Positions 1 to 47,793 of a DNA stretch of 47,793 nucleotides are shown here, piece after piece. The notes under the pieces are model-generated. The model saw only the letters and a list, made by a program, of their open reading frames with translations. It made no database searches and was not told where the DNA came from. Source of the stretch: Verrucomicrobiaceae bacterium (GTDB lineage Bacteria; Verrucomicrobiota; Verrucomicrobiia; Chthoniobacterales; JAATET01); contig JAIYAZ010000154.1 of assembly GCA_027488755.1 (NCBI GenBank), positions 1-47,793 on the forward strand, given 5' to 3'. Numbering within the stretch: the first letter of the stretch is position 1; every line of letters begins with the position of its first letter. Made by a program: the position numbers and the translations under genes.

Positions 1-29
1 TAGGCGGCGATGGGCGGCGGTCGTCTCAT
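1..29 (-). CDS. 5' end of the next gene of the pilus operon (partial)
   Basis: An ATG at 29..27 overlaps the TGA of the preceding gene in an ATGA arrangement, the same coupling used throughout this operon. Only nine residues (MRRPPPIAA) can be read before the window ends. The product cannot be identified. The basic start would suit a prepilin leader or another secreted component, but that is a guess from context. Confidence 0.4.
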
Positions 30-1312
30 GGCACGTTGCTTTCCACCCAGGCGTTGCGGGAGGCGAGGCGCTCGAGGAGCTTGGGATCGGTCTCGGCGGT
101 GATCGTGACCGCGCCGCCGCCGAGCGCAATGGTGCGGTCGGAGCGGATACCGCCGCGGAGGAGCGCGGAGCCGCTGGCGGTGAGGGAGACGGGGGTGTTT
201 TCCAATTCCAGGAGCAGGCGCCAGTCCGCGCCGGCGGTGGTGAACTGCAGCGGCAGCGTGCCCGCGCCCCCGGCTTTTTTGACGGCGAGGACGACCCGCC
301 GCCGGTTGTGGCCGGAGAGGGTGAGCGTGGTGAGATCGCGGGTGCTGGAGAGGGGCTGATCGAGGACGATGAGAATGGCGGGGAGGTTGTCGGCCGCGGC
401 GTTGTTCACGCCGGCCTGCCCGGCAAGGGTGAGCGCGGAAACCTCACCGGCGATGAGGATGTTGCCCAGGCCGGCGGTGTTGAGGGTGATGGTGACGTTG
501 CCGGCTCCGTCGCTACTCACGCCGTTGACGGCGAGCGGCGACGAGCCGCTGACGAGCGTGCCGCCGGCGGTCTTCGCGACGAGGGAGTTGGCGGCGGGGG
601 CGGCGTTGTCGATGGCGTCGAATTGTCCGTCGAAAATCGGCGCGCCGCCGAGCCGCGGGTTGGCCACCTGCCGGGGCTGGGCGAGGTCGTTCATGAGCAC
701 GCCGCCAAAGGCGAGCGCCGCGGCCCCCTCGGGCAGGGCGTAGGATGCGGGGACGAAGGCCATCGCCAGATTCGGCGACCAGACAAACGCCGCCGGGCCG
801 ACGGTGAGCGCGCCGATGGCGACGGCCGCGCCGGGCGTGAGCGTGGGCGCCTGGCTCACGAGCACGCGCCCGGCGAGGAGGGGGGAGCGGGATTTGACGG
901 AGAAGCGGCGAGCGGGGTTGGCGTCGCCGTCCATGAGGGTGACGGCGAGGTCGAGCGTGTAGCCATCGCCGTTGCCGGGGTTGAAGGCGTTGACGCCGGC
1001 GGCCTTTTGCACGGAGAGAAGCGGGGCGGCGTTCCAGGCGGGCACGCGGATTCCGCCCCACGCCGGGTCGGGGAGGTCGTAGGAAAAGGCGACGCCGGAG
1101 GAGCTGGCGATCACCCGTTCGAGCAGGAACTCCTGCGCGAGCGCGCGGGAATTTTCGAGGGCGATGCGTCGCTGCACGGCGGCGGCCATTTCACCCACCA
1201 AACCGCTGCGCGCCGTCATGAGCGTGAGCCAGGCCGCGGTGATCACGCCGGCGACCGCGAGCAGGAGCAGCGCGATGAGCATGGCGGAACCGGCGCGGCG
1301 ACGGGCGATCAT
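26..1312 (-). CDS. PilX-like membrane-anchored protein of the pilus/secretion operon
   Basis: A 428-residue protein beginning MIARRRAGSAMLIALLLLAV: a short basic leader followed at once by one hydrophobic helix, as in PilX/GspK-type minor pilins and assembly proteins. The rest is a long extracytoplasmic region rich in Gly, Ala, Val and Thr, probably beta-structured, with no motif I recognise. The open frame extends upstream to 1447, but the ATG at 1312 was chosen because it gives the ATGA overlap with the preceding pseudopilin and puts the hydrophobic segment at the N-terminus; the upstream extension is Arg-rich shadow sequence. It follows the GspJ-like pseudopilin and probably joins the same pilus tip or pseudopilus complex. 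The family assignment rests on the N-terminus and position only. Confidence 0.6.
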   Translation of the reverse strand: MIARRRAGSAMLIALLLLAVAGVITAAWLTLMTARSGLVGEMAAAVQRRIALENSRALAQEFLLERVIASSSGVAFSYDLPDPAWGGIRVPAWNAAPLLSVQKAAGVNAFNPGNGDGYTLDLAVTLMDGDANPARRFSVKSRSPLLAGRVLVSQAPTLTPGAAVAIGALTVGPAAFVWSPNLAMAFVPASYALPEGAAALAFGGVLMNDLAQPRQVANPRLGGAPIFDGQFDAIDNAAPAANSLVAKTAGGTLVSGSSPLAVNGVSSDGAGNVTITLNTAGLGNILIAGEVSALTLAGQAGVNNAAADNLPAILIVLDQPLSSTRDLTTLTLSGHNRRRVVLAVKKAGGAGTLPLQFTTAGADWRLLLELENTPVSLTASGSALLRGGIRSDRTIALGGGAVTITAETDPKLLERLASRNAWVESNVP

Positions 1313-2202
1313 AGCGCGGGAAACATGGGGATGGTGAAGAAGAGGGAGGTGCGGCCGCCCATGCCGGCGTAGCCGGCGCGCGGGTCGTCGGCGGCGTAGG
1401 CGGGGGCGGAGAATCCCTCCAGCGTGGGCGCGGCGGGGTCGGGCCACCAGACGAAGTAGAACGGGCGGGCGGCGGCCTGCTTGTAGCGGTCGATAGTGGC
1501 GCCTTCGACGGTGGCCCGGCGCGCGGACCGCTCGAACGCGACCACGAGCGGGCGGAAGGGCACGGGACCGGCGGAGGCCGGATAAAAAACGTCGTAGAAG
1601 TCGGTGAGCGAGCCGGCTTCGTAGCGTTTGACGCTGGCGTAGGTGCCCGCTGGCGAGGTGGTGGGGGTGAGGTCGATGTCGTAGACGGCGAGGACGGAGA
1701 GCGCGGTCGCGTCGACGGCCGGGAGCAGCAGGAAGATCGAGGCATTGGTGGCGTCGCAGGCGCCGCGGTAGGGCGTGAAGATGTCCGCCGAGGCGGGCAC
1801 GGCGGCGGCGAGGAGCTGGCGGAAGGCCTCGGGGGAATCGAGCTGGTCGCCGCGAAAGCCGGCGCTGACGGCGATGGCGGCGGGGTGGGCGGAGTTGGCT
1901 TCCTCGCGGCCGAGGCAGAAAACGGCGACCGCGCGCTGGAGGTCGTCGACGAGACGGGTGCGGAGCATTTCGGCGTGGGCGGAGCGGCCGTAGTTCGGCG
2001 CGAAGTAGGCGTCGATGGCGGTGGCGGTGCCGCCGTAGAAGGTGGGGAGGGCGGCGCCGACTTCGATCGTGCCGTAGGCCGAGCGGGGGGCGCGGGCGGC
2101 GGTCAGGTTCTGGTAGAGCAGCACACCGGTCGTGATGACCGCGGCGGCCACGGCGGCGGCGATGAGCAGCTCGACCAGCGAGAAGGCGGCGCGCGCTTTC
2201 AT
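1309..2202 (-). CDS. Type II/IV pseudopilin, GspJ/PilW-like
   Basis: A 297-residue prepilin-like protein. The N-terminus MKARAAFSLVELL is a type IV prepilin leader: basic segment, predicted cleavage between Ala6 and Phe7, and the conserved Glu five residues into the mature chain, followed by about 20 hydrophobic residues that form the N-terminal helix. The -1 residue is Ala, not the usual Gly, as in the other two prepilins of this window. The size and large C-terminal domain resemble minor pseudopilins GspJ/PilW rather than a major pilin. It overlaps its upstream neighbour by 4 bases and its downstream neighbour by 4 bases, so it is translated within the pilMNOP-like operon. The exact minor-pilin class is uncertain. 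Confidence 0.78.
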   Translation of the reverse strand: MKARAAFSLVELLIAAAVAAAVITTGVLLYQNLTAARAPRSAYGTIEVGAALPTFYGGTATAIDAYFAPNYGRSAHAEMLRTRLVDDLQRAVAVFCLGREEANSAHPAAIAVSAGFRGDQLDSPEAFRQLLAAAVPASADIFTPYRGACDATNASIFLLLPAVDATALSVLAVYDIDLTPTTSPAGTYASVKRYEAGSLTDFYDVFYPASAGPVPFRPLVVAFERSARRATVEGATIDRYKQAAARPFYFVWWPDPAAPTLEGFSAPAYAADDPRAGYAGMGGRTSLFFTIPMFPAL

Positions 2203-2699
2203 GGGGAGTTTTGCTTCGGCGCCGGCGGGGTGGCGAGGTGGACGTTCACGCGGGGGCGGAGATCGATGGGGACGAGGATTTTGCGGGCCTCGGCGCGCTG
2301 GTCGATTTCGATGAAGACGATTTCGACCTGGGTGTCGGTGATGCGGCTGACGGCGAGGCGTTCGGTCTGGTTTTCGATGAGCGGGGGGATGGGGTGGCCG
2401 GGCTTGAGGATGAGGCCCTCGAGGAGGACGGTGGAGGTGTCACCGCCGCGGACGACGCCGGTGACGTTCATGGCGGCGAGGCGCTCGCGGAGTTTGCTTT
2501 CCTCGCTGGCGGCCTCGACGACGGGCTCGGTGGATTTGGCCTCGCGGCGGACGAAGGGGTTGCGTTCGCGGGGCTGGAGGACCTCGGGGATTTTTTCGCC
2601 GGGGAGCTCGCCGATGCGGGAGTATTTGCCCTTGGGCGCGGCGTGGGCGGCGGTCACGGCCAGGCCGAGACCGAGGGCGAGAAGGGCGGGGCGGTTCAT
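2199..2699 (-). CDS. PilP-like periplasmic protein
   Basis: A 166-residue protein with a cleavable signal peptide (MNRPALLALGLGLAVTAAHA) and no lipobox. After a Pro/Glu-rich linker containing RNPF, the C-terminal half (about residues 75-155) is predicted to be beta-rich and carries the LEGLILKPGHPIPPL and ENQTERLAV segments, reminiscent of the PilP/GspC homology-region domain that contacts the secretin and PilO. Position supports this: it follows PilM-, PilN- and PilO-like genes in the order pilM-N-O-P. Known PilP proteins are usually lipoproteins, so the missing Cys is a difference. Overlap with the PilO-like gene is 4 bases. Assignment is mainly by synteny. Confidence 0.55.
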   Translation of the reverse strand: MNRPALLALGLGLAVTAAHAAPKGKYSRIGELPGEKIPEVLQPRERNPFVRREAKSTEPVVEAASEESKLRERLAAMNVTGVVRGGDTSTVLLEGLILKPGHPIPPLIENQTERLAVSRITDTQVEIVFIEIDQRAEARKILVPIDLRPRVNVHLATPPAPKQNSP

Positions 2700-3280
2700 G
2701 GCGTGGGAGCGGGGCTTTCCTCGGCGCGGGCGAGCGGGATGTCGACGACGAGGTTGAGCCGGATGTCGTTGCCGGTCTGGCCGCGGGAGATTTCGAGGTT
2801 CGCGACGCGGGCGGTGGGGAGTTTGCTTTCGAGTTCGCCGACCCAGTTGAGGGACTTGGTGAAGTCGTCCTCGATGGTGAGGTGGGCGCGGACGAGCTGG
2901 GGGATGGTGGCGTTGGCGGCGTTGGGAACGCCGCCGCCGGTCTGGTTGGGGACGAGTTCGAAGCGCTGGGAGAGGATGAGGAGGTCGGCCTGTTTGAGGA
3001 GGGCGTTGACGTTGACCTCGCCGGCGTCGGGTGTGGCGATGCGGGCGAGATGCGGTTCCCAGGCGTCGAGATAGACGATGAGGTCGGAGGTTTTTTCGGT
3101 GAGGTCCTTGAGCAGGCCGCGCTGGGTGCGGAGGTTGGCGTTGGCGAGGCTGGCGTCGCGGCGGGCGAGGCTGGCGGCGGCCTGCATGGCGGTCGCGTTT
3201 TTGTGCACGGTGAGGACGCCCTGCACGATGAGCACGCAGGCGAGGAGGATGACGATGCAGGCGAGGTGTTTGTTGTTCAT
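2696..3280 (-). CDS. PilO-like inner-membrane protein
   Basis: A 194-residue protein with one N-terminal membrane helix (about residues 6-24), a helical stretch likely to form a coiled coil (about 30-75), and a C-terminal mixed alpha/beta periplasmic domain ending in a Pro-rich tail. This is the layout of PilO/GspM, which pairs with PilN and links PilM to PilP and the secretin. It lies between the PilN- and PilP-like genes with 4-base overlaps on both sides. No catalytic motif is expected or seen. The identification rests on topology and gene order, since PilO sequences diverge quickly. Confidence 0.55.
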   Translation of the reverse strand: MNNKHLACIVILLACVLIVQGVLTVHKNATAMQAAASLARRDASLANANLRTQRGLLKDLTEKTSDLIVYLDAWEPHLARIATPDAGEVNVNALLKQADLLILSQRFELVPNQTGGGVPNAANATIPQLVRAHLTIEDDFTKSLNWVGELESKLPTARVANLEISRGQTGNDIRLNLVVDIPLARAEESPAPTP

Positions 3281-3882
3281 CGGCGCGGGGGCTTGGCGGG
3301 CGGCGCGGGCTCGTCGGGAACGGCGCGCTCGCCCTGGTAGATGAGGGTCGCCTCGTAGTCGATGGCGCCGCGGGCCTGCGTTTGGTTGGGGTTGTAGGCG
3401 CGGAAGTTGCGGGCGGTGATTTCGCCGAGCACGCGGTCGAGCTGGCGCAGGCTGGGGGCGTTGAGTTTGAGGACGATTTTGATCTGGCTGGGCGCGCCCG
3501 GGGTGCGGGTGAGGTCGAGACCGGCGACGGAGGAGTTGGCGTCGACGGCGCGGATCATTGAGACGACGAGCGGCTGGAGGCTGCGTGAGCCTTCGACCCA
3601 GGCGACGATGTCGTTGGCGCGGCGGGCCTTTTTTTCGAGGGCGTCGCGGTCGGCTTTCACGGTTTCCAGGTCCTGCTGGTAGCCGGCGAGTTTGGTCTTC
3701 GAGACCTGCTCGGCCGCGGCGGCGCTGCGGAGGGCAAAGAAGAAGTAGGCGGAGAGGCCGAGGCCTCCGACGACGACGGCGTAGAACAATACCGGGATGA
3801 GGCGGAGGTAGGCGGGGAGGGCGGGCGCGATGTCAGGGCGCTCGGTTTTGAGGTCGTCGATGGGGCGGGGATCGATCTTCAT
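3277..3882 (-). CDS. PilN-like inner-membrane protein
   Basis: A 201-residue bitopic protein: about 25 cytoplasmic residues, one membrane helix (about 27-50), a heptad-rich coiled-coil segment (about 55-95), then a ferredoxin-like alpha/beta region and a Pro-rich C-terminus. PilN has this topology; its cytoplasmic N-terminus binds a groove in PilM. The usual short INLLP motif is not present, although the segment PRPIDDLKTERPD occupies the same place. It overlaps the PilM-like gene by 4 bases upstream and the PilO-like gene by 4 bases downstream. Assignment is by topology and synteny. Confidence 0.58.
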   Translation of the reverse strand: MKIDPRPIDDLKTERPDIAPALPAYLRLIPVLFYAVVVGGLGLSAYFFFALRSAAAAEQVSKTKLAGYQQDLETVKADRDALEKKARRANDIVAWVEGSRSLQPLVVSMIRAVDANSSVAGLDLTRTPGAPSQIKIVLKLNAPSLRQLDRVLGEITARNFRAYNPNQTQARGAIDYEATLIYQGERAVPDEPAPPAKPPRR

Positions 3883-4766
3883 GCGGAGCGCAGGTCGGCG
3901 AGGAGCGCCCAGAGGTGATCGGGCTGGGTGAGGTCCTGGAATTTGTGGCCGGCGAAATGGGCGGAGATTCGCTCGGGGAGGTCGGTGCCCGCGTGGTCGG
4001 CGACGAAGACGATCTCAAGGTTGCCCGGGTCGTCGCTGCGGCGCGTGGGGCCGAGGAGTTCGAGCACGGGGGAGGGATCCTCGTCGTAGATTTCGGAGCG
4101 GGAGCGGAGCTCGGACCAGGCGTCGCCGGATTGGTTGAGCAGGCAGACCGAGCCTTCGCAGCAGATGACGAAGAGGTGGTTGGCGGCGGTGCCGGGCGGG
4201 GGCGTCTCCGCGCTGTTCACGTGTTCGATGGCGCGCCGGAGCATGGTGTAGGGCCCGCAGGCGATGCGGCCGACCTTGAGCCCGACCTCGGCGAGGGTGG
4301 TTTCGATTTTTCTGATGACCTCCTCGTCGCAGGAGAGGACGACGCTGGTGCTGTGTTCCGGGTTGTTGATGAGGGCGTAGCGGCGGTGGCGTTCGAACTT
4401 TGCGCCGAGGGCGGCGCGGGGGTTGGTGCGGATGACGTCCTCGATGCCCTCCTTGCGCGAGAGGTTGCTCTCGAGGCTGATGACGTAGCGGCTGTTGAGG
4501 GAGACGGCGCACCAGCCGTCGTCGGTGAGGTGGCGCCACTCGGCGGCGAAGCTGGCGGCGATGTCCTTGAAGTCACCGCGCTGGGTGCCGCACTCGCCGA
4601 GCTGGCCGCCTTTGCCGAGGCCGCGCCAGCTGGTGCGGTTTTTTCCGACGTTGAGCAGAAGCGTGCGGCGGTTGGGGAAGCGGCGGATCCACGGCGCTGA
4701 GCCGTCGTCGGGCTCGGGGCGGAAGGCCGCGAAGGTGAGGACGTCCTTGATGTCGGCGATTTTCAT
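3879..4766 (-). CDS. PilM/GspL-like cytoplasmic assembly protein
   Basis: A 295-residue soluble protein without signal peptide or membrane helix. Its place between a PilT-type ATPase and a PilN-like bitopic protein, and its length, fit PilM or the cytoplasmic actin-like domain of GspL, which couples the secretion ATPase to the PilNO scaffold. Segments such as RRTLLLNVGKNRT and HSTSVVLSCDEEVIRK could be strands of that fold, but I do not see the clear nucleotide-binding DxGxxxxK signature of classical PilM, so it may be a divergent version that does not bind ATP. It starts with a 4-base overlap on the ATPase gene. Confidence 0.55.
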   Translation of the reverse strand: MKIADIKDVLTFAAFRPEPDDGSAPWIRRFPNRRTLLLNVGKNRTSWRGLGKGGQLGECGTQRGDFKDIAASFAAEWRHLTDDGWCAVSLNSRYVISLESNLSRKEGIEDVIRTNPRAALGAKFERHRRYALINNPEHSTSVVLSCDEEVIRKIETTLAEVGLKVGRIACGPYTMLRRAIEHVNSAETPPPGTAANHLFVICCEGSVCLLNQSGDAWSELRSRSEIYDEDPSPVLELLGPTRRSDDPGNLEIVFVADHAGTDLPERISAHFAGHKFQDLTQPDHLWALLADLRSA

Positions 4767-5821
4767 TCGACGGTCTGTTTCTGGGTTTCGAGGTAGTCGT
4801 GGACCTCCTCGGCGCTGAAGCCGGTCGGGCGGGGGGCGCTGGCGTGGAAACCGTCGCTTTCGCGCAGTTCGATGCTTTTGTCGAAGTTGTTCATGCCGCG
4901 CTTCCAGCCGGTCTCGAGTTCCTGGTCGAGTTTTTTGAAGTCGCCGCGGCGGATGATGTTGGTGACGCCGTCATACTGGAGGAGCACCTCGTGGATGGGG
5001 AACCGCCGGTTGCGGTTTTCGTCGAAGAGGAGGCGCTGGCAGAGGATGAGCCGAAGGGTGTCGGCGAGGGTGGCCTGGGCGTTTTCCACGCGTTCGCTGG
5101 GGATGAGTTTGAGAAAGCGCTGGACGGTCTGGGCGGCGCTGGAGGTGTGGAGGGTCGCGACGACGACGTGGCCGGTCTCGGCGGCCTGGAGGGCGATCTC
5201 GGCGGTTTCGCCGTCGCGGATTTCCCCGACGATGATGACATCGGGCGCCTGGCGCAAGGCGGCGCGCAGCGCGGCGGCGAAATCGAGTTCGTCCTGCCCC
5301 ATTTCCCGCTGGGACATGAGCGAGGGGAGATTCTCCGGGTAAACGAATTCGATGGGATCCTCGAAGGTGATGACGTGCTCGCGGCGGCGTTGGGCGCGGT
5401 GCAGCACCATCGAGGCGATGGTGGTGCTCTTGCCGCTGCCGGTGGCGCCGCAGACCAGGAAAAGACCGTTCCGGGCCTCGAGAAAGGCCTTGAGCGCGGG
5501 CGGGGGAACCTTGATGGCTTCCGGATCGGGAATCCGGCTTGGAAGCAGGCGGAGCACCCAGCGGAGGCGGCCGCGGGTGACCATCTGGCTAACGCGAAAC
5601 CGGTATCCGTGCAGTTCCATCGCGCTGTCGTGGCAGCCGGGAACAACGTCAGCCGGGAGGTCCATGGCAAACTTGAGTTCGTCGAAAACAAGGGAGCCGT
5701 TGTGTTTGTAGGTAAGCCGCTCGCCGGGCGTGAGGTAGAAATCGCTGATGCCTTCGCGGAGCGCGAGCTCGCGGATGCGAAGGCCGGTGGGGGAGTCCGG
5801 GGGGAGGTCTAGGAGGAGCAT
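4763..5821 (-). CDS. pilT: PilT-type secretion ATPase
   Basis: A 352-residue hexameric motor ATPase of the PilT/VirB11 superfamily. Visible motifs are Walker A GATGSGKST (about 124-132), the Asp box FEDPIEFVY, Walker B VIIVGEIRD (about 193-201) and the His box TGHVVVATLHTS (about 215-226). The length equals PilT (about 345-370) and lacks the N-terminal extension and zinc tetracysteine of PilB/GspE. The segment GVTNIIRRGD corresponds to the PilT-specific AIRNLIREG helix. PilT powers pilus retraction in known systems; here it is the only motor gene in the cluster. It begins 6 bases after the giant pseudopilin gene and overlaps the PilM-like gene by 4 bases. Confidence 0.9.
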   Translation of the reverse strand: MLLLDLPPDSPTGLRIRELALREGISDFYLTPGERLTYKHNGSLVFDELKFAMDLPADVVPGCHDSAMELHGYRFRVSQMVTRGRLRWVLRLLPSRIPDPEAIKVPPPALKAFLEARNGLFLVCGATGSGKSTTIASMVLHRAQRRREHVITFEDPIEFVYPENLPSLMSQREMGQDELDFAAALRAALRQAPDVIIVGEIRDGETAEIALQAAETGHVVVATLHTSSAAQTVQRFLKLIPSERVENAQATLADTLRLILCQRLLFDENRNRRFPIHEVLLQYDGVTNIIRRGDFKKLDQELETGWKRGMNNFDKSIELRESDGFHASAPRPTGFSAEEVHDYLETQKQTVE

Positions 5822-5827
5822 GGGGGG

Positions 5828-8362
5828 TCAGTTCTGAATCACGGGCGGCAGGTTGAATACGATGCTGCTGCTGTTGATGGTGAGGGTCTGGGCGGTGACG
5901 CTGCCAGTGAAGACGCTTCCGGCGTTGAAGGAAACCGTGCCGTTTGGCGCGACGAGCTGGCCGTAGATGGTGCTCCCGGAGTTCGCGTTGAGGCTGCCCG
6001 CGGAGAATTGCATCTGGAACCACTCGGGACGCGAGGCATTGCCGAGGATGGAGCCGGAGTTGATGGTGATGGTTCCGCCAACCGTCACGATGACCTTGCC
6101 GACAATCTTGACATCGCTGGCGCTGTTCAGCGTGAGGCTCTGGAAGCTGTAAAACTGGGTGACCTCGGGGTTGTTCGGGTCGCCGAGCACGAAGGCGGTG
6201 CCGTTGTTCGCGATGAGGTTTCCGTAGTTGCCGGACCTGAGGCGCACATCACCCACCGGGGCGGAGTTGAGCGTGATGTTCGCGTATTGGGACGACGTGA
6301 TCACGCCGGGCGGTGGTGAGTTGAAGCTGCCGGTGCCCGTGCCGTCGGGCGGAGGCGGGGCCGCGATCACCGGGAAGGCCGGCGAGTCGTGGCGACGGAT
6401 GACTTTCCCCTCGAGGAGGGCGCTGTTGTTGAACGAGACGGTGTAGTTGGTCGGGTTCACGCTGCCGTTTTCGTTGATCACCCGGGGGGTGGTCTGGACG
6501 GTCTTGTTGCCGTTGGAGTCATACTCCCAGCCCTGGATGCGGGCCGCGAAGAGGGCGTCATTTGCGGCGGACCAGGTCGTGCCGTTCGAGAGGCGAATCG
6601 TGGGCGTGCCGGGGAGGTAGAGGTTGCCGCCGATGATGCGCGCGCCGGAGTTGAACGTGATGCTGTTCATGTTCGAACCGGCGGGCGGCGACGCATAAAC
6701 CAACGAACCGACGAAGGTGCCATTGAGATTCGCGCTGCCGACGAGCGCGCCGTCCGCGAGGGTGACGCTGCTGTAGGTATTGGTCGTAATCGCGCTGGGG
6801 GTGAACCAATGCCCGTAACCCGCGGGCCCATAAACGCGAGCCCTGACCGTCACGACGTTGTTCACGCCCGCGCCGGCGTTGAACTGGCCGCTGTAGAGCG
6901 TGCCGCCAACGGGCTCGCCGCCACTGACGCCGGGATCGGTTCCGTTGGTCGTGTAATAGATGCGCGCGCCAACGGGCTGGACCTGATTGGCGGCCAGCGC
7001 GATGGAAACCGGCAGGTCGACCGCCTTGCTGCCACTCGGCGGGTCGATGACCGGCGCCGGGAGCGCGGTCGGCGTGATTCCAACCGTGGCCGAAACCACC
7101 GGCGAACTCACGAAGAGCGCGGGGGCGAGCGAACGAGCGGCGGCGCTGACGGACAGGACGGAGGCGCTGCCCCAACGCGGAAGACTTAGGTCGATGGCGG
7201 GCGACGTGAATGTGCCGGCAAAGGTGGGCCCCGCATCGCCGCCGAGGAGCGGATTTGTGCCGTCCACGGTTGAATAAACCTGAAAGCGGGCGCTGCTGAG
7301 GTAGGCGGCCGGGATCTCGGCCGCGGAGTTTAATGTCACCGTGGCCGGAGCGGGCGACTGCACCGAACCGGATGTCATCTGCCCGCCCGCCTGGGCGTAG
7401 GTGAGAGTCGCCACCGGAACATTCAATGAAATCGAAAGCGCCACCGGCGTGGCCTGGTAGGTGTGGGCCGCGATGTTGCTATCCGTCCACCGGTCGGGGT
7501 CGCTGGTGGCCGCGTAGGCGGTGATCGCCGTGGTGGGCGTCACCGTGAGGGTCTGCCCCTGGTAGAGCGCAAAGGGCCCGCCGTTCACGGTGAAGAAAAT
7601 CTGCGACGTGCCGGGCGGGTTCGGATTCGAGAGCGTGAGCGGGAAGTCAAAGTTGATGAGCGCGAAGGAGCCGCCGGTCTGGGAGAACGCGGGCGCGGCG
7701 AGTTGTTGCGCGGTGGGCGCGGTCGGCGGCGTGCCGGGCGTGACCGTCGTGGTGCCGGGCGCGCCGCCGGGGCCCGCGGGGGTGCCGCCGGAAACGTCGG
7801 CGTAGTCCCACACCCAGCCATCATCGGCGACCTTCAACGGCGGCGTGCGCGTCTCGGTGCCGAAATCATTGCCGCCGATTGTGTCGTCGAGGCGGAAGTT
7901 TTTCACCCCGGCCGCGCCGCTGGCCATGATGACAAACCGCCGGTTCGCGCCGTCCCACAACGCGCGCGTTTGCGTGGTGCCGGCTTCCCCGGCGGTCTGC
8001 ATGTCCGTGGTCAGGCGGCGGTCGACGAAACTGCCACGCAATCCCGGGATCGTCGGCGCGCTCGTTGCATCGGCGGTGGTTTTGAGCCGGGCGAGGATTT
8101 GCTGCGGCGTGGCGGAAACCGGCAGCGAGCCGCCGTTGACGAGGTAGGCCTGGATGGCGGCGTTGATCGTCGCCACGTCCGACTCCAGCTTGCCCACGCG
8201 CGTGGATTCCCGGGCATTCCCGACGGCGACGATGGCCGCCCCGCTGAGAATCGCGACCGCCGCCATCACGAGCAGAATCTCCACCAGCGTGAACGCCTGG
8301 TCGCGCCGGGTCGTCCGCGACCGGCAGGAGCCGGCGGCCATCGAGGAGTGGTGCGTGGACAT
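5828..8362 (-). CDS. Giant beta-rich pseudopilin with CHB_HEX_C-like and bactofilin-like C-terminal regions
   Basis: An 844-residue protein whose N-terminus is a type IV prepilin: a 23-residue basic leader, predicted cleavage DQA/FTLVEILL, Glu at mature position 5 and a roughly 20-residue hydrophobic helix, then a pilin-like domain to about residue 190. A Gly/Pro/Thr linker leads into repeated immunoglobulin-like segments. Residues about 440-530, with PPSGSKAVDLPVSIAL and IYYTTNGTDP, match the chitobiase C-terminal (CHB_HEX_C) pattern, and FFTVNGGPF and QVYSTVDGTNP hint at two further copies. Residues about 540-844 are short repeats rich in Asn, Ser and Gly (ITFNSGARIIGGN, ITINSGSILGN, VSFNAGSVFTGSVTA) typical of polymer-forming beta-helices. 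It heads the pilus operon. A later in-frame ATG at residue 8 is possible. Likely a surface-displayed tip or adhesin-like pseudopilin; function inferred. Confidence 0.8.
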   Translation of the reverse strand: MSTHHSSMAAGSCRSRTTRRDQAFTLVEILLVMAAVAILSGAAIVAVGNARESTRVGKLESDVATINAAIQAYLVNGGSLPVSATPQQILARLKTTADATSAPTIPGLRGSFVDRRLTTDMQTAGEAGTTQTRALWDGANRRFVIMASGAAGVKNFRLDDTIGGNDFGTETRTPPLKVADDGWVWDYADVSGGTPAGPGGAPGTTTVTPGTPPTAPTAQQLAAPAFSQTGGSFALINFDFPLTLSNPNPPGTSQIFFTVNGGPFALYQGQTLTVTPTTAITAYAATSDPDRWTDSNIAAHTYQATPVALSISLNVPVATLTYAQAGGQMTSGSVQSPAPATVTLNSAAEIPAAYLSSARFQVYSTVDGTNPLLGGDAGPTFAGTFTSPAIDLSLPRWGSASVLSVSAAARSLAPALFVSSPVVSATVGITPTALPAPVIDPPSGSKAVDLPVSIALAANQVQPVGARIYYTTNGTDPGVSGGEPVGGTLYSGQFNAGAGVNNVVTVRARVYGPAGYGHWFTPSAITTNTYSSVTLADGALVGSANLNGTFVGSLVYASPPAGSNMNSITFNSGARIIGGNLYLPGTPTIRLSNGTTWSAANDALFAARIQGWEYDSNGNKTVQTTPRVINENGSVNPTNYTVSFNNSALLEGKVIRRHDSPAFPVIAAPPPPDGTGTGSFNSPPPGVITSSQYANITLNSAPVGDVRLRSGNYGNLIANNGTAFVLGDPNNPEVTQFYSFQSLTLNSASDVKIVGKVIVTVGGTITINSGSILGNASRPEWFQMQFSAGSLNANSGSTIYGQLVAPNGTVSFNAGSVFTGSVTAQTLTINSSSIVFNLPPVIQN

Positions 8363-8549
8363 AGTGTCTCAACCCGGGCAACAGCGAGGCGTGTCGTGCG
8401 GGGAGGTCCAAATGCAGCACCTTAAATATGCGCCCGGGCCGCGGAATGGCGAACAGTTTTTGTGCGGTCCGCGCCCGCCGGGCGAAGGTCCCGCGCCCGA
8501 TTTCGCTTTTGTTCCGCGGCGTGATTTTCTATGCGTCGTCTCCAGATTG
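8363..8549. promoter_or_regulatory. Divergent intergenic region between pilus operon and secretin
   Basis: This 187-base gap separates the minus-strand pilus operon from the plus-strand secretin and must hold both promoters. It contains an AT-rich patch near 8424-8434 (CTTAAATAT) that could be a -10 region for the minus-strand operon. A TTGTTC at 8509-8514 lies 15 bases before TATGCG at 8530 and might serve the secretin. Neither is a convincing sigma-70 match. A 28-codon open frame from 8531 overlaps the secretin start in another frame and shows no recognisable features. Confidence 0.3.
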
Positions 8550-10601
8550 ATGCCATCCCGCCACCCACGCGGCTGTCCGATGTTCTCCCTTCGTCCGGCG
8601 TCGCCCACCCCCGCTGATCTCCGCCCGACCGGACGAACGCGCCTGCGCCGCTCCCTCGTCGGTGCCGCGATGGCCTGCCTTTTGACCGGCCCGGCCACCG
8701 TCCTGGCCGCGAACTACGAGGCAGGGGACAATGCCCTGCAGGCCGCCCAGCAGACCGCGGCCGGAGACGCGTTGCGCGATCAGCCGGAGAAGCTCTACGA
8801 GTTCAACCGCGCCACGCTCCGCGACGTGCTGCGCCTGATCGCGGACGACGCGAAGATCTCCTTCGTCTCGCTGCCCGAGAGCGGCGTGGACGAGGATGCG
8901 CTGGTCACCTTCACCCTGCGCGCCAGCCCCTTCCGCGCGCTGGAAATCATCACGAAGGCCAACGGCGTCGCGCTGTTTTACGAGGGCGGCGTCTGGTATC
9001 TGCGGCCGTTCAACGACCGCGAACTCATCGGTCGCACCTATCGCCTCACCCACAACACGCAGGAGACCGTCGAGAACGAAGGCTCCAGCCTGAACTCGCC
9101 GACAACCGCCGCGGGCGGCGTGGGCGGCACGCAAAGCGGCGGCGGCACCTCGCAGGACCTCGGCCTCTCGCTCCAGGGCGCGACGAACATTTTCAAGGTC
9201 AACCCGAACCCGATGATCAAGGACATCAAGGCCCTGCTCGGCCTGCCGGTCGATGGGTTCTCCGCGACGGTCGCCCCCGAGGCCACCGTCGGGTCGTCCC
9301 AGCCCCTCGGCACCTCGCCGAGCTCCGTGCAGCCCCGCAGCCCGAAGGGCGGAGCCAAGGCCGGCGACGGCCAGAACGGCGCGCAGGTCATCTGGAACTC
9401 GGATTCGAACACGCTCTACGTCGTCGCCACGCGCCAGCAGCACGAGTGGATCGAAGGCTACCTCGCTTCCGTCGACCGCCCGCAGAACCTCATCGCCGTC
9501 GAGGTGAAGTTTTTTGAAACCACGAAGGACCCGCGCAAACAGCTCGGCCTCGATTGGTCCGGCACGCTCCAGGAGGGCTACAACGTCCGCCTCTCGAACC
9601 TCAACGCCCGCATCGACATGAACGGCATCGTCAACCCGACGACACTCACCGGTTCGGCGTTCGTGCCCGGCACGGCCGTTCTCACTGCGGCGGATGTCGA
9701 CGTCCGCCTGCGCGCGTTCATGAACGACCGCGACATCAGCACGGTCTCCTACCCGCGCGTCCTCACCGTGAACAACCGCGAGGTCGTCATCCGCAGCGTG
9801 GTCAATCAACCCGTGCTCGCGTCCAGTTCCTCCGTCACCCCGGGCGTCGGCGGCACCACCACCGCGAGCGTTTCCTACCTGCCCATCGGCACGATCATCA
9901 ACATCCTGCCCAAGGTCCTCGACGACAATTCCGTCATCCTCTACGTCTCCGTCACCGTCTCGAGCATCATCGGCGAAGAGCCCATCGCCGGGAACAACTA
10001 CCCCATCGCGAGCTCCCGCGTTTACACCGCGCAGCTCCACGTCAATTCCGGCTACACGCTGGCGATCGGCGGCATTGAGGAAGCCGTGGACCGCCGCCTG
10101 CGCAACGGCGTCCCGGGCCTGAAGGACATCCCGCTCCTCGGCGAACTCTTCAAGAGCTCGGACCGCAGCCGCGAACGCAAGAACCTCCTCATCTTCATCA
10201 CGCCGACGATGCTCGGCGAGCGGCCCAGGACCGGCATTGCCGAAACGCCGCAATCCGTCATCCCCGTCTCGCCGGACGACCCGCACCCTCCCTCGTTCAC
10301 CACCGCCGGCATGCTCGTCGGCGGCACAGCCGCGCTGCCAAACGCCGTCGACTGGGTAGTCCGCCGCCAGAAATTCTACGCCCAGGTCGTGCGCGAAAAT
10401 CGCACCGAGCGGAAGACCCTGGACGAAATCGCCGGCGTCCTCGACGTCTGCAATCTCCTCCGCGAGCAAATCTCCCTCATGGCGGAAGCCCGCCCCTCCG
10501 AGGCCTCCCGCTACAATCGCGAACTCGACCGCGTCAACGCCACCATCGACGACCTCATCGCGCTCCAGCCCAAGGCCCGCAAGGACATCCTGCGGTTCTG
10601 A
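8550..10601 (+). CDS. Type II/IV secretin (GspD/PilQ family)
   Basis: Outer-membrane secretin of 683 residues from the ATG at 8550 (alternative ATG at 8580); the open frame upstream to 8154 is antisense to the pseudopilin and was excluded. A signal peptide is visible (RRSLVGAAMACLLTGPATVLA). Residues about 84-155 resemble an STN/N0 domain, about 278-312 a ring-building domain (VIWNSDSNTLYVVA), and about 315-570 the secretin core ending in the hallmark VPGLKDIPLLGELF followed by NLLIFITPT. A Ser/Gly/Pro-rich stretch (about 175-280) separates the N-terminal and ring domains. An unusual helical C-terminal extension of roughly 110 residues follows the core and could bind a pilotin. It is the exit channel expected for the divergent pilMNOP-like operon. 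Confidence 0.9.
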   Translation: MPSRHPRGCPMFSLRPASPTPADLRPTGRTRLRRSLVGAAMACLLTGPATVLAANYEAGDNALQAAQQTAAGDALRDQPEKLYEFNRATLRDVLRLIADDAKISFVSLPESGVDEDALVTFTLRASPFRALEIITKANGVALFYEGGVWYLRPFNDRELIGRTYRLTHNTQETVENEGSSLNSPTTAAGGVGGTQSGGGTSQDLGLSLQGATNIFKVNPNPMIKDIKALLGLPVDGFSATVAPEATVGSSQPLGTSPSSVQPRSPKGGAKAGDGQNGAQVIWNSDSNTLYVVATRQQHEWIEGYLASVDRPQNLIAVEVKFFETTKDPRKQLGLDWSGTLQEGYNVRLSNLNARIDMNGIVNPTTLTGSAFVPGTAVLTAADVDVRLRAFMNDRDISTVSYPRVLTVNNREVVIRSVVNQPVLASSSSVTPGVGGTTTASVSYLPIGTIINILPKVLDDNSVILYVSVTVSSIIGEEPIAGNNYPIASSRVYTAQLHVNSGYTLAIGGIEEAVDRRLRNGVPGLKDIPLLGELFKSSDRSRERKNLLIFITPTMLGERPRTGIAETPQSVIPVSPDDPHPPSFTTAGMLVGGTAALPNAVDWVVRRQKFYAQVVRENRTERKTLDEIAGVLDVCNLLREQISLMAEARPSEASRYNRELDRVNATIDDLIALQPKARKDILRF

Positions 10602-10616
10602 CGCGCTCCCGCCGAC

Positions 10617-11510
10617 CTAGGCGCGCGGGTGGAATTTTTTGTGCACGGCCTTGAGCCGGCGCTGATCCACGTGCGTGTAAATTTCCGTCGTGGAAATGTC
10701 CGCGTGGCCGAGCAGTTCCTGGATCACGCGGAGGTCCGCGCCGTTGGACAGCAGGTGCGTGGCGAAGCTGTGGCGGAGCAGGTGCGGGTAGATGTTCGCG
10801 TCGAGCCCGGCGAGGGCCGCGACCTCCTTCACGATCTGCCAGACGCGGGCGCGGGTGAGTTTGCGACCGTGATTGGAGAGAAAGATTTCCGCCCCGGTGC
10901 GGCGGTTCACGAGCGCGGGGCGCTCCGTGGCGAGGTAGCGGGCGATGGCTTCGCGGGCCTTCGCGCCGACGGGGACGATGCGGGTTTTGTTGCCCTTGCC
11001 GGTCACGCGAATCCAGCCCTCGTCGAGGTCGATGTTTTCCAACCGCGCGCCGCACAGCTCGGAAATGCGCAGACCCGAGGCGTAGAGCAGCTCGAGCATG
11101 GCGCGGTTGCGGAGGGCGAGCGGTTCATTCTCGCCAACCGCCGCGAGCAGGCGCTCGATGTCGGGAACGTTGAGCGTGTCGGGCAGGTAGCGCTCGATGC
11201 GCGGGATGGCGATGAACTCCGCGGGATCGCGCGGGAGGTGCTTCCGCGCGGCGAGGAAGCGGAAGAAAATGCGCAGCGCGACGGCCTCGGCCTTGATCGA
11301 CGCCGCGGCAAGCCCGGCGCGCTTGCGGTGCGCCAGGTAATCGCTGAGGTGCGCCGGCTCGACGCCGGCTAGGTCCGCGTGGCCCGCGGATGACAGCCAG
11401 GCGCCGAAGGTCTCCAGCGAGCGGCGCGTGGAAATCTGGTAATTCTCGGAAAGCCCGCGCTCAGTCGCGAGGAAGAGGAGAAAGACATCGATGGAGGCGT
11501 CAATAGTCAT
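10617..11510 (-). CDS. xerD: Tyrosine recombinase XerD
   Basis: A 297-residue tyrosine recombinase with the size and domain order of XerC/XerD: a SAM-like core-binding domain (1-90) and a catalytic domain (about 110-290). All catalytic residues are visible: Arg148 in SGLRISEL, Lys172 in GKGNKTR, His243 and Arg246 in HLLRHSFATHLL, His269 in LLGHADISTTEIY and the nucleophile Tyr278. It resolves chromosome dimers at dif with its partner. XerD is preferred over XerC from the GADLRVIQELLGHADISTTE pattern, but the two are close. It ends 15 bases from the convergent secretin. Its ATG and first codons lie inside a 7-base repeat array shared with the gap to purC. No dif site was recognised nearby. Confidence 0.9.
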   Translation of the reverse strand: MTIDASIDVFLLFLATERGLSENYQISTRRSLETFGAWLSSAGHADLAGVEPAHLSDYLAHRKRAGLAAASIKAEAVALRIFFRFLAARKHLPRDPAEFIAIPRIERYLPDTLNVPDIERLLAAVGENEPLALRNRAMLELLYASGLRISELCGARLENIDLDEGWIRVTGKGNKTRIVPVGAKAREAIARYLATERPALVNRRTGAEIFLSNHGRKLTRARVWQIVKEVAALAGLDANIYPHLLRHSFATHLLSNGADLRVIQELLGHADISTTEIYTHVDQRRLKAVHKKFHPRA

Positions 11511-11594
11511 TGCTCACTCGTCATTGGTCATTGGGTTTCCGGTGCGAAAGGTTTTCCCCAATGACTAATGACCAATGACTAATGACCAATAACC
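11498..11594. repeat. Two inverted arrays of a degenerate 7-base repeat
   Basis: Five copies of a heptad with consensus AATGACN lie on the minus strand at 11498-11532 and five on the plus strand at 11560-11594, facing each other across a 27-base centre (11533-11559) that begins GGG and ends CCCC. The two arms can pair with about one mismatch per heptad, giving a long hairpin or cruciform. The left arm contains the xerD start codon (11508-11510) and its first codons; the right arm contains the purC stop codon (11579-11581) and the last codons of purC. Heptanucleotide tandem repeats of this style are known from cyanobacteria and others; the function here is unknown. Confidence 0.85.
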
Positions 11595-12463
11595 ATCCCC
11601 GTCAGCCGCGCGTAGGCCTCGAGGTATTTCTCCGAGGTCTTTGCCACGACGTCGGGCGGCAGCGCCGGGGCGGGTGGCTGTTTGTTCCAGCTCAGCGATT
11701 CCAGGTAGTCGCGCACGAACTGCTTGTCGAAGCTGGGCGGGTTTTCGCCGGGCACGTATTGATCCGCGGGCCAGAAGCGCGAGGAATCCGGCGTGAGCGC
11801 CTCGTCGATGAGGACGAGTTCGTCGCCGACCATGCCGAACTCAAACTTCGTGTCGGCGATGAGAATGCCTCGCTGCGCCGCGTAGTCGCGACCGTGCTCG
11901 TAGAGCTCGAGGCTCCAGTCGCGCACGCGGATGGCCAGCTCGTCGCCGAGGATGCGGCGGCATTCGTTCCACGAAATATTTTCGTCGTGGCCGGTCTCGG
12001 CCTTCGTCGCGGGCGTAAAGATCGGCTCGGGCAGGCGGTCGGCGAGCCGGAGGCCGGACGGCAGGGCGTGGCCGCAGATGCCGCCGGTCTTTTCGTAGTC
12101 CTTCCAGCCGGAGCCGGCGAGATAACCGCGCACAACGCACTCGACGGGCAGCGGGCTGGCTTTTTTCACGAGGGTGGAACGGCCGGCGAGTTGCTCCTCG
12201 TAGGGGCGGAGTTTTTCGGGCAGCCAGCCGAAGGGCAGGTCGGCGAGGTGGTTCGGCACGAAGTCGAGCTTCTCGAACCAGAAATGCGCCGTGCGCGTGA
12301 GGACCTCGCCCTTGCGCGGGATGGCGTTGGGCAGGATGCAGTCGAAGGCGGAGATGCGGTCGGTGGCGACCAGCAGCAGCACGTCCCCGAGGTCGAAAAC
12401 CTCGCGCACCTTGCCGCTGCGGATTTTCGGAACACCGGGAAGCTCGAGGGAAAGAAGGTCCAT
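11579..12463 (-). CDS. purC: Phosphoribosylaminoimidazole-succinocarboxamide (SAICAR) synthase
   Basis: A 294-residue SAICAR synthetase, which condenses CAIR with aspartate using ATP in de novo purine synthesis. The start IRSGKVREVFDLGDVLLLVA TDRISAFD is the classic N-terminal ATP-binding region, followed by the conserved KKASPLPVECVVRGYLAGSG and LIADTKFEFG segments and DEALTPDSSRFWP. The length matches the longer yeast Ade1-like type rather than the 237-residue E. coli form. The last codons (Ile-Gly-His-stop) are made by the heptad repeat at 11579-11594, so the repeat appears to have replaced or extended the natural C-terminus. No other pur gene is nearby. Confidence 0.95.
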   Translation of the reverse strand: MDLLSLELPGVPKIRSGKVREVFDLGDVLLLVATDRISAFDCILPNAIPRKGEVLTRTAHFWFEKLDFVPNHLADLPFGWLPEKLRPYEEQLAGRSTLVKKASPLPVECVVRGYLAGSGWKDYEKTGGICGHALPSGLRLADRLPEPIFTPATKAETGHDENISWNECRRILGDELAIRVRDWSLELYEHGRDYAAQRGILIADTKFEFGMVGDELVLIDEALTPDSSRFWPADQYVPGENPPSFDKQFVRDYLESLSWNKQPPAPALPPDVVAKTSEKYLEAYARLTGMVIGH

Positions 12464-12507
12464 GGGTCTGTCGGCAATCTGGCGGAGGCCCCGCCCGGTG
12501 GAAATTC

Positions 12508-12527
12508 AAAAAACCTTTTTCCGAAGG
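12508..12527 (-). terminator. Weak terminator-like hairpin downstream of the SGNH hydrolase gene
   Basis: On the minus strand a short stem (CCTT with AAGG around a 6-base loop) is followed by six T residues, 41 bases past the stop of the gene at 12568-13620. The stem is only four pairs, so it may be a weak intrinsic terminator or chance. Confidence 0.25.
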
Positions 12528-12567
12528 GACCCGCCCGGTCAGCCCCCCGCAGAGCGGCCCGCCTCGA

Positions 12568-13620
12568 CTACGGGACGGCCCGGCGTTTTCTCGCCACGCA
12601 AAGCGCGACCAGCGCGATGCCCAGGAACAGTCCCCAGGTGGCCGGCTCGGGGACGACTTGGATTTGGGCAAAAGCGGCCTGGCCAATGAGCATGTTGATG
12701 CTGGAGGCTCCGTGGACCGAGTCCCAAAAGAGGTAGTTTTCGGGATTCCCAACCACGGAACCGTAGGGGGGCGGCGGGTTCGGGCCCGGCTCGAGTTCGT
12801 AAGCCGCGTCCGTCACGTTCGAGAATCCGAAGCTCGCGGGGGCGTTGATCGCGTCGAGGAAGATCTGGTGCACATCGAGTTTGATGAGGCGACTTCCGCT
12901 GAGGGTCGAAGCGAGGCCGTTGAGCGTGAGGTCGAGCTGGGCGTTGAAGGCGTTCGTAAACGCAGTGGCGAGGGGGCCTTTCTCCGGATCGTTGAGGTAT
13001 TTGGGGCTCAGTCCTATGGGCGGAAGATTGAGGACCAGGAAGTCCCGCCCGCCCGCCTGGTGGAGATCGGTGATGGCCGTCGCAAGGTTGAGCGCGACGT
13101 CGGTCGGGGTAATGGAATCGCCCGCGTCGACGTGCGCGAGGACGTCATTGGCTCCGCTCCAGAGGGTGAACAGGGTGGTCGCGGGAGCGGACAGGGCGGG
13201 ATTGCTGGCGGCCAGTTGGTCCGTGTAGAAGCCCACCTGGCGGAGAAGATTTGGGACGGGGACCGCGCCCGGATTGTTCCCCGTCCCACTGCGGGCCTCC
13301 GCCCAGGCGAAGTTCGTGCCAGTGATGACGGATCCGCCGTCGTTGCGCTGCATGGAACCGCCTGCGGGGAACCCGAGCGCGTTGGAGAGATGATCGATCC
13401 ACAGCGGTCCGTTGGAGTAGCGATTGTTGAAGTAGAAGGAGGGATTGTAGCCGGTGAGTTCCCGGGCCTGGGTTTCCGAGAGCAGGCTGATCGTGTTGCC
13501 GACATCGCTCCGGCTGTCGCCGAACGAAACCATGCCGGTGTAGGAATAACCCAGCCCCACGGCGGGGGTCATCAGCCAGATTGCGAAGGCGCAAAGCGCG
13601 CCCGGAAGGTGTTTCCTCAC
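12568..13620 (-). CDS. PEP-CTERM-anchored SGNH/GDSL hydrolase
   Basis: A 350-residue secreted esterase-like protein starting at GTG 13620. A signal peptide precedes block I SFGDSRSDVGN (nucleophile Ser36, a variant of FGDSLSDTGN), then block III GANDV (about 154-158) and the catalytic Asp/His in FWDSVHG (about 298-303), so the SGNH catalytic set appears intact. The C-terminus VVPEPATW, a hydrophobic helix, then ARKRR is a PEP-CTERM sorting signal, recognised by an exosortase in exopolysaccharide-producing Gram-negatives. It resembles plant-type GDSL lipases and autotransporter lipases without the barrel. Substrate unknown, perhaps acylated polysaccharide. No exosortase gene is in the window. 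Confidence 0.9.
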   Translation of the reverse strand: MRKHLPGALCAFAIWLMTPAVGLGYSYTGMVSFGDSRSDVGNTISLLSETQARELTGYNPSFYFNNRYSNGPLWIDHLSNALGFPAGGSMQRNDGGSVITGTNFAWAEARSGTGNNPGAVPVPNLLRQVGFYTDQLAASNPALSAPATTLFTLWSGANDVLAHVDAGDSITPTDVALNLATAITDLHQAGGRDFLVLNLPPIGLSPKYLNDPEKGPLATAFTNAFNAQLDLTLNGLASTLSGSRLIKLDVHQIFLDAINAPASFGFSNVTDAAYELEPGPNPPPPYGSVVGNPENYLFWDSVHGASSINMLIGQAAFAQIQVVPEPATWGLFLGIALVALCVARKRRAVP

Positions 13621-13712
13621 CCCGCACCCTTAGCTCAGTCCGGCAATCTCCGCCATGCCCATGCGTGCGGAAAGGCCGGCTCCATCCGGGAAGGTGAATT
13701 CTCCCCGCGCGG

Positions 13713-14105
13713 TCAGCCCGACACGCGGCCGCGGAGCTTTTTTGTTTCGCCGCGGTGGCGTTTGTCGCGGAGCATTTCCTGCTTCGTGCCGTAGCTGCGC
13801 TTGGCGCGCTGGCGGCGGCGCTTCGAGGCGGCGGCTTTGCGCTCCTGCGCGGCGGCGGCGCGGGCGGCTTCGAGTTTTTCCACGAGGCGGAGAAGGGCGA
13901 GGGCGCGGTTCGTGTGCTGCGAGCGGGAGTCGCTGCAGTGGACCACCGTGCCGCTTGGTGCGTGCGTCAGCTCGACCGCGGTGCTCACCTTGTTCACGTG
14001 CTGGCCGCCGGGGCCGCTCGAGCGCGTGCAGACGTAACGCAGGTCCGCCTCGCGCAAACCGAGGCGGGCCATGCGTTCCGGCAGGGTGGCGGAGGGCGCG
14101 GCCAT
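13713..14105 (-). CDS. arfB: ArfB (YaeJ)-like peptidyl-tRNA hydrolase / release factor-like protein
   Basis: A 130-residue protein with the RF catalytic loop SSGPGGQHVNKVSTAVEL (GGQ at 33-35), which enters the peptidyl transferase centre and hydrolyses peptidyl-tRNA. It lacks the codon-recognition domains of RF1/RF2 and ends in a long basic tail (RRRQRAKRSYGTKQEML and onward) like the ArfB tail that probes the empty mRNA channel of stalled ribosomes. Length is close to E. coli ArfB (140). The open frame extends to 14204 but that would overlap the divergent gene's start; ATG 14105 begins right before the domain. A broader label, class I release factor-like protein, is equally safe. Confidence 0.85.
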   Translation of the reverse strand: MAAPSATLPERMARLGLREADLRYVCTRSSGPGGQHVNKVSTAVELTHAPSGTVVHCSDSRSQHTNRALALLRLVEKLEAARAAAAQERKAAASKRRRQRAKRSYGTKQEMLRDKRHRGETKKLRGRVSG

Positions 14106-14193
14106 GGCAGGGATGTAACACGCGCCGCCGCTTTGCGCCGCACGAAACAACTCGCCGCCCCACCCCGCCTCGGCCAACATCCGCTCCATCGCC

Positions 14194-15132
14194 ATGAGTT
14201 GCATCTACCGGATCGAGTCGGACGAATTTGGCACCTACGACGTGCTGGAGGATGAGGCGCTGGGCCTGCGCGCGCGGTTGCGCCGCATTGGCGCCGAGCT
14301 GGTAAGCCTCGCCCGGAAAGGCGCGGACGAAGGCTGGCGCGGATTTCTTTACCGGGACAACGAAACCGGCCCGCCCCTCTCCGGCTGGGGCAACCACGCC
14401 ACGGTGATGGGCTATTTTCTGCACCGCCTCGTGGACCAGCGTTCGCTCTACCGCGGCGTCGAAATTCGCGGCGGCAACCACGGGTTTCTGCGCAGCTTTG
14501 CGTTCGATCCGCCGACGTTCGACCCCAATCTCCGCGGCCTCACCTACGTGGTCCCGGCCGACCGCATCCCCGCCGGTGCCTACCCGCTGCGGGTCAGCCT
14601 GCAGCTCAGCTACCAGCTCACGGCGACGGGCGTGCGGGTGGAATTCGCCTTCCGCAACGAGGAACCGGCCGAGACGGCCCACGTGAGCTTCGGGCTGCAC
14701 CCCGGCTTCGGGGTGACGTCGGTGGCGGATGCGGTAATCGACCTGCCGCCCGGGCGCTATCGCCGGCACTTTGCCCCGGGCAATTTTCTGGATGGCCGCA
14801 CCGAGGACATCGCGCACGCCGGCGGCCCCATGCCCTTCGACAAGGCCGCGCTGCCGGGCTCCTTCCTGCTCGAACTCGCCGGCGTGCCCGACCGGATTTT
14901 TTCCCTCCACGATCCCGCCACCGGCCGCACCGTGCGGCTGGACTTCGCCGAAGTGCCCTACTGCACGCTCTGGAGCGAGGGCGACTTCGTCTGCATCGAA
15001 CCGTGCTGGGGGCTGCCCGACAGCGTGCCGCAAAAGCCCTTCGAGCAGAAGGACGGCATCCAGACCATCGCTCCGGGCTCGACCCTGCGGGCGGGTTTTG
15101 GCATGGACATAGAACTCGCACCCGCGCCATGA
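14194..15132 (+). CDS. Aldose 1-epimerase family protein (LacX-like)
   Basis: A 312-residue cytoplasmic protein of the galactose mutarotase fold. The acid/base residues are in RGGNHGFLRSF (first His), FGLHPGFGV (second His) and CIEPCWGLPDS (catalytic Glu), all at the expected spacing for aldose 1-epimerases. It would interconvert sugar anomers, though related proteins act on phosphorylated or unknown sugars. Compared with GalM it is closer to the shorter LacX/YeaD-type group. It is divergent from the ArfB-like gene (88 bases) and its stop overlaps the start of the next small gene by ATGA. Substrate not predictable. Confidence 0.85.
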   Translation: MSCIYRIESDEFGTYDVLEDEALGLRARLRRIGAELVSLARKGADEGWRGFLYRDNETGPPLSGWGNHATVMGYFLHRLVDQRSLYRGVEIRGGNHGFLRSFAFDPPTFDPNLRGLTYVVPADRIPAGAYPLRVSLQLSYQLTATGVRVEFAFRNEEPAETAHVSFGLHPGFGVTSVADAVIDLPPGRYRRHFAPGNFLDGRTEDIAHAGGPMPFDKAALPGSFLLELAGVPDRIFSLHDPATGRTVRLDFAEVPYCTLWSEGDFVCIEPCWGLPDSVPQKPFEQKDGIQTIAPGSTLRAGFGMDIELAPAP

Positions 15133-15278
15133 CCCTTTATCTCTACCGGTTTGTCCTTTTCCTCGCGGCCACGCTCGCCTTCGTCACGCTGCTGGATCGC
15201 GGCCCGGAAAACTTCCTCCCGAATGCCGGGCAGGAATGCACCGAGTTGCTCCGCTGGGTGCAAACCCTGCTGCCCTGA
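15129..15278 (+). CDS. Small single-helix membrane protein
   Basis: A 49-residue open frame whose ATG overlaps the stop of the epimerase gene (ATGA). It encodes one hydrophobic helix (LYLYRFVLFLAATLAFVTLL) followed by a short soluble tail with one Cys (QECTELLRWVQTLLP). The tight overlap and clean membrane helix argue that it is real. The family is not recognised. It may be translated by coupling with the epimerase; the following TPR gene starts 63 bases later and may be cotranscribed. Confidence 0.55.
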   Translation: MTLYLYRFVLFLAATLAFVTLLDRGPENFLPNAGQECTELLRWVQTLLP

Positions 15279-15341
15279 AGCCAGCCCGCGAAAACAACTT
15301 TTCTTCCCCTTCAACGTTCCCCAAACTCCCGCCCTCCTCCT

Positions 15342-16742
15342 ATGGCCGTTAAGTCTGAAAAAGACCTCCCCGAAACGCATCGCGCAACCTGGCTCAAGGC
15401 GCTCAGCGCCATGCAGCTGAAAAACTACGGCTATGTCATCCAGCTCCTCCAGCTCCTCCTCAAGCAGGAGCCCGAGTTCCTCGCCGGCCGCCAGCTCCTC
15501 CGCAAGGCCGAGGTCGGCAAGGCCGCCGGAACGAAAAAGGGCCTGCTCTCGGGCGGCGGCGGATTTTCCACCATGAAGATCGCCGGCCAGGTCAAGAAGG
15601 ACCCCGCCGGCGCCATCGTCGAAATCGAGAAGCTCCTCGAAAGCGATCCCTTCAACCAGCAGTTCAACCTCCTTCTCCGCGACGCCGCGCTGGCGGCCAG
15701 CTGGCCCGAAATCGCGACCCTCGCCCTCGAAACCATCGTCCAGGGCGCCCCGAAGGACGTCAAAATGCTTCACGAGCTCGCGAAGCATTACGCCGCCATC
15801 GACGAGCCCGACAAGGCCGTCGAGATCTACACCAAAATCTCCGAGATCAACCCCACCGACCTTATCGCCATGAAGGCCGGCAAGGACGCCGCCGCCCGCG
15901 CCTCCATGAAAAAAGGCGGCTGGGAAAAGGAAGGCACCACCTACCGCGACCTCATCAAGGACAAGGAGCAGGCCGTCTCCCTCGAACAACAGGGCCGCGT
16001 CGTGCGCAGCGCCGAGATGATCGACCAGCAGCTCGCCGAGCTCGGCCAGAAATACGAGGAAAACCCGCAGAACGTCGACACCGCCCGCCGCATCGCCGAA
16101 CTCTACGAGCAGAAGGAAGACCTCGAAAGCGCCGTGCAGTGGTTCACCTACGCCGCCGGCCTCTCGAACAACACCGACCCCTCGCTCGTTCGCAAGTCCA
16201 CCGATCTCCGCATCCGCCAGCTCGACGCCAGCATCGAGCAGTTCGAGGCCTACCTCGCCGCCGCCGATCCCAATTCCCCCGAGGCCGAGCAGGCCCGCGC
16301 CGACCTGGAAACCATCCGCCGCAACCGCGCCGAGACCGAGCTGCAGGACGCCCGCTCCCGCGTGGAGCGCAACCCCACCGACCTCCAGTTCCGGTTTGAA
16401 CTCGGCGAAATCCTCGTCCGCCTCGGCGAATACAAGGACGCCATTCCCGAGCTCCAAAAGGCCCGCCAGAATCCGAACGTCCGCCTCCGCGCGATGAACC
16501 TCCTCGGCAAATGCTTCGTCGAGCGTAACATGCTCGACCTCGCCGCCAAGACCCTCGAGGACGCCGCCGGCGAACTCATCGCCATGGACGCCGTCAAGAA
16601 GGACATCGTCTACAGCCTCGGCCTCGTCTACGAACGCATGGACGACAAGGAGAAATCCATCACCGCCATGAAGCAGATCTACGAAGTCGACTACGGCTAC
16701 AAGGACGTCGCCGAACGCGTTGAGGGCTCCTACGGCGGGTAG
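15342..16742 (+). CDS. Tetratricopeptide-repeat protein
   Basis: A 466-residue, mostly helical protein without signal peptide. Helical repeats with TPR character (small residues at 8 and 20, conserved Pro at 32) run through most of it, for example AIVEIEKLLESDPFNQQ, KAVEIYTKISEINPTDL and DAIPELQKARQNPNVR. The C-terminal AAKTLEDAAGEL and IVYSLGLVYERMDDKEKS are two more. The start LPETHRATWLKALSAMQLKN precedes the repeats. Such proteins are scaffolds for protein assembly; this one looks like a conserved cytoplasmic TPR protein with no enzymatic domain, and no partner is indicated. It is highly charged and Glu/Lys-rich, unlike its neighbours. It ends 27 bases from the convergent znuB. Confidence 0.75.
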   Translation: MAVKSEKDLPETHRATWLKALSAMQLKNYGYVIQLLQLLLKQEPEFLAGRQLLRKAEVGKAAGTKKGLLSGGGGFSTMKIAGQVKKDPAGAIVEIEKLLESDPFNQQFNLLLRDAALAASWPEIATLALETIVQGAPKDVKMLHELAKHYAAIDEPDKAVEIYTKISEINPTDLIAMKAGKDAAARASMKKGGWEKEGTTYRDLIKDKEQAVSLEQQGRVVRSAEMIDQQLAELGQKYEENPQNVDTARRIAELYEQKEDLESAVQWFTYAAGLSNNTDPSLVRKSTDLRIRQLDASIEQFEAYLAAADPNSPEAEQARADLETIRRNRAETELQDARSRVERNPTDLQFRFELGEILVRLGEYKDAIPELQKARQNPNVRLRAMNLLGKCFVERNMLDLAAKTLEDAAGELIAMDAVKKDIVYSLGLVYERMDDKEKSITAMKQIYEVDYGYKDVAERVEGSYGG

Positions 16743-16769
16743 CCGCCGCGTCTTCCGCCGCCGCCGCGC

Positions 16770-17666
16770 CTAGTGCGCGTGCGGCTTCCAGCGCTCCAGC
16801 GACTGCTCGTGCAGGTGCCGCCGGCGCAGCACCCGGGCCAGCAACCCATACCGCGGACTGAACAGCAGCGCGGCCAGGAAAATCGCGCCCAGCACCAGCA
16901 CGATGCACGCGCCCGACGGCAGATTCAGCCAGTAGGACACGAGCAGCCCCAGGCACGAACCAATCGCGCCCAGCAGTCCCCCGCCCCAGAACAACGCCGC
17001 CACGGAATCCGCAAACAGATAAATCGTCGCCGCCGGCGCCACCAGCATGCCCAGCGCCAGCACCACGCCCACCGCCTGCAGCGAGGAAATCATCGACAGC
17101 ACCAGCGCCGCCACGAGCAGGTAATTCAGCGCGTTCACCCGCACCCCCTGGCTCGCCGCCACCGCCGGCTCAAACATCGTCAGGATCAACGGCCGCTCCA
17201 GCGCCACCAGCAGCGGCAGCACCACGAAGCTGATCCCGTAGATCACCCATAGATCCGAATCCGCCAGCCCGAGAATGTTCCCGAAAAGATAATGGTGCAG
17301 CTCCACGCGCACCGGCGACAGACTCAGCAGCACCAGCCCGAGGGAAAACGCGCACGCAAACAGCAGCCCCAGCGAGGTATCCTCCTTCACGCGGGAACAC
17401 CGCGCGATGAGCTGCGTGCCCAGCGCCACCAGCAACGCCGCCACCAGCGCGCCGAAAAACAACCCCGCCGGCGCCAGCCCGAACAACAGCACCGCCACCG
17501 CCAGTCCCGGCAACAGCGAATGCGCCACCGCATCGGCCATCAGCGCCAGCCGCCGCAGCACGATGAACGCGCTCAGGCAGCCATTCGTAAAGCCGATGAG
17601 CGCGCAGCCAAACAGCGCGCGCTGCATGAATTCATGGCGGAAGGGTTCGAGAAGCCAGTCGATCAT
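16770..17666 (-). CDS. znuB: Zinc ABC transporter permease (ZnuB/TroCD family)
   Basis: A 298-residue polytopic membrane protein of the ABC-3 family with about eight to nine membrane helices. The N-terminal MQRALFGCALIGFTNGCLSAF and SVLRRLALMADAVAHSLLPG-like segment (here FIVLRRLALMADAVAHSLLP, contacting the ATPase) are typical of metal permeases ZnuB, MntB and TroC. The C-terminus PSGACIVLVLGAIFLAALLFSPRYGL is also characteristic. The gene overlaps znuC by 4 bases and is the last gene of the zinc operon. Zinc rather than manganese specificity is inferred from the His-rich binding protein and the Zur-like regulator next to it. Confidence 0.92.
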   Translation of the reverse strand: MIDWLLEPFRHEFMQRALFGCALIGFTNGCLSAFIVLRRLALMADAVAHSLLPGLAVAVLLFGLAPAGLFFGALVAALLVALGTQLIARCSRVKEDTSLGLLFACAFSLGLVLLSLSPVRVELHHYLFGNILGLADSDLWVIYGISFVVLPLLVALERPLILTMFEPAVAASQGVRVNALNYLLVAALVLSMISSLQAVGVVLALGMLVAPAATIYLFADSVAALFWGGGLLGAIGSCLGLLVSYWLNLPSGACIVLVLGAIFLAALLFSPRYGLLARVLRRRHLHEQSLERWKPHAH

Positions 17667-18391
17667 TTTCCGGTAAACGCCTGCGTGCCAAAAGTGCGGT
17701 CGATGTTCGCCGCCGTGAAAACCTGCGCCGTCTCGCCGAAGGCCACCAGCTCGCCGTTGAGAAAGATCACCTCATCAAACAGGTCCGGCACCGTCTTGAG
17801 ATCGTGGTGCGAAGCGATCACCAGATGCCCCGCCGCCGCCAGCCGCCGCAGCGTCGCGCCGAGCATATCCTGCGCGGGCTTGTCCAGGCCGGTGAACGGC
17901 TCGTCGAGCAGCATCACGTGGGCCTCCTGAGCCAGCGCCCGCGCGAGAAAGGCCCGTTGCTGCTGCCCGCCCGAAAGCGCGCTGATCTGCCGGTCCGCCA
18001 GCTCCGTGAGCTCCATCAACGCCAGCGCCCGCTCTACCGCCTCTGCATCACCCGCGGCGTATTGCCGCCACCACCCGAGCCGCGCGTAGCGGCCCATCTC
18101 CGCCAGCCCGCGCACGGTCACGGGAAAATCCCAATCGACCGCCTCGCGCTGCGGCAGATACGCGATGTCGCGAATCGCCCGCCGCGCCCCGTGACCACCG
18201 AGCTCGATCGTGCCCGTCTCCGGTTTCACCAGGCCGACCAGCGCCTTGAAGAGCGACGTCTTGCCCGCGCCGTTCGGACCCAGCAGCGCAATCGTCCGCC
18301 CGCACCGCAGCTCCAGCGAGAGGTGATGCACCGCCGGCACGCGGTGGTAGGAAACCGTGAGGTCGGAAATGCGCAGGCGATGGGAGGACAT
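17663..18391 (-). CDS. znuC: Zinc ABC transporter ATP-binding protein
   Basis: A 242-residue ABC ATPase from the ATG at 18391; the frame runs further upstream but that part is antisense to the next gene. Motifs: Walker A GPNGAGKTS (38-46), Q-loop AYLPQREAVDWDFPV (78-91) with the DWDFP sequence typical of manganese/zinc importers, signature LSGGQQQR (139-146), Walker B VMLLDEP (159-165) and the switch His in VIASHHDL. It energises uptake through ZnuB. It starts 8 bases after the stop of the unknown operon gene and overlaps znuB by 4 bases. Confidence 0.92.
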   Translation of the reverse strand: MSSHRLRISDLTVSYHRVPAVHHLSLELRCGRTIALLGPNGAGKTSLFKALVGLVKPETGTIELGGHGARRAIRDIAYLPQREAVDWDFPVTVRGLAEMGRYARLGWWRQYAAGDAEAVERALALMELTELADRQISALSGGQQQRAFLARALAQEAHVMLLDEPFTGLDKPAQDMLGATLRRLAAAGHLVIASHHDLKTVPDLFDEVIFLNGELVAFGETAQVFTAANIDRTFGTQAFTGK

Positions 18392-18398
18392 GGCGCGG

Positions 18399-18815
18399 CT
18401 AGCGGTAGGTAAAGGTTTCCTCGACGGCTCCATCGCCCCACGCCGTGCGCGTCTGCGGTTCGTCGCCCTCGGGCGTGGCCTCCAGCTTGAGAGCCCCCGT
18501 GACGCCGCCGGGCCACGTCGCCGAGACCCCGAGATCCACGCCCTCGGCCGGCCACGGCAGATCGAGCGTAGTCTCCACCGGTTGCCCGGCGGCCTCGCCC
18601 TTCCAAATCTCACGCCCCAGGTGAGTTACCGAAAACGTCACCGGCCGCGCGGTGGCCACCAGCGTCAGCTGCACGCTCCGCGTTTCGGCGGCCGCGCGCG
18701 CGGGCGCGGGAGCCACCGCTTCCGGCGCGCGCGTGAGACTCCGCAGCGGCACCAGCAGCAGCAGCAGCAGCGCGACCACCACGAGGGCCGCACGAATCAG
18801 GGGCGAACCACGCAC
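18399..18815 (-). CDS. Unknown membrane-anchored protein inside the zinc uptake operon
   Basis: A 138-residue protein with one N-terminal membrane helix (about residues 7-24, very Leu/Val-rich), an Ala/Pro linker and a C-terminal domain of about 95 residues that reads as alternating beta strands (SVQLTLVATARPVTFSVTH and ETTLDLPWPAEGVDLGVSA). No Cys and only one His, so it is unlikely to be a metal chaperone of the usual kind. It lies 3 bases after znuA and 7 bases before znuC, so it must be cotranscribed and zinc-regulated with them. I do not recognise the family. It could be a periplasmic partner of ZnuA or of the permease. Confidence 0.65.
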   Translation of the reverse strand: MRGSPLIRAALVVVALLLLLLVPLRSLTRAPEAVAPAPARAAAETRSVQLTLVATARPVTFSVTHLGREIWKGEAAGQPVETTLDLPWPAEGVDLGVSATWPGGVTGALKLEATPEGDEPQTRTAWGDGAVEETFTYR

Positions 18816-18818
18816 CGG

Positions 18819-19730
18819 CTACCGCAGAGCCTCCACGATGGTCGTGACGTTGTGCCGTTGCATCTGCTCGTAGGTCGGCTCCGCCGCTCCCGGTCCATCG
18901 GCGTAGAGCATGCCGCCCACCCGGGTCCCCGTTTCGCGCGTGATTTCCGTCGTCACCTTGGGATTCAAGGTATCCTCGAAAAACACCGCCTTCACGCCTT
19001 CTTTGCGGATCAACGCCATCAACTCCTGCACGCGCCCCGCCGAGGCCTCCTGCTCCGTGCTCAGCCCCTCAATCGCTTCGATCTGAAAGCCGTAATCCCG
19101 CGCAAAATACTGAAACGCATCATGCGACGTCACCAGCCGGCGCTGATCCCGCGGCAGCAGCGCGACCTGCTGGCGGATCCACTTGTCCAGCACGGCGAGG
19201 CGCGCCAGGTAACCGGCGGCATTCTTCGCAAACTGCGCCTTGTCCTCCGGCGCGAGGGCCGTCAACGCGTCGCGCACCACCACGACCGCCCGTCGCATCT
19301 GTGCCACGCTGTGCCACCAATGCGGATCGACCGCCGACTCGCCCTCCGCATGGCCGTGGCCGTGCGCATGCCCGTGGTCATGCCCGCCCTCGGGCGCATC
19401 CAGCGAAGGCAAACGGTCACCCACGGACAGAATTACGCTGCCCGCCGGCGCCACCCGCGCCACCTTGTCCACGTAAGGCTCAAGGTGTTTCCCCGAGATC
19501 AAAACCAACCGCGCTCCCGCCAGGGTCTTCAGATCCACCGGCGTTGGCTGGTAGCCGTGGGGATCCACCCCTGGCTTCACGAGCCCAACCACGTCCACCG
19601 CGTCACCGCCCACCTCCCGCGCCACCTCGCTCAGCAGCGCGGAGAAGGACACCACCCGAATCGGCTCCGCGGCAAACAGCGTCGCCCCGCCCAGCAGCAC
19701 CGCAACCAGTCCCGGAAAAAATCTTCGCAT
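18819..19730 (-). CDS. znuA: Zinc ABC transporter substrate-binding protein
   Basis: A 303-residue periplasmic cluster A-I binding protein. A signal peptide (MRRFFPGLVAVLLGGATLFA) lacks a lipobox Cys, so the mature protein is soluble. Metal ligands are visible: His58 in KPGVDPHGY, His137/His140 in DPHWWH, a third His in TSHDAFQYF and Asp in FFEDTLNPK. A His-rich loop GGHDHGHAHGHGHAEG (about 116-131), found in zinc-specific members, lies before the second ligand. A good Shine-Dalgarno AGGA sits at 19738-19741, seven bases ahead of the ATG, unusually clear for this window. First gene of the operon with the unknown gene, znuC and znuB. Confidence 0.93.
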   Translation of the reverse strand: MRRFFPGLVAVLLGGATLFAAEPIRVVSFSALLSEVAREVGGDAVDVVGLVKPGVDPHGYQPTPVDLKTLAGARLVLISGKHLEPYVDKVARVAPAGSVILSVGDRLPSLDAPEGGHDHGHAHGHGHAEGESAVDPHWWHSVAQMRRAVVVVRDALTALAPEDKAQFAKNAAGYLARLAVLDKWIRQQVALLPRDQRRLVTSHDAFQYFARDYGFQIEAIEGLSTEQEASAGRVQELMALIRKEGVKAVFFEDTLNPKVTTEITRETGTRVGGMLYADGPGAAEPTYEQMQRHNVTTIVEALR

Positions 19731-19750
19731 GCGCTATTCCTACCATGAAA

Positions 19751-19766
19751 ACTTGCAACCGCAAGT
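19751..19766. promoter_or_regulatory. Candidate Zur operator
   Basis: A perfect inverted repeat, ACTTGC-4-GCAAGT, lies in the 100-base divergent region, 21 bases upstream of the znuA ATG and 65 bases upstream of the zur start. Fur-family dimers bind such palindromes over promoters, so this is the best candidate site for zinc-dependent repression of znuA and possible autoregulation. It does not closely match Zur boxes known to me from proteobacteria or firmicutes, so the assignment rests on symmetry and position. A less perfect palindrome with GCCAAC and GGTTTGC arms at 19783-19800 might be a second site. Confidence 0.45.
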
Positions 19767-19830
19767 GTCTCTTACTTCTTTTGCCAACTCGGCGGTTTGC
19801 GCGGCGCGGGTCGGCTGCTAGCGTGGCTCC

Positions 19831-20307
19831 GTGAGCAAGGCGCCGACATTGGAAGAGCAGGTGGAGTGGGCCCTGGAGGTCTGCCGCGGCAAGGGCATGC
19901 GCCGCACGCATGCCCTGCGCCAGATCCTTCGCGTGCTTTTCAAACTCGGCCGCCCCGTCGGCTGGGCCAGCCTCGCGCGCGAACCCGAGCTGGCCGACTC
20001 CTGCGACCCCTCGTCCATCTTCCGCATCCTCGTCAAACTCGAGGAGATCGGCCTCGTCCGCCGCGTCGGCTCCCCCGAACGCTCCTACTACTTCATGCTC
20101 AACCTCCCCGGCGAGCACCACGAACACATCATCTGCCGGGAGTGCGGCAAAATCGAAAACGTCGACATCGACTGCCCCGTCGGCAAGCTCGAGCAGAAGG
20201 TCGGCCGCCAGACCGGCTACGGCCAGGTCTACCACGAGCTTGAGTTCTTCGGCATCTGCCCCGACTGCCAGCTCCCGCCCGCCCGTCCCCGCGCCAAGGC
20301 CCGCTGA
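19831..20307 (+). CDS. zur: Fur-family regulator, probably the zinc uptake regulator Zur
   Basis: A 158-residue Fur-family protein starting at GTG 19831. The N-terminal winged helix (about 10-90) includes RGKGMRRTHALRQILRVL and the recognition-helix region SCDPSSIFRILVKLEEIGLV. The C-terminal dimerisation domain has HHEH (96-99) followed by CRECG (Cys102, Cys105) and CPDC (Cys143, Cys146), the structural zinc site of Fur/Zur. Divergent position next to a His-rich ZnuA and zinc permease genes indicates Zur rather than Fur, PerR or Mur. With zinc bound it would repress the znu operon. A palindrome suited for binding lies in the shared upstream region. Confidence 0.88.
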   Translation: MSKAPTLEEQVEWALEVCRGKGMRRTHALRQILRVLFKLGRPVGWASLAREPELADSCDPSSIFRILVKLEEIGLVRRVGSPERSYYFMLNLPGEHHEHIICRECGKIENVDIDCPVGKLEQKVGRQTGYGQVYHELEFFGICPDCQLPPARPRAKAR

Positions 20308-20369
20308 GCCTCCGCCCCGCGGCGGCGCTTTGGTTCGACAGCGCAAGGGCCATCCCCGATAGTCGCCCC

Positions 20370-20915
20370 ATGCTGCGCGCGTTCCTGCTCCTCCTCGGGC
20401 TGACGACCCTCCCCGTCCTCGCCCAAAAGCCCCGCATCGAGGCGGCCCCGGCCGAAAATCCCACCGCCACCCCCACCGCTCCGCGCAAGCTCCCCAGCAC
20501 CCTCCCCACGCCCACGCCCGCCGCGCCGGCCATCGCCAAAAACACCCCGAACCGCACCCCCGACGAAATCGCCGCCGGCTTCTTCGACGCCCTCAAAGCC
20601 GACCGCGTGGACGCCGCCTACGACACGCTCGCCAACGAATTCGCCCTCGCCGACCGCGGCGACCAGGAAAAATCCATCCGCGAACAAACCCAGAAGGCCC
20701 TCGACGCCTACGGGCCCGCCCTCGGCTACGAACTCGTCCGCGAGGAAAAACTCGGCGCGAACCTCCTCCGCCGCACCTACCTCCTCACCGGCGCCGAGCT
20801 CCCCCTCCGCTGGCGCTTCTACTTCTACAAACCCGCCGACCGCTGGAAACTCATCGATCTTCGCATCGACGACGCGATTGCCGAGTGGTTCGACGACGCC
20901 GGCCGCAAGCCATGA
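20370..20915 (+). CDS. Small secreted protein of unknown function
   Basis: A 181-residue protein with a signal peptide (MLRAFLLLLGLTTLPVLA-Q), a Pro/Thr/Ala-rich linker (about 25-65) and a C-terminal domain of about 115 residues starting TPDEIAAGFFDALKADRVDAA and containing RRTYLLTGAELPLRWRFYFY. The helix-then-sheet pattern resembles NTF2-like or DUF3887/DUF4019-type stress domains, but this is pattern recognition only. Its stop overlaps the UbiA-family gene by ATGA, making it the first gene of the unit that runs to the TolC-like gene. Function unknown. Confidence 0.6.
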   Translation: MLRAFLLLLGLTTLPVLAQKPRIEAAPAENPTATPTAPRKLPSTLPTPTPAAPAIAKNTPNRTPDEIAAGFFDALKADRVDAAYDTLANEFALADRGDQEKSIREQTQKALDAYGPALGYELVREEKLGANLLRRTYLLTGAELPLRWRFYFYKPADRWKLIDLRIDDAIAEWFDDAGRKP

Positions 20916-21760
20916 CCGCCCTCGCGCCCACCGCGCGTTTCCTCCAGTTCATCCGCTTCTCGCACACCGTCTTCGCGATGCCCTTCGCCCTCGGCGCGAT
21001 GGTCGTCGCCGCCAACGGCCTGCCCCCGCTCCCCCTCATCGTCCTCATCGTGGTCGCCATGGTCTTCGCCCGCACCGCGGCCATGACCTTCAACCGCCTC
21101 ACCGACTGGGAGCTCGACCAGCGCAACCCCCGCACCTCCGGCCGCCACCGCCTCCTCTCGCGCGGCGCCGCCATCGCGACCTGCGCCGTTTCCAGCGCGC
21201 TCTTCATCGCCACCACCTGGTTCATCAACCCCCTCTGCTTCGCCCTCTCGCCCGTCGCGCTCGGCATCGTGTTTTTCTACTCCTTCACGAAACGCTTCAC
21301 CCACGCCGCGCAGTTCTTCCTCGGTCTCGCCCTCGCTGTCGCCCCCGTCGGCGCCTGGCTCGCCGTCACCGGCAGCTTCGCCGCCCCGCCGCTCATCCTC
21401 GCCGCCGCCGTCTTCTTCTGGCTCGCGGGCTTCGACACCATCTACGCCACTCAGGACTACGAAATCGACCGCCGCGAAGGTTTGAAGTCCATGGTCGTCT
21501 GGCTCGGCATCCCCGCCGCCCTCCGCGCCGCGCAGCTCTTCCACGCCCTCACCTGGCTCCTCCTCGCCGCCTTCGGCTGGAGCGCCGGCCTCGGCCCGGC
21601 CTACTTCGTCGCCCTCGCGCTCATCCTCGGCCTCCTCGTCTACGAGCACCGCGTCGCCCGCACGCTCGACGTCGCCGCGATCAACGCCGCCTTCTTCCAA
21701 TCCAACGCCTGGATCGGCGTCGTCTTCGTCGCCGGCACCTTCCTCGATCGCCTTGCCTGA
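20912..21760 (+). CDS. UbiA-family 4-hydroxybenzoate polyprenyltransferase (UbiA/MqnP-like)
   Basis: A 282-residue polytopic membrane prenyltransferase. The first Asp-rich motif reads NRLTDWELDQRNPRTSGR and the second DTIYATQDYEIDRREG, the pair that binds Mg2+-prenyl diphosphate. It attaches a polyprenyl chain to an aromatic acid. The first motif, with FNRxxDxxxDxxNPRT, resembles the MqnP enzymes of the futalosine menaquinone pathway, so a role in menaquinone synthesis is likely for this lineage, but ubiquinone UbiA cannot be excluded from sequence alone. ATG 20912 was chosen over an upstream start at 20885 because it overlaps the previous stop as ATGA. Its end overlaps the YdbH-like gene by 8 bases. 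Confidence 0.88.
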   Translation: MTALAPTARFLQFIRFSHTVFAMPFALGAMVVAANGLPPLPLIVLIVVAMVFARTAAMTFNRLTDWELDQRNPRTSGRHRLLSRGAAIATCAVSSALFIATTWFINPLCFALSPVALGIVFFYSFTKRFTHAAQFFLGLALAVAPVGAWLAVTGSFAAPPLILAAAVFFWLAGFDTIYATQDYEIDRREGLKSMVVWLGIPAALRAAQLFHALTWLLLAAFGWSAGLGPAYFVALALILGLLVYEHRVARTLDVAAINAAFFQSNAWIGVVFVAGTFLDRLA

Positions 21761-24572
21761 CGCCCCGCAAACGCGCCCCCGCCGCTGGTTCCGCCGCCTC
21801 CTCCTCGCGGCCGGAACCGCCGCCGCGCTCTTCGCCGTCGCCGGCTGGTTCGCCGCGCATCACCTCGAAGCCCTCACCCGCTTCGCGCTCCAGCAGGTCC
21901 TCCCCGGCATCAGCGTCGAAATGGGCTCGCTCCGCGCCGCCTCCCTCTCGCGCATCGAGGTCCGCCAGCTCACCCTCCGCTCGCGCAAAACCCACGCCAC
22001 CCTGCTCACCCTCGCCGGCGGCAGCATCAACTTCCGCCTCGGCGACCTCTGGCGCGCCCGCATCGAGGAGGTCCGGCTCGACACTGCCAACCTGATCATC
22101 TCCCCCGAGCTCAGCGACGCCCTCGGTCTCGCCGCCACGCAATCCGACGCCGAGACCGCCCGGAGCGGCGGCGGCTTCCTCCCGTGGTCCATCGGCCGGC
22201 TCATCCTCGACGGCGGCCACCTCCGCATCACCCGCTTCGGAAAACAATCCCCCACCCTCGACCTCGACATCACCGCCCACCTTGAGGAAGTCGGCTTCAC
22301 CGGCGAAGCCGCGCACCGCGAGCACGCGATCGCCCTCACGAACCTCCACGCCACCGACACCGCCGGCGCGACCATCTTCCGCACCGGCTCCGTCGACCTC
22401 CGCTTCACCCCCGAGGAACTCTTCGCCGGCCGCCATCTCCGCCGCGCCCACATCGCGCCCGGCGAGGCCACCCTCGGCCCGACGATTCTCAACCTCTTCC
22501 AGCCCCGCCCCGCGAAACCCGCCACCGCCACCAGCCCGGCCAAACCCGCCCGCCCCGGCTGGACCATCGGCCGCCTCAACCTCGACGACCTCGCCCTCAC
22601 CGTGCCTGACGCCCCCGGTCCCATCGGCCGCGTCTCGCTCCAGGTCCGGGCCGACCTCCAAAACCTCGGCGGCACCGCCGGCTCCGACGAACAAACCCTC
22701 CGCCTCGAAAAGCTCCAGGTCGCCGCCGACGCCGACCCCACGCAACCCCTGCTCACCGCCGACGCCGCCACTCTTCATTTCACCACCGACGGCCTCGCCG
22801 CCCGCCGTCTCGGCCGCCTCGAAATCGAAAGCCCCGCCGTCACCCTCACGCTCCCCCGCCCCGCCGCGGCGGCCCCCTCCGCTCCCGCCACATCCTCCCC
22901 CGCCACGCCCGCCGCCTCCCTGCCCGACTGGCGCCTCGACCGCCTCACCACCCGCTACGGCACCCTTCGCGTGACCGGCCTCGGCGACGGCACGCTGAGC
23001 GTCTCGACCAAATTTGCCTTCGACCTCCCCGACGTCGCCCTCACCGGCAAAGCCGCAGACCAGCCGCAGGAACTCTCGTTCTGGGACACCCGCGCCGAAC
23101 CCGCAAACGCCGCCGCCTTCCTCACCCTTAACGTCGGCACAATAACGTTCCGCCCCGCCGACCTCCTCCTCCGCCAGAAAATCGAAACCGTCCGCGTCAA
23201 AGGCGGCCGCCTCGCCGTCGGCTCCGCCCTCCAAAAACTCCTCCCCGCCGACTCTCCCGCGCCCTCCGCCAAGTCCAGCCCGTCCCCCACCCCGCCGGCC
23301 GGCGGCTGGACCATCGGCACGCTGGAAATCGCCGGCGTCCGCACCCGCCTCGAGGACAAACGACCCGGCCTCACCGAACTCCGCTTCACCGTCGGCACCA
23401 CCCTTCGCAACGTCCGCACCGGCAACCTCGCCGACGAACTCCTCGAGGAGGAACAAACCGTCGAACTCTCCAACATCGACCTCCGCTCCCCCCTCAACCC
23501 CGCCGCCAAAATCCTCTCCCTCCGCAGCGTCTTCGTCCGCTTCAGCCTCCGCGACCTCGCCCGCAAACACCTCCGCGAAATCGTCCTGCTCCGCCCCAGC
23601 ATCTACCTCAGCCAGGACCTCTTCGTTTACATGGAACGCGCCACCGCCGGCGACCCCGCCGCCACGGGCGGCACCGCGGCGACCCCCACGGCCCCCGCCG
23701 GCAAAGGCTGGTCCGTCCAGCACCTCGACGTGAAATTCGGCCGCCTCGTCATCGGCAGCGGCGGCGGCAACGACGTCGGCCTACCCCTGGAGTTCGAGAC
23801 CACCGCCGACAACCTCGCCCTCGACAACCTCGCCACCCTCCAGCTCAAGGCCGCCCTCCGCATCCCGCGCCAAAGCTACGAATTCCCCGACTACCAACTC
23901 GAGGTCACCGACGTCGAAGGCGACCTCCGCTTCGCCTACCCGCCGGAAAAGGGCGAAAAAAACCTCGTGCAAAAGCTCGATATCCAGGCCGTCCGCTGGC
24001 GCCAATACCGCGCCCGCGACGCCTGGCTTGCCGTCACCTTCGACGCCCGCGGCATCAACGGCGAATTCGGCGGCGCCGCCTACCGCGGCTACGTCAACGG
24101 CGGCTTCAGCTTCTTCTTCCAGGACAGCTCCCCCTGGATCGGCTGGGTGGCCGGCACCGACGTCGACACCGAGGCCCTCACCGCCGTCATCTCCCCGCAA
24201 AACTTCAGCCTCACCGGCCCCGCCGACTTCGAGATCCAGCTCGACGCCTTCCGCAAACGCATCGCCCGCATGCGCGGCGTCTTCCAGCTGAAGGAATCCG
24301 GCCGCCTCCGCATCGGCAAACTCGACGACCTCCTCACCAACATCCCCCCCGGCTGGAACCTCCTCAAACAAAGCAGCACCCGCATCGCCCTCGAAACCCT
24401 CCGCGACTTCCCCTACACCAAGGCCGCCGGCGACTTCTGGTTCGTCGAATCCCAGGGCCTCCTCAATCTCGACTTGAGCGGACCCACCGGTTCGCGAACA
24501 TTCGAGGTCGCCCTCCACGACGGCGCGGACGCACCCAACCTATGGCAACAAGGCAAGCTCGGCATCAAATGA
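21753..24572 (+). CDS. YdbH-like AsmA-family intermembrane lipid transport protein
   Basis: A 939-residue protein with one N-terminal membrane helix (about 13-35) and a very long periplasmic beta-rich region that repeats phrases such as GWTIGRLNLDDLALTVPD, GGWTIGTLEIAGVRTRL and GKGWSVQHLDVKFGRLVIG, as in AsmA-like bridges built from a groove of beta strands. The C-terminal part is closest to the YdbH (DctA-YdbH) type: AAYRGYVNGGFSFFF and IQLDAFRKRIARMRGVFQL and KLDDLLTNIPPG. E. coli YdbH has 879 residues. It likely carries phospholipid between the membranes. It starts at TTG 21753 within the UbiA gene and is followed with ATGA overlap by a YnbE/YdbL-like gene, exactly the E. coli ydbH-ynbE-ydbL order. 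Confidence 0.82.
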   Translation: MPDAPQTRPRRWFRRLLLAAGTAAALFAVAGWFAAHHLEALTRFALQQVLPGISVEMGSLRAASLSRIEVRQLTLRSRKTHATLLTLAGGSINFRLGDLWRARIEEVRLDTANLIISPELSDALGLAATQSDAETARSGGGFLPWSIGRLILDGGHLRITRFGKQSPTLDLDITAHLEEVGFTGEAAHREHAIALTNLHATDTAGATIFRTGSVDLRFTPEELFAGRHLRRAHIAPGEATLGPTILNLFQPRPAKPATATSPAKPARPGWTIGRLNLDDLALTVPDAPGPIGRVSLQVRADLQNLGGTAGSDEQTLRLEKLQVAADADPTQPLLTADAATLHFTTDGLAARRLGRLEIESPAVTLTLPRPAAAAPSAPATSSPATPAASLPDWRLDRLTTRYGTLRVTGLGDGTLSVSTKFAFDLPDVALTGKAADQPQELSFWDTRAEPANAAAFLTLNVGTITFRPADLLLRQKIETVRVKGGRLAVGSALQKLLPADSPAPSAKSSPSPTPPAGGWTIGTLEIAGVRTRLEDKRPGLTELRFTVGTTLRNVRTGNLADELLEEEQTVELSNIDLRSPLNPAAKILSLRSVFVRFSLRDLARKHLREIVLLRPSIYLSQDLFVYMERATAGDPAATGGTAATPTAPAGKGWSVQHLDVKFGRLVIGSGGGNDVGLPLEFETTADNLALDNLATLQLKAALRIPRQSYEFPDYQLEVTDVEGDLRFAYPPEKGEKNLVQKLDIQAVRWRQYRARDAWLAVTFDARGINGEFGGAAYRGYVNGGFSFFFQDSSPWIGWVAGTDVDTEALTAVISPQNFSLTGPADFEIQLDAFRKRIARMRGVFQLKESGRLRIGKLDDLLTNIPPGWNLLKQSSTRIALETLRDFPYTKAAGDFWFVESQGLLNLDLSGPTGSRTFEVALHDGADAPNLWQQGKLGIK

Positions 24573-25111
24573 ACCCCCGCCCCCTCCTCGCCACCGCGAC
24601 CCTCCTCGTCCTCGCCGGCTGCGCCGCCCCCTCCATCAACCTCGCCACCAACGAGCCCATCAAGGTCGACATCGCCATGCGCCTCGACGTCTACCAGCAC
24701 GGCGGCGACCTCACCGGCCGGCCCAAGGGCAACGCCACCTCCACCGCGCCCACCACGCCGACCGCCCCGCCCAACAGCGCCACCGGCGACCCCGCCGAAC
24801 GCGCCAAAAACCGCCAGGCCGACATCCAGGTCTTCAAAAACTCCCGCCTCGTCGGCGAAGGCCGCGACGGCCTGCTCGTCATCCTCACCGAACCCGCCGG
24901 CGACTACGGCGACTACGTCCGCCGCACCGTCGCCGGCGAAAACCGCGACCGCATCGAGGCCATGAAAACCCTCGCCGACAAGCAAAAGCGCCCCCTCCCC
25001 GAGATCCAGAAGGAACAGGCCGCCCTCTGGGTCAACCGCTCCTTCAAGGGCGAATGGATCGAAGTTCGCACCCCCACCGGCACCTTCCAATGGCAGCAAA
25101 AGCAGGGCTAA
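24569..25111 (+). CDS. YnbE-YdbL fusion lipoprotein
   Basis: A 180-residue lipoprotein starting at ATG 24569 (ATGA overlap with the YdbH-like gene). The lipobox VLAGC puts the acylated Cys at 18. Residues 19-45 (SINLATNEPIKVDIAMRLDV) match the small outer-membrane lipoprotein YnbE, whose strand pairs with the end of YdbH. After a Thr/Pro/Ala linker (about 46-80), residues 83-175 match YdbL (DUF1318): KNSRLVGEGRDGLL, then a helix with MKTLADKQKRPLPEIQKEQA and the ending KGEWIEV. In E. coli these are two separate proteins, the second thought to control YnbE assembly. Here they form one chain. It overlaps the TolC-like gene by 22 bases. Homology was judged by eye from memory of the families. Confidence 0.78.
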   Translation: MNPRPLLATATLLVLAGCAAPSINLATNEPIKVDIAMRLDVYQHGGDLTGRPKGNATSTAPTTPTAPPNSATGDPAERAKNRQADIQVFKNSRLVGEGRDGLLVILTEPAGDYGDYVRRTVAGENRDRIEAMKTLADKQKRPLPEIQKEQAALWVNRSFKGEWIEVRTPTGTFQWQQKQG

Positions 25112-26607
25112 CCCTCCTCGCCGTTGGCCTCCTCGGACTCGCCGCCCCCGTCACCCGGGCGGCCCCACCCGCGCCCACCCTCGACCTCACCTACCGCAGC
25201 GCCATCGAACGCGCCCTCGCCAAAAATTTCCAGATCCAGGTCGAAACCTACAACCCGAAGATCGCCAAGGCCCGCACCACCAGCGAGGAAGGCACCTTCG
25301 ACCCCGTCGTCGGCCTCTCCTACACCTACGACGAAAACCGCCGCGACCTCCGCGCCCTCACCCCCACCTTCGACGACGGCATCCCCGACAGCACCGACAC
25401 CGGCCGCTTCGCCGCCAGCAGCGGCACCGAGGCCGACGCCACCATCTCCGGCCTCACCCCCTGGGGCCTCAACTACAGCGCCGGCCTCGCCGTCACCCGC
25501 AACACCGACTCTACCAGCCCCATCGACGAACGCTACGACAGCGGCGTCGGCGTCTCCATCACCCAGCCGCTCCTCCGCGGCTTCGGCACCGACGTCAACC
25601 TCGCCCAGGTCCGCATCGCCCGCACGAACCAGACCATCTCCGCCTGGTCCCTCCGCCAGCGCGTCATGGACGTCATCACCGACGTCATCCGCATCTACAA
25701 CGACCTCTACTTCTCGATCGAAAACCTCGCCGTCGAACGCCGCTCCCTCGACCTCGCCCGCCAGACCCTCCGCGACAACCAGCGCCGTGCCGACATCGGC
25801 GTCATGTCCCCCCTCGACGTCGTCCAGGCCCAGACCGACGTCGCCGACCGCGAAGGCCGCGTCCTCATCGCGGAACGCGCCCTCGCCGACAACGAAAACT
25901 TCCTCAAGCAACTCGTCACCGACGAAGTCACCCGCCTCCTCGCCACCCAGGTCCGCATCGCCGCGCCCCCCTTCGACCTCAACGCCCGCATCGACGAAAC
26001 CGCCGACCTCCGCCGCGCCTTCGACCTCCGCCCCGACTACCAGCAGTCCCTCCTCGACATCCAGAAACGCAACATCACCGTCGTCTTCGCCCGCAACCAA
26101 ACCCTCCCCCAGCTCGACCTCGTCGCCAGCCTCGGGCTCAACGGCCTCGACACCAGCCTCGGCGGCAGCGCCTCCGAAGTCACCACCCCCAGCCAGTTCT
26201 CCGCCACCGTCGGCGGCGTCTTCAGCCTCCCCGTCCCGAACCGCACCGCCCAGGGCAACTTCCAAGTTGCCCAACTCGAAGTCGCCCGCCAGCTCGTCGC
26301 CCTCAAGCAACTCGAACAAACCATCACCGTCGAAGTCGACAACGCCGCGGGCCGCATCCACACCACCCGCAAACTCATCGACTCCTCCCGCGCCGCCCGC
26401 ACCTTCGCCGAGCGCACCCTCGAAGCCGCCCAATCCCGCCTCGGCGCCGGCACCGCCACCACCTTCGAAGTCCTCCAGTTCCAGCGCGACCTCGCCACCG
26501 CCGAAACCACCGAAGTCCGCGCCCTCACCGAATACCAGAAAGCCCTCGCCGAATACGCCCGCCTCACCGGCACCACCCTCGAGCGCAACCGCATCCGCCT
26601 CGACTAA
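25090..26607 (+). CDS. TolC-family outer-membrane protein
   Basis: A 505-residue protein with a signal peptide (MAAKAGLTLLAVGLLGLAAP then TRA) and two tandem outer-membrane-factor repeats: long helices (FQIQVETYNPKIAKARTTSE, RQTLRDNQRRADIGVMSPLD, then again ARTFAERTLEAAQSRLGAGT and FQRDLATAETTEVRALTEYQ) flanking short strands (GVGVSITQPLLRGFG, ATVGGVFSLPVP). The QPLLRGFG and IGVMSPLDVVQAQTD signatures are typical of TolC relatives. ATG 25090 lies inside the previous gene and begins the signal peptide; the upstream start at 25054 does not. No membrane fusion protein or pump gene is adjacent; its neighbours are the YdbH/YnbE-YdbL genes, suggesting a role in envelope transport with them. Confidence 0.88.
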   Translation: MAAKAGLTLLAVGLLGLAAPVTRAAPPAPTLDLTYRSAIERALAKNFQIQVETYNPKIAKARTTSEEGTFDPVVGLSYTYDENRRDLRALTPTFDDGIPDSTDTGRFAASSGTEADATISGLTPWGLNYSAGLAVTRNTDSTSPIDERYDSGVGVSITQPLLRGFGTDVNLAQVRIARTNQTISAWSLRQRVMDVITDVIRIYNDLYFSIENLAVERRSLDLARQTLRDNQRRADIGVMSPLDVVQAQTDVADREGRVLIAERALADNENFLKQLVTDEVTRLLATQVRIAAPPFDLNARIDETADLRRAFDLRPDYQQSLLDIQKRNITVVFARNQTLPQLDLVASLGLNGLDTSLGGSASEVTTPSQFSATVGGVFSLPVPNRTAQGNFQVAQLEVARQLVALKQLEQTITVEVDNAAGRIHTTRKLIDSSRAARTFAERTLEAAQSRLGAGTATTFEVLQFQRDLATAETTEVRALTEYQKALAEYARLTGTTLERNRIRLD

Positions 26608-26631
26608 TCCGCCGCGCCGCCCCACCAACCC

Positions 26632-26657
26632 TTGACACCTCCCCGCCGGAATAACGA
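26632..26657 (+). promoter_or_regulatory. Possible promoter of the toxin-antitoxin pair
   Basis: A perfect -35 hexamer TTGACA lies at 26632-26637 in the 60-base gap before the antitoxin. The best -10-like sequence, ATAACG/TAACGA at 26651-26657, is poorly spaced, so only the -35 is persuasive. A weak GGGA lies before the ATG at 26668. Confidence 0.3.
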
Positions 26658-26667
26658 ACGTGGGAAC

Positions 26668-26898
26668 ATGGCCATCGAAACCAAGGTTCGCAAGATCGGC
26701 AACTCCCTCGGCATCGTCCTTCCCAAGGAAGCCCTCAACGCGCTGAAGGTCGATGAAGGCGCCGTCCTCTACCTCACCGAAGCGCCGGAAAACGCCCTCC
26801 GCCTCACCCCCGAGCGCCCCGGCTTCAAGGAAAAGATGGCCGTGGCCGAAAGCCTCATGCAGCGCTACCGCAACGCCCTGCGCGAGCTCGCGAAATGA
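26668..26898 (+). CDS. AbrB/MazE-type antitoxin
   Basis: A 76-residue protein with the swapped-hairpin AbrB fold: METKVRKIGNSLGIVLPKEAL-like core (here IETKVRKIGNSLGIVLPKEA) and YLTEAPENALRLTPERPG, followed by a helical C-terminus (about 52-76) that would neutralise the toxin. It starts at ATG 26668; an upstream in-frame start at 26632 is less likely. Its stop overlaps the Doc-like toxin by 4 bases (ATGA). Antitoxin and complex normally repress their own promoter. Confidence 0.85.
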   Translation: MAIETKVRKIGNSLGIVLPKEALNALKVDEGAVLYLTEAPENALRLTPERPGFKEKMAVAESLMQRYRNALRELAK

Positions 26899-27284
26899 CC
26901 GGGCCCGTCTGGATCGACGCCGCGGACTGCCACGCCTTCCACGCCGAAATGCTCAGGCGCTTCGGCGGTCTTGAGGGGCTCCGCGACGAAGGCCTCCTCG
27001 ACTCGGCCCTCAATCGGCCCCGCCAGCTTTTTACCTACGGCGAACCTTCGCTCTTCGAACTCGCCGCCGCCTACGCGGAGGGAATCGTGAAAAACCACCC
27101 CTTCCTCGACGGCAACCTACCGACGGGATATCTCGCCGCCACCCTCTTCCTGGAAATCAACGGTCACCGCTTCACCGCCCCCGAAGAGGAGGTCGTCGAA
27201 CGCACGCTCGCCCTCGCCGCCGGGGCCATCGCCGCGCCCGGCTATGCCGCCTGGCTCCAGCAATCCTACCCGCCCGCCCGGTAA
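26895..27284 (+). CDS. Doc-like (Fic fold) toxin with altered active-site motif
   Basis: A 129-residue death-on-curing family protein. The framework is nearly consensus: GLRDEGLLDSALNRPRQLFT, AAAYAEGIVKNHPFLDGN and LFLEINGHRF. Doc proteins carry HxFxDxNKR; here the motif reads HPFLDGNLPTGY, so His68, Asp72 and Asn74 are kept but the Lys-Arg pair is replaced by Leu75-Pro76. In phage P1 Doc these residues help the kinase reaction that inactivates EF-Tu, so this toxin may be weak, inactive or changed in activity. Leu75 uses CTA, a codon rare among the CTC/CTG-dominated neighbours, suggesting a recent change. The frame is otherwise intact, and the antitoxin upstream also looks intact. Confidence 0.85.
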   Translation: MTGPVWIDAADCHAFHAEMLRRFGGLEGLRDEGLLDSALNRPRQLFTYGEPSLFELAAAYAEGIVKNHPFLDGNLPTGYLAATLFLEINGHRFTAPEEEVVERTLALAAGAIAAPGYAAWLQQSYPPAR

Positions 27285-27365
27285 CCCCCCCGGCCCGCAG
27301 AAACGCAGGAAGGCGGACGGGACATGCTTTCGCGGTTTGGGCCCGCTTGGTTGACTGGCCCCCGA

Positions 27366-27935
27366 TTATTCCAGCCAGATCTTCTCGACTTCGAGGCGGA
27401 ACGCCTCCGCCTTCCCGTTGGCGATCATGAAGCGGACTTGAGCCAGCGTTTTTCCGGGGTAGTCGGGAATGTTCAGCCGGTCGCCCCGGCGCATGGGATA
27501 CATGGTGCGCAGCGGAACTTGCACCGTCTGCCAATCGCCCGTGGTCGGGAATTCATGGACGTAGTAGTGGCGGTCGGTTTGGTCCGACTCGACGATGAAG
27601 CGATAGGACTTTCCGTCGCCTTTCAGGCGGACGAAGGCGGTGCGGTAAGCCGAGACATCAATCGGGTTGAAGTATTTTTGGACCGAGGAAAACCCCCCAT
27701 CATTCTCGATCGAAACGTGACCGGAAAAAACCGCGTATCCGTCCTGGTTAAACCCGAAGGAACCCTTGGAAAGCCCTCCCATCACGCCGTCGTCCTGGAT
27801 GCGCCAACCATCCAGATCGGAGCCCGCCTTAAAATCGAATAAAACCAATTTCCGCGCCGGAAGGTCCGCCGACAAGCCGACGGAGACCGAGACGAGAAGC
27901 ATGGCCAGGGTGAGGAGGGTGGATTTCATCCGCAT
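27366..27935 (-). CDS. Secreted CIA30/NDUFAF1-family protein
   Basis: A 189-residue protein with a signal peptide (MKSTLLTLAMLLVSVSVGLS-A; the ATG at 27929 is an alternative start). The mature part is a galactose-binding-like jelly roll of the CIA30 family: LVLFDFKAGSDLDGWRIQDD, GVMGGLSKGSF, FSGHVSIENDGGFSSV and the closing VRFMIANGKAEAFRLEVEKI. CIA30 is an assembly factor of complex I in mitochondria; bacterial homologues are mostly of unknown role, and a secreted form suggests carbohydrate binding. The DNA is clearly poorer in G+C than its neighbours (28 of 60 in 27661-27720 by hand count versus 47 of 60 in 27181-27240), a sign of possible transfer. Confidence 0.85.
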   Translation of the reverse strand: MRMKSTLLTLAMLLVSVSVGLSADLPARKLVLFDFKAGSDLDGWRIQDDGVMGGLSKGSFGFNQDGYAVFSGHVSIENDGGFSSVQKYFNPIDVSAYRTAFVRLKGDGKSYRFIVESDQTDRHYYVHEFPTTGDWQTVQVPLRTMYPMRRGDRLNIPDYPGKTLAQVRFMIANGKAEAFRLEVEKIWLE

Positions 27936-27957
27936 GAAGGCATGAATTTTGCCAAAA

Positions 27958-28692
27958 TTACCCCGCCGTCAACGCCCGCGCCCACGTAAACCCCGCCGGC
28001 AGTGGCCTCCAGCCGTGCCCCCAATCAAGCGCCTCCAGCGCCGGCAGCCGCTTCTTGTAGTCGTAGGCCGACGGCACCGTGTAGGCGTAACCCGCATAGT
28101 AAAATCGTTTGCCCACCGCCCGCGCGTGCTCGATTTCCCGCAGCATCGTCAGCACGCCCAGGCTCCGCGCCGCCTCGTCCGGCTCAAACATCGCATACAC
28201 GCTCGACGCGCTCTCCGCGCCGAGGTCGAGGAAACTCACCGCCCGCAGGACGCCGGCCGCGCGCACCTCGACGGCCACGCATTCCCCGGGCACCCGCGCC
28301 GGCTCCGCCGAAAGAAAATCCCGCAGCGAATCCGGCCGATTCTCCGCGAACCGCTCGCGGTGCCGCGCGAACAGCGCGTCGGTTTCCGCCGTGTGCGCCG
28401 CCGGCCCGATGCGCATCTCGAGGTCGGCGTTGCGCCGGAGCACGCGCCGTTGGCTTTTCGTCGGGGCAAAGTCCGCCAGTCGCACGCGCAGCGGCAGCAC
28501 GCCGCAGATCACCCCGCCGTGCAGCGCGACGTTGTAGCGAAAAAAATCCGTCCCAAAATGCCGCCACCCCGCCGCCAGCAAGGCATCCAGCTCCGCCGGG
28601 CTCACCGCCTCGGCGGCGAATTCCTCGGCCACCGGACGCATCCCGCCCTCAGCCGGAAAACACGCAAACGCCATCGCCCGCTTATCTCGCAT
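27958..28692 (-). CDS. Aminoacyl-tRNA-protein transferase-like protein (Ate/Bpt family)
   Basis: A 244-residue protein resembling bacterial Bpt and eukaryotic Ate1, which transfer Leu or Arg from tRNA to protein N-termini to mark them for degradation. Conserved phrases are GWRHFGTDFFRYNVALHGG, LPLRVRLADFAPTKSQRRVL plus RRNADL, and the C-terminal FYYAGYAYTVPSAYDYKKRL. However the N-terminal Cys-rich motifs of the family are eroded: only single Cys residues remain (ACFPAEGG and VICGVLPLRV) where CxxC-type pairs are usual. ATG 28692 or 28674 are both possible starts. It may be a divergent transferase without a metal site, or a GNAT-fold relative with another substrate. Confidence 0.7.
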   Translation of the reverse strand: MRDKRAMAFACFPAEGGMRPVAEEFAAEAVSPAELDALLAAGWRHFGTDFFRYNVALHGGVICGVLPLRVRLADFAPTKSQRRVLRRNADLEMRIGPAAHTAETDALFARHRERFAENRPDSLRDFLSAEPARVPGECVAVEVRAAGVLRAVSFLDLGAESASSVYAMFEPDEAARSLGVLTMLREIEHARAVGKRFYYAGYAYTVPSAYDYKKRLPALEALDWGHGWRPLPAGFTWARALTAG

Positions 28693-28751
28693 GCCCTGCC
28701 GCCGCGCGCCAGATTTGCGTGCGCGCCCCCCGTCGGTTAGCCTCACGCCCC

Positions 28752-31427
28752 ATGGCGGCGCGCGTGTTCCTCGACTGGTCAAAACCCACGACCCGCACCG
28801 TGGCTGACTGGCTCCGCGCCCGCGGCGGCCACCCGCTCGTGCTCGTGCCCACGCGCCAGGCCGGCCGCCGCCTCCGCGCCGCCTTCCCCGGCCCCGCCAC
28901 CATTCTCACGCCCGCCGAATTTCTCGACCCCGCCGCGCCACCTCCCCCCGCGGCCAGCCTCCTCCCCCTCACCGCGGACCTCGCCCACCCCCGCGCCGCC
29001 CGGCTCACCGCCCTGTTCCCCGCCGGCGTGCCCGCCCGTGACTTCGCCGAGCGTCTCGCCCTCGCCCGCTCCCTCCTCGCCCTCCGCGCCGAACTGGCCG
29101 AAAACGCCCTCACCCCCGCCGAAGCCGCCGCCCGCTTTCCCGCCGGCACCGCCGAGGCCGCACGCTGGTCGGACCTCGCCCGCCTCCTCCAACGCGCCAC
29201 CGCCAGCGATGCCGCCGCCGCCCGCCTCGCCTTTGCCGCCTCGCCGCAGCGGCCCGAAACCTGCGACCACGTCGTCGTCGCCGCCGTGCCCGACCTCCAA
29301 CCGCTCGTTCTTCGTGCGCTGGAAAATCTCGCCGTCCCCGTCACCATCCTCGTGCCCGGGCCGGAGGACGAATCCGCTTTCGACGCCTGGGGCCGACCCG
29401 AGCCCGCGTTCTGGGCCGACCGCGACCCCGGCTGGGCGGACTTCGCGCGCGAGGTGCAAATCGCCGCCCGGCCCGATCCGCTCGAGCTCCCGCCCCTGCC
29501 GGCGGAGACGCTGGAAATCGGCCTCCTCGATCGCACGCTCCTCCCCGCGCTGCGCGACGCCTACCCCGCCCACGCCCTCCACGACCCCACCGGCCAGCCC
29601 CTCCACGACCACTGGCTTATCCGCACCCTCGGCACCGTCGCCGCCACCGCCACCGACGCCACCTTCGACCAGGCCGTCGACCTCCTGCGCCACGGCGCCC
29701 TTCGCGCCTGGCTCGGGCCAATGGACCTCGACGCCGCCCTCGCCGAGGCCGACGCGATTCAGGCCAAACACTTTCCCGCCACCCTCCGCGCCGCCCGCGC
29801 GTGGATGGCGGAGGCCGCCCCGCTCGCCGTCGCCACCGCCAAACTCGAGATCACCTTCGCCACCCTCCGCGGCAATCCCCTGCCCGCCCTCGGCGAACTC
29901 GCCGCCCAGCTCGCCGACGCCCTCCGCCCCTCGCTCGCCGCGCGCGACGCCGCCGACCTCGCCACCGTTCTCGCCGGCCTCCGCGCCGCCCTCGACGCCC
30001 TCGCCCCGCTCGCGGAGGACTTCCCGCGGCTTTCCGCCGCCGAATGGATGCGCACCCTGCACGAAAGCCTTGCCTCCCCGCGGCTCTACCCCGAGCGCCC
30101 CGCCCCCGCCATCGAGGCCTCCGGCTGGCTTGAGCTCCCCTGGAGCGAATCACCCCACCTCCTGCTCGCCGGGGCGAATCTCGGCCGCCTCCCCGTTCCC
30201 CTCGCCGGCGAGTTTCTCCTCCCCGAGCGCGCCCGCGAAACGCTCGGCCTGCCCACCACCGCGCACCGCCAGGCCCGCGACGCCTACCTCCTCGCGCGCC
30301 TGCTCGCCGCCCGAGCCCCCGGCGCCGTCGTCGCCCTCGTCCTCCAGCTCGACACCGAAAGCTCCCCGCTCCAGCCCTCGCCGCTCCTCTTCGCCGGCGC
30401 CGGGGATACCCTACCCGCCCGCGTCGACCGGCTCTTCGCCGAACCGCGCCCGCCGCACCCCGATCCCGCCTGGCACCCCGGCTGGCTGTTCGATCCTCCC
30501 GTCATCGAAATGCCGCGCCGCATCTCCGTCACTGATTTCAGCCGCTACCTCGACTGCCCGTTCACGTTCTACCTCGGCCGCGTCGTGAAAATGGACCGCC
30601 ACGCCCCCGCCGCCGACGAACTCGACGCCGCGCAATTCGGCGACCTCCTCCACTACGCCCTCGAAAACTGGGCCCGCGACGAGACCGCCGTCCACGCCCG
30701 CGAACCCGCGCCCATCGCCGCCGCGCTCGACGCGCACGTCGACCGCTGGGTCCGCCGCGAACTCGGCCGCAACCTCCCGCTCCCACTCCAGATCCAGGTC
30801 GAGTCCGCCCGGCGCCGCCTCCTCGCCTTCGCCGAATGGCAGGCCCGCGACGCCGCCGCCGGCTGGCGCGTCGAAGGCGTCGAACTCCGCTTCGAGGATC
30901 TCCTCGGCCACCCGTGGGAAATCGACGGCTGGACCATCGCCGGCCGCATCGACCGCATCGATCGGAACGAAACCGACGGCCGCCGCCGCGTGATCGATTA
31001 CAAGACGTTCGACAACCCCGACGACCCCGCCAAGAAGCACCGCCGCGGCTTCCGCCTCGAACGCGACTGGCCGCCCGATTACGCCCGCAGCGGCGAGCCC
31101 CCGCGCCTCTGGACCAACCTCCAGCTCCCGCTCTACCGCCAGCTCCTCATCGAGAGCGGGGCCGACCCCGCGCTGCTCCACGTCGGTTACTTCAACCTCC
31201 CGAAAACCATCGCCGAAACCGGCCTCCAGCTCTGGGACGAACTCGACGACACGCTCGCCGCCTCCGCCCTCACCTGCGCCCGCGGCGTGCTCGCCGACCT
31301 CGCCCGCCGCCGCTTCTGGCCGCCGAACCCCCGCGCCGACCACGCCGACTTTGCGGACCTCTTTCCGCCCGAACCCACCCGCGTCATCCAACCCGACGGA
31401 GCCTTCCTCCGCTCCTGCGCGCCATGA
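28752..31427 (+). CDS. addB: AddB-like protein with C-terminal PD-(D/E)XK nuclease
   Basis: An 891-residue protein starting at ATG 28752; the upstream open frame is antisense to the transferase gene. The N-terminal 590 residues look like an inactivated helicase: PLVLVPTRQAGRRLRAAF replaces the Walker A of other AddB proteins. The C-terminal nuclease (about 593-890) starts SVTDFSRYLDCPFTFYLGR, with the RecB-family core GRIDRIDRN and VIDYKT (about 731-752) giving the catalytic Asp and Lys, and LQLPLYRQLL. The CxxC...C cluster that binds Fe-S in AddB is absent; only one Cys precedes the nuclease and one lies at the end. It overlaps the helicase gene by 4 bases. The pair processes DNA ends for recombination. 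Confidence 0.85.
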   Translation: MAARVFLDWSKPTTRTVADWLRARGGHPLVLVPTRQAGRRLRAAFPGPATILTPAEFLDPAAPPPPAASLLPLTADLAHPRAARLTALFPAGVPARDFAERLALARSLLALRAELAENALTPAEAAARFPAGTAEAARWSDLARLLQRATASDAAAARLAFAASPQRPETCDHVVVAAVPDLQPLVLRALENLAVPVTILVPGPEDESAFDAWGRPEPAFWADRDPGWADFAREVQIAARPDPLELPPLPAETLEIGLLDRTLLPALRDAYPAHALHDPTGQPLHDHWLIRTLGTVAATATDATFDQAVDLLRHGALRAWLGPMDLDAALAEADAIQAKHFPATLRAARAWMAEAAPLAVATAKLEITFATLRGNPLPALGELAAQLADALRPSLAARDAADLATVLAGLRAALDALAPLAEDFPRLSAAEWMRTLHESLASPRLYPERPAPAIEASGWLELPWSESPHLLLAGANLGRLPVPLAGEFLLPERARETLGLPTTAHRQARDAYLLARLLAARAPGAVVALVLQLDTESSPLQPSPLLFAGAGDTLPARVDRLFAEPRPPHPDPAWHPGWLFDPPVIEMPRRISVTDFSRYLDCPFTFYLGRVVKMDRHAPAADELDAAQFGDLLHYALENWARDETAVHAREPAPIAAALDAHVDRWVRRELGRNLPLPLQIQVESARRRLLAFAEWQARDAAAGWRVEGVELRFEDLLGHPWEIDGWTIAGRIDRIDRNETDGRRRVIDYKTFDNPDDPAKKHRRGFRLERDWPPDYARSGEPPRLWTNLQLPLYRQLLIESGADPALLHVGYFNLPKTIAETGLQLWDELDDTLAASALTCARGVLADLARRRFWPPNPRADHADFADLFPPEPTRVIQPDGAFLRSCAP

Positions 31428-33865
31428 CCCCGACCACCGTGCGCAGCGAAGTCATTCTCGCCTCCGCGGGCACCGGGAAAACCCACGCCCTCACCGGCCG
31501 CATCCTGCGGCTGCTCGCCCTCGGCGTTGCGCCCGACGCCATCCTCGCGCTCACCTTCACGCGCAAGGCCGCGGGCGAATTCGCCACCGCCGTCTTCCGC
31601 CGCCTCGCCCGCGCCGCCGCCGATCCCGCGCAGGCCCGCCGCCTCGCGGCCGAGCTCGGCGTCGAGGCCGATTTCCCCGCGCTCCTGCGCGACGTCGTGC
31701 GCGCGATGGACCGCCTGCAATTCCGCACCTTCGACGCCTTCTTCCAGCGCGTCGTCGCCACGATTCCCTTCGAGATCGGCCTGCCCGGCGGCATCGAAAT
31801 GCTCGACGAACCCACCGCCGCCGCCCTGCGCGACCGCGTGCTCACGCGCCTGTTCGCCGCCGGCGCCGACCCCGGCGCGCAGGAGGCCCTGCTCACCGCC
31901 TACCGCGAGGCAACCTTCGGCGCGGAGGAGAAGAGCCTGCGCCGCCGGCTCGAAACCTTCATCGTCACGAACCACGCCCAGTTCCTCGAGGGCCCCGAGT
32001 CGCCCCGCTGGGGCGACCCCGCCACGATCTGGCCCGCCGGCTCCCCGTGGCTGGAACCGACGGCGGACGACGCCCGCGACGCCGCCACCGAACTCGCCGC
32101 CTTCGCCGCCACGCAGGACGGCGAGGTCTTCCGCTCCCTCGAAACGATCGCCGGCGCCGCCCTCACCTGGGAACCGGGCATGCCGCTGCCCGACGGTCGC
32201 GTCTTCGAGGACCTCCTCGCCCAATTCGCCCGCGATCCCGACCCCGCCAGCCTCACCATCACCTACCGCCGCCGCGAGGTTGTGCTGCCGGCCGCGATCG
32301 TCCCCGCCGTGCGCCGCATCGTCCGCCGCTTCGTCGGCGCCTCGCTGCGCCGTCACCTCCGCATCGCCGCCGGCGTGCGCCGCGTGCTCGCGCCGTTTGA
32401 CGAGGCCTACCACGAGGAGGTCCGCCTGAGCGGTCGGCTGGCCTTCGCCGACGTTGTCGAGCTCCTCCGCCGCATCCCGCCGCTGGAATGGCAGGCCCGC
32501 CTCGACGCGCGCCTTGAGCACTGGCTCTTCGACGAATTCCAGGACACCAGCCTGCTGCAATGGTCCGTGGTCGAAAACCTCATCGACGAAGTTCTCCAGG
32601 ATGACTCCGGCCGCCGCAGCGCGTTCTTCGTCGGCGATCCCAAGCAATCCATCTACCGCTGGCGCGGGGGCGAGCACCGGCTCATCGAGCGCGTGGTCGA
32701 CCGCTACGGCGCCGCGCTCGAGCAGCGCACGCTCGCGAAATCCTACCGCTCCGACCCCGCTATCATCGACCTCGTCAACCGCTACGGCGACGCCGCCGCC
32801 GACCGCGCCAACGGCCTGCCCGCCGCCGTCGTGGAGGAATGGCAGCGCTTCTGGGTGCGCCACGAATCCGCCGCGCCCGAACGCCGCGGCCACGCCACCG
32901 TCGAGCTCCTCGCCGCGAAGGAGGAACTCGTCGACCGCGTGCTCGCCGACCTCCGGCGCATCGACCCGCTCGGACGCGGACTCTCCTGCGCCGTGCTCAC
33001 GCAAAAAAACGACGACGCGCGCGACCTCGCCGCCGGCCTGCGGGAACGCGGCTTCCTCCACGTCGCGGCGGAAACCGATGAGCCAATCGCGATGGACGCG
33101 CCGGTCAACCGCGCGCTCCTCGCGCTCGTAGCCGCCGTCACGCATCCGGCGGATACCGCCTCCGCCCGCCTCGTGGAAATGTCGCCCCTCGCCGCGCTGC
33201 TCGTCGAAGGCGGCTGGCCCGCCCTGCGCGCGCGGTTCCTGCTCGCCGTCACCCTCGGCGGGCTCGAGCCGGCCCTGCGCGAAGCGCTCGCCGCGGTCGC
33301 TCCGCCCGCGGACGCCTTCTCCCGCCAGCGCCTCCGCCTCCTGCTCGATCTCGCCCGCGCCCACGACGAGGCCGGCTCCGGCCGGCTCGACGAGTTTCTC
33401 CGCGCCGCCACCGCACACGCGCGACGCCAGGTCGCCTCGGCGGGCAACATGCAGATTCTCACCATCCACCGCTCGAAGGGCCTCGGCTTCGACGTCGTGC
33501 TGCTCCCGGTCTTCGACACCACGCGCCTCGACCGCGTGCCGCGCGACGGCTTTCTCGCCTGGCGCGGCGACGACCTGCGCCCGCACTGGCGGCTGCACCG
33601 GCCCGTGAGCGCCGTATCCGCGCTCGATCCCGTCCTCGCCGCCGCGCACGCCCAGCAGGTGAACGACAACGCCTACGACGGCCTCTGCCTGTGGTATGTC
33701 GGCCTCACCCGCGCGAAGCACGCGCTGCACGTCTACACGCTCGCCCCCGGCAAGTCGGGCGCCTCCGCCGTGAGCCTCCTGGAGCGTGCGCTCGGCGGTG
33801 CGGATGCCTTCGCCGACGGCCGCTGGGAAAGCGGCGACCCGTCGTGGTTTGCGGCGGGAGCCTAG
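31424..33865 (+). CDS. UvrD/AddA-like helicase without nuclease domain
   Basis: An 813-residue superfamily 1A helicase starting at ATG 31424, overlapping the AddB-like gene by ATGA. Motifs in order: I ASAGTGKT (13-20), Ia LTFTRKAAGEF, II LFDEFQDTS (about 367-376), III FVGDPKQSIYRWRGGE (about 402-417), V ILTIHRSKGLGFDVV (about 678-692) and VI VGLTRAKHALHVY. Motif II has DEFQD, as in RecB/AddA. It ends about 50 residues after motif VI, so the C-terminal RecB-type nuclease of AddA (proteins of about 1200 residues) is missing. With only the AddB nuclease the complex would cut one strand. Its stop shares CTAG with the convergent gene's stop. Confidence 0.88.
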   Translation: MTPTTVRSEVILASAGTGKTHALTGRILRLLALGVAPDAILALTFTRKAAGEFATAVFRRLARAAADPAQARRLAAELGVEADFPALLRDVVRAMDRLQFRTFDAFFQRVVATIPFEIGLPGGIEMLDEPTAAALRDRVLTRLFAAGADPGAQEALLTAYREATFGAEEKSLRRRLETFIVTNHAQFLEGPESPRWGDPATIWPAGSPWLEPTADDARDAATELAAFAATQDGEVFRSLETIAGAALTWEPGMPLPDGRVFEDLLAQFARDPDPASLTITYRRREVVLPAAIVPAVRRIVRRFVGASLRRHLRIAAGVRRVLAPFDEAYHEEVRLSGRLAFADVVELLRRIPPLEWQARLDARLEHWLFDEFQDTSLLQWSVVENLIDEVLQDDSGRRSAFFVGDPKQSIYRWRGGEHRLIERVVDRYGAALEQRTLAKSYRSDPAIIDLVNRYGDAAADRANGLPAAVVEEWQRFWVRHESAAPERRGHATVELLAAKEELVDRVLADLRRIDPLGRGLSCAVLTQKNDDARDLAAGLRERGFLHVAAETDEPIAMDAPVNRALLALVAAVTHPADTASARLVEMSPLAALLVEGGWPALRARFLLAVTLGGLEPALREALAAVAPPADAFSRQRLRLLLDLARAHDEAGSGRLDEFLRAATAHARRQVASAGNMQILTIHRSKGLGFDVVLLPVFDTTRLDRVPRDGFLAWRGDDLRPHWRLHRPVSAVSALDPVLAAAHAQQVNDNAYDGLCLWYVGLTRAKHALHVYTLAPGKSGASAVSLLERALGGADAFADGRWESGDPSWFAAGA

Positions 33866-34641
33866 AAAAAGAACGGAATGCCGCGCGCGGCGAAGTCGGC
33901 CTTTTGCTCGGAGAGGTATTTGTCTCCGAGGCGGTCAAAGCCGCCCTGGGCGCGGTGGGTTTTGAGGAAGGCGTTGACCTGCTCGCGCAGGGCCGCGTCG
34001 TCGAGCCGCAGCCCCACGGCCCAGGCTTCGCGATTGATCGGCGTGAGGAGCGCGCGGGTGGTTTCCGCGTGCTGGCGGCCGTTTTGCCAGATGGACATCT
34101 GGTCGTAAACGAACGCATCGGCGCGGCCCTGCACGACTTCGAGCACGGCGGTGGCCTCCTTCTCCACGGCGAGGATGCGGGCCTGCTTGAGCTGGGCGCG
34201 GGCCCAGACTTCGCCGGTGGTGCCCTGCCGCACGACGACGGTCCGGCCGGGTTGATCGAGGTCGGCGGCGGTTTGCACGGGGGAATTCTTCGCGACGAGG
34301 AGCGCGAGGCCGGTGGAAAGGTAGGGCTCGGAGAAGGCGATGGATTGACGGCGCTCGGGCGTGTCGGTCATCGAGGAAATGACGAGATCGATGCGCTTCG
34401 ACTTAAGCGCGGGGATGAGGCCGACGAAGGGGATGTTTTCGATCCGCACGCGCCGGCCGAGGGATTCGCCGAGCGCGCGGGCAAGATCCACGCTCACTCC
34501 GGTCGGCTGGCCGCTCGCGTCGAGGGTTTCAAACGGCGGGTAGCTGAGGTCCATGCCGACGACGAGGGTGTTGTCCTTTTGGCCGGAGCAGCCGGCGAAG
34601 AGGAGCAGCGCGAACGCGAACGCGACGAGGGGAAGTTTCAT
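33862..34641 (-). CDS. Amino-acid ABC transporter substrate-binding lipoprotein
   Basis: A 259-residue family 3 solute-binding protein. A lipoprotein signal peptide ends at LFAGC (Cys18), then NTLVVGMDLSYPPFE, GVSVDLARALGESLGRR, PALKSKRIDLVISSMTDTPER and FSEPYLSTGLALLV follow, the classic polar amino-acid-binding pattern, with the hinge strands GRTVVVRQGTTGE and GRADAFVYD. ATG 34641 was chosen because it begins the signal peptide; the frame continues to 34950 inside the MgtE-like gene. No permease or ATPase is adjacent, so it either works with distant transport genes or is a binding protein of a sensor. Convergent with the helicase, sharing stop bases. Confidence 0.88.
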   Translation of the reverse strand: MKLPLVAFAFALLLFAGCSGQKDNTLVVGMDLSYPPFETLDASGQPTGVSVDLARALGESLGRRVRIENIPFVGLIPALKSKRIDLVISSMTDTPERRQSIAFSEPYLSTGLALLVAKNSPVQTAADLDQPGRTVVVRQGTTGEVWARAQLKQARILAVEKEATAVLEVVQGRADAFVYDQMSIWQNGRQHAETTRALLTPINREAWAVGLRLDDAALREQVNAFLKTHRAQGGFDRLGDKYLSEQKADFAARGIPFFF

Positions 34642-34706
34642 GCGGGGGAAGATACGAAGGTTTCGGCGGCGCGTCTGCCCCTCTCCGCGTCTCCGCGCGA
34701 ATTTCC

Positions 34707-35702
34707 CTAGCGCAGCACGAGGGCGGCGGTGCCGAAATACCAGGTGAGCGTGCAGAGATCGACGGCGCCGAGCGTGAGGGGGCCGGAGGCGATTTTCGGG
34801 TCGAGCTTGAGCATGCGCAGGACGCTGGGGACGATGAGCCCGAGGAGGGAGGCGGTGATCATCACGCCAACGAGGCTGAGCCCGATCGCGACCGCGGTGA
34901 GGAACTCGCGCTGCCAGGTGGCGACGATGGCGGTGACGACCGCGGCGCACGCGAGGCCGAGGAGCGTGGCGGTGAGGAGTTCCTTGCGGATTGCGCCGAG
35001 CAGCCAGGCACCGCTGGGACGCACGGAGTGGAGCGACTGGAGGGTGACGGCCATGGATTGCGCGCCCACGCTTTCGCCGAGGCCGAGCACGAGCGTCATG
35101 AAAAACGCGAGGGCGATGCGCTGTTCGAGCGTCTCGGCGAAGGCACCGGTGAGCACGGCGCAGAGCGTGCCGCTGGCCACGGTGGCGAGCAGCCAGGGGA
35201 AGCGGAAGCGGAAGGCCTTGCCCGCGCTGGCGTGGCGGAGCTCCTCAACGTGGAAGCCGAGGGTTTGGAAGATGTCGCTGTCGCCGCTGGACTCCTCCAT
35301 GTTGAGGACTTCCTCGGTGAAGATGCCGACGTCGACGACACCGAGAATGCGCCGGTCGGCGTCCACGACCGGGAGCGCGTAAAATTTGTAGAGGACGAAA
35401 AACTCGCAGGCGTCGAGGAGGGTGGCGGTGGCCGGGACGGCGACGACGCGGGGGACCATGACCTCGCGGACGGGGCGTTCGAGGGCCTCGGTGAGCAGGC
35501 GGCGCGTGGGCAGGACGCCGAGGAGTTTGCCGGTGGCGTCGGTGACGTAGAAATACACGATGCCGACGCCGAGCCCGCGGGTGCGAATCTCCGCCAGCGC
35601 CTGCTCGACGGTGAGGTCGGCGTCAATGCGCGCGATGTCGGCGCGCAGAAAGTCGGTGACCGGGCGCTGGAAATTCGTCTGGAGTTTCGGGTTGCCGAGC
35701 AT
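34707..35702 (-). CDS. MgtE-like magnesium transporter lacking the N domain
   Basis: A 331-residue protein with tandem CBS domains (about 15-140; VTDFLRADIARIDADLTVEQ, LEDVMVPR-type REVMVPRVVAVPATATL, YALPVVDADRRILGVVDV) and five membrane helices (about 165-330) ending PSVLRMLKLDPKIASGPLTL, the MgtE ion-path signature. MgtE proteins usually have about 450 residues with an N-terminal superhelical domain that senses cytoplasmic magnesium; here it is missing, so gating would rely on the CBS domains. Short MgtE proteins of this kind are known in several bacteria. The start codon follows directly on the T-tract of a terminator of the upstream pilin gene, an odd arrangement that leaves almost no leader. 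Confidence 0.85.
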   Translation of the reverse strand: MLGNPKLQTNFQRPVTDFLRADIARIDADLTVEQALAEIRTRGLGVGIVYFYVTDATGKLLGVLPTRRLLTEALERPVREVMVPRVVAVPATATLLDACEFFVLYKFYALPVVDADRRILGVVDVGIFTEEVLNMEESSGDSDIFQTLGFHVEELRHASAGKAFRFRFPWLLATVASGTLCAVLTGAFAETLEQRIALAFFMTLVLGLGESVGAQSMAVTLQSLHSVRPSGAWLLGAIRKELLTATLLGLACAAVVTAIVATWQREFLTAVAIGLSLVGVMITASLLGLIVPSVLRMLKLDPKIASGPLTLGAVDLCTLTWYFGTAALVLR

Positions 35703-35703
35703 G

Positions 35704-35743
35704 GAAAAGAAAAACGCCCTTCCACCGGTGAGGCGGAAGGGCG
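35704..35743 (-). terminator. Intrinsic terminator of the pilin gene abutting the mgtE start
   Basis: On the minus strand a 9-base perfect stem (CGCCCTTCC at 35743-35735 with GGAAGGGCG at 35723-35715) around an 11-base loop is followed by TTTTTCTTTT (35714-35705). It lies 28 bases after the pilin stop. The T-tract ends two bases before the ATG of the MgtE-like gene. Confidence 0.85.
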
Positions 35744-35771
35744 CAAAGCGTGGGGTAGGCCCCGGGCCCGA

Positions 35772-36404
35772 TTAGTTCAGCGTCTGCTGGCTGTAGGCCG
35801 CCGCGTCCGTGCCGCCGAGGAAGGGGAAGATGGACGGGCTGTTCGCGTCGGAGGCGCGCTTGAAGATGCCGCCGCTGCCGCCCTTGGCGAAGACGACGAA
35901 GCCCTTGTTGCCGTAGGGGGCGGTGGCCGAACTGAGCGTGCCGCCGCTCCAGTTTTTCGTGACGACGAAGGGCTGGTCGGCTGGGGACTGTTCGGCGACT
36001 TGGAAGACCTTGAAGGCGATGTTCGCCCCGGTGAAGCTGGTGGTGCCGGCCGGGATGGAAATGCCGGGGGCAGTGAGGATTTTGCGGAGCTCGTTCACGG
36101 AGAGGTAGTTGTTCGTGGTGAGCGCGTCGAAGTAGGCGGAGAGGCCGGCCGGGGTGACGTTGCCGGTGGTGTCGACCGTGGAGGTCCACTGGAGGCCGCT
36201 GCCGGAGTTCGCCGTGTCGAGGGACATCTGCTGGGTGGCGATCTGGAGCTGGCGGGCGTTGTTCAGCGTGCCGGTCATCTGGCCCTGGACGAGGGCGTTG
36301 TTGACGGCCGGGACGGCGAGGGTGGCGAGAATTCCGATGATCGAGATGACGACGAGGAGCTCGATCAGGGTGAAGGCGGAGTTGGAGCGGCGGAGCAGTT
36401 TCAT
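35772..36404 (-). CDS. Type IV pilin-like protein (candidate major pilin)
   Basis: A 210-residue prepilin: MKLLRRSNSA/FTLIELLVVIS, with predicted cleavage after Ala10, Glu at mature position 5 and a long N-terminal helix (IIGILATLAVPAVNNALVQG). The globular part is pilin-sized, with no Cys pair, and ends GGTDAAAYSQQTLN. ATG 36404 was chosen because it begins the leader; the frame runs to 36695 inside glgB. It has its own near-consensus promoter and its own terminator, so it is a single-gene transcript, as expected for an abundant major pilin or pseudopilin served by the distant machine at 1-10600. The genomic context (MgtE, GlgB) gives no further clue. It could equally be a type II major pseudopilin. 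Confidence 0.85.
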   Translation of the reverse strand: MKLLRRSNSAFTLIELLVVISIIGILATLAVPAVNNALVQGQMTGTLNNARQLQIATQQMSLDTANSGSGLQWTSTVDTTGNVTPAGLSAYFDALTTNNYLSVNELRKILTAPGISIPAGTTSFTGANIAFKVFQVAEQSPADQPFVVTKNWSGGTLSSATAPYGNKGFVVFAKGGSGGIFKRASDANSPSIFPFLGGTDAAAYSQQTLN

Positions 36405-36424
36405 GATCTGGAGTGGAGGTGGAT

Positions 36425-36454
36425 TAATTACGCATCGGGACGCGGGGGCGTCAA
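36425..36454 (-). promoter_or_regulatory. Sigma-70-like promoter of the pilin gene
   Basis: On the minus strand TTGACG (36454-36449), an 18-base spacer and TAATTA (36430-36425) form the best promoter match in the window, 21 bases before the pilin ATG and just after the glgB stop. Confidence 0.65.
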
Positions 36455-36459
36455 TGGAT

Positions 36460-38664
36460 TTAAGGCTGCGGTTCGCGTTTGAAGGCGACCACGGCGAGGG
36501 GCGGGAGGTCGATCTGGAGCGAGTGGGGTTTGCCCTGCCAGCTCCAGTGTTCGTCAGCCCAGCGGGAGCCGTAGTTGCCGGCGTTGCTGCCGCCGTAGAC
36601 CTCGGCGTCGGTGTTGAGGATTTCGCGGTAGCAGCCGGGGGCGGGGACGCCGATGCGGTAGGCGGTGCGGGTGACGGGCGTGGCGTTGACGACAAAGAGG
36701 AGCGCGGTGCCGTCGCGGGCCTTGCGAATGAAGGACCAGACGGTGTTGTCGGCGTCGTTGAAGTCGATCCACTCGAAGCCTTCGAAGCTGTCGTCGAGCT
36801 CCCAGAAGGCGGGTTCGTTGACGTAGAGCCAGTTCAGGTGCTGGACGAGGCGGGTGATGCCGCCGTGGGGGTGGTATTGGGTGAGGTGCCAGTCGAGGCT
36901 CTGGGCGTGGTTCCACTCGGCCCACTGGCCAAACTCGATGCCCTGGAAGATGAGCTTTTTGCCGGGGTGGGCCCACATCCAGGCGAGGAACATGCGGAGG
37001 TTCGCGAATTTCTGCCAGTCGTCGCCGGGCATCTTGCGCATCATCGAGCCCTTGCCGTGGACGACTTCGTCGTGGCTGAGGACGAGGATGAAATGCTCGG
37101 TGAAGGCGTAGAGCATCGAGAAGGTGATATCGCCCTGGTGGAAGCGGCGGTAGATGGGGTCCTTGCTGATGTAGCGCAGGGAGTCGTTCATCCAGCCCAT
37201 GTTCCACTTGAAGCCGAAGCCGAGGCCGCCGTCGTAGGTGGGCTTCGAGACGCCGGGCCAGGCGGTGGATTCCTCGGCGATATTGAGGATGCCGGGGAAG
37301 CGGGCGTAGGTGACCTCGTTGAAGGTCTTGAGGAAGTTGAGGGCGTCGAGGTTTTCGCGGCCGCCGAAGCAGTTTGGGACCCACTCGCCGGGTTTGCGCG
37401 AGTAGTCGAGGTAGAGCATGGAGGCGACGGCGTCCACGCGCAGGCCGTCGATGTGGTATTCGTCGAGCCAGAAGAGGGCGTTCCCGACGAGGAAGTTGCG
37501 GACCTCGTTGCGCCCGTAGTTGAAGATGAGGGTGCCCCAGTCCATGTGCTCGCCGAGGCGGGGGTCGGGGTGTTCGTAGAGGCAGGTGCCGTCGAAGCGG
37601 GCGAGGCCGTGGGCGTCCTTCGGGAAGTGGCCGGGCACCCAGTCGAGGATCACGCCGAGGCCGGCCTGGTGGCATTTGTCGACAAAGGCGCGGAAGTCGT
37701 CGGGGTTTCCGAAGCGGCTGGTAGGTGCGTAGTAGTTGACGACCTGGTAGCCCCAGGAGCCGTCGAACGGATGCTCGGCCACGGGCATGAGCTCGAGGTG
37801 GGTGAAGCCGAGTTCCTTGACGTAGGGGATGAGGCGGTCGGCGAGTTCGGTGTAGCTGAGCGAGCGGTTGCCTTCCTCGACGATTTTCTGCCAGGAGCCG
37901 AGGTGCACCTCGTAGATGCTCATGGGCGAGTGGATGGCGTCGCGCTGGGCGCGGGCGGTCATCCAGGCCTCGTCGGACCAGGCGTAGCGGTTGAGGTCGA
38001 AGACCATGCAGCCGGTGGCGGTGCCGTGCTGGGCGTAGAACGCAAAGGGGTCGGTCTTGAGGAAGACTTCGCCGTGCGGTCCGCGGATCTCAAACTTGTA
38101 GTGGCCGCCTTCGGGGACTTCGGGCAGGAAGATTTCCCAGATGCCGGCGGGCACCATTTTCCGCATGGGGTGGACGCGGCCGTCCCAGTGGTTGAAGTCG
38201 CCGACCACGCTCACGCGCTGGGCGTTGGGCGCCCAGACGGCGAAATGCACCCCGCGCACGCCGTCGAGCTCAAGGAGGTGGGCGCCGAGCTTTTTGTAGA
38301 CGTCGTAGTGGGTGCCCTCGTTGAAGAGGTAGATGTCCATCTCGCCGAGCACGGCGGGGAACGCGTAGGGGTCGAGCTGGCTCCAGGTCGCGCCGTCGTG
38401 GCCGACGTATTCGCAACGGTAGCGGAGCGGGGCGGGCTCGGTGCCGAGGTCGGCCTCAAAAACACCGTCGCCCTTGAGCGCGAGCGGGAACCGGCGGGCG
38501 GCTCCGCCTTCCTCGGCGAGCGTGACCTGCGCGGCATCGGGGCGATAGACGCGGGCCACGGTGCGGTCGCCTTCGAGCCGGATGCCAAGCAGCCGAAACG
38601 GGTCGCTGTGGCGGGCCTCGATGAGGGGGTAGTAGTCGTCGTCCGAGAGGAGGGAAGGATTCAT
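36460..38664 (-). CDS. glgB: 1,4-alpha-glucan branching enzyme
   Basis: A 734-residue GH13 family 9 branching enzyme that makes alpha-1,6 branches in glycogen. It has an N-terminal N1 module (about 1-110, HSDPFRLLGIRLEGDRTVAR), a CBM48 module (HFAVWAPNAQRVSVVGDFNHWD), the catalytic barrel with GLRVDAV (nucleophile Asp, about 411), NIAEEST (acid/base Glu, about 462) and LSHDEVVHG (Asp, about 531), and a C-terminal beta domain. Length equals E. coli GlgB (728), the long form. No other glycogen gene is adjacent. It ends immediately before the pilin promoter, with no clear terminator of its own. Confidence 0.96.
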   Translation of the reverse strand: MNPSLLSDDDYYPLIEARHSDPFRLLGIRLEGDRTVARVYRPDAAQVTLAEEGGAARRFPLALKGDGVFEADLGTEPAPLRYRCEYVGHDGATWSQLDPYAFPAVLGEMDIYLFNEGTHYDVYKKLGAHLLELDGVRGVHFAVWAPNAQRVSVVGDFNHWDGRVHPMRKMVPAGIWEIFLPEVPEGGHYKFEIRGPHGEVFLKTDPFAFYAQHGTATGCMVFDLNRYAWSDEAWMTARAQRDAIHSPMSIYEVHLGSWQKIVEEGNRSLSYTELADRLIPYVKELGFTHLELMPVAEHPFDGSWGYQVVNYYAPTSRFGNPDDFRAFVDKCHQAGLGVILDWVPGHFPKDAHGLARFDGTCLYEHPDPRLGEHMDWGTLIFNYGRNEVRNFLVGNALFWLDEYHIDGLRVDAVASMLYLDYSRKPGEWVPNCFGGRENLDALNFLKTFNEVTYARFPGILNIAEESTAWPGVSKPTYDGGLGFGFKWNMGWMNDSLRYISKDPIYRRFHQGDITFSMLYAFTEHFILVLSHDEVVHGKGSMMRKMPGDDWQKFANLRMFLAWMWAHPGKKLIFQGIEFGQWAEWNHAQSLDWHLTQYHPHGGITRLVQHLNWLYVNEPAFWELDDSFEGFEWIDFNDADNTVWSFIRKARDGTALLFVVNATPVTRTAYRIGVPAPGCYREILNTDAEVYGGSNAGNYGSRWADEHWSWQGKPHSLQIDLPPLAVVAFKREPQP

Positions 38665-38783
38665 ACGCGAGGGACGCTCTCCGTTGATAGTCCCGGCGGG
38701 TGGCTTTTGCCCACCGAAAAGCGCGGGGCGGGCGTGGAGTTGTCTCGCCGCAAAGGTAGTGGGCGCTTATCCTCGCGGGCGTG

Positions 38784-39560
38784 ATGATTCGCGTTACCGC
38801 CGCTTGTTGCCTGGCCGCCGCGCTGGCGGGTTGCTCTTCCTCCCCCACCGTGGCGCCTTCCAAATCGACGTCGCCCGCCATCACCGCGGGAGCCTGGCCG
38901 GTGCCGGATCCGGCCGCCTTCGAGGCCCGCATCGGACCGCCGCCCAAGCCGGGGAGCGCGGCCCAGCGCCGCGACATTGAGGAAGTGCTCGCGCTGCAAA
39001 AGGACGCGACGCCCGAGCGGATCGCGCGGGCGCAGCGGACACTGAATCTCACGGTCTTTACTTTTGAGCAGGCGCTCGGGCCGGAGTTCACCCCGGAGCG
39101 TTACCCGGAGACGGCGAAGTTTTTCCACCGGCTCAACGACCTGGTGCGCGCGGTGAACGATCCGCTCAAGGCGCACTACGAGCGGCCGCATCCGTTCGAG
39201 GCCGATCCGCGCATTCGCCGGCTGGTCGACGCCCCGGCCAAGTATTCCTACCCGAGCTACCACTCGGCCCGGTGCACGGTGTTCTGGCGGGTGCTGACCG
39301 AGCTGGATCACGGCACGGCCGCGGCCTTCCACGCCATCGCGCTGGAGGTCGAAAAGGACCGCGTCTTTGCGGGTGAGCATTTCCCGACAGACATCGCCGC
39401 GGGCCGCGTGGAGGGCCACCTGATCTTTGACGCGCTGCAGCGGGATCCCGCGTTTCGCGCGGATCTGGCGCGATTGAAGGCCGCCGAGTGGACCCCGCCG
39501 CCGCAAGCCCGGCGGGCCGGGGATGCGGTGCGGAAGCTGAACGAGGACGTGGCGCGTTAG
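38784..39560 (+). CDS. PAP2-family (class A acid phosphatase-like) lipoprotein
   Basis: A 258-residue lipoprotein from ATG 38784 (a GTG directly in front gives one more residue). The lipobox ALAGC is followed by a Ser/Thr/Pro linker and a helical PAP2 domain. Phosphatase motifs: KAHYERP (Lys and Arg of KxxxxxRP), SYPSYHSAR (PSGH motif with Tyr in place of Gly) and DRVFAGEHFPTD (Arg, His and Asp of motif 3). All catalytic side chains appear present. Class A non-specific acid phosphatases such as PhoN hydrolyse phosphomonoesters in the periplasm. The Gly to Tyr change beside the His is unusual and may alter the pocket. Convergent with citrate synthase, overlapping by 4 bases. Confidence 0.88.
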   Translation: MIRVTAACCLAAALAGCSSSPTVAPSKSTSPAITAGAWPVPDPAAFEARIGPPPKPGSAAQRRDIEEVLALQKDATPERIARAQRTLNLTVFTFEQALGPEFTPERYPETAKFFHRLNDLVRAVNDPLKAHYERPHPFEADPRIRRLVDAPAKYSYPSYHSARCTVFWRVLTELDHGTAAAFHAIALEVEKDRVFAGEHFPTDIAAGRVEGHLIFDALQRDPAFRADLARLKAAEWTPPPQARRAGDAVRKLNEDVAR

Positions 39561-40684
39561 CGCTCGTCGATGGGCACGACCTTCTTGCCGGGCTCGGGGC
39601 CAGTGTATTCGCTGAGCGGGCGGTAGAGCCGGTTGTCGGCGAGCTGCTCGAGCACGTGGGCGGTCCAGCCCGAGGTGCGCGCGATGGCGAAGATCGGGGT
39701 GAAGAGATCGGTGGGGATGCCGAGCGAGTAGTAGACCGTGGCGGAGTAAAAATCGACGTTGGCGTTGAGGCCCTTGCGCTCCTTCATGATCTCGGCGATG
39801 CGCTCGCTCATGTGGATCCACTTGGGTTCGCCGAGTTCGTTGCTGAGCTTGATGGCCATGGCGCGGAGGTGCGGGGCGCGGGGGTCGAGCACCTTGTAGA
39901 CGCGGTGGCCGATGCCCATGATTTTTTTCTTCTGGGCGAGGGCGTCCTCGACCCAGGCGTCGACCTTTTCGGGCTCACCGATTTCCTGGAGCATGTGGAT
40001 GACGCCCTCGTTCGCGCCGCCGTGGAGCGGGCCCTTGAGGGTGCCGATGGCCGAGGTGATGGCCGAATACATGTCGCTGAGCGTGGCAATCGTCACGCGG
40101 GCGGAGAACGTCGAGGCGTTCATGCCGTGGTCGGCGTGGAGGACGTAGGCGACGTCGAGGGTCTCGGTGGCGTCGGCCGTGGGGGTGATGCCGGTGATGA
40201 GGTAGAGGAAATGACCGGCCTCACCGAGATCGGTGCGCACGGGCGGGAAGTCGAGCCCCTGGCGGTGGCGGTGGAAGTAGGCGGCGATCACGCCGACCTT
40301 GGCGGTGATGCTGACGGCGCGGTGGCGGTTTTTGTCGAGCTTGATGTCCTCGCCGAGGCTGGAGTCGTAGAGGCCGAGCATGGAGACGCCGGTGCGGATG
40401 ACGTCCATGGGGTTCGCGTTTTTCGGCGTGCCCTTGATGAAGTCGATGACGCCCTGCGGCAGCTCGCGCTGGCTGCGGAGGGTGTGCTGAAGGTCGTCGA
40501 GCTCGCGGCGATTCGGGAGGTGGCCGTGCCAGAGGAGGTGAACGACCTCCTCGTAGGTGACGCGGCCGGCGAGTTCGTTGATGTCGTATCCGGCGTAGAT
40601 GAGCACGCCTTCCTCACCCCGCACGTCACTGAGGGCGGTGGCGTTGGCGACGATTCCTTCGAGTCCTTTGGCAATGACGGGCAT
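39557..40684 (-). CDS. gltA: Citrate synthase
   Basis: A 375-residue citrate synthase condensing oxaloacetate and acetyl-CoA at the entry of the TCA cycle. Recognisable are LHADHGMNASTFSAR, GPLHGGANEGV, the catalytic-site GHRVYK and NVDFYS (catalytic Asp, about 312). The length is that of the short dimeric type found in Gram-positives and archaea, which lacks the NADH-binding N-terminal part of the E. coli hexamer. A 2-methylcitrate synthase cannot be ruled out, but the sucC-sucD genes upstream on the same strand favour the TCA role. The sucCD terminator lies between them, so it probably has its own promoter in 40685-40797, where I see no convincing match. Confidence 0.93.
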   Translation of the reverse strand: MPVIAKGLEGIVANATALSDVRGEEGVLIYAGYDINELAGRVTYEEVVHLLWHGHLPNRRELDDLQHTLRSQRELPQGVIDFIKGTPKNANPMDVIRTGVSMLGLYDSSLGEDIKLDKNRHRAVSITAKVGVIAAYFHRHRQGLDFPPVRTDLGEAGHFLYLITGITPTADATETLDVAYVLHADHGMNASTFSARVTIATLSDMYSAITSAIGTLKGPLHGGANEGVIHMLQEIGEPEKVDAWVEDALAQKKKIMGIGHRVYKVLDPRAPHLRAMAIKLSNELGEPKWIHMSERIAEIMKERKGLNANVDFYSATVYYSLGIPTDLFTPIFAIARTSGWTAHVLEQLADNRLYRPLSEYTGPEPGKKVVPIDER

Positions 40685-40797
40685 AAACTTAGATGAGGCG
40701 TTTGGGGTTAAGACGCTGGCTGCGCAGCAGGTTACATGCTCAGGGCGGGAGGTGAATTCTTTTCCGCCGCAAATGCGCGGGGCCGGGAAATGCGGGT

Positions 40798-40829
40798 AAA
40801 AAAAGGGACGCGCGTGGGCGCGTCCCTTT
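40798..40829 (-). terminator. Intrinsic terminator of sucC-sucD
   Basis: On the minus strand a 9-pair GC stem (GGGACGCGC at 40826-40818 with GCGCGTCCC at 40813-40805) with a 4-base loop, extended by three A-T pairs, is followed by TTTTTTT (40804-40798). It lies 29 bases past the sucD stop and is the clearest terminator in the window. Confidence 0.92.
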
Positions 40830-40857
40830 CGCGGGAAGACGGTGGCGGCGGGTGGGG

Positions 40858-41757
40858 TTATTTGCCCTTCCAGTGGCGGATAAGGGTGTCGGCCATCTCA
40901 GCGGGCGTGGGGGAGACGGCGATGCCGGCGTCCTCCATGGCGGCGATTTTCGCGGCCGCGGTGCCCTTGCCGCCGCTGACAATGGCGCCGGCGTGGCCCA
41001 TGCGGCGCCCGGGGGGCGCGGTGGCTCCGGCGATAAAGCCGGCGATGGGCTTTTTGCAGTATTCCTTGGCCCAGGCGGCGGCCTCTTCCTCGGCGGTGCC
41101 GCCGATTTCACCGATCATGATGATGGCTTCGGTCTCGGGGTCGTCGTTGAACATTTTGAGCACGTCGAGGTGCGAGGTGCCGTTGACGGGGTCGCCGCCG
41201 ATGCCGACGCAGGTGCTCTGGCCGTAACCACGCGTGGTGAGCTGCCAGACGGCCTCGTAGGTGAGGGTGCCGGAGCGGGAAACGACGCCGACGTTGCCCT
41301 TCTTGTGGATGTAACCGGGGGCGATGCCGATGCGGCAGCCGCCGTGGGAGTTTTCGCCGGTGCCGGGGGTGACGAGGCCGGGGCAATTCGGGCCGATGAG
41401 CCGGGTCTTCGAACCCTTCATGAAGTGCTTCACCTTGACCATGTCGTTGACCGGGATGCCCTCGGTGATGGCGACGACAAGGTCGAGGCCGGAGTCCACG
41501 CCCTCGAGGATGGCGTCCGCGGCGAAGGGCGGCGGCACGAAGACCACCGAGACGGTCGCGCCCGTGGCGGCGACGGCTTCGGCGACGGTGTCAAAAATGG
41601 GAACCTGGTTCTCGAAGAGCTGGCCGCCCTTGCCGGGGGTGACGCCGGCGACGACCTGCGTGCCGTAGTCGAGGCTGAGCTTCGCGTGGCGGGCGCCGAA
41701 GCTGCCGGTGATGCCCTGGATGAGGATCTTGGTTTCGGGGGTGACGAGAATGGACAT
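40858..41757 (-). CDS. sucD: Succinyl-CoA synthetase alpha subunit
   Basis: A 299-residue succinate-CoA ligase alpha subunit. The CoA-binding Rossmann domain begins [20 protein letters not shown] and [18 protein letters not shown]; the ligase domain has [14 protein letters not shown] and the phosphohistidine in [16 protein letters not shown] (about His253). With SucC it makes ATP or GTP from succinyl-CoA in the TCA cycle. It follows sucC by 26 bases and ends just before a strong terminator, so the two form a bicistronic operon. Confidence 0.97.
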
Positions 41758-41783
41758 CGGTGCGGTGGGCTTGAGGTGGTTCG

Positions 41784-42968
<1,185 letters not shown>

Positions 42969-43040
42969 GCGTTGGGCGAGGGAATTGGGACGCGGAGCGC
43001 CGGGCGCTCGGGCGGACTGGTGAGGGATTGGGTAGCGAAG

Positions 43041-43067
43041 CGCTCCGCCCTTGGCAAGGGCGGAGCG
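43041..43067. repeat. Perfect 12-pair inverted repeat between gpmA and sucC
   Basis: CGCTCCGCCCTT, a 3-base loop GGC, then the exact complement. It lies in the 143-base gap downstream of gpmA and upstream of sucC, both on the minus strand. No T-tract follows on either strand, so it is not a standard intrinsic terminator; it may halt or protect the gpmA transcript, or be a dispersed repeat element. Confidence 0.75.
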
Positions 43068-43111
43068 GGGATGGAGACGTTTCGGGCCGCGGCGGGCGGC
43101 ACGAGCGGGTA

Positions 43112-43858
43112 TTACTTGGCCTTGCCCTGCGCGGCCACGGCGGCCATGGCGGCGGCAATCGCTTCCTGGTCGCCCAGGTAGTAGTGCTTGATGGGCTTGA
43201 GGTCGGCGTCGAGCTCGTAAACGAGCGGCACGCCGGTCGGGATGTTCAACTCCAGCACCTCGGCCTCGGTGAGGTTGTCGAGATACATGGCGAGCGCGCG
43301 CAGGCTGTTGCCGTGGGCGGCGATGATCACGCTTTTACCGGCCTTCACCTGCGGGGCGATGGTCTCCTGCCAGAGCGGGAGAAAGCGGGCGACGGTGTCC
43401 TTGAGGCACTCGGTGAGCGGGAGCTCGCTCTTGGGCACGTTGGCGTAGCGCGGGTCGTGGCCGGGGAAGCGCGGGTCGCTCTCCTCGAGGGCCGGCGGCG
43501 GGATGTCGTAGCTGCGGCGCCAGATCTTCACCTGGTCGTCGCCGAATTTTGCGGCCGTCTCGCCCTTGTTGAGGCCCTGCAGCGCGCCGTAGTGGCGCTC
43601 GTTGAGGCGCCAGCTTTTCGCGGTGGGAACCCAGAGCTGGTCGAGTTCGTCGAGGGCGATCCAGAGCGTGCGGAGCGCGCGCTTGAGCACGGAGACGTAG
43701 GCGAGATCAAACGCAAAGCCCTCGGCTTTGAGCACTTCGCCGGCGCGTTTGGCCTGCGCGCGCCCTTCGTCGGTGAGGTCCACGTCGTGCCAGCCGGTGA
43801 AGCGGTTTTCTTTATTCCAGGTGCTTTCGCCGTGGCGGAGGAGGACAAGTTTGTGCAT
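43112..43858 (-). CDS. gpmA: 2,3-bisphosphoglycerate-dependent phosphoglycerate mutase
   Basis: A 248-residue glycolytic mutase starting at ATG 43858. The phosphohistidine is in [20 protein letters not shown] (His9), followed by [26 protein letters not shown] and the second His in [12 protein letters not shown] (about 181). These are the dPGM hallmarks, and the length equals E. coli GpmA (250). It interconverts 3- and 2-phosphoglycerate. It is divergent from the EEP-family gene with 69 bases between. The frame extends upstream into that gene's antisense, which was excluded. Confidence 0.97.
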
Positions 43859-43927
43859 TTGCAATGGTGATTCGGCGCGTTTATACAGGCCCGACTTCCG
43901 CGTTGGCAAGACGGCGCGGCCGCCCCG

Positions 43928-44707
43928 TTGACCTCCGTGAAATTTTCCGCGCTGACCTTCAACATGCAGTTCGGGCAGGGGTGGGATCCGATTGACCCGG
44001 ACCGCGCCCCTATCCGCCTCGACGAGACCATCGCCTTCCTGCGAGAGACCGATGCCGACGTCATCCTGCTCCAGGAGGTCGAGCAAGCCCGCCCCGGCGG
44101 CGAGCAACCCGACCCGCCCCCGCATTTCACCCGCCTGCAGGCCGCGCTCGACGGCTACCACGGCGTCTTTGCCTACCCGCAGCGCAATCCCGATGAGTTG
44201 CCCTTCGGCATCGCGCTCGCCATTTTTGCCCGCGCGCCGCTCGGGGATTTTGTCGCCCACGACCTGCCGCCCGCGCCGATTTCCTTCGAGTTTGACGGCC
44301 GCACCGTCGCGCCCTCGCACCGACAGCTCATCGAGGCCCGCCTGCGCCTGGCCGGCCGCTCCGTGCGGCTGCTCAACACGCACCTCCAGGCGTTTTTCAT
44401 GATCAACGGCTCCAGCAACGACCACCCCGGCCAGCGCGACCGCGTCGAGGCCGCGCTGCGCGCCTCCACCGAGCCCACGCTGCTCGCGGGCGACTTCAAC
44501 TGCGGCCCCGGCGAGACGCTCGTCGAACAATTCGCCGCCGCCGGCTACCGCGCCGCGCAGACCACCGAACCCACCTGGCGCCGCCGCCCCTACGTGATGG
44601 ACCACTTTTTCACGAACGACGGCCTCCGCGTGGAATCCCTCGAAGTGATCCCCACCCTCACCTCCGACCACCACGCCCTGCGCGGGGAGTTCCGCCTCGC
44701 CGCCTGA
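43928..44707 (+). CDS. Endonuclease/exonuclease/phosphatase-family protein
   Basis: A 259-residue protein of the EEP (DNase I-like) fold, starting at TTG 43928 or GTG 43937. Metal and catalytic residues appear in [40 protein letters not shown] and [11 protein letters not shown]. Related proteins include DNases, inositol-phosphate phosphatases and sphingomyelinases, so the substrate is open. No signal peptide. Four bases later the exonuclease III gene begins, so the two EEP proteins are cotranscribed. Sequence identity between them is low apart from the motifs. Confidence 0.85.
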
Positions 44708-44711
44708 CCCC

Positions 44712-45479
44712 ATGCGCCTTCTCAGCTGGAACGTCAACGGCCTCCGCGCCGTCGTAAACAAAGGCTTCCCCGAATGGCTCGCCCGCGAGGACGCCGACAT
44801 CATCTGCCTCCAGGAAACCAAGGCCCGCCCCGATCAACTCACGCACCTCGAATGGCCCGCCGCCTACCAGCCGTTTTGGAACGCCGCGGAAAAACCCGGC
44901 TACTCCGGCACCGCCATTTTCACAAAGACGCCGCCGCTTGCCGTCACCACCGGCATCGGCATCGCCGAACACGACCGCGAAGGCCGCGTGCTCACCGCCG
45001 AGTTTGCCGACTACTTTGTCGTCTCGGTCTACGTGCCCAACACGAAGCGCGATCTCTCCCGCCTGCCCTACCGACAGGCGTGGGACCGCGACCTCCTCGC
45101 CTACCTCAAGGCCCTCGAAACCCGGAAACCCGTCATCTGGTGCGGCGACCTCAACGTCGCCCACACCCCGCTCGACCTCGCCCGGCCGAAGGGCAACGAG
45201 GGCACCCACGGCTTCACCCCCGAGGAACGCGCGGGGTTCGACGCCTTCGTCGGCGCGGGCTTCATCGACACGTTCCGCGAATTTGAGAAATCCGGCGGCC
45301 ACTACACGTGGTGGAGCCTCATGACCGGCGCCCGCGCGCGCAACGTCGGGTGGCGCATCGACTACGTGCTCATCTCGCCCGCGCTGCGCCCCGCCCTCAC
45401 AAGCGCCTTCATCCAGCCCGACGTCCTCGGCAGCGACCATTGCCCCGTCGGCATCGAACTCGCGCTTCCCTCCGCGTAA
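44712..45479 (+). CDS. xth: Exodeoxyribonuclease III
   Basis: A 255-residue AP endonuclease / 3'-5' exonuclease of the ExoIII/ApeI family for base excision repair. All motifs are present: [67 protein letters not shown] and the terminal [11 protein letters not shown]. The [10 protein letters not shown] segment marks the ExoA/Ape1 branch. It starts 4 bases after the preceding EEP gene. Confidence 0.96.
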
Positions 45480-45499
45480 CTCCCGCGTATTAGTCCCAT

Positions 45500-45883
45500 A
45501 TGCCCAAACAAGCTCTCCTCTTCGGCGCCCTGCTCATCGCCCTCGGCCTCATCGGCTTTGTGGCCACCGGCAGCACGCACAAAACCGCCCTCATCCCGGC
45601 CATCCCCGGTCTCATCCTCGCCCTTTGCGGCATCATCGGCACCGCCGTGCCCAAGGCCCGCATGCACGTCATGCACGTCGCCGCGCTCATCGGCCTGCTC
45701 GGGGCCAGCGGACTCGCGATGTCCGCGAAAAAAATTCTCGTCCTGCTCGGCGGCGGCGCCGTTGAGCGGCCCGTCGCCGCGTGGCTGCAATTCGGCATGG
45801 GCGCGATCTGCCTCGTCTTCCTCGTGCTCTGCGTGAAGTCGTTCATCGACGCCCGCCGCGCCCGCAAGGCCGCCGGGAACTAA
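45500..45883 (+). CDS. Small polytopic membrane protein
   Basis: A 127-residue protein with about four membrane helices: QALLFGALLIALGLIGFVAT, ALIPAIPGLILALCGIIGTA, VMHVAALIGLLGASGLAM and QFGMGAICLVFLVLCVKSFI, with a basic C-terminus (DARRARKAAGN). No catalytic motif. It resembles small conserved integral membrane proteins of planctomycetes and verrucomicrobia, but I cannot name the family. It starts 20 bases after xth and may be cotranscribed. Its stop overlaps that of the convergent metalloprotease gene. Confidence 0.75.
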   Translation: MPKQALLFGALLIALGLIGFVATGSTHKTALIPAIPGLILALCGIIGTAVPKARMHVMHVAALIGLLGASGLAMSAKKILVLLGGGAVERPVAAWLQFGMGAICLVFLVLCVKSFIDARRARKAAGN

Positions 45884-46887
45884 GCCCGCCGCCGCCAGCG
45901 CGCCAGCATCACCACCGCGGCTAGGGCGCACAAAGCCAGCGTCCCCGGCTCCGGCACGACGTTGTAGCCCAGGTCGCTTAGGATCGCGGCGTCGAGCGCG
46001 GTGAGGGTTTTCCGCGTGCCGGTTGTCAGCGTCGGATCCATCGCGGCCTCCTGCGCCAGACCCGTCGCGAGGCTCACGCTCATGATGCCCGCAGCGAGGT
46101 GCGAGCCGTCGGCGTTGATCACCCCGGTTCCCCCGCCCGTGAGGGCACCCACCGCGGGACCGCTCCAATTCGTTCCCGCCACGAGATTCGTCCACGTTTC
46201 GGACGACCCCACGCCGAGCGCGTGCAGCATTTCATGCAGCGCGACGGAGTAGAAATCCGACTCGCCCGCGGAAGGCAGGCTGTTCACGTCAAAATGCCAG
46301 GCCGTGTCGAGGTCGAACGCCAGCGTTCCCGCCAGCGAACCCGTCGCCACGCTGTAGGGCAGCGTTCCCCCGAAGTTGATGCTGCCGTTGAAAGTGAGCC
46401 CCACCGGGCCGGCGTTCCCGCGCAGCCCGGCCTGGGAATTCGCGGCCGCCGTGGCAAGCGCGTTCTGCGCATCCGCCGGGAACCCCGACGCGCCAAGCGA
46501 AAACCCAAGGCCCACCCCGCCGCCCTCGCCCAGCGTGGATCCGCTCAGCAGCCGCGCGCCGACGTAGAGCCGGAAAACATCCGCCCCGAGCGAAAACGTA
46601 TCGATCGTGTGATCCGTCACGCCATCCGAGGGATCGGTCACCTGCAGGCGCCAGTTGAACGTCACCGTCGTGGCGTTTCGCGTGCCCGCAAACGTGTCGC
46701 CCGGCACCGCCCCCAGCGTCGGCCCGATCACCGCGCCGAGGTCCGCCGCCGCCTGCTCCAGCGCGGTCTTCGCCGTCGGGTTCGCGGAGAAAAATCCGCC
46801 GTCGTAGGTGTAGTCGAGATCGAACACCAGCGCCCGCGCCGGCGACACACCCAGCGCCATCGAGAGCAGCAGAACGAGGACCCGCAT
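45880..46887 (-). CDS. PEP-CTERM-anchored zinc metalloprotease
   Basis: A 335-residue secreted protein: signal peptide (VLVLLLSMALGVSPARA), a beta-rich region starting LVFDLDYTYDGGFFSANPTA, then the zinc-binding helix VALHEMLHALGVGSS (HExxH about 218-222, followed by Gly but no clear third His in the HExxHxxGxxH place), and a C-terminal NVVPEPGTLALCALAA helix with WRRRA, a PEP-CTERM sorting signal. It resembles NF038122-type PEP-CTERM metalloproteases. ATG 46887 was chosen because it begins the signal peptide; the frame runs to 47790 antisense to the nitroreductase. The third zinc ligand may lie further along, in the segment NADGSHLAAGIMS. Probably acts at the cell surface. Confidence 0.88.
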   Translation of the reverse strand: MRVLVLLLSMALGVSPARALVFDLDYTYDGGFFSANPTAKTALEQAAADLGAVIGPTLGAVPGDTFAGTRNATTVTFNWRLQVTDPSDGVTDHTIDTFSLGADVFRLYVGARLLSGSTLGEGGGVGLGFSLGASGFPADAQNALATAAANSQAGLRGNAGPVGLTFNGSINFGGTLPYSVATGSLAGTLAFDLDTAWHFDVNSLPSAGESDFYSVALHEMLHALGVGSSETWTNLVAGTNWSGPAVGALTGGGTGVINADGSHLAAGIMSVSLATGLAQEAAMDPTLTTGTRKTLTALDAAILSDLGYNVVPEPGTLALCALAAVVMLARWRRRA

Positions 46888-46968
46888 GACCCACCCTTCG
46901 TCAAAAATCGGCCCCGGCGCAACATTTGCCCTTGCGGCCCCGCACGCCCCGCGCTCCATTCCCGGGCC

Positions 46969-47622
46969 ATGAGCACCATCTCCACCGCCGATTTGCTGTC
47001 CGCCCTCACCTGGCGCTACGCCACGAAGCAGTTCGACCCGGCGAAAAAAATCGACGCCGCCACGTGGACCGCGCTGGAGGACGCCCTCGTGCTCGCCCCC
47101 TCCTCCTTCGGCCTCCAGCCCTGGAAATTTCTCGTCATCACCGACCAGGCCACCAAGGACTCCCTCGTCCCGCTCTCCTGGGGCCAGCGCCAGCTCGCCG
47201 ACGCCTCGCACGTCGTCGTCTTCGCCGTGAAATTCCCCGTCACCGCCGAGGACGTCCACGCCCACATCGTCCGCACCTCCGAAGTCCAGGGCGCCCCGCT
47301 CGAAGCCCTCAAGGGTTTTGAGGACGTCGTCGCCGGCTTTGTCGCAAACCCGCCCTTCGGCCTCGAAGTCCGCTCCTGGGCCACCCGCCAGGTCTACATC
47401 GCCCTCGGCCAGTTCATGGCCGCCGCCGCGCTGCTCGGCGTGGACACCTGCCCCATGGAGGGCCTCGACCCCGCCGCCTACGACAAGGCCCTCGGCCTCG
47501 AAGGCTCGGGTTACTACACCGTCGTCGCCTGCCCCGCCGGCTACCGCCACGCCGACGACAAATACGCCACCCGCCCGAAGGTCCGCTTCCCGAAGGAAAA
47601 CGTCCTCACCCGCCTCGCCTAA
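46969..47622 (+). CDS. NAD(P)H-dependent nitroreductase family protein (NfsB-like)
   Basis: A 217-residue flavin reductase. The FMN-binding pattern SALTWRYATKQFDPAKKI, VLAPSSFGLQPWKFLVI and DTCPMEGLDPAAYDKALGLE with the closing VVACPAGYRHADDKYA is that of NfsB/DrgA-type oxygen-insensitive nitroreductases, which reduce nitroaromatics, quinones or flavins and act as dimers with FMN. Length equals E. coli NfsB (217). ATG 46969 begins the conserved region; the frame extends to 46099 over the metalloprotease antisense. Divergent from the metalloprotease with 81 bases between. Confidence 0.93.
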   Translation: MSTISTADLLSALTWRYATKQFDPAKKIDAATWTALEDALVLAPSSFGLQPWKFLVITDQATKDSLVPLSWGQRQLADASHVVVFAVKFPVTAEDVHAHIVRTSEVQGAPLEALKGFEDVVAGFVANPPFGLEVRSWATRQVYIALGQFMAAAALLGVDTCPMEGLDPAAYDKALGLEGSGYYTVVACPAGYRHADDKYATRPKVRFPKENVLTRLA

Positions 47623-47644
47623 ACCCGCCCGCCCGCTTCCCACC

Positions 47645-47793
47645 ATGAACCCCGCCTCCCGCGCTCTCGTCCCCCTCGCCGTCATCGCCATCCTGGCGCT
47701 CATCGCCCTCAACGGCCTCTTCGTCGTCGTTGAGGCCGGCCACGTCGGCGTCGTCAAACGCCTCGGCGCCGTCCAGCCCGAGCCCCTCAACGA
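47645..47793 (+). CDS. SPFH/prohibitin-family protein (5' part)
   Basis: An ATG at 47645 opens a frame that reaches the window edge with 49 complete codons. It encodes a basic start, one membrane helix (LVPLAVIAILALIALNGLFV) and VVEAGHVGVVKRLGAVQP, the typical beginning of the SPFH domain in prohibitins and HflC/HflK. Such proteins form membrane-anchored rings that regulate FtsH or organise lipid domains. The rest is outside the window. Confidence 0.75.
   Translation, partial: MNPASRALVPLAVIAILALIALNGLFVVVEAGHVGVVKRLGAVQPEPLN

Follow-up and report, generated by a model that had tools for sequence, protein, structure and literature searches.

In the account of Kumar, Davis and Ruiz (PNAS, 2024), YnbE of E. 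coli reportedly adds a strand to the groove of YdbH, and YdbL is said to limit amyloid-like stacking of YnbE. Other AsmA-like bridges (TamAB with TamB, and YhdP) are likewise based on a protein with a beta-groove that sits in the inner membrane and is presumed to transport phospholipids. The YdbH-YnbE partnership in E. coli has been described (PMC11784454, PMC12977461).

The locus presented here lies on a stretch of 47,793 nucleotides from a member of the Verrucomicrobiaceae, the whole of which is referred to as the window. In this locus the counterparts of ynbE and ydbL form one gene behind a YdbH-like gene. The fused form is a new, widespread variant of the known YdbH-YnbE-YdbL system. No description of such a fusion was found in the open-access papers searched. 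A Methylacidiphilum lipoprotein (PMC10260701) was considered as an earlier description and rejected, as it is a different protein of 139 aa.

Organization of the fused gene

The initial annotation had described the ORF behind the YdbH-like gene as one lipoprotein made up of Cys18, a YnbE-like segment, a linker and a YdbL domain, and sequence, profiles and fold all confirmed this reading (Table 1). The fused architecture is strongly supported.

Table 1. Features of the fused gene and its surroundings in the window
Feature	Position	Strand	Remarks
Zinc-uptake-like ABC genes (-) adjoining Fur-family regulator (+)	17663..20307	-/+	names from reading
UbiA-type prenyltransferase gene	20885..21760	+	overlaps start of YdbH-like gene by 8 nt; name from reading
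YdbH-like AsmA-superfamily protein, partner gene	21753..24572	+	939 aa; profile comparison; synteny
ynbE-ydbL fusion gene	24569..25111	+	180 aa; ATG shares 4 nt (ATGA) with TGA of upstream 939-aa ORF
Lipoprotein signal peptide, residues 1-17, lipobox LAGC	24569..24619	+	sequence
Cys18, predicted lipidation site	24620..24622	+	sequence; next residue Ala
YnbE-like segment, residues 19-45, core motif EPIKVDIAMRLDVYQH	24623..24703	+	conservation; HMM score 43.9 bits
Thr/Pro/Ala low-complexity linker, residues ~46-74	24704..24790	+	variable length among relatives; pLDDT ~50-70
YdbL (DUF1318) domain, residues 75-180	24791..25108	+	PF07027 match; 28oj fold match
TolC-like outer-membrane factor gene	25090..26607	+	likely start overlaps end of fusion gene
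AbrB/MazE-like and Doc/Fic-like pair	26632..27284	+	resembles toxin-antitoxin module; name from reading

The lipobox cysteine is nearly invariant among the 37 aligned relatives. Residue counts showed Asp at position +2 after the lipidated cysteine in no relative (Ala in the window), which is consistent with outer-membrane sorting under the E. coli +2 rule, and the fusion protein is predicted to be located in the outer membrane.

Identity of the C-terminal domain

The C-terminal domain, placed earlier at residues 83-175, is beyond doubt a YdbL domain. In a Pfam profile search DUF1318 (PF07027) matched residues 81-178 with 1.7e-10 and 41.7 bits, against a cutoff of 27, and it matched all 37 aligned relatives of the fusion as well. 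Residues 75-180 were folded with a pLDDT of mostly 95-98 in an AlphaFold model based on 37 aligned sequences. The crystal structure of E. coli YdbL, 28oj, was the sole PDB match with E below 0.001 (Foldseek prob 1.00), and a second structure aligner superposed the predicted domain on it over 87/87 residues with Z 13.7 and an rmsd of 1.3 Å; the runner-up reached Z 3.1. Both domains share 24% identity, the one in the window having an extra N-terminal tether and strand.

Conservation and kinship of the lipid-anchored segment

Among 40 orthologues, conservation peaks at residues 19-45, with a mean information of 3.17 bits per column and no gaps. The DUF1318 part reached 2.80 bits and the linker 2.31 bits, with on average 13 of the 40 rows gapped in the latter. 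Two HMMs of the segment were used, one made from genome-scan loci, nearly all of them Candidatus Omnitrophota fusions, the other from the window's own order. The window segment scored 43.9 bits with the mostly-Omnitrophota HMM (best of 1000 shuffles 4.8). E. coli YnbE obtained 12.0 bits with this HMM and 11.9 bits with that of the order, a score reached by 0/1000 shuffles in either case. The 10-residue motif VD[IV]xM[RK][LV]D[VI]Y of the segment, scanned over 84,980 species genomes, was present in 89 stretches, all except one of which (88/89) encode fusion relatives.

PF13617 (Lipoprotein_19) is the Pfam family of YnbE, which the initial annotation had wrongly given as 'DUF2291-like'. No match to it above the cutoff was found in the window protein, in 36 scanned relatives or in the window's own genome, which has one DUF1318 match; as the segment stays below this cutoff, it is named YnbE-like and not assigned to PF13617. 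By themselves, searches against Pfam, NCBIfam and PDB sequences identified neither the YnbE segment nor the 939-aa protein. An HMM of separate verrucomicrobial YnbEs gave no signal in the window (-0.1 bits), because those YnbEs are a different subtype: their motif reads KPIHITxDVNxKVDxxLDDFFGDLD, versus EPIKVDIxMRLDVYQH in the window type. The YnbE kinship of the window segment was traced via the Omnitrophota relatives and E. coli. In other verrucomicrobial families an HMM of separate YnbEs only does detect YnbE segments within DUF1318 ORFs, with values reaching about 1e-16, and sub-threshold PF13617 alignments were located at the expected segment position in 7 of 10 fusions.

These results bear on the view that residues 19-45 are an ordinary lipoprotein leader and that the gene encodes just a lipid-anchored YdbL. 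The shortness of the segment, the lack of a PF13617 match and a direct similarity to E. coli YnbE of only about 12 bits would fit this view. It is nevertheless very unlikely, since the segment directly behind the lipid anchor shows the highest conservation in the protein and its HMM link to E. coli YnbE exceeds every shuffle, while the fusions of other families carry an unmistakable YnbE segment at the same place. A conserved YnbE-like segment beside the lipid anchor is strongly supported by the alignments; the earlier designation holds for conservation and for the link of the fusion HMM to E. coli YnbE, but does not extend to the PF13617 profile.

The upstream gene and its surroundings

The 939-aa protein has no Pfam match, including to PF11739 of YdbH. 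Among 26 relatives of its family, one weakly matched PF11739 (0.0029) and 13 matched DUF748, which we take to be another AsmA-superfamily model. The protein is named YdbH-like, as it falls below the PF11739 cutoff. Comparison of its family profile with that of the Omnitrophota upstream proteins by hhalign gave prob 98.8 and E 4.7e-17, and PF11739 was matched by 12/23 of these Omnitrophota proteins, at best with 3.6e-12. Direct comparison of the 939-aa family profile with E. coli YdbH was weak (E 0.062), the alignment lying in the C-terminal region. In two tested fusions of other verrucomicrobial families the upstream neighbours matched YdbH PF11739 at about 87 bits.

A homologue of the 939-aa protein was encoded directly upstream in 34/34 tested window-type fusion loci, and the 4-nt gene overlap was seen again in 19 of the fusion loci counted. 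Among 14 control genomes, DUF1318 and YdbH-like proteins occurred only in E. coli and Caulobacter. The proposed lipid-bridge gene neighbourhood is supported by the kinship of the YdbH-like profiles together with this adjacency, and conserved coupling of the fusion to a YdbH-like gene is well established.

Several other genes surround the pair. The UbiA-type gene is kept in several relatives, and linkage of the TolC-like gene was seen only in two near-relative loci (L184, L185). As these two neighbours are kept only in nearer relatives, the conserved unit consists of the ydbH-like gene and the fusion. The putative toxin-antitoxin pair and the zinc-uptake-like genes lie further out on either side (Table 1). 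Elsewhere in the window's own genome a TamB homologue was found (L264, G000:C73:9360-10133; 81.9 bits), which suggests that the YdbH-like bridge may be redundant, as in E. coli.

Distribution and history of the fusion

The fusion had been put forward as a natural arrangement, and it turned out to be far wider than claimed, occurring in two phyla. Full-length fusions without internal stops were present in 38 of 197 genomes of the window's order, and more than 40 fusion loci from many independent assemblies were found in Candidatus Omnitrophota. Joining of two genes by an assembly or gene-calling artefact is refuted by these orthologues. In the phylum Verrucomicrobiota, 135 of 388 sampled genomes contained DUF1318; separate ynbE and ydbL genes were found in 91 of these and a fused gene in about 37, with a few unclear cases. 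The HMMs for this count include some window-type fused sequences, so that detection of these was built in; families f9, f12 and f24 contributed nothing to the training sets.

On a DUF1318 tree of 94 columns and 161 rows, the fused and split states need 2 changes, compared to a mean of about 49 after shuffling, so that one or few old events suffice. Repeated independent fusion was accordingly rejected as a claim. The fusion looks like an old alternative arrangement rather than a series of recent accidents; the tree does not tell fusion from fission as the direction.

Some genomes deviate from the common pattern. Those of family f9 (2.2-2.5 Mb) mostly have two fused copies (L132/L142, L133/L147, L134/L152, L119/L150 and L099/L138), the second with a diverged segment (SPKQPKLYDVNASVNVKSPP) and possibly a paralogue that serves another partner. 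A ydbH-fusion pair of the verrucomicrobial type, 44% identical, is present on a contig titled Deltaproteobacteria bacterium OFTM293 (L209), which points to horizontal transfer or mis-binning. In both loci of family f52 (L140, L141) a TGA is found inside the stretch matched by DUF1318, possibly giving a shortened YdbL.

Tether length and fate of the linker

The tether between the equivalents of Y42 and R82 measures 23-39 residues in the window's order. Approximate figures for Omnitrophota are 45-58 residues, with 78 at most, and in one relative (L160) the strand core and DUF1318 are no more than about 11 residues apart. With so short a tether, YdbL must lie immediately next to the strand in some lineages.

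A fixed 1:1 synthesis ratio and retention of the YdbL domain by the lipid anchor, both part of the initial annotation, follow from the single polypeptide as long as the linker stays intact in the cell. Cleavage of the linker is central to the idea that the fusion is a precursor, processed in the periplasm into two parts that work apart from each other, like those of E. coli. A low-complexity, exposed and variable linker would suit this, but no conserved cleavage motif was seen in the linkers of 37 relatives, and with 11 residues the linker is nearly absent in some fused forms. We consider this precursor idea improbable.

Proposed role of the fusion protein

The fusion protein is probably a bridge tether that carries its own anti-polymerisation domain and acts as partner of the YdbH-like protein, a function deduced from E. 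coli. It would be an outer-membrane lipoprotein in which a flexible tether joins a YnbE-like strand to a YdbL domain. By analogy with the E. coli model, the YdbH-like protein would start at the inner membrane and reach outwards; the end of its beta-groove would be extended by the YnbE strand, so that phospholipids could pass all the way to the outer membrane. Until YdbH is encountered, the tethered YdbL domain would cover the strand, and it would stop more YnbE strands from stacking on. Through the fusion it would stay at that end of the bridge which meets the outer membrane instead of diffusing through the periplasm.

The short tether in L160 and the presence of a tethered YdbL in every fused form, both of which place the domain near the finished bridge, also suit a second reading, in which YdbL stays in the bridge permanently as a structural element of its outer-membrane end, either capping it or serving for docking, and is not a transient chaperone. 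The domain is moreover conserved like a folded binding domain. On the other hand, YdbL of E. coli is encoded by a gene of its own, has no lipobox and is reported to limit YnbE multimers, and a permanent role appears somewhat unlikely.

Structure predictions were made for both the single protein and a complex. In the AlphaFold model of the single protein, the YnbE segment had no ordered structure and did not dock onto the YdbL domain of the same chain. For a pseudo-complex, an Omnitrophota locus with both genes in one frame and TAA read as Gly was submitted to AlphaFold. The YdbH-like groove and the YdbL domain were confident, as was a helix (417-435) after the YnbE strand part. The strand part itself had a pLDDT below 50 and was unpaired with the YdbH-like C-terminus, in a prediction that had only four paired rows, no positive control and a signal peptide between the two parts. 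Tracking of the YdbH tip type with the YnbE motif type was dropped, the crude patterns being too noisy.

In the Omnitrophota loci (L217-L263, e.g. L251:3858-4976) the YdbH-like protein is mostly about 290-420 aa long. Lengths in the window's group are 656-1221 aa versus 879 aa in E. coli. The Omnitrophota model consists of an N-terminal helix (2-38) and repeated strands and resembles the TamAB structure 9xdc (E 8.9e-4). Perhaps this protein is too short to span a usual periplasm alone. One could then imagine the fusion as a building unit that limits itself: YnbE strands, several of them and each with a YdbL domain attached, would stack in controlled number and lengthen a short YdbH so that it reaches the outer membrane. 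We think this unlikely; if true, it would matter most in Omnitrophota, where the lipoprotein and not YdbH would form much of the bridge.

Comparison with known systems

Proteins found fused usually act together. The YnbE-YdbL fusion thus gives independent evolutionary support for YdbL acting on YnbE, an idea based on E. coli data. It also limits the possible models, as YdbL would have to work while anchored to the outer membrane, at 11 to about 78 residues from the YnbE strand across lineages and at a fixed synthesis ratio. No solved structure of the YnbE or YdbH of the bridge was found, and the fusions kept in two phyla offer ready one-chain proteins for structural work on it.

TamAB, TamB and YhdP bridges differ from the window in their outer-membrane partner. 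The split ynbE/ydbL pairs in the 91 sampled genomes of other Verrucomicrobiota have the same neighbours, with a PF11739 YdbH-like gene in several loci. The E. coli YdbH-YnbE-YdbL bridge (b1381-b1383) has in common with the window the gene order, the 4-nt overlap at the end of ydbH, the lipoprotein strand segment, a complete YdbL fold and an AsmA-type upstream protein, although the YdbH and YnbE parts of the window are below the curated Pfam cutoffs. Whereas ynbE and ydbL are separate in E. coli, the window has one gene, in which the YdbL domain sits behind a lipobox and a YnbE-like segment and is anchored by lipid.
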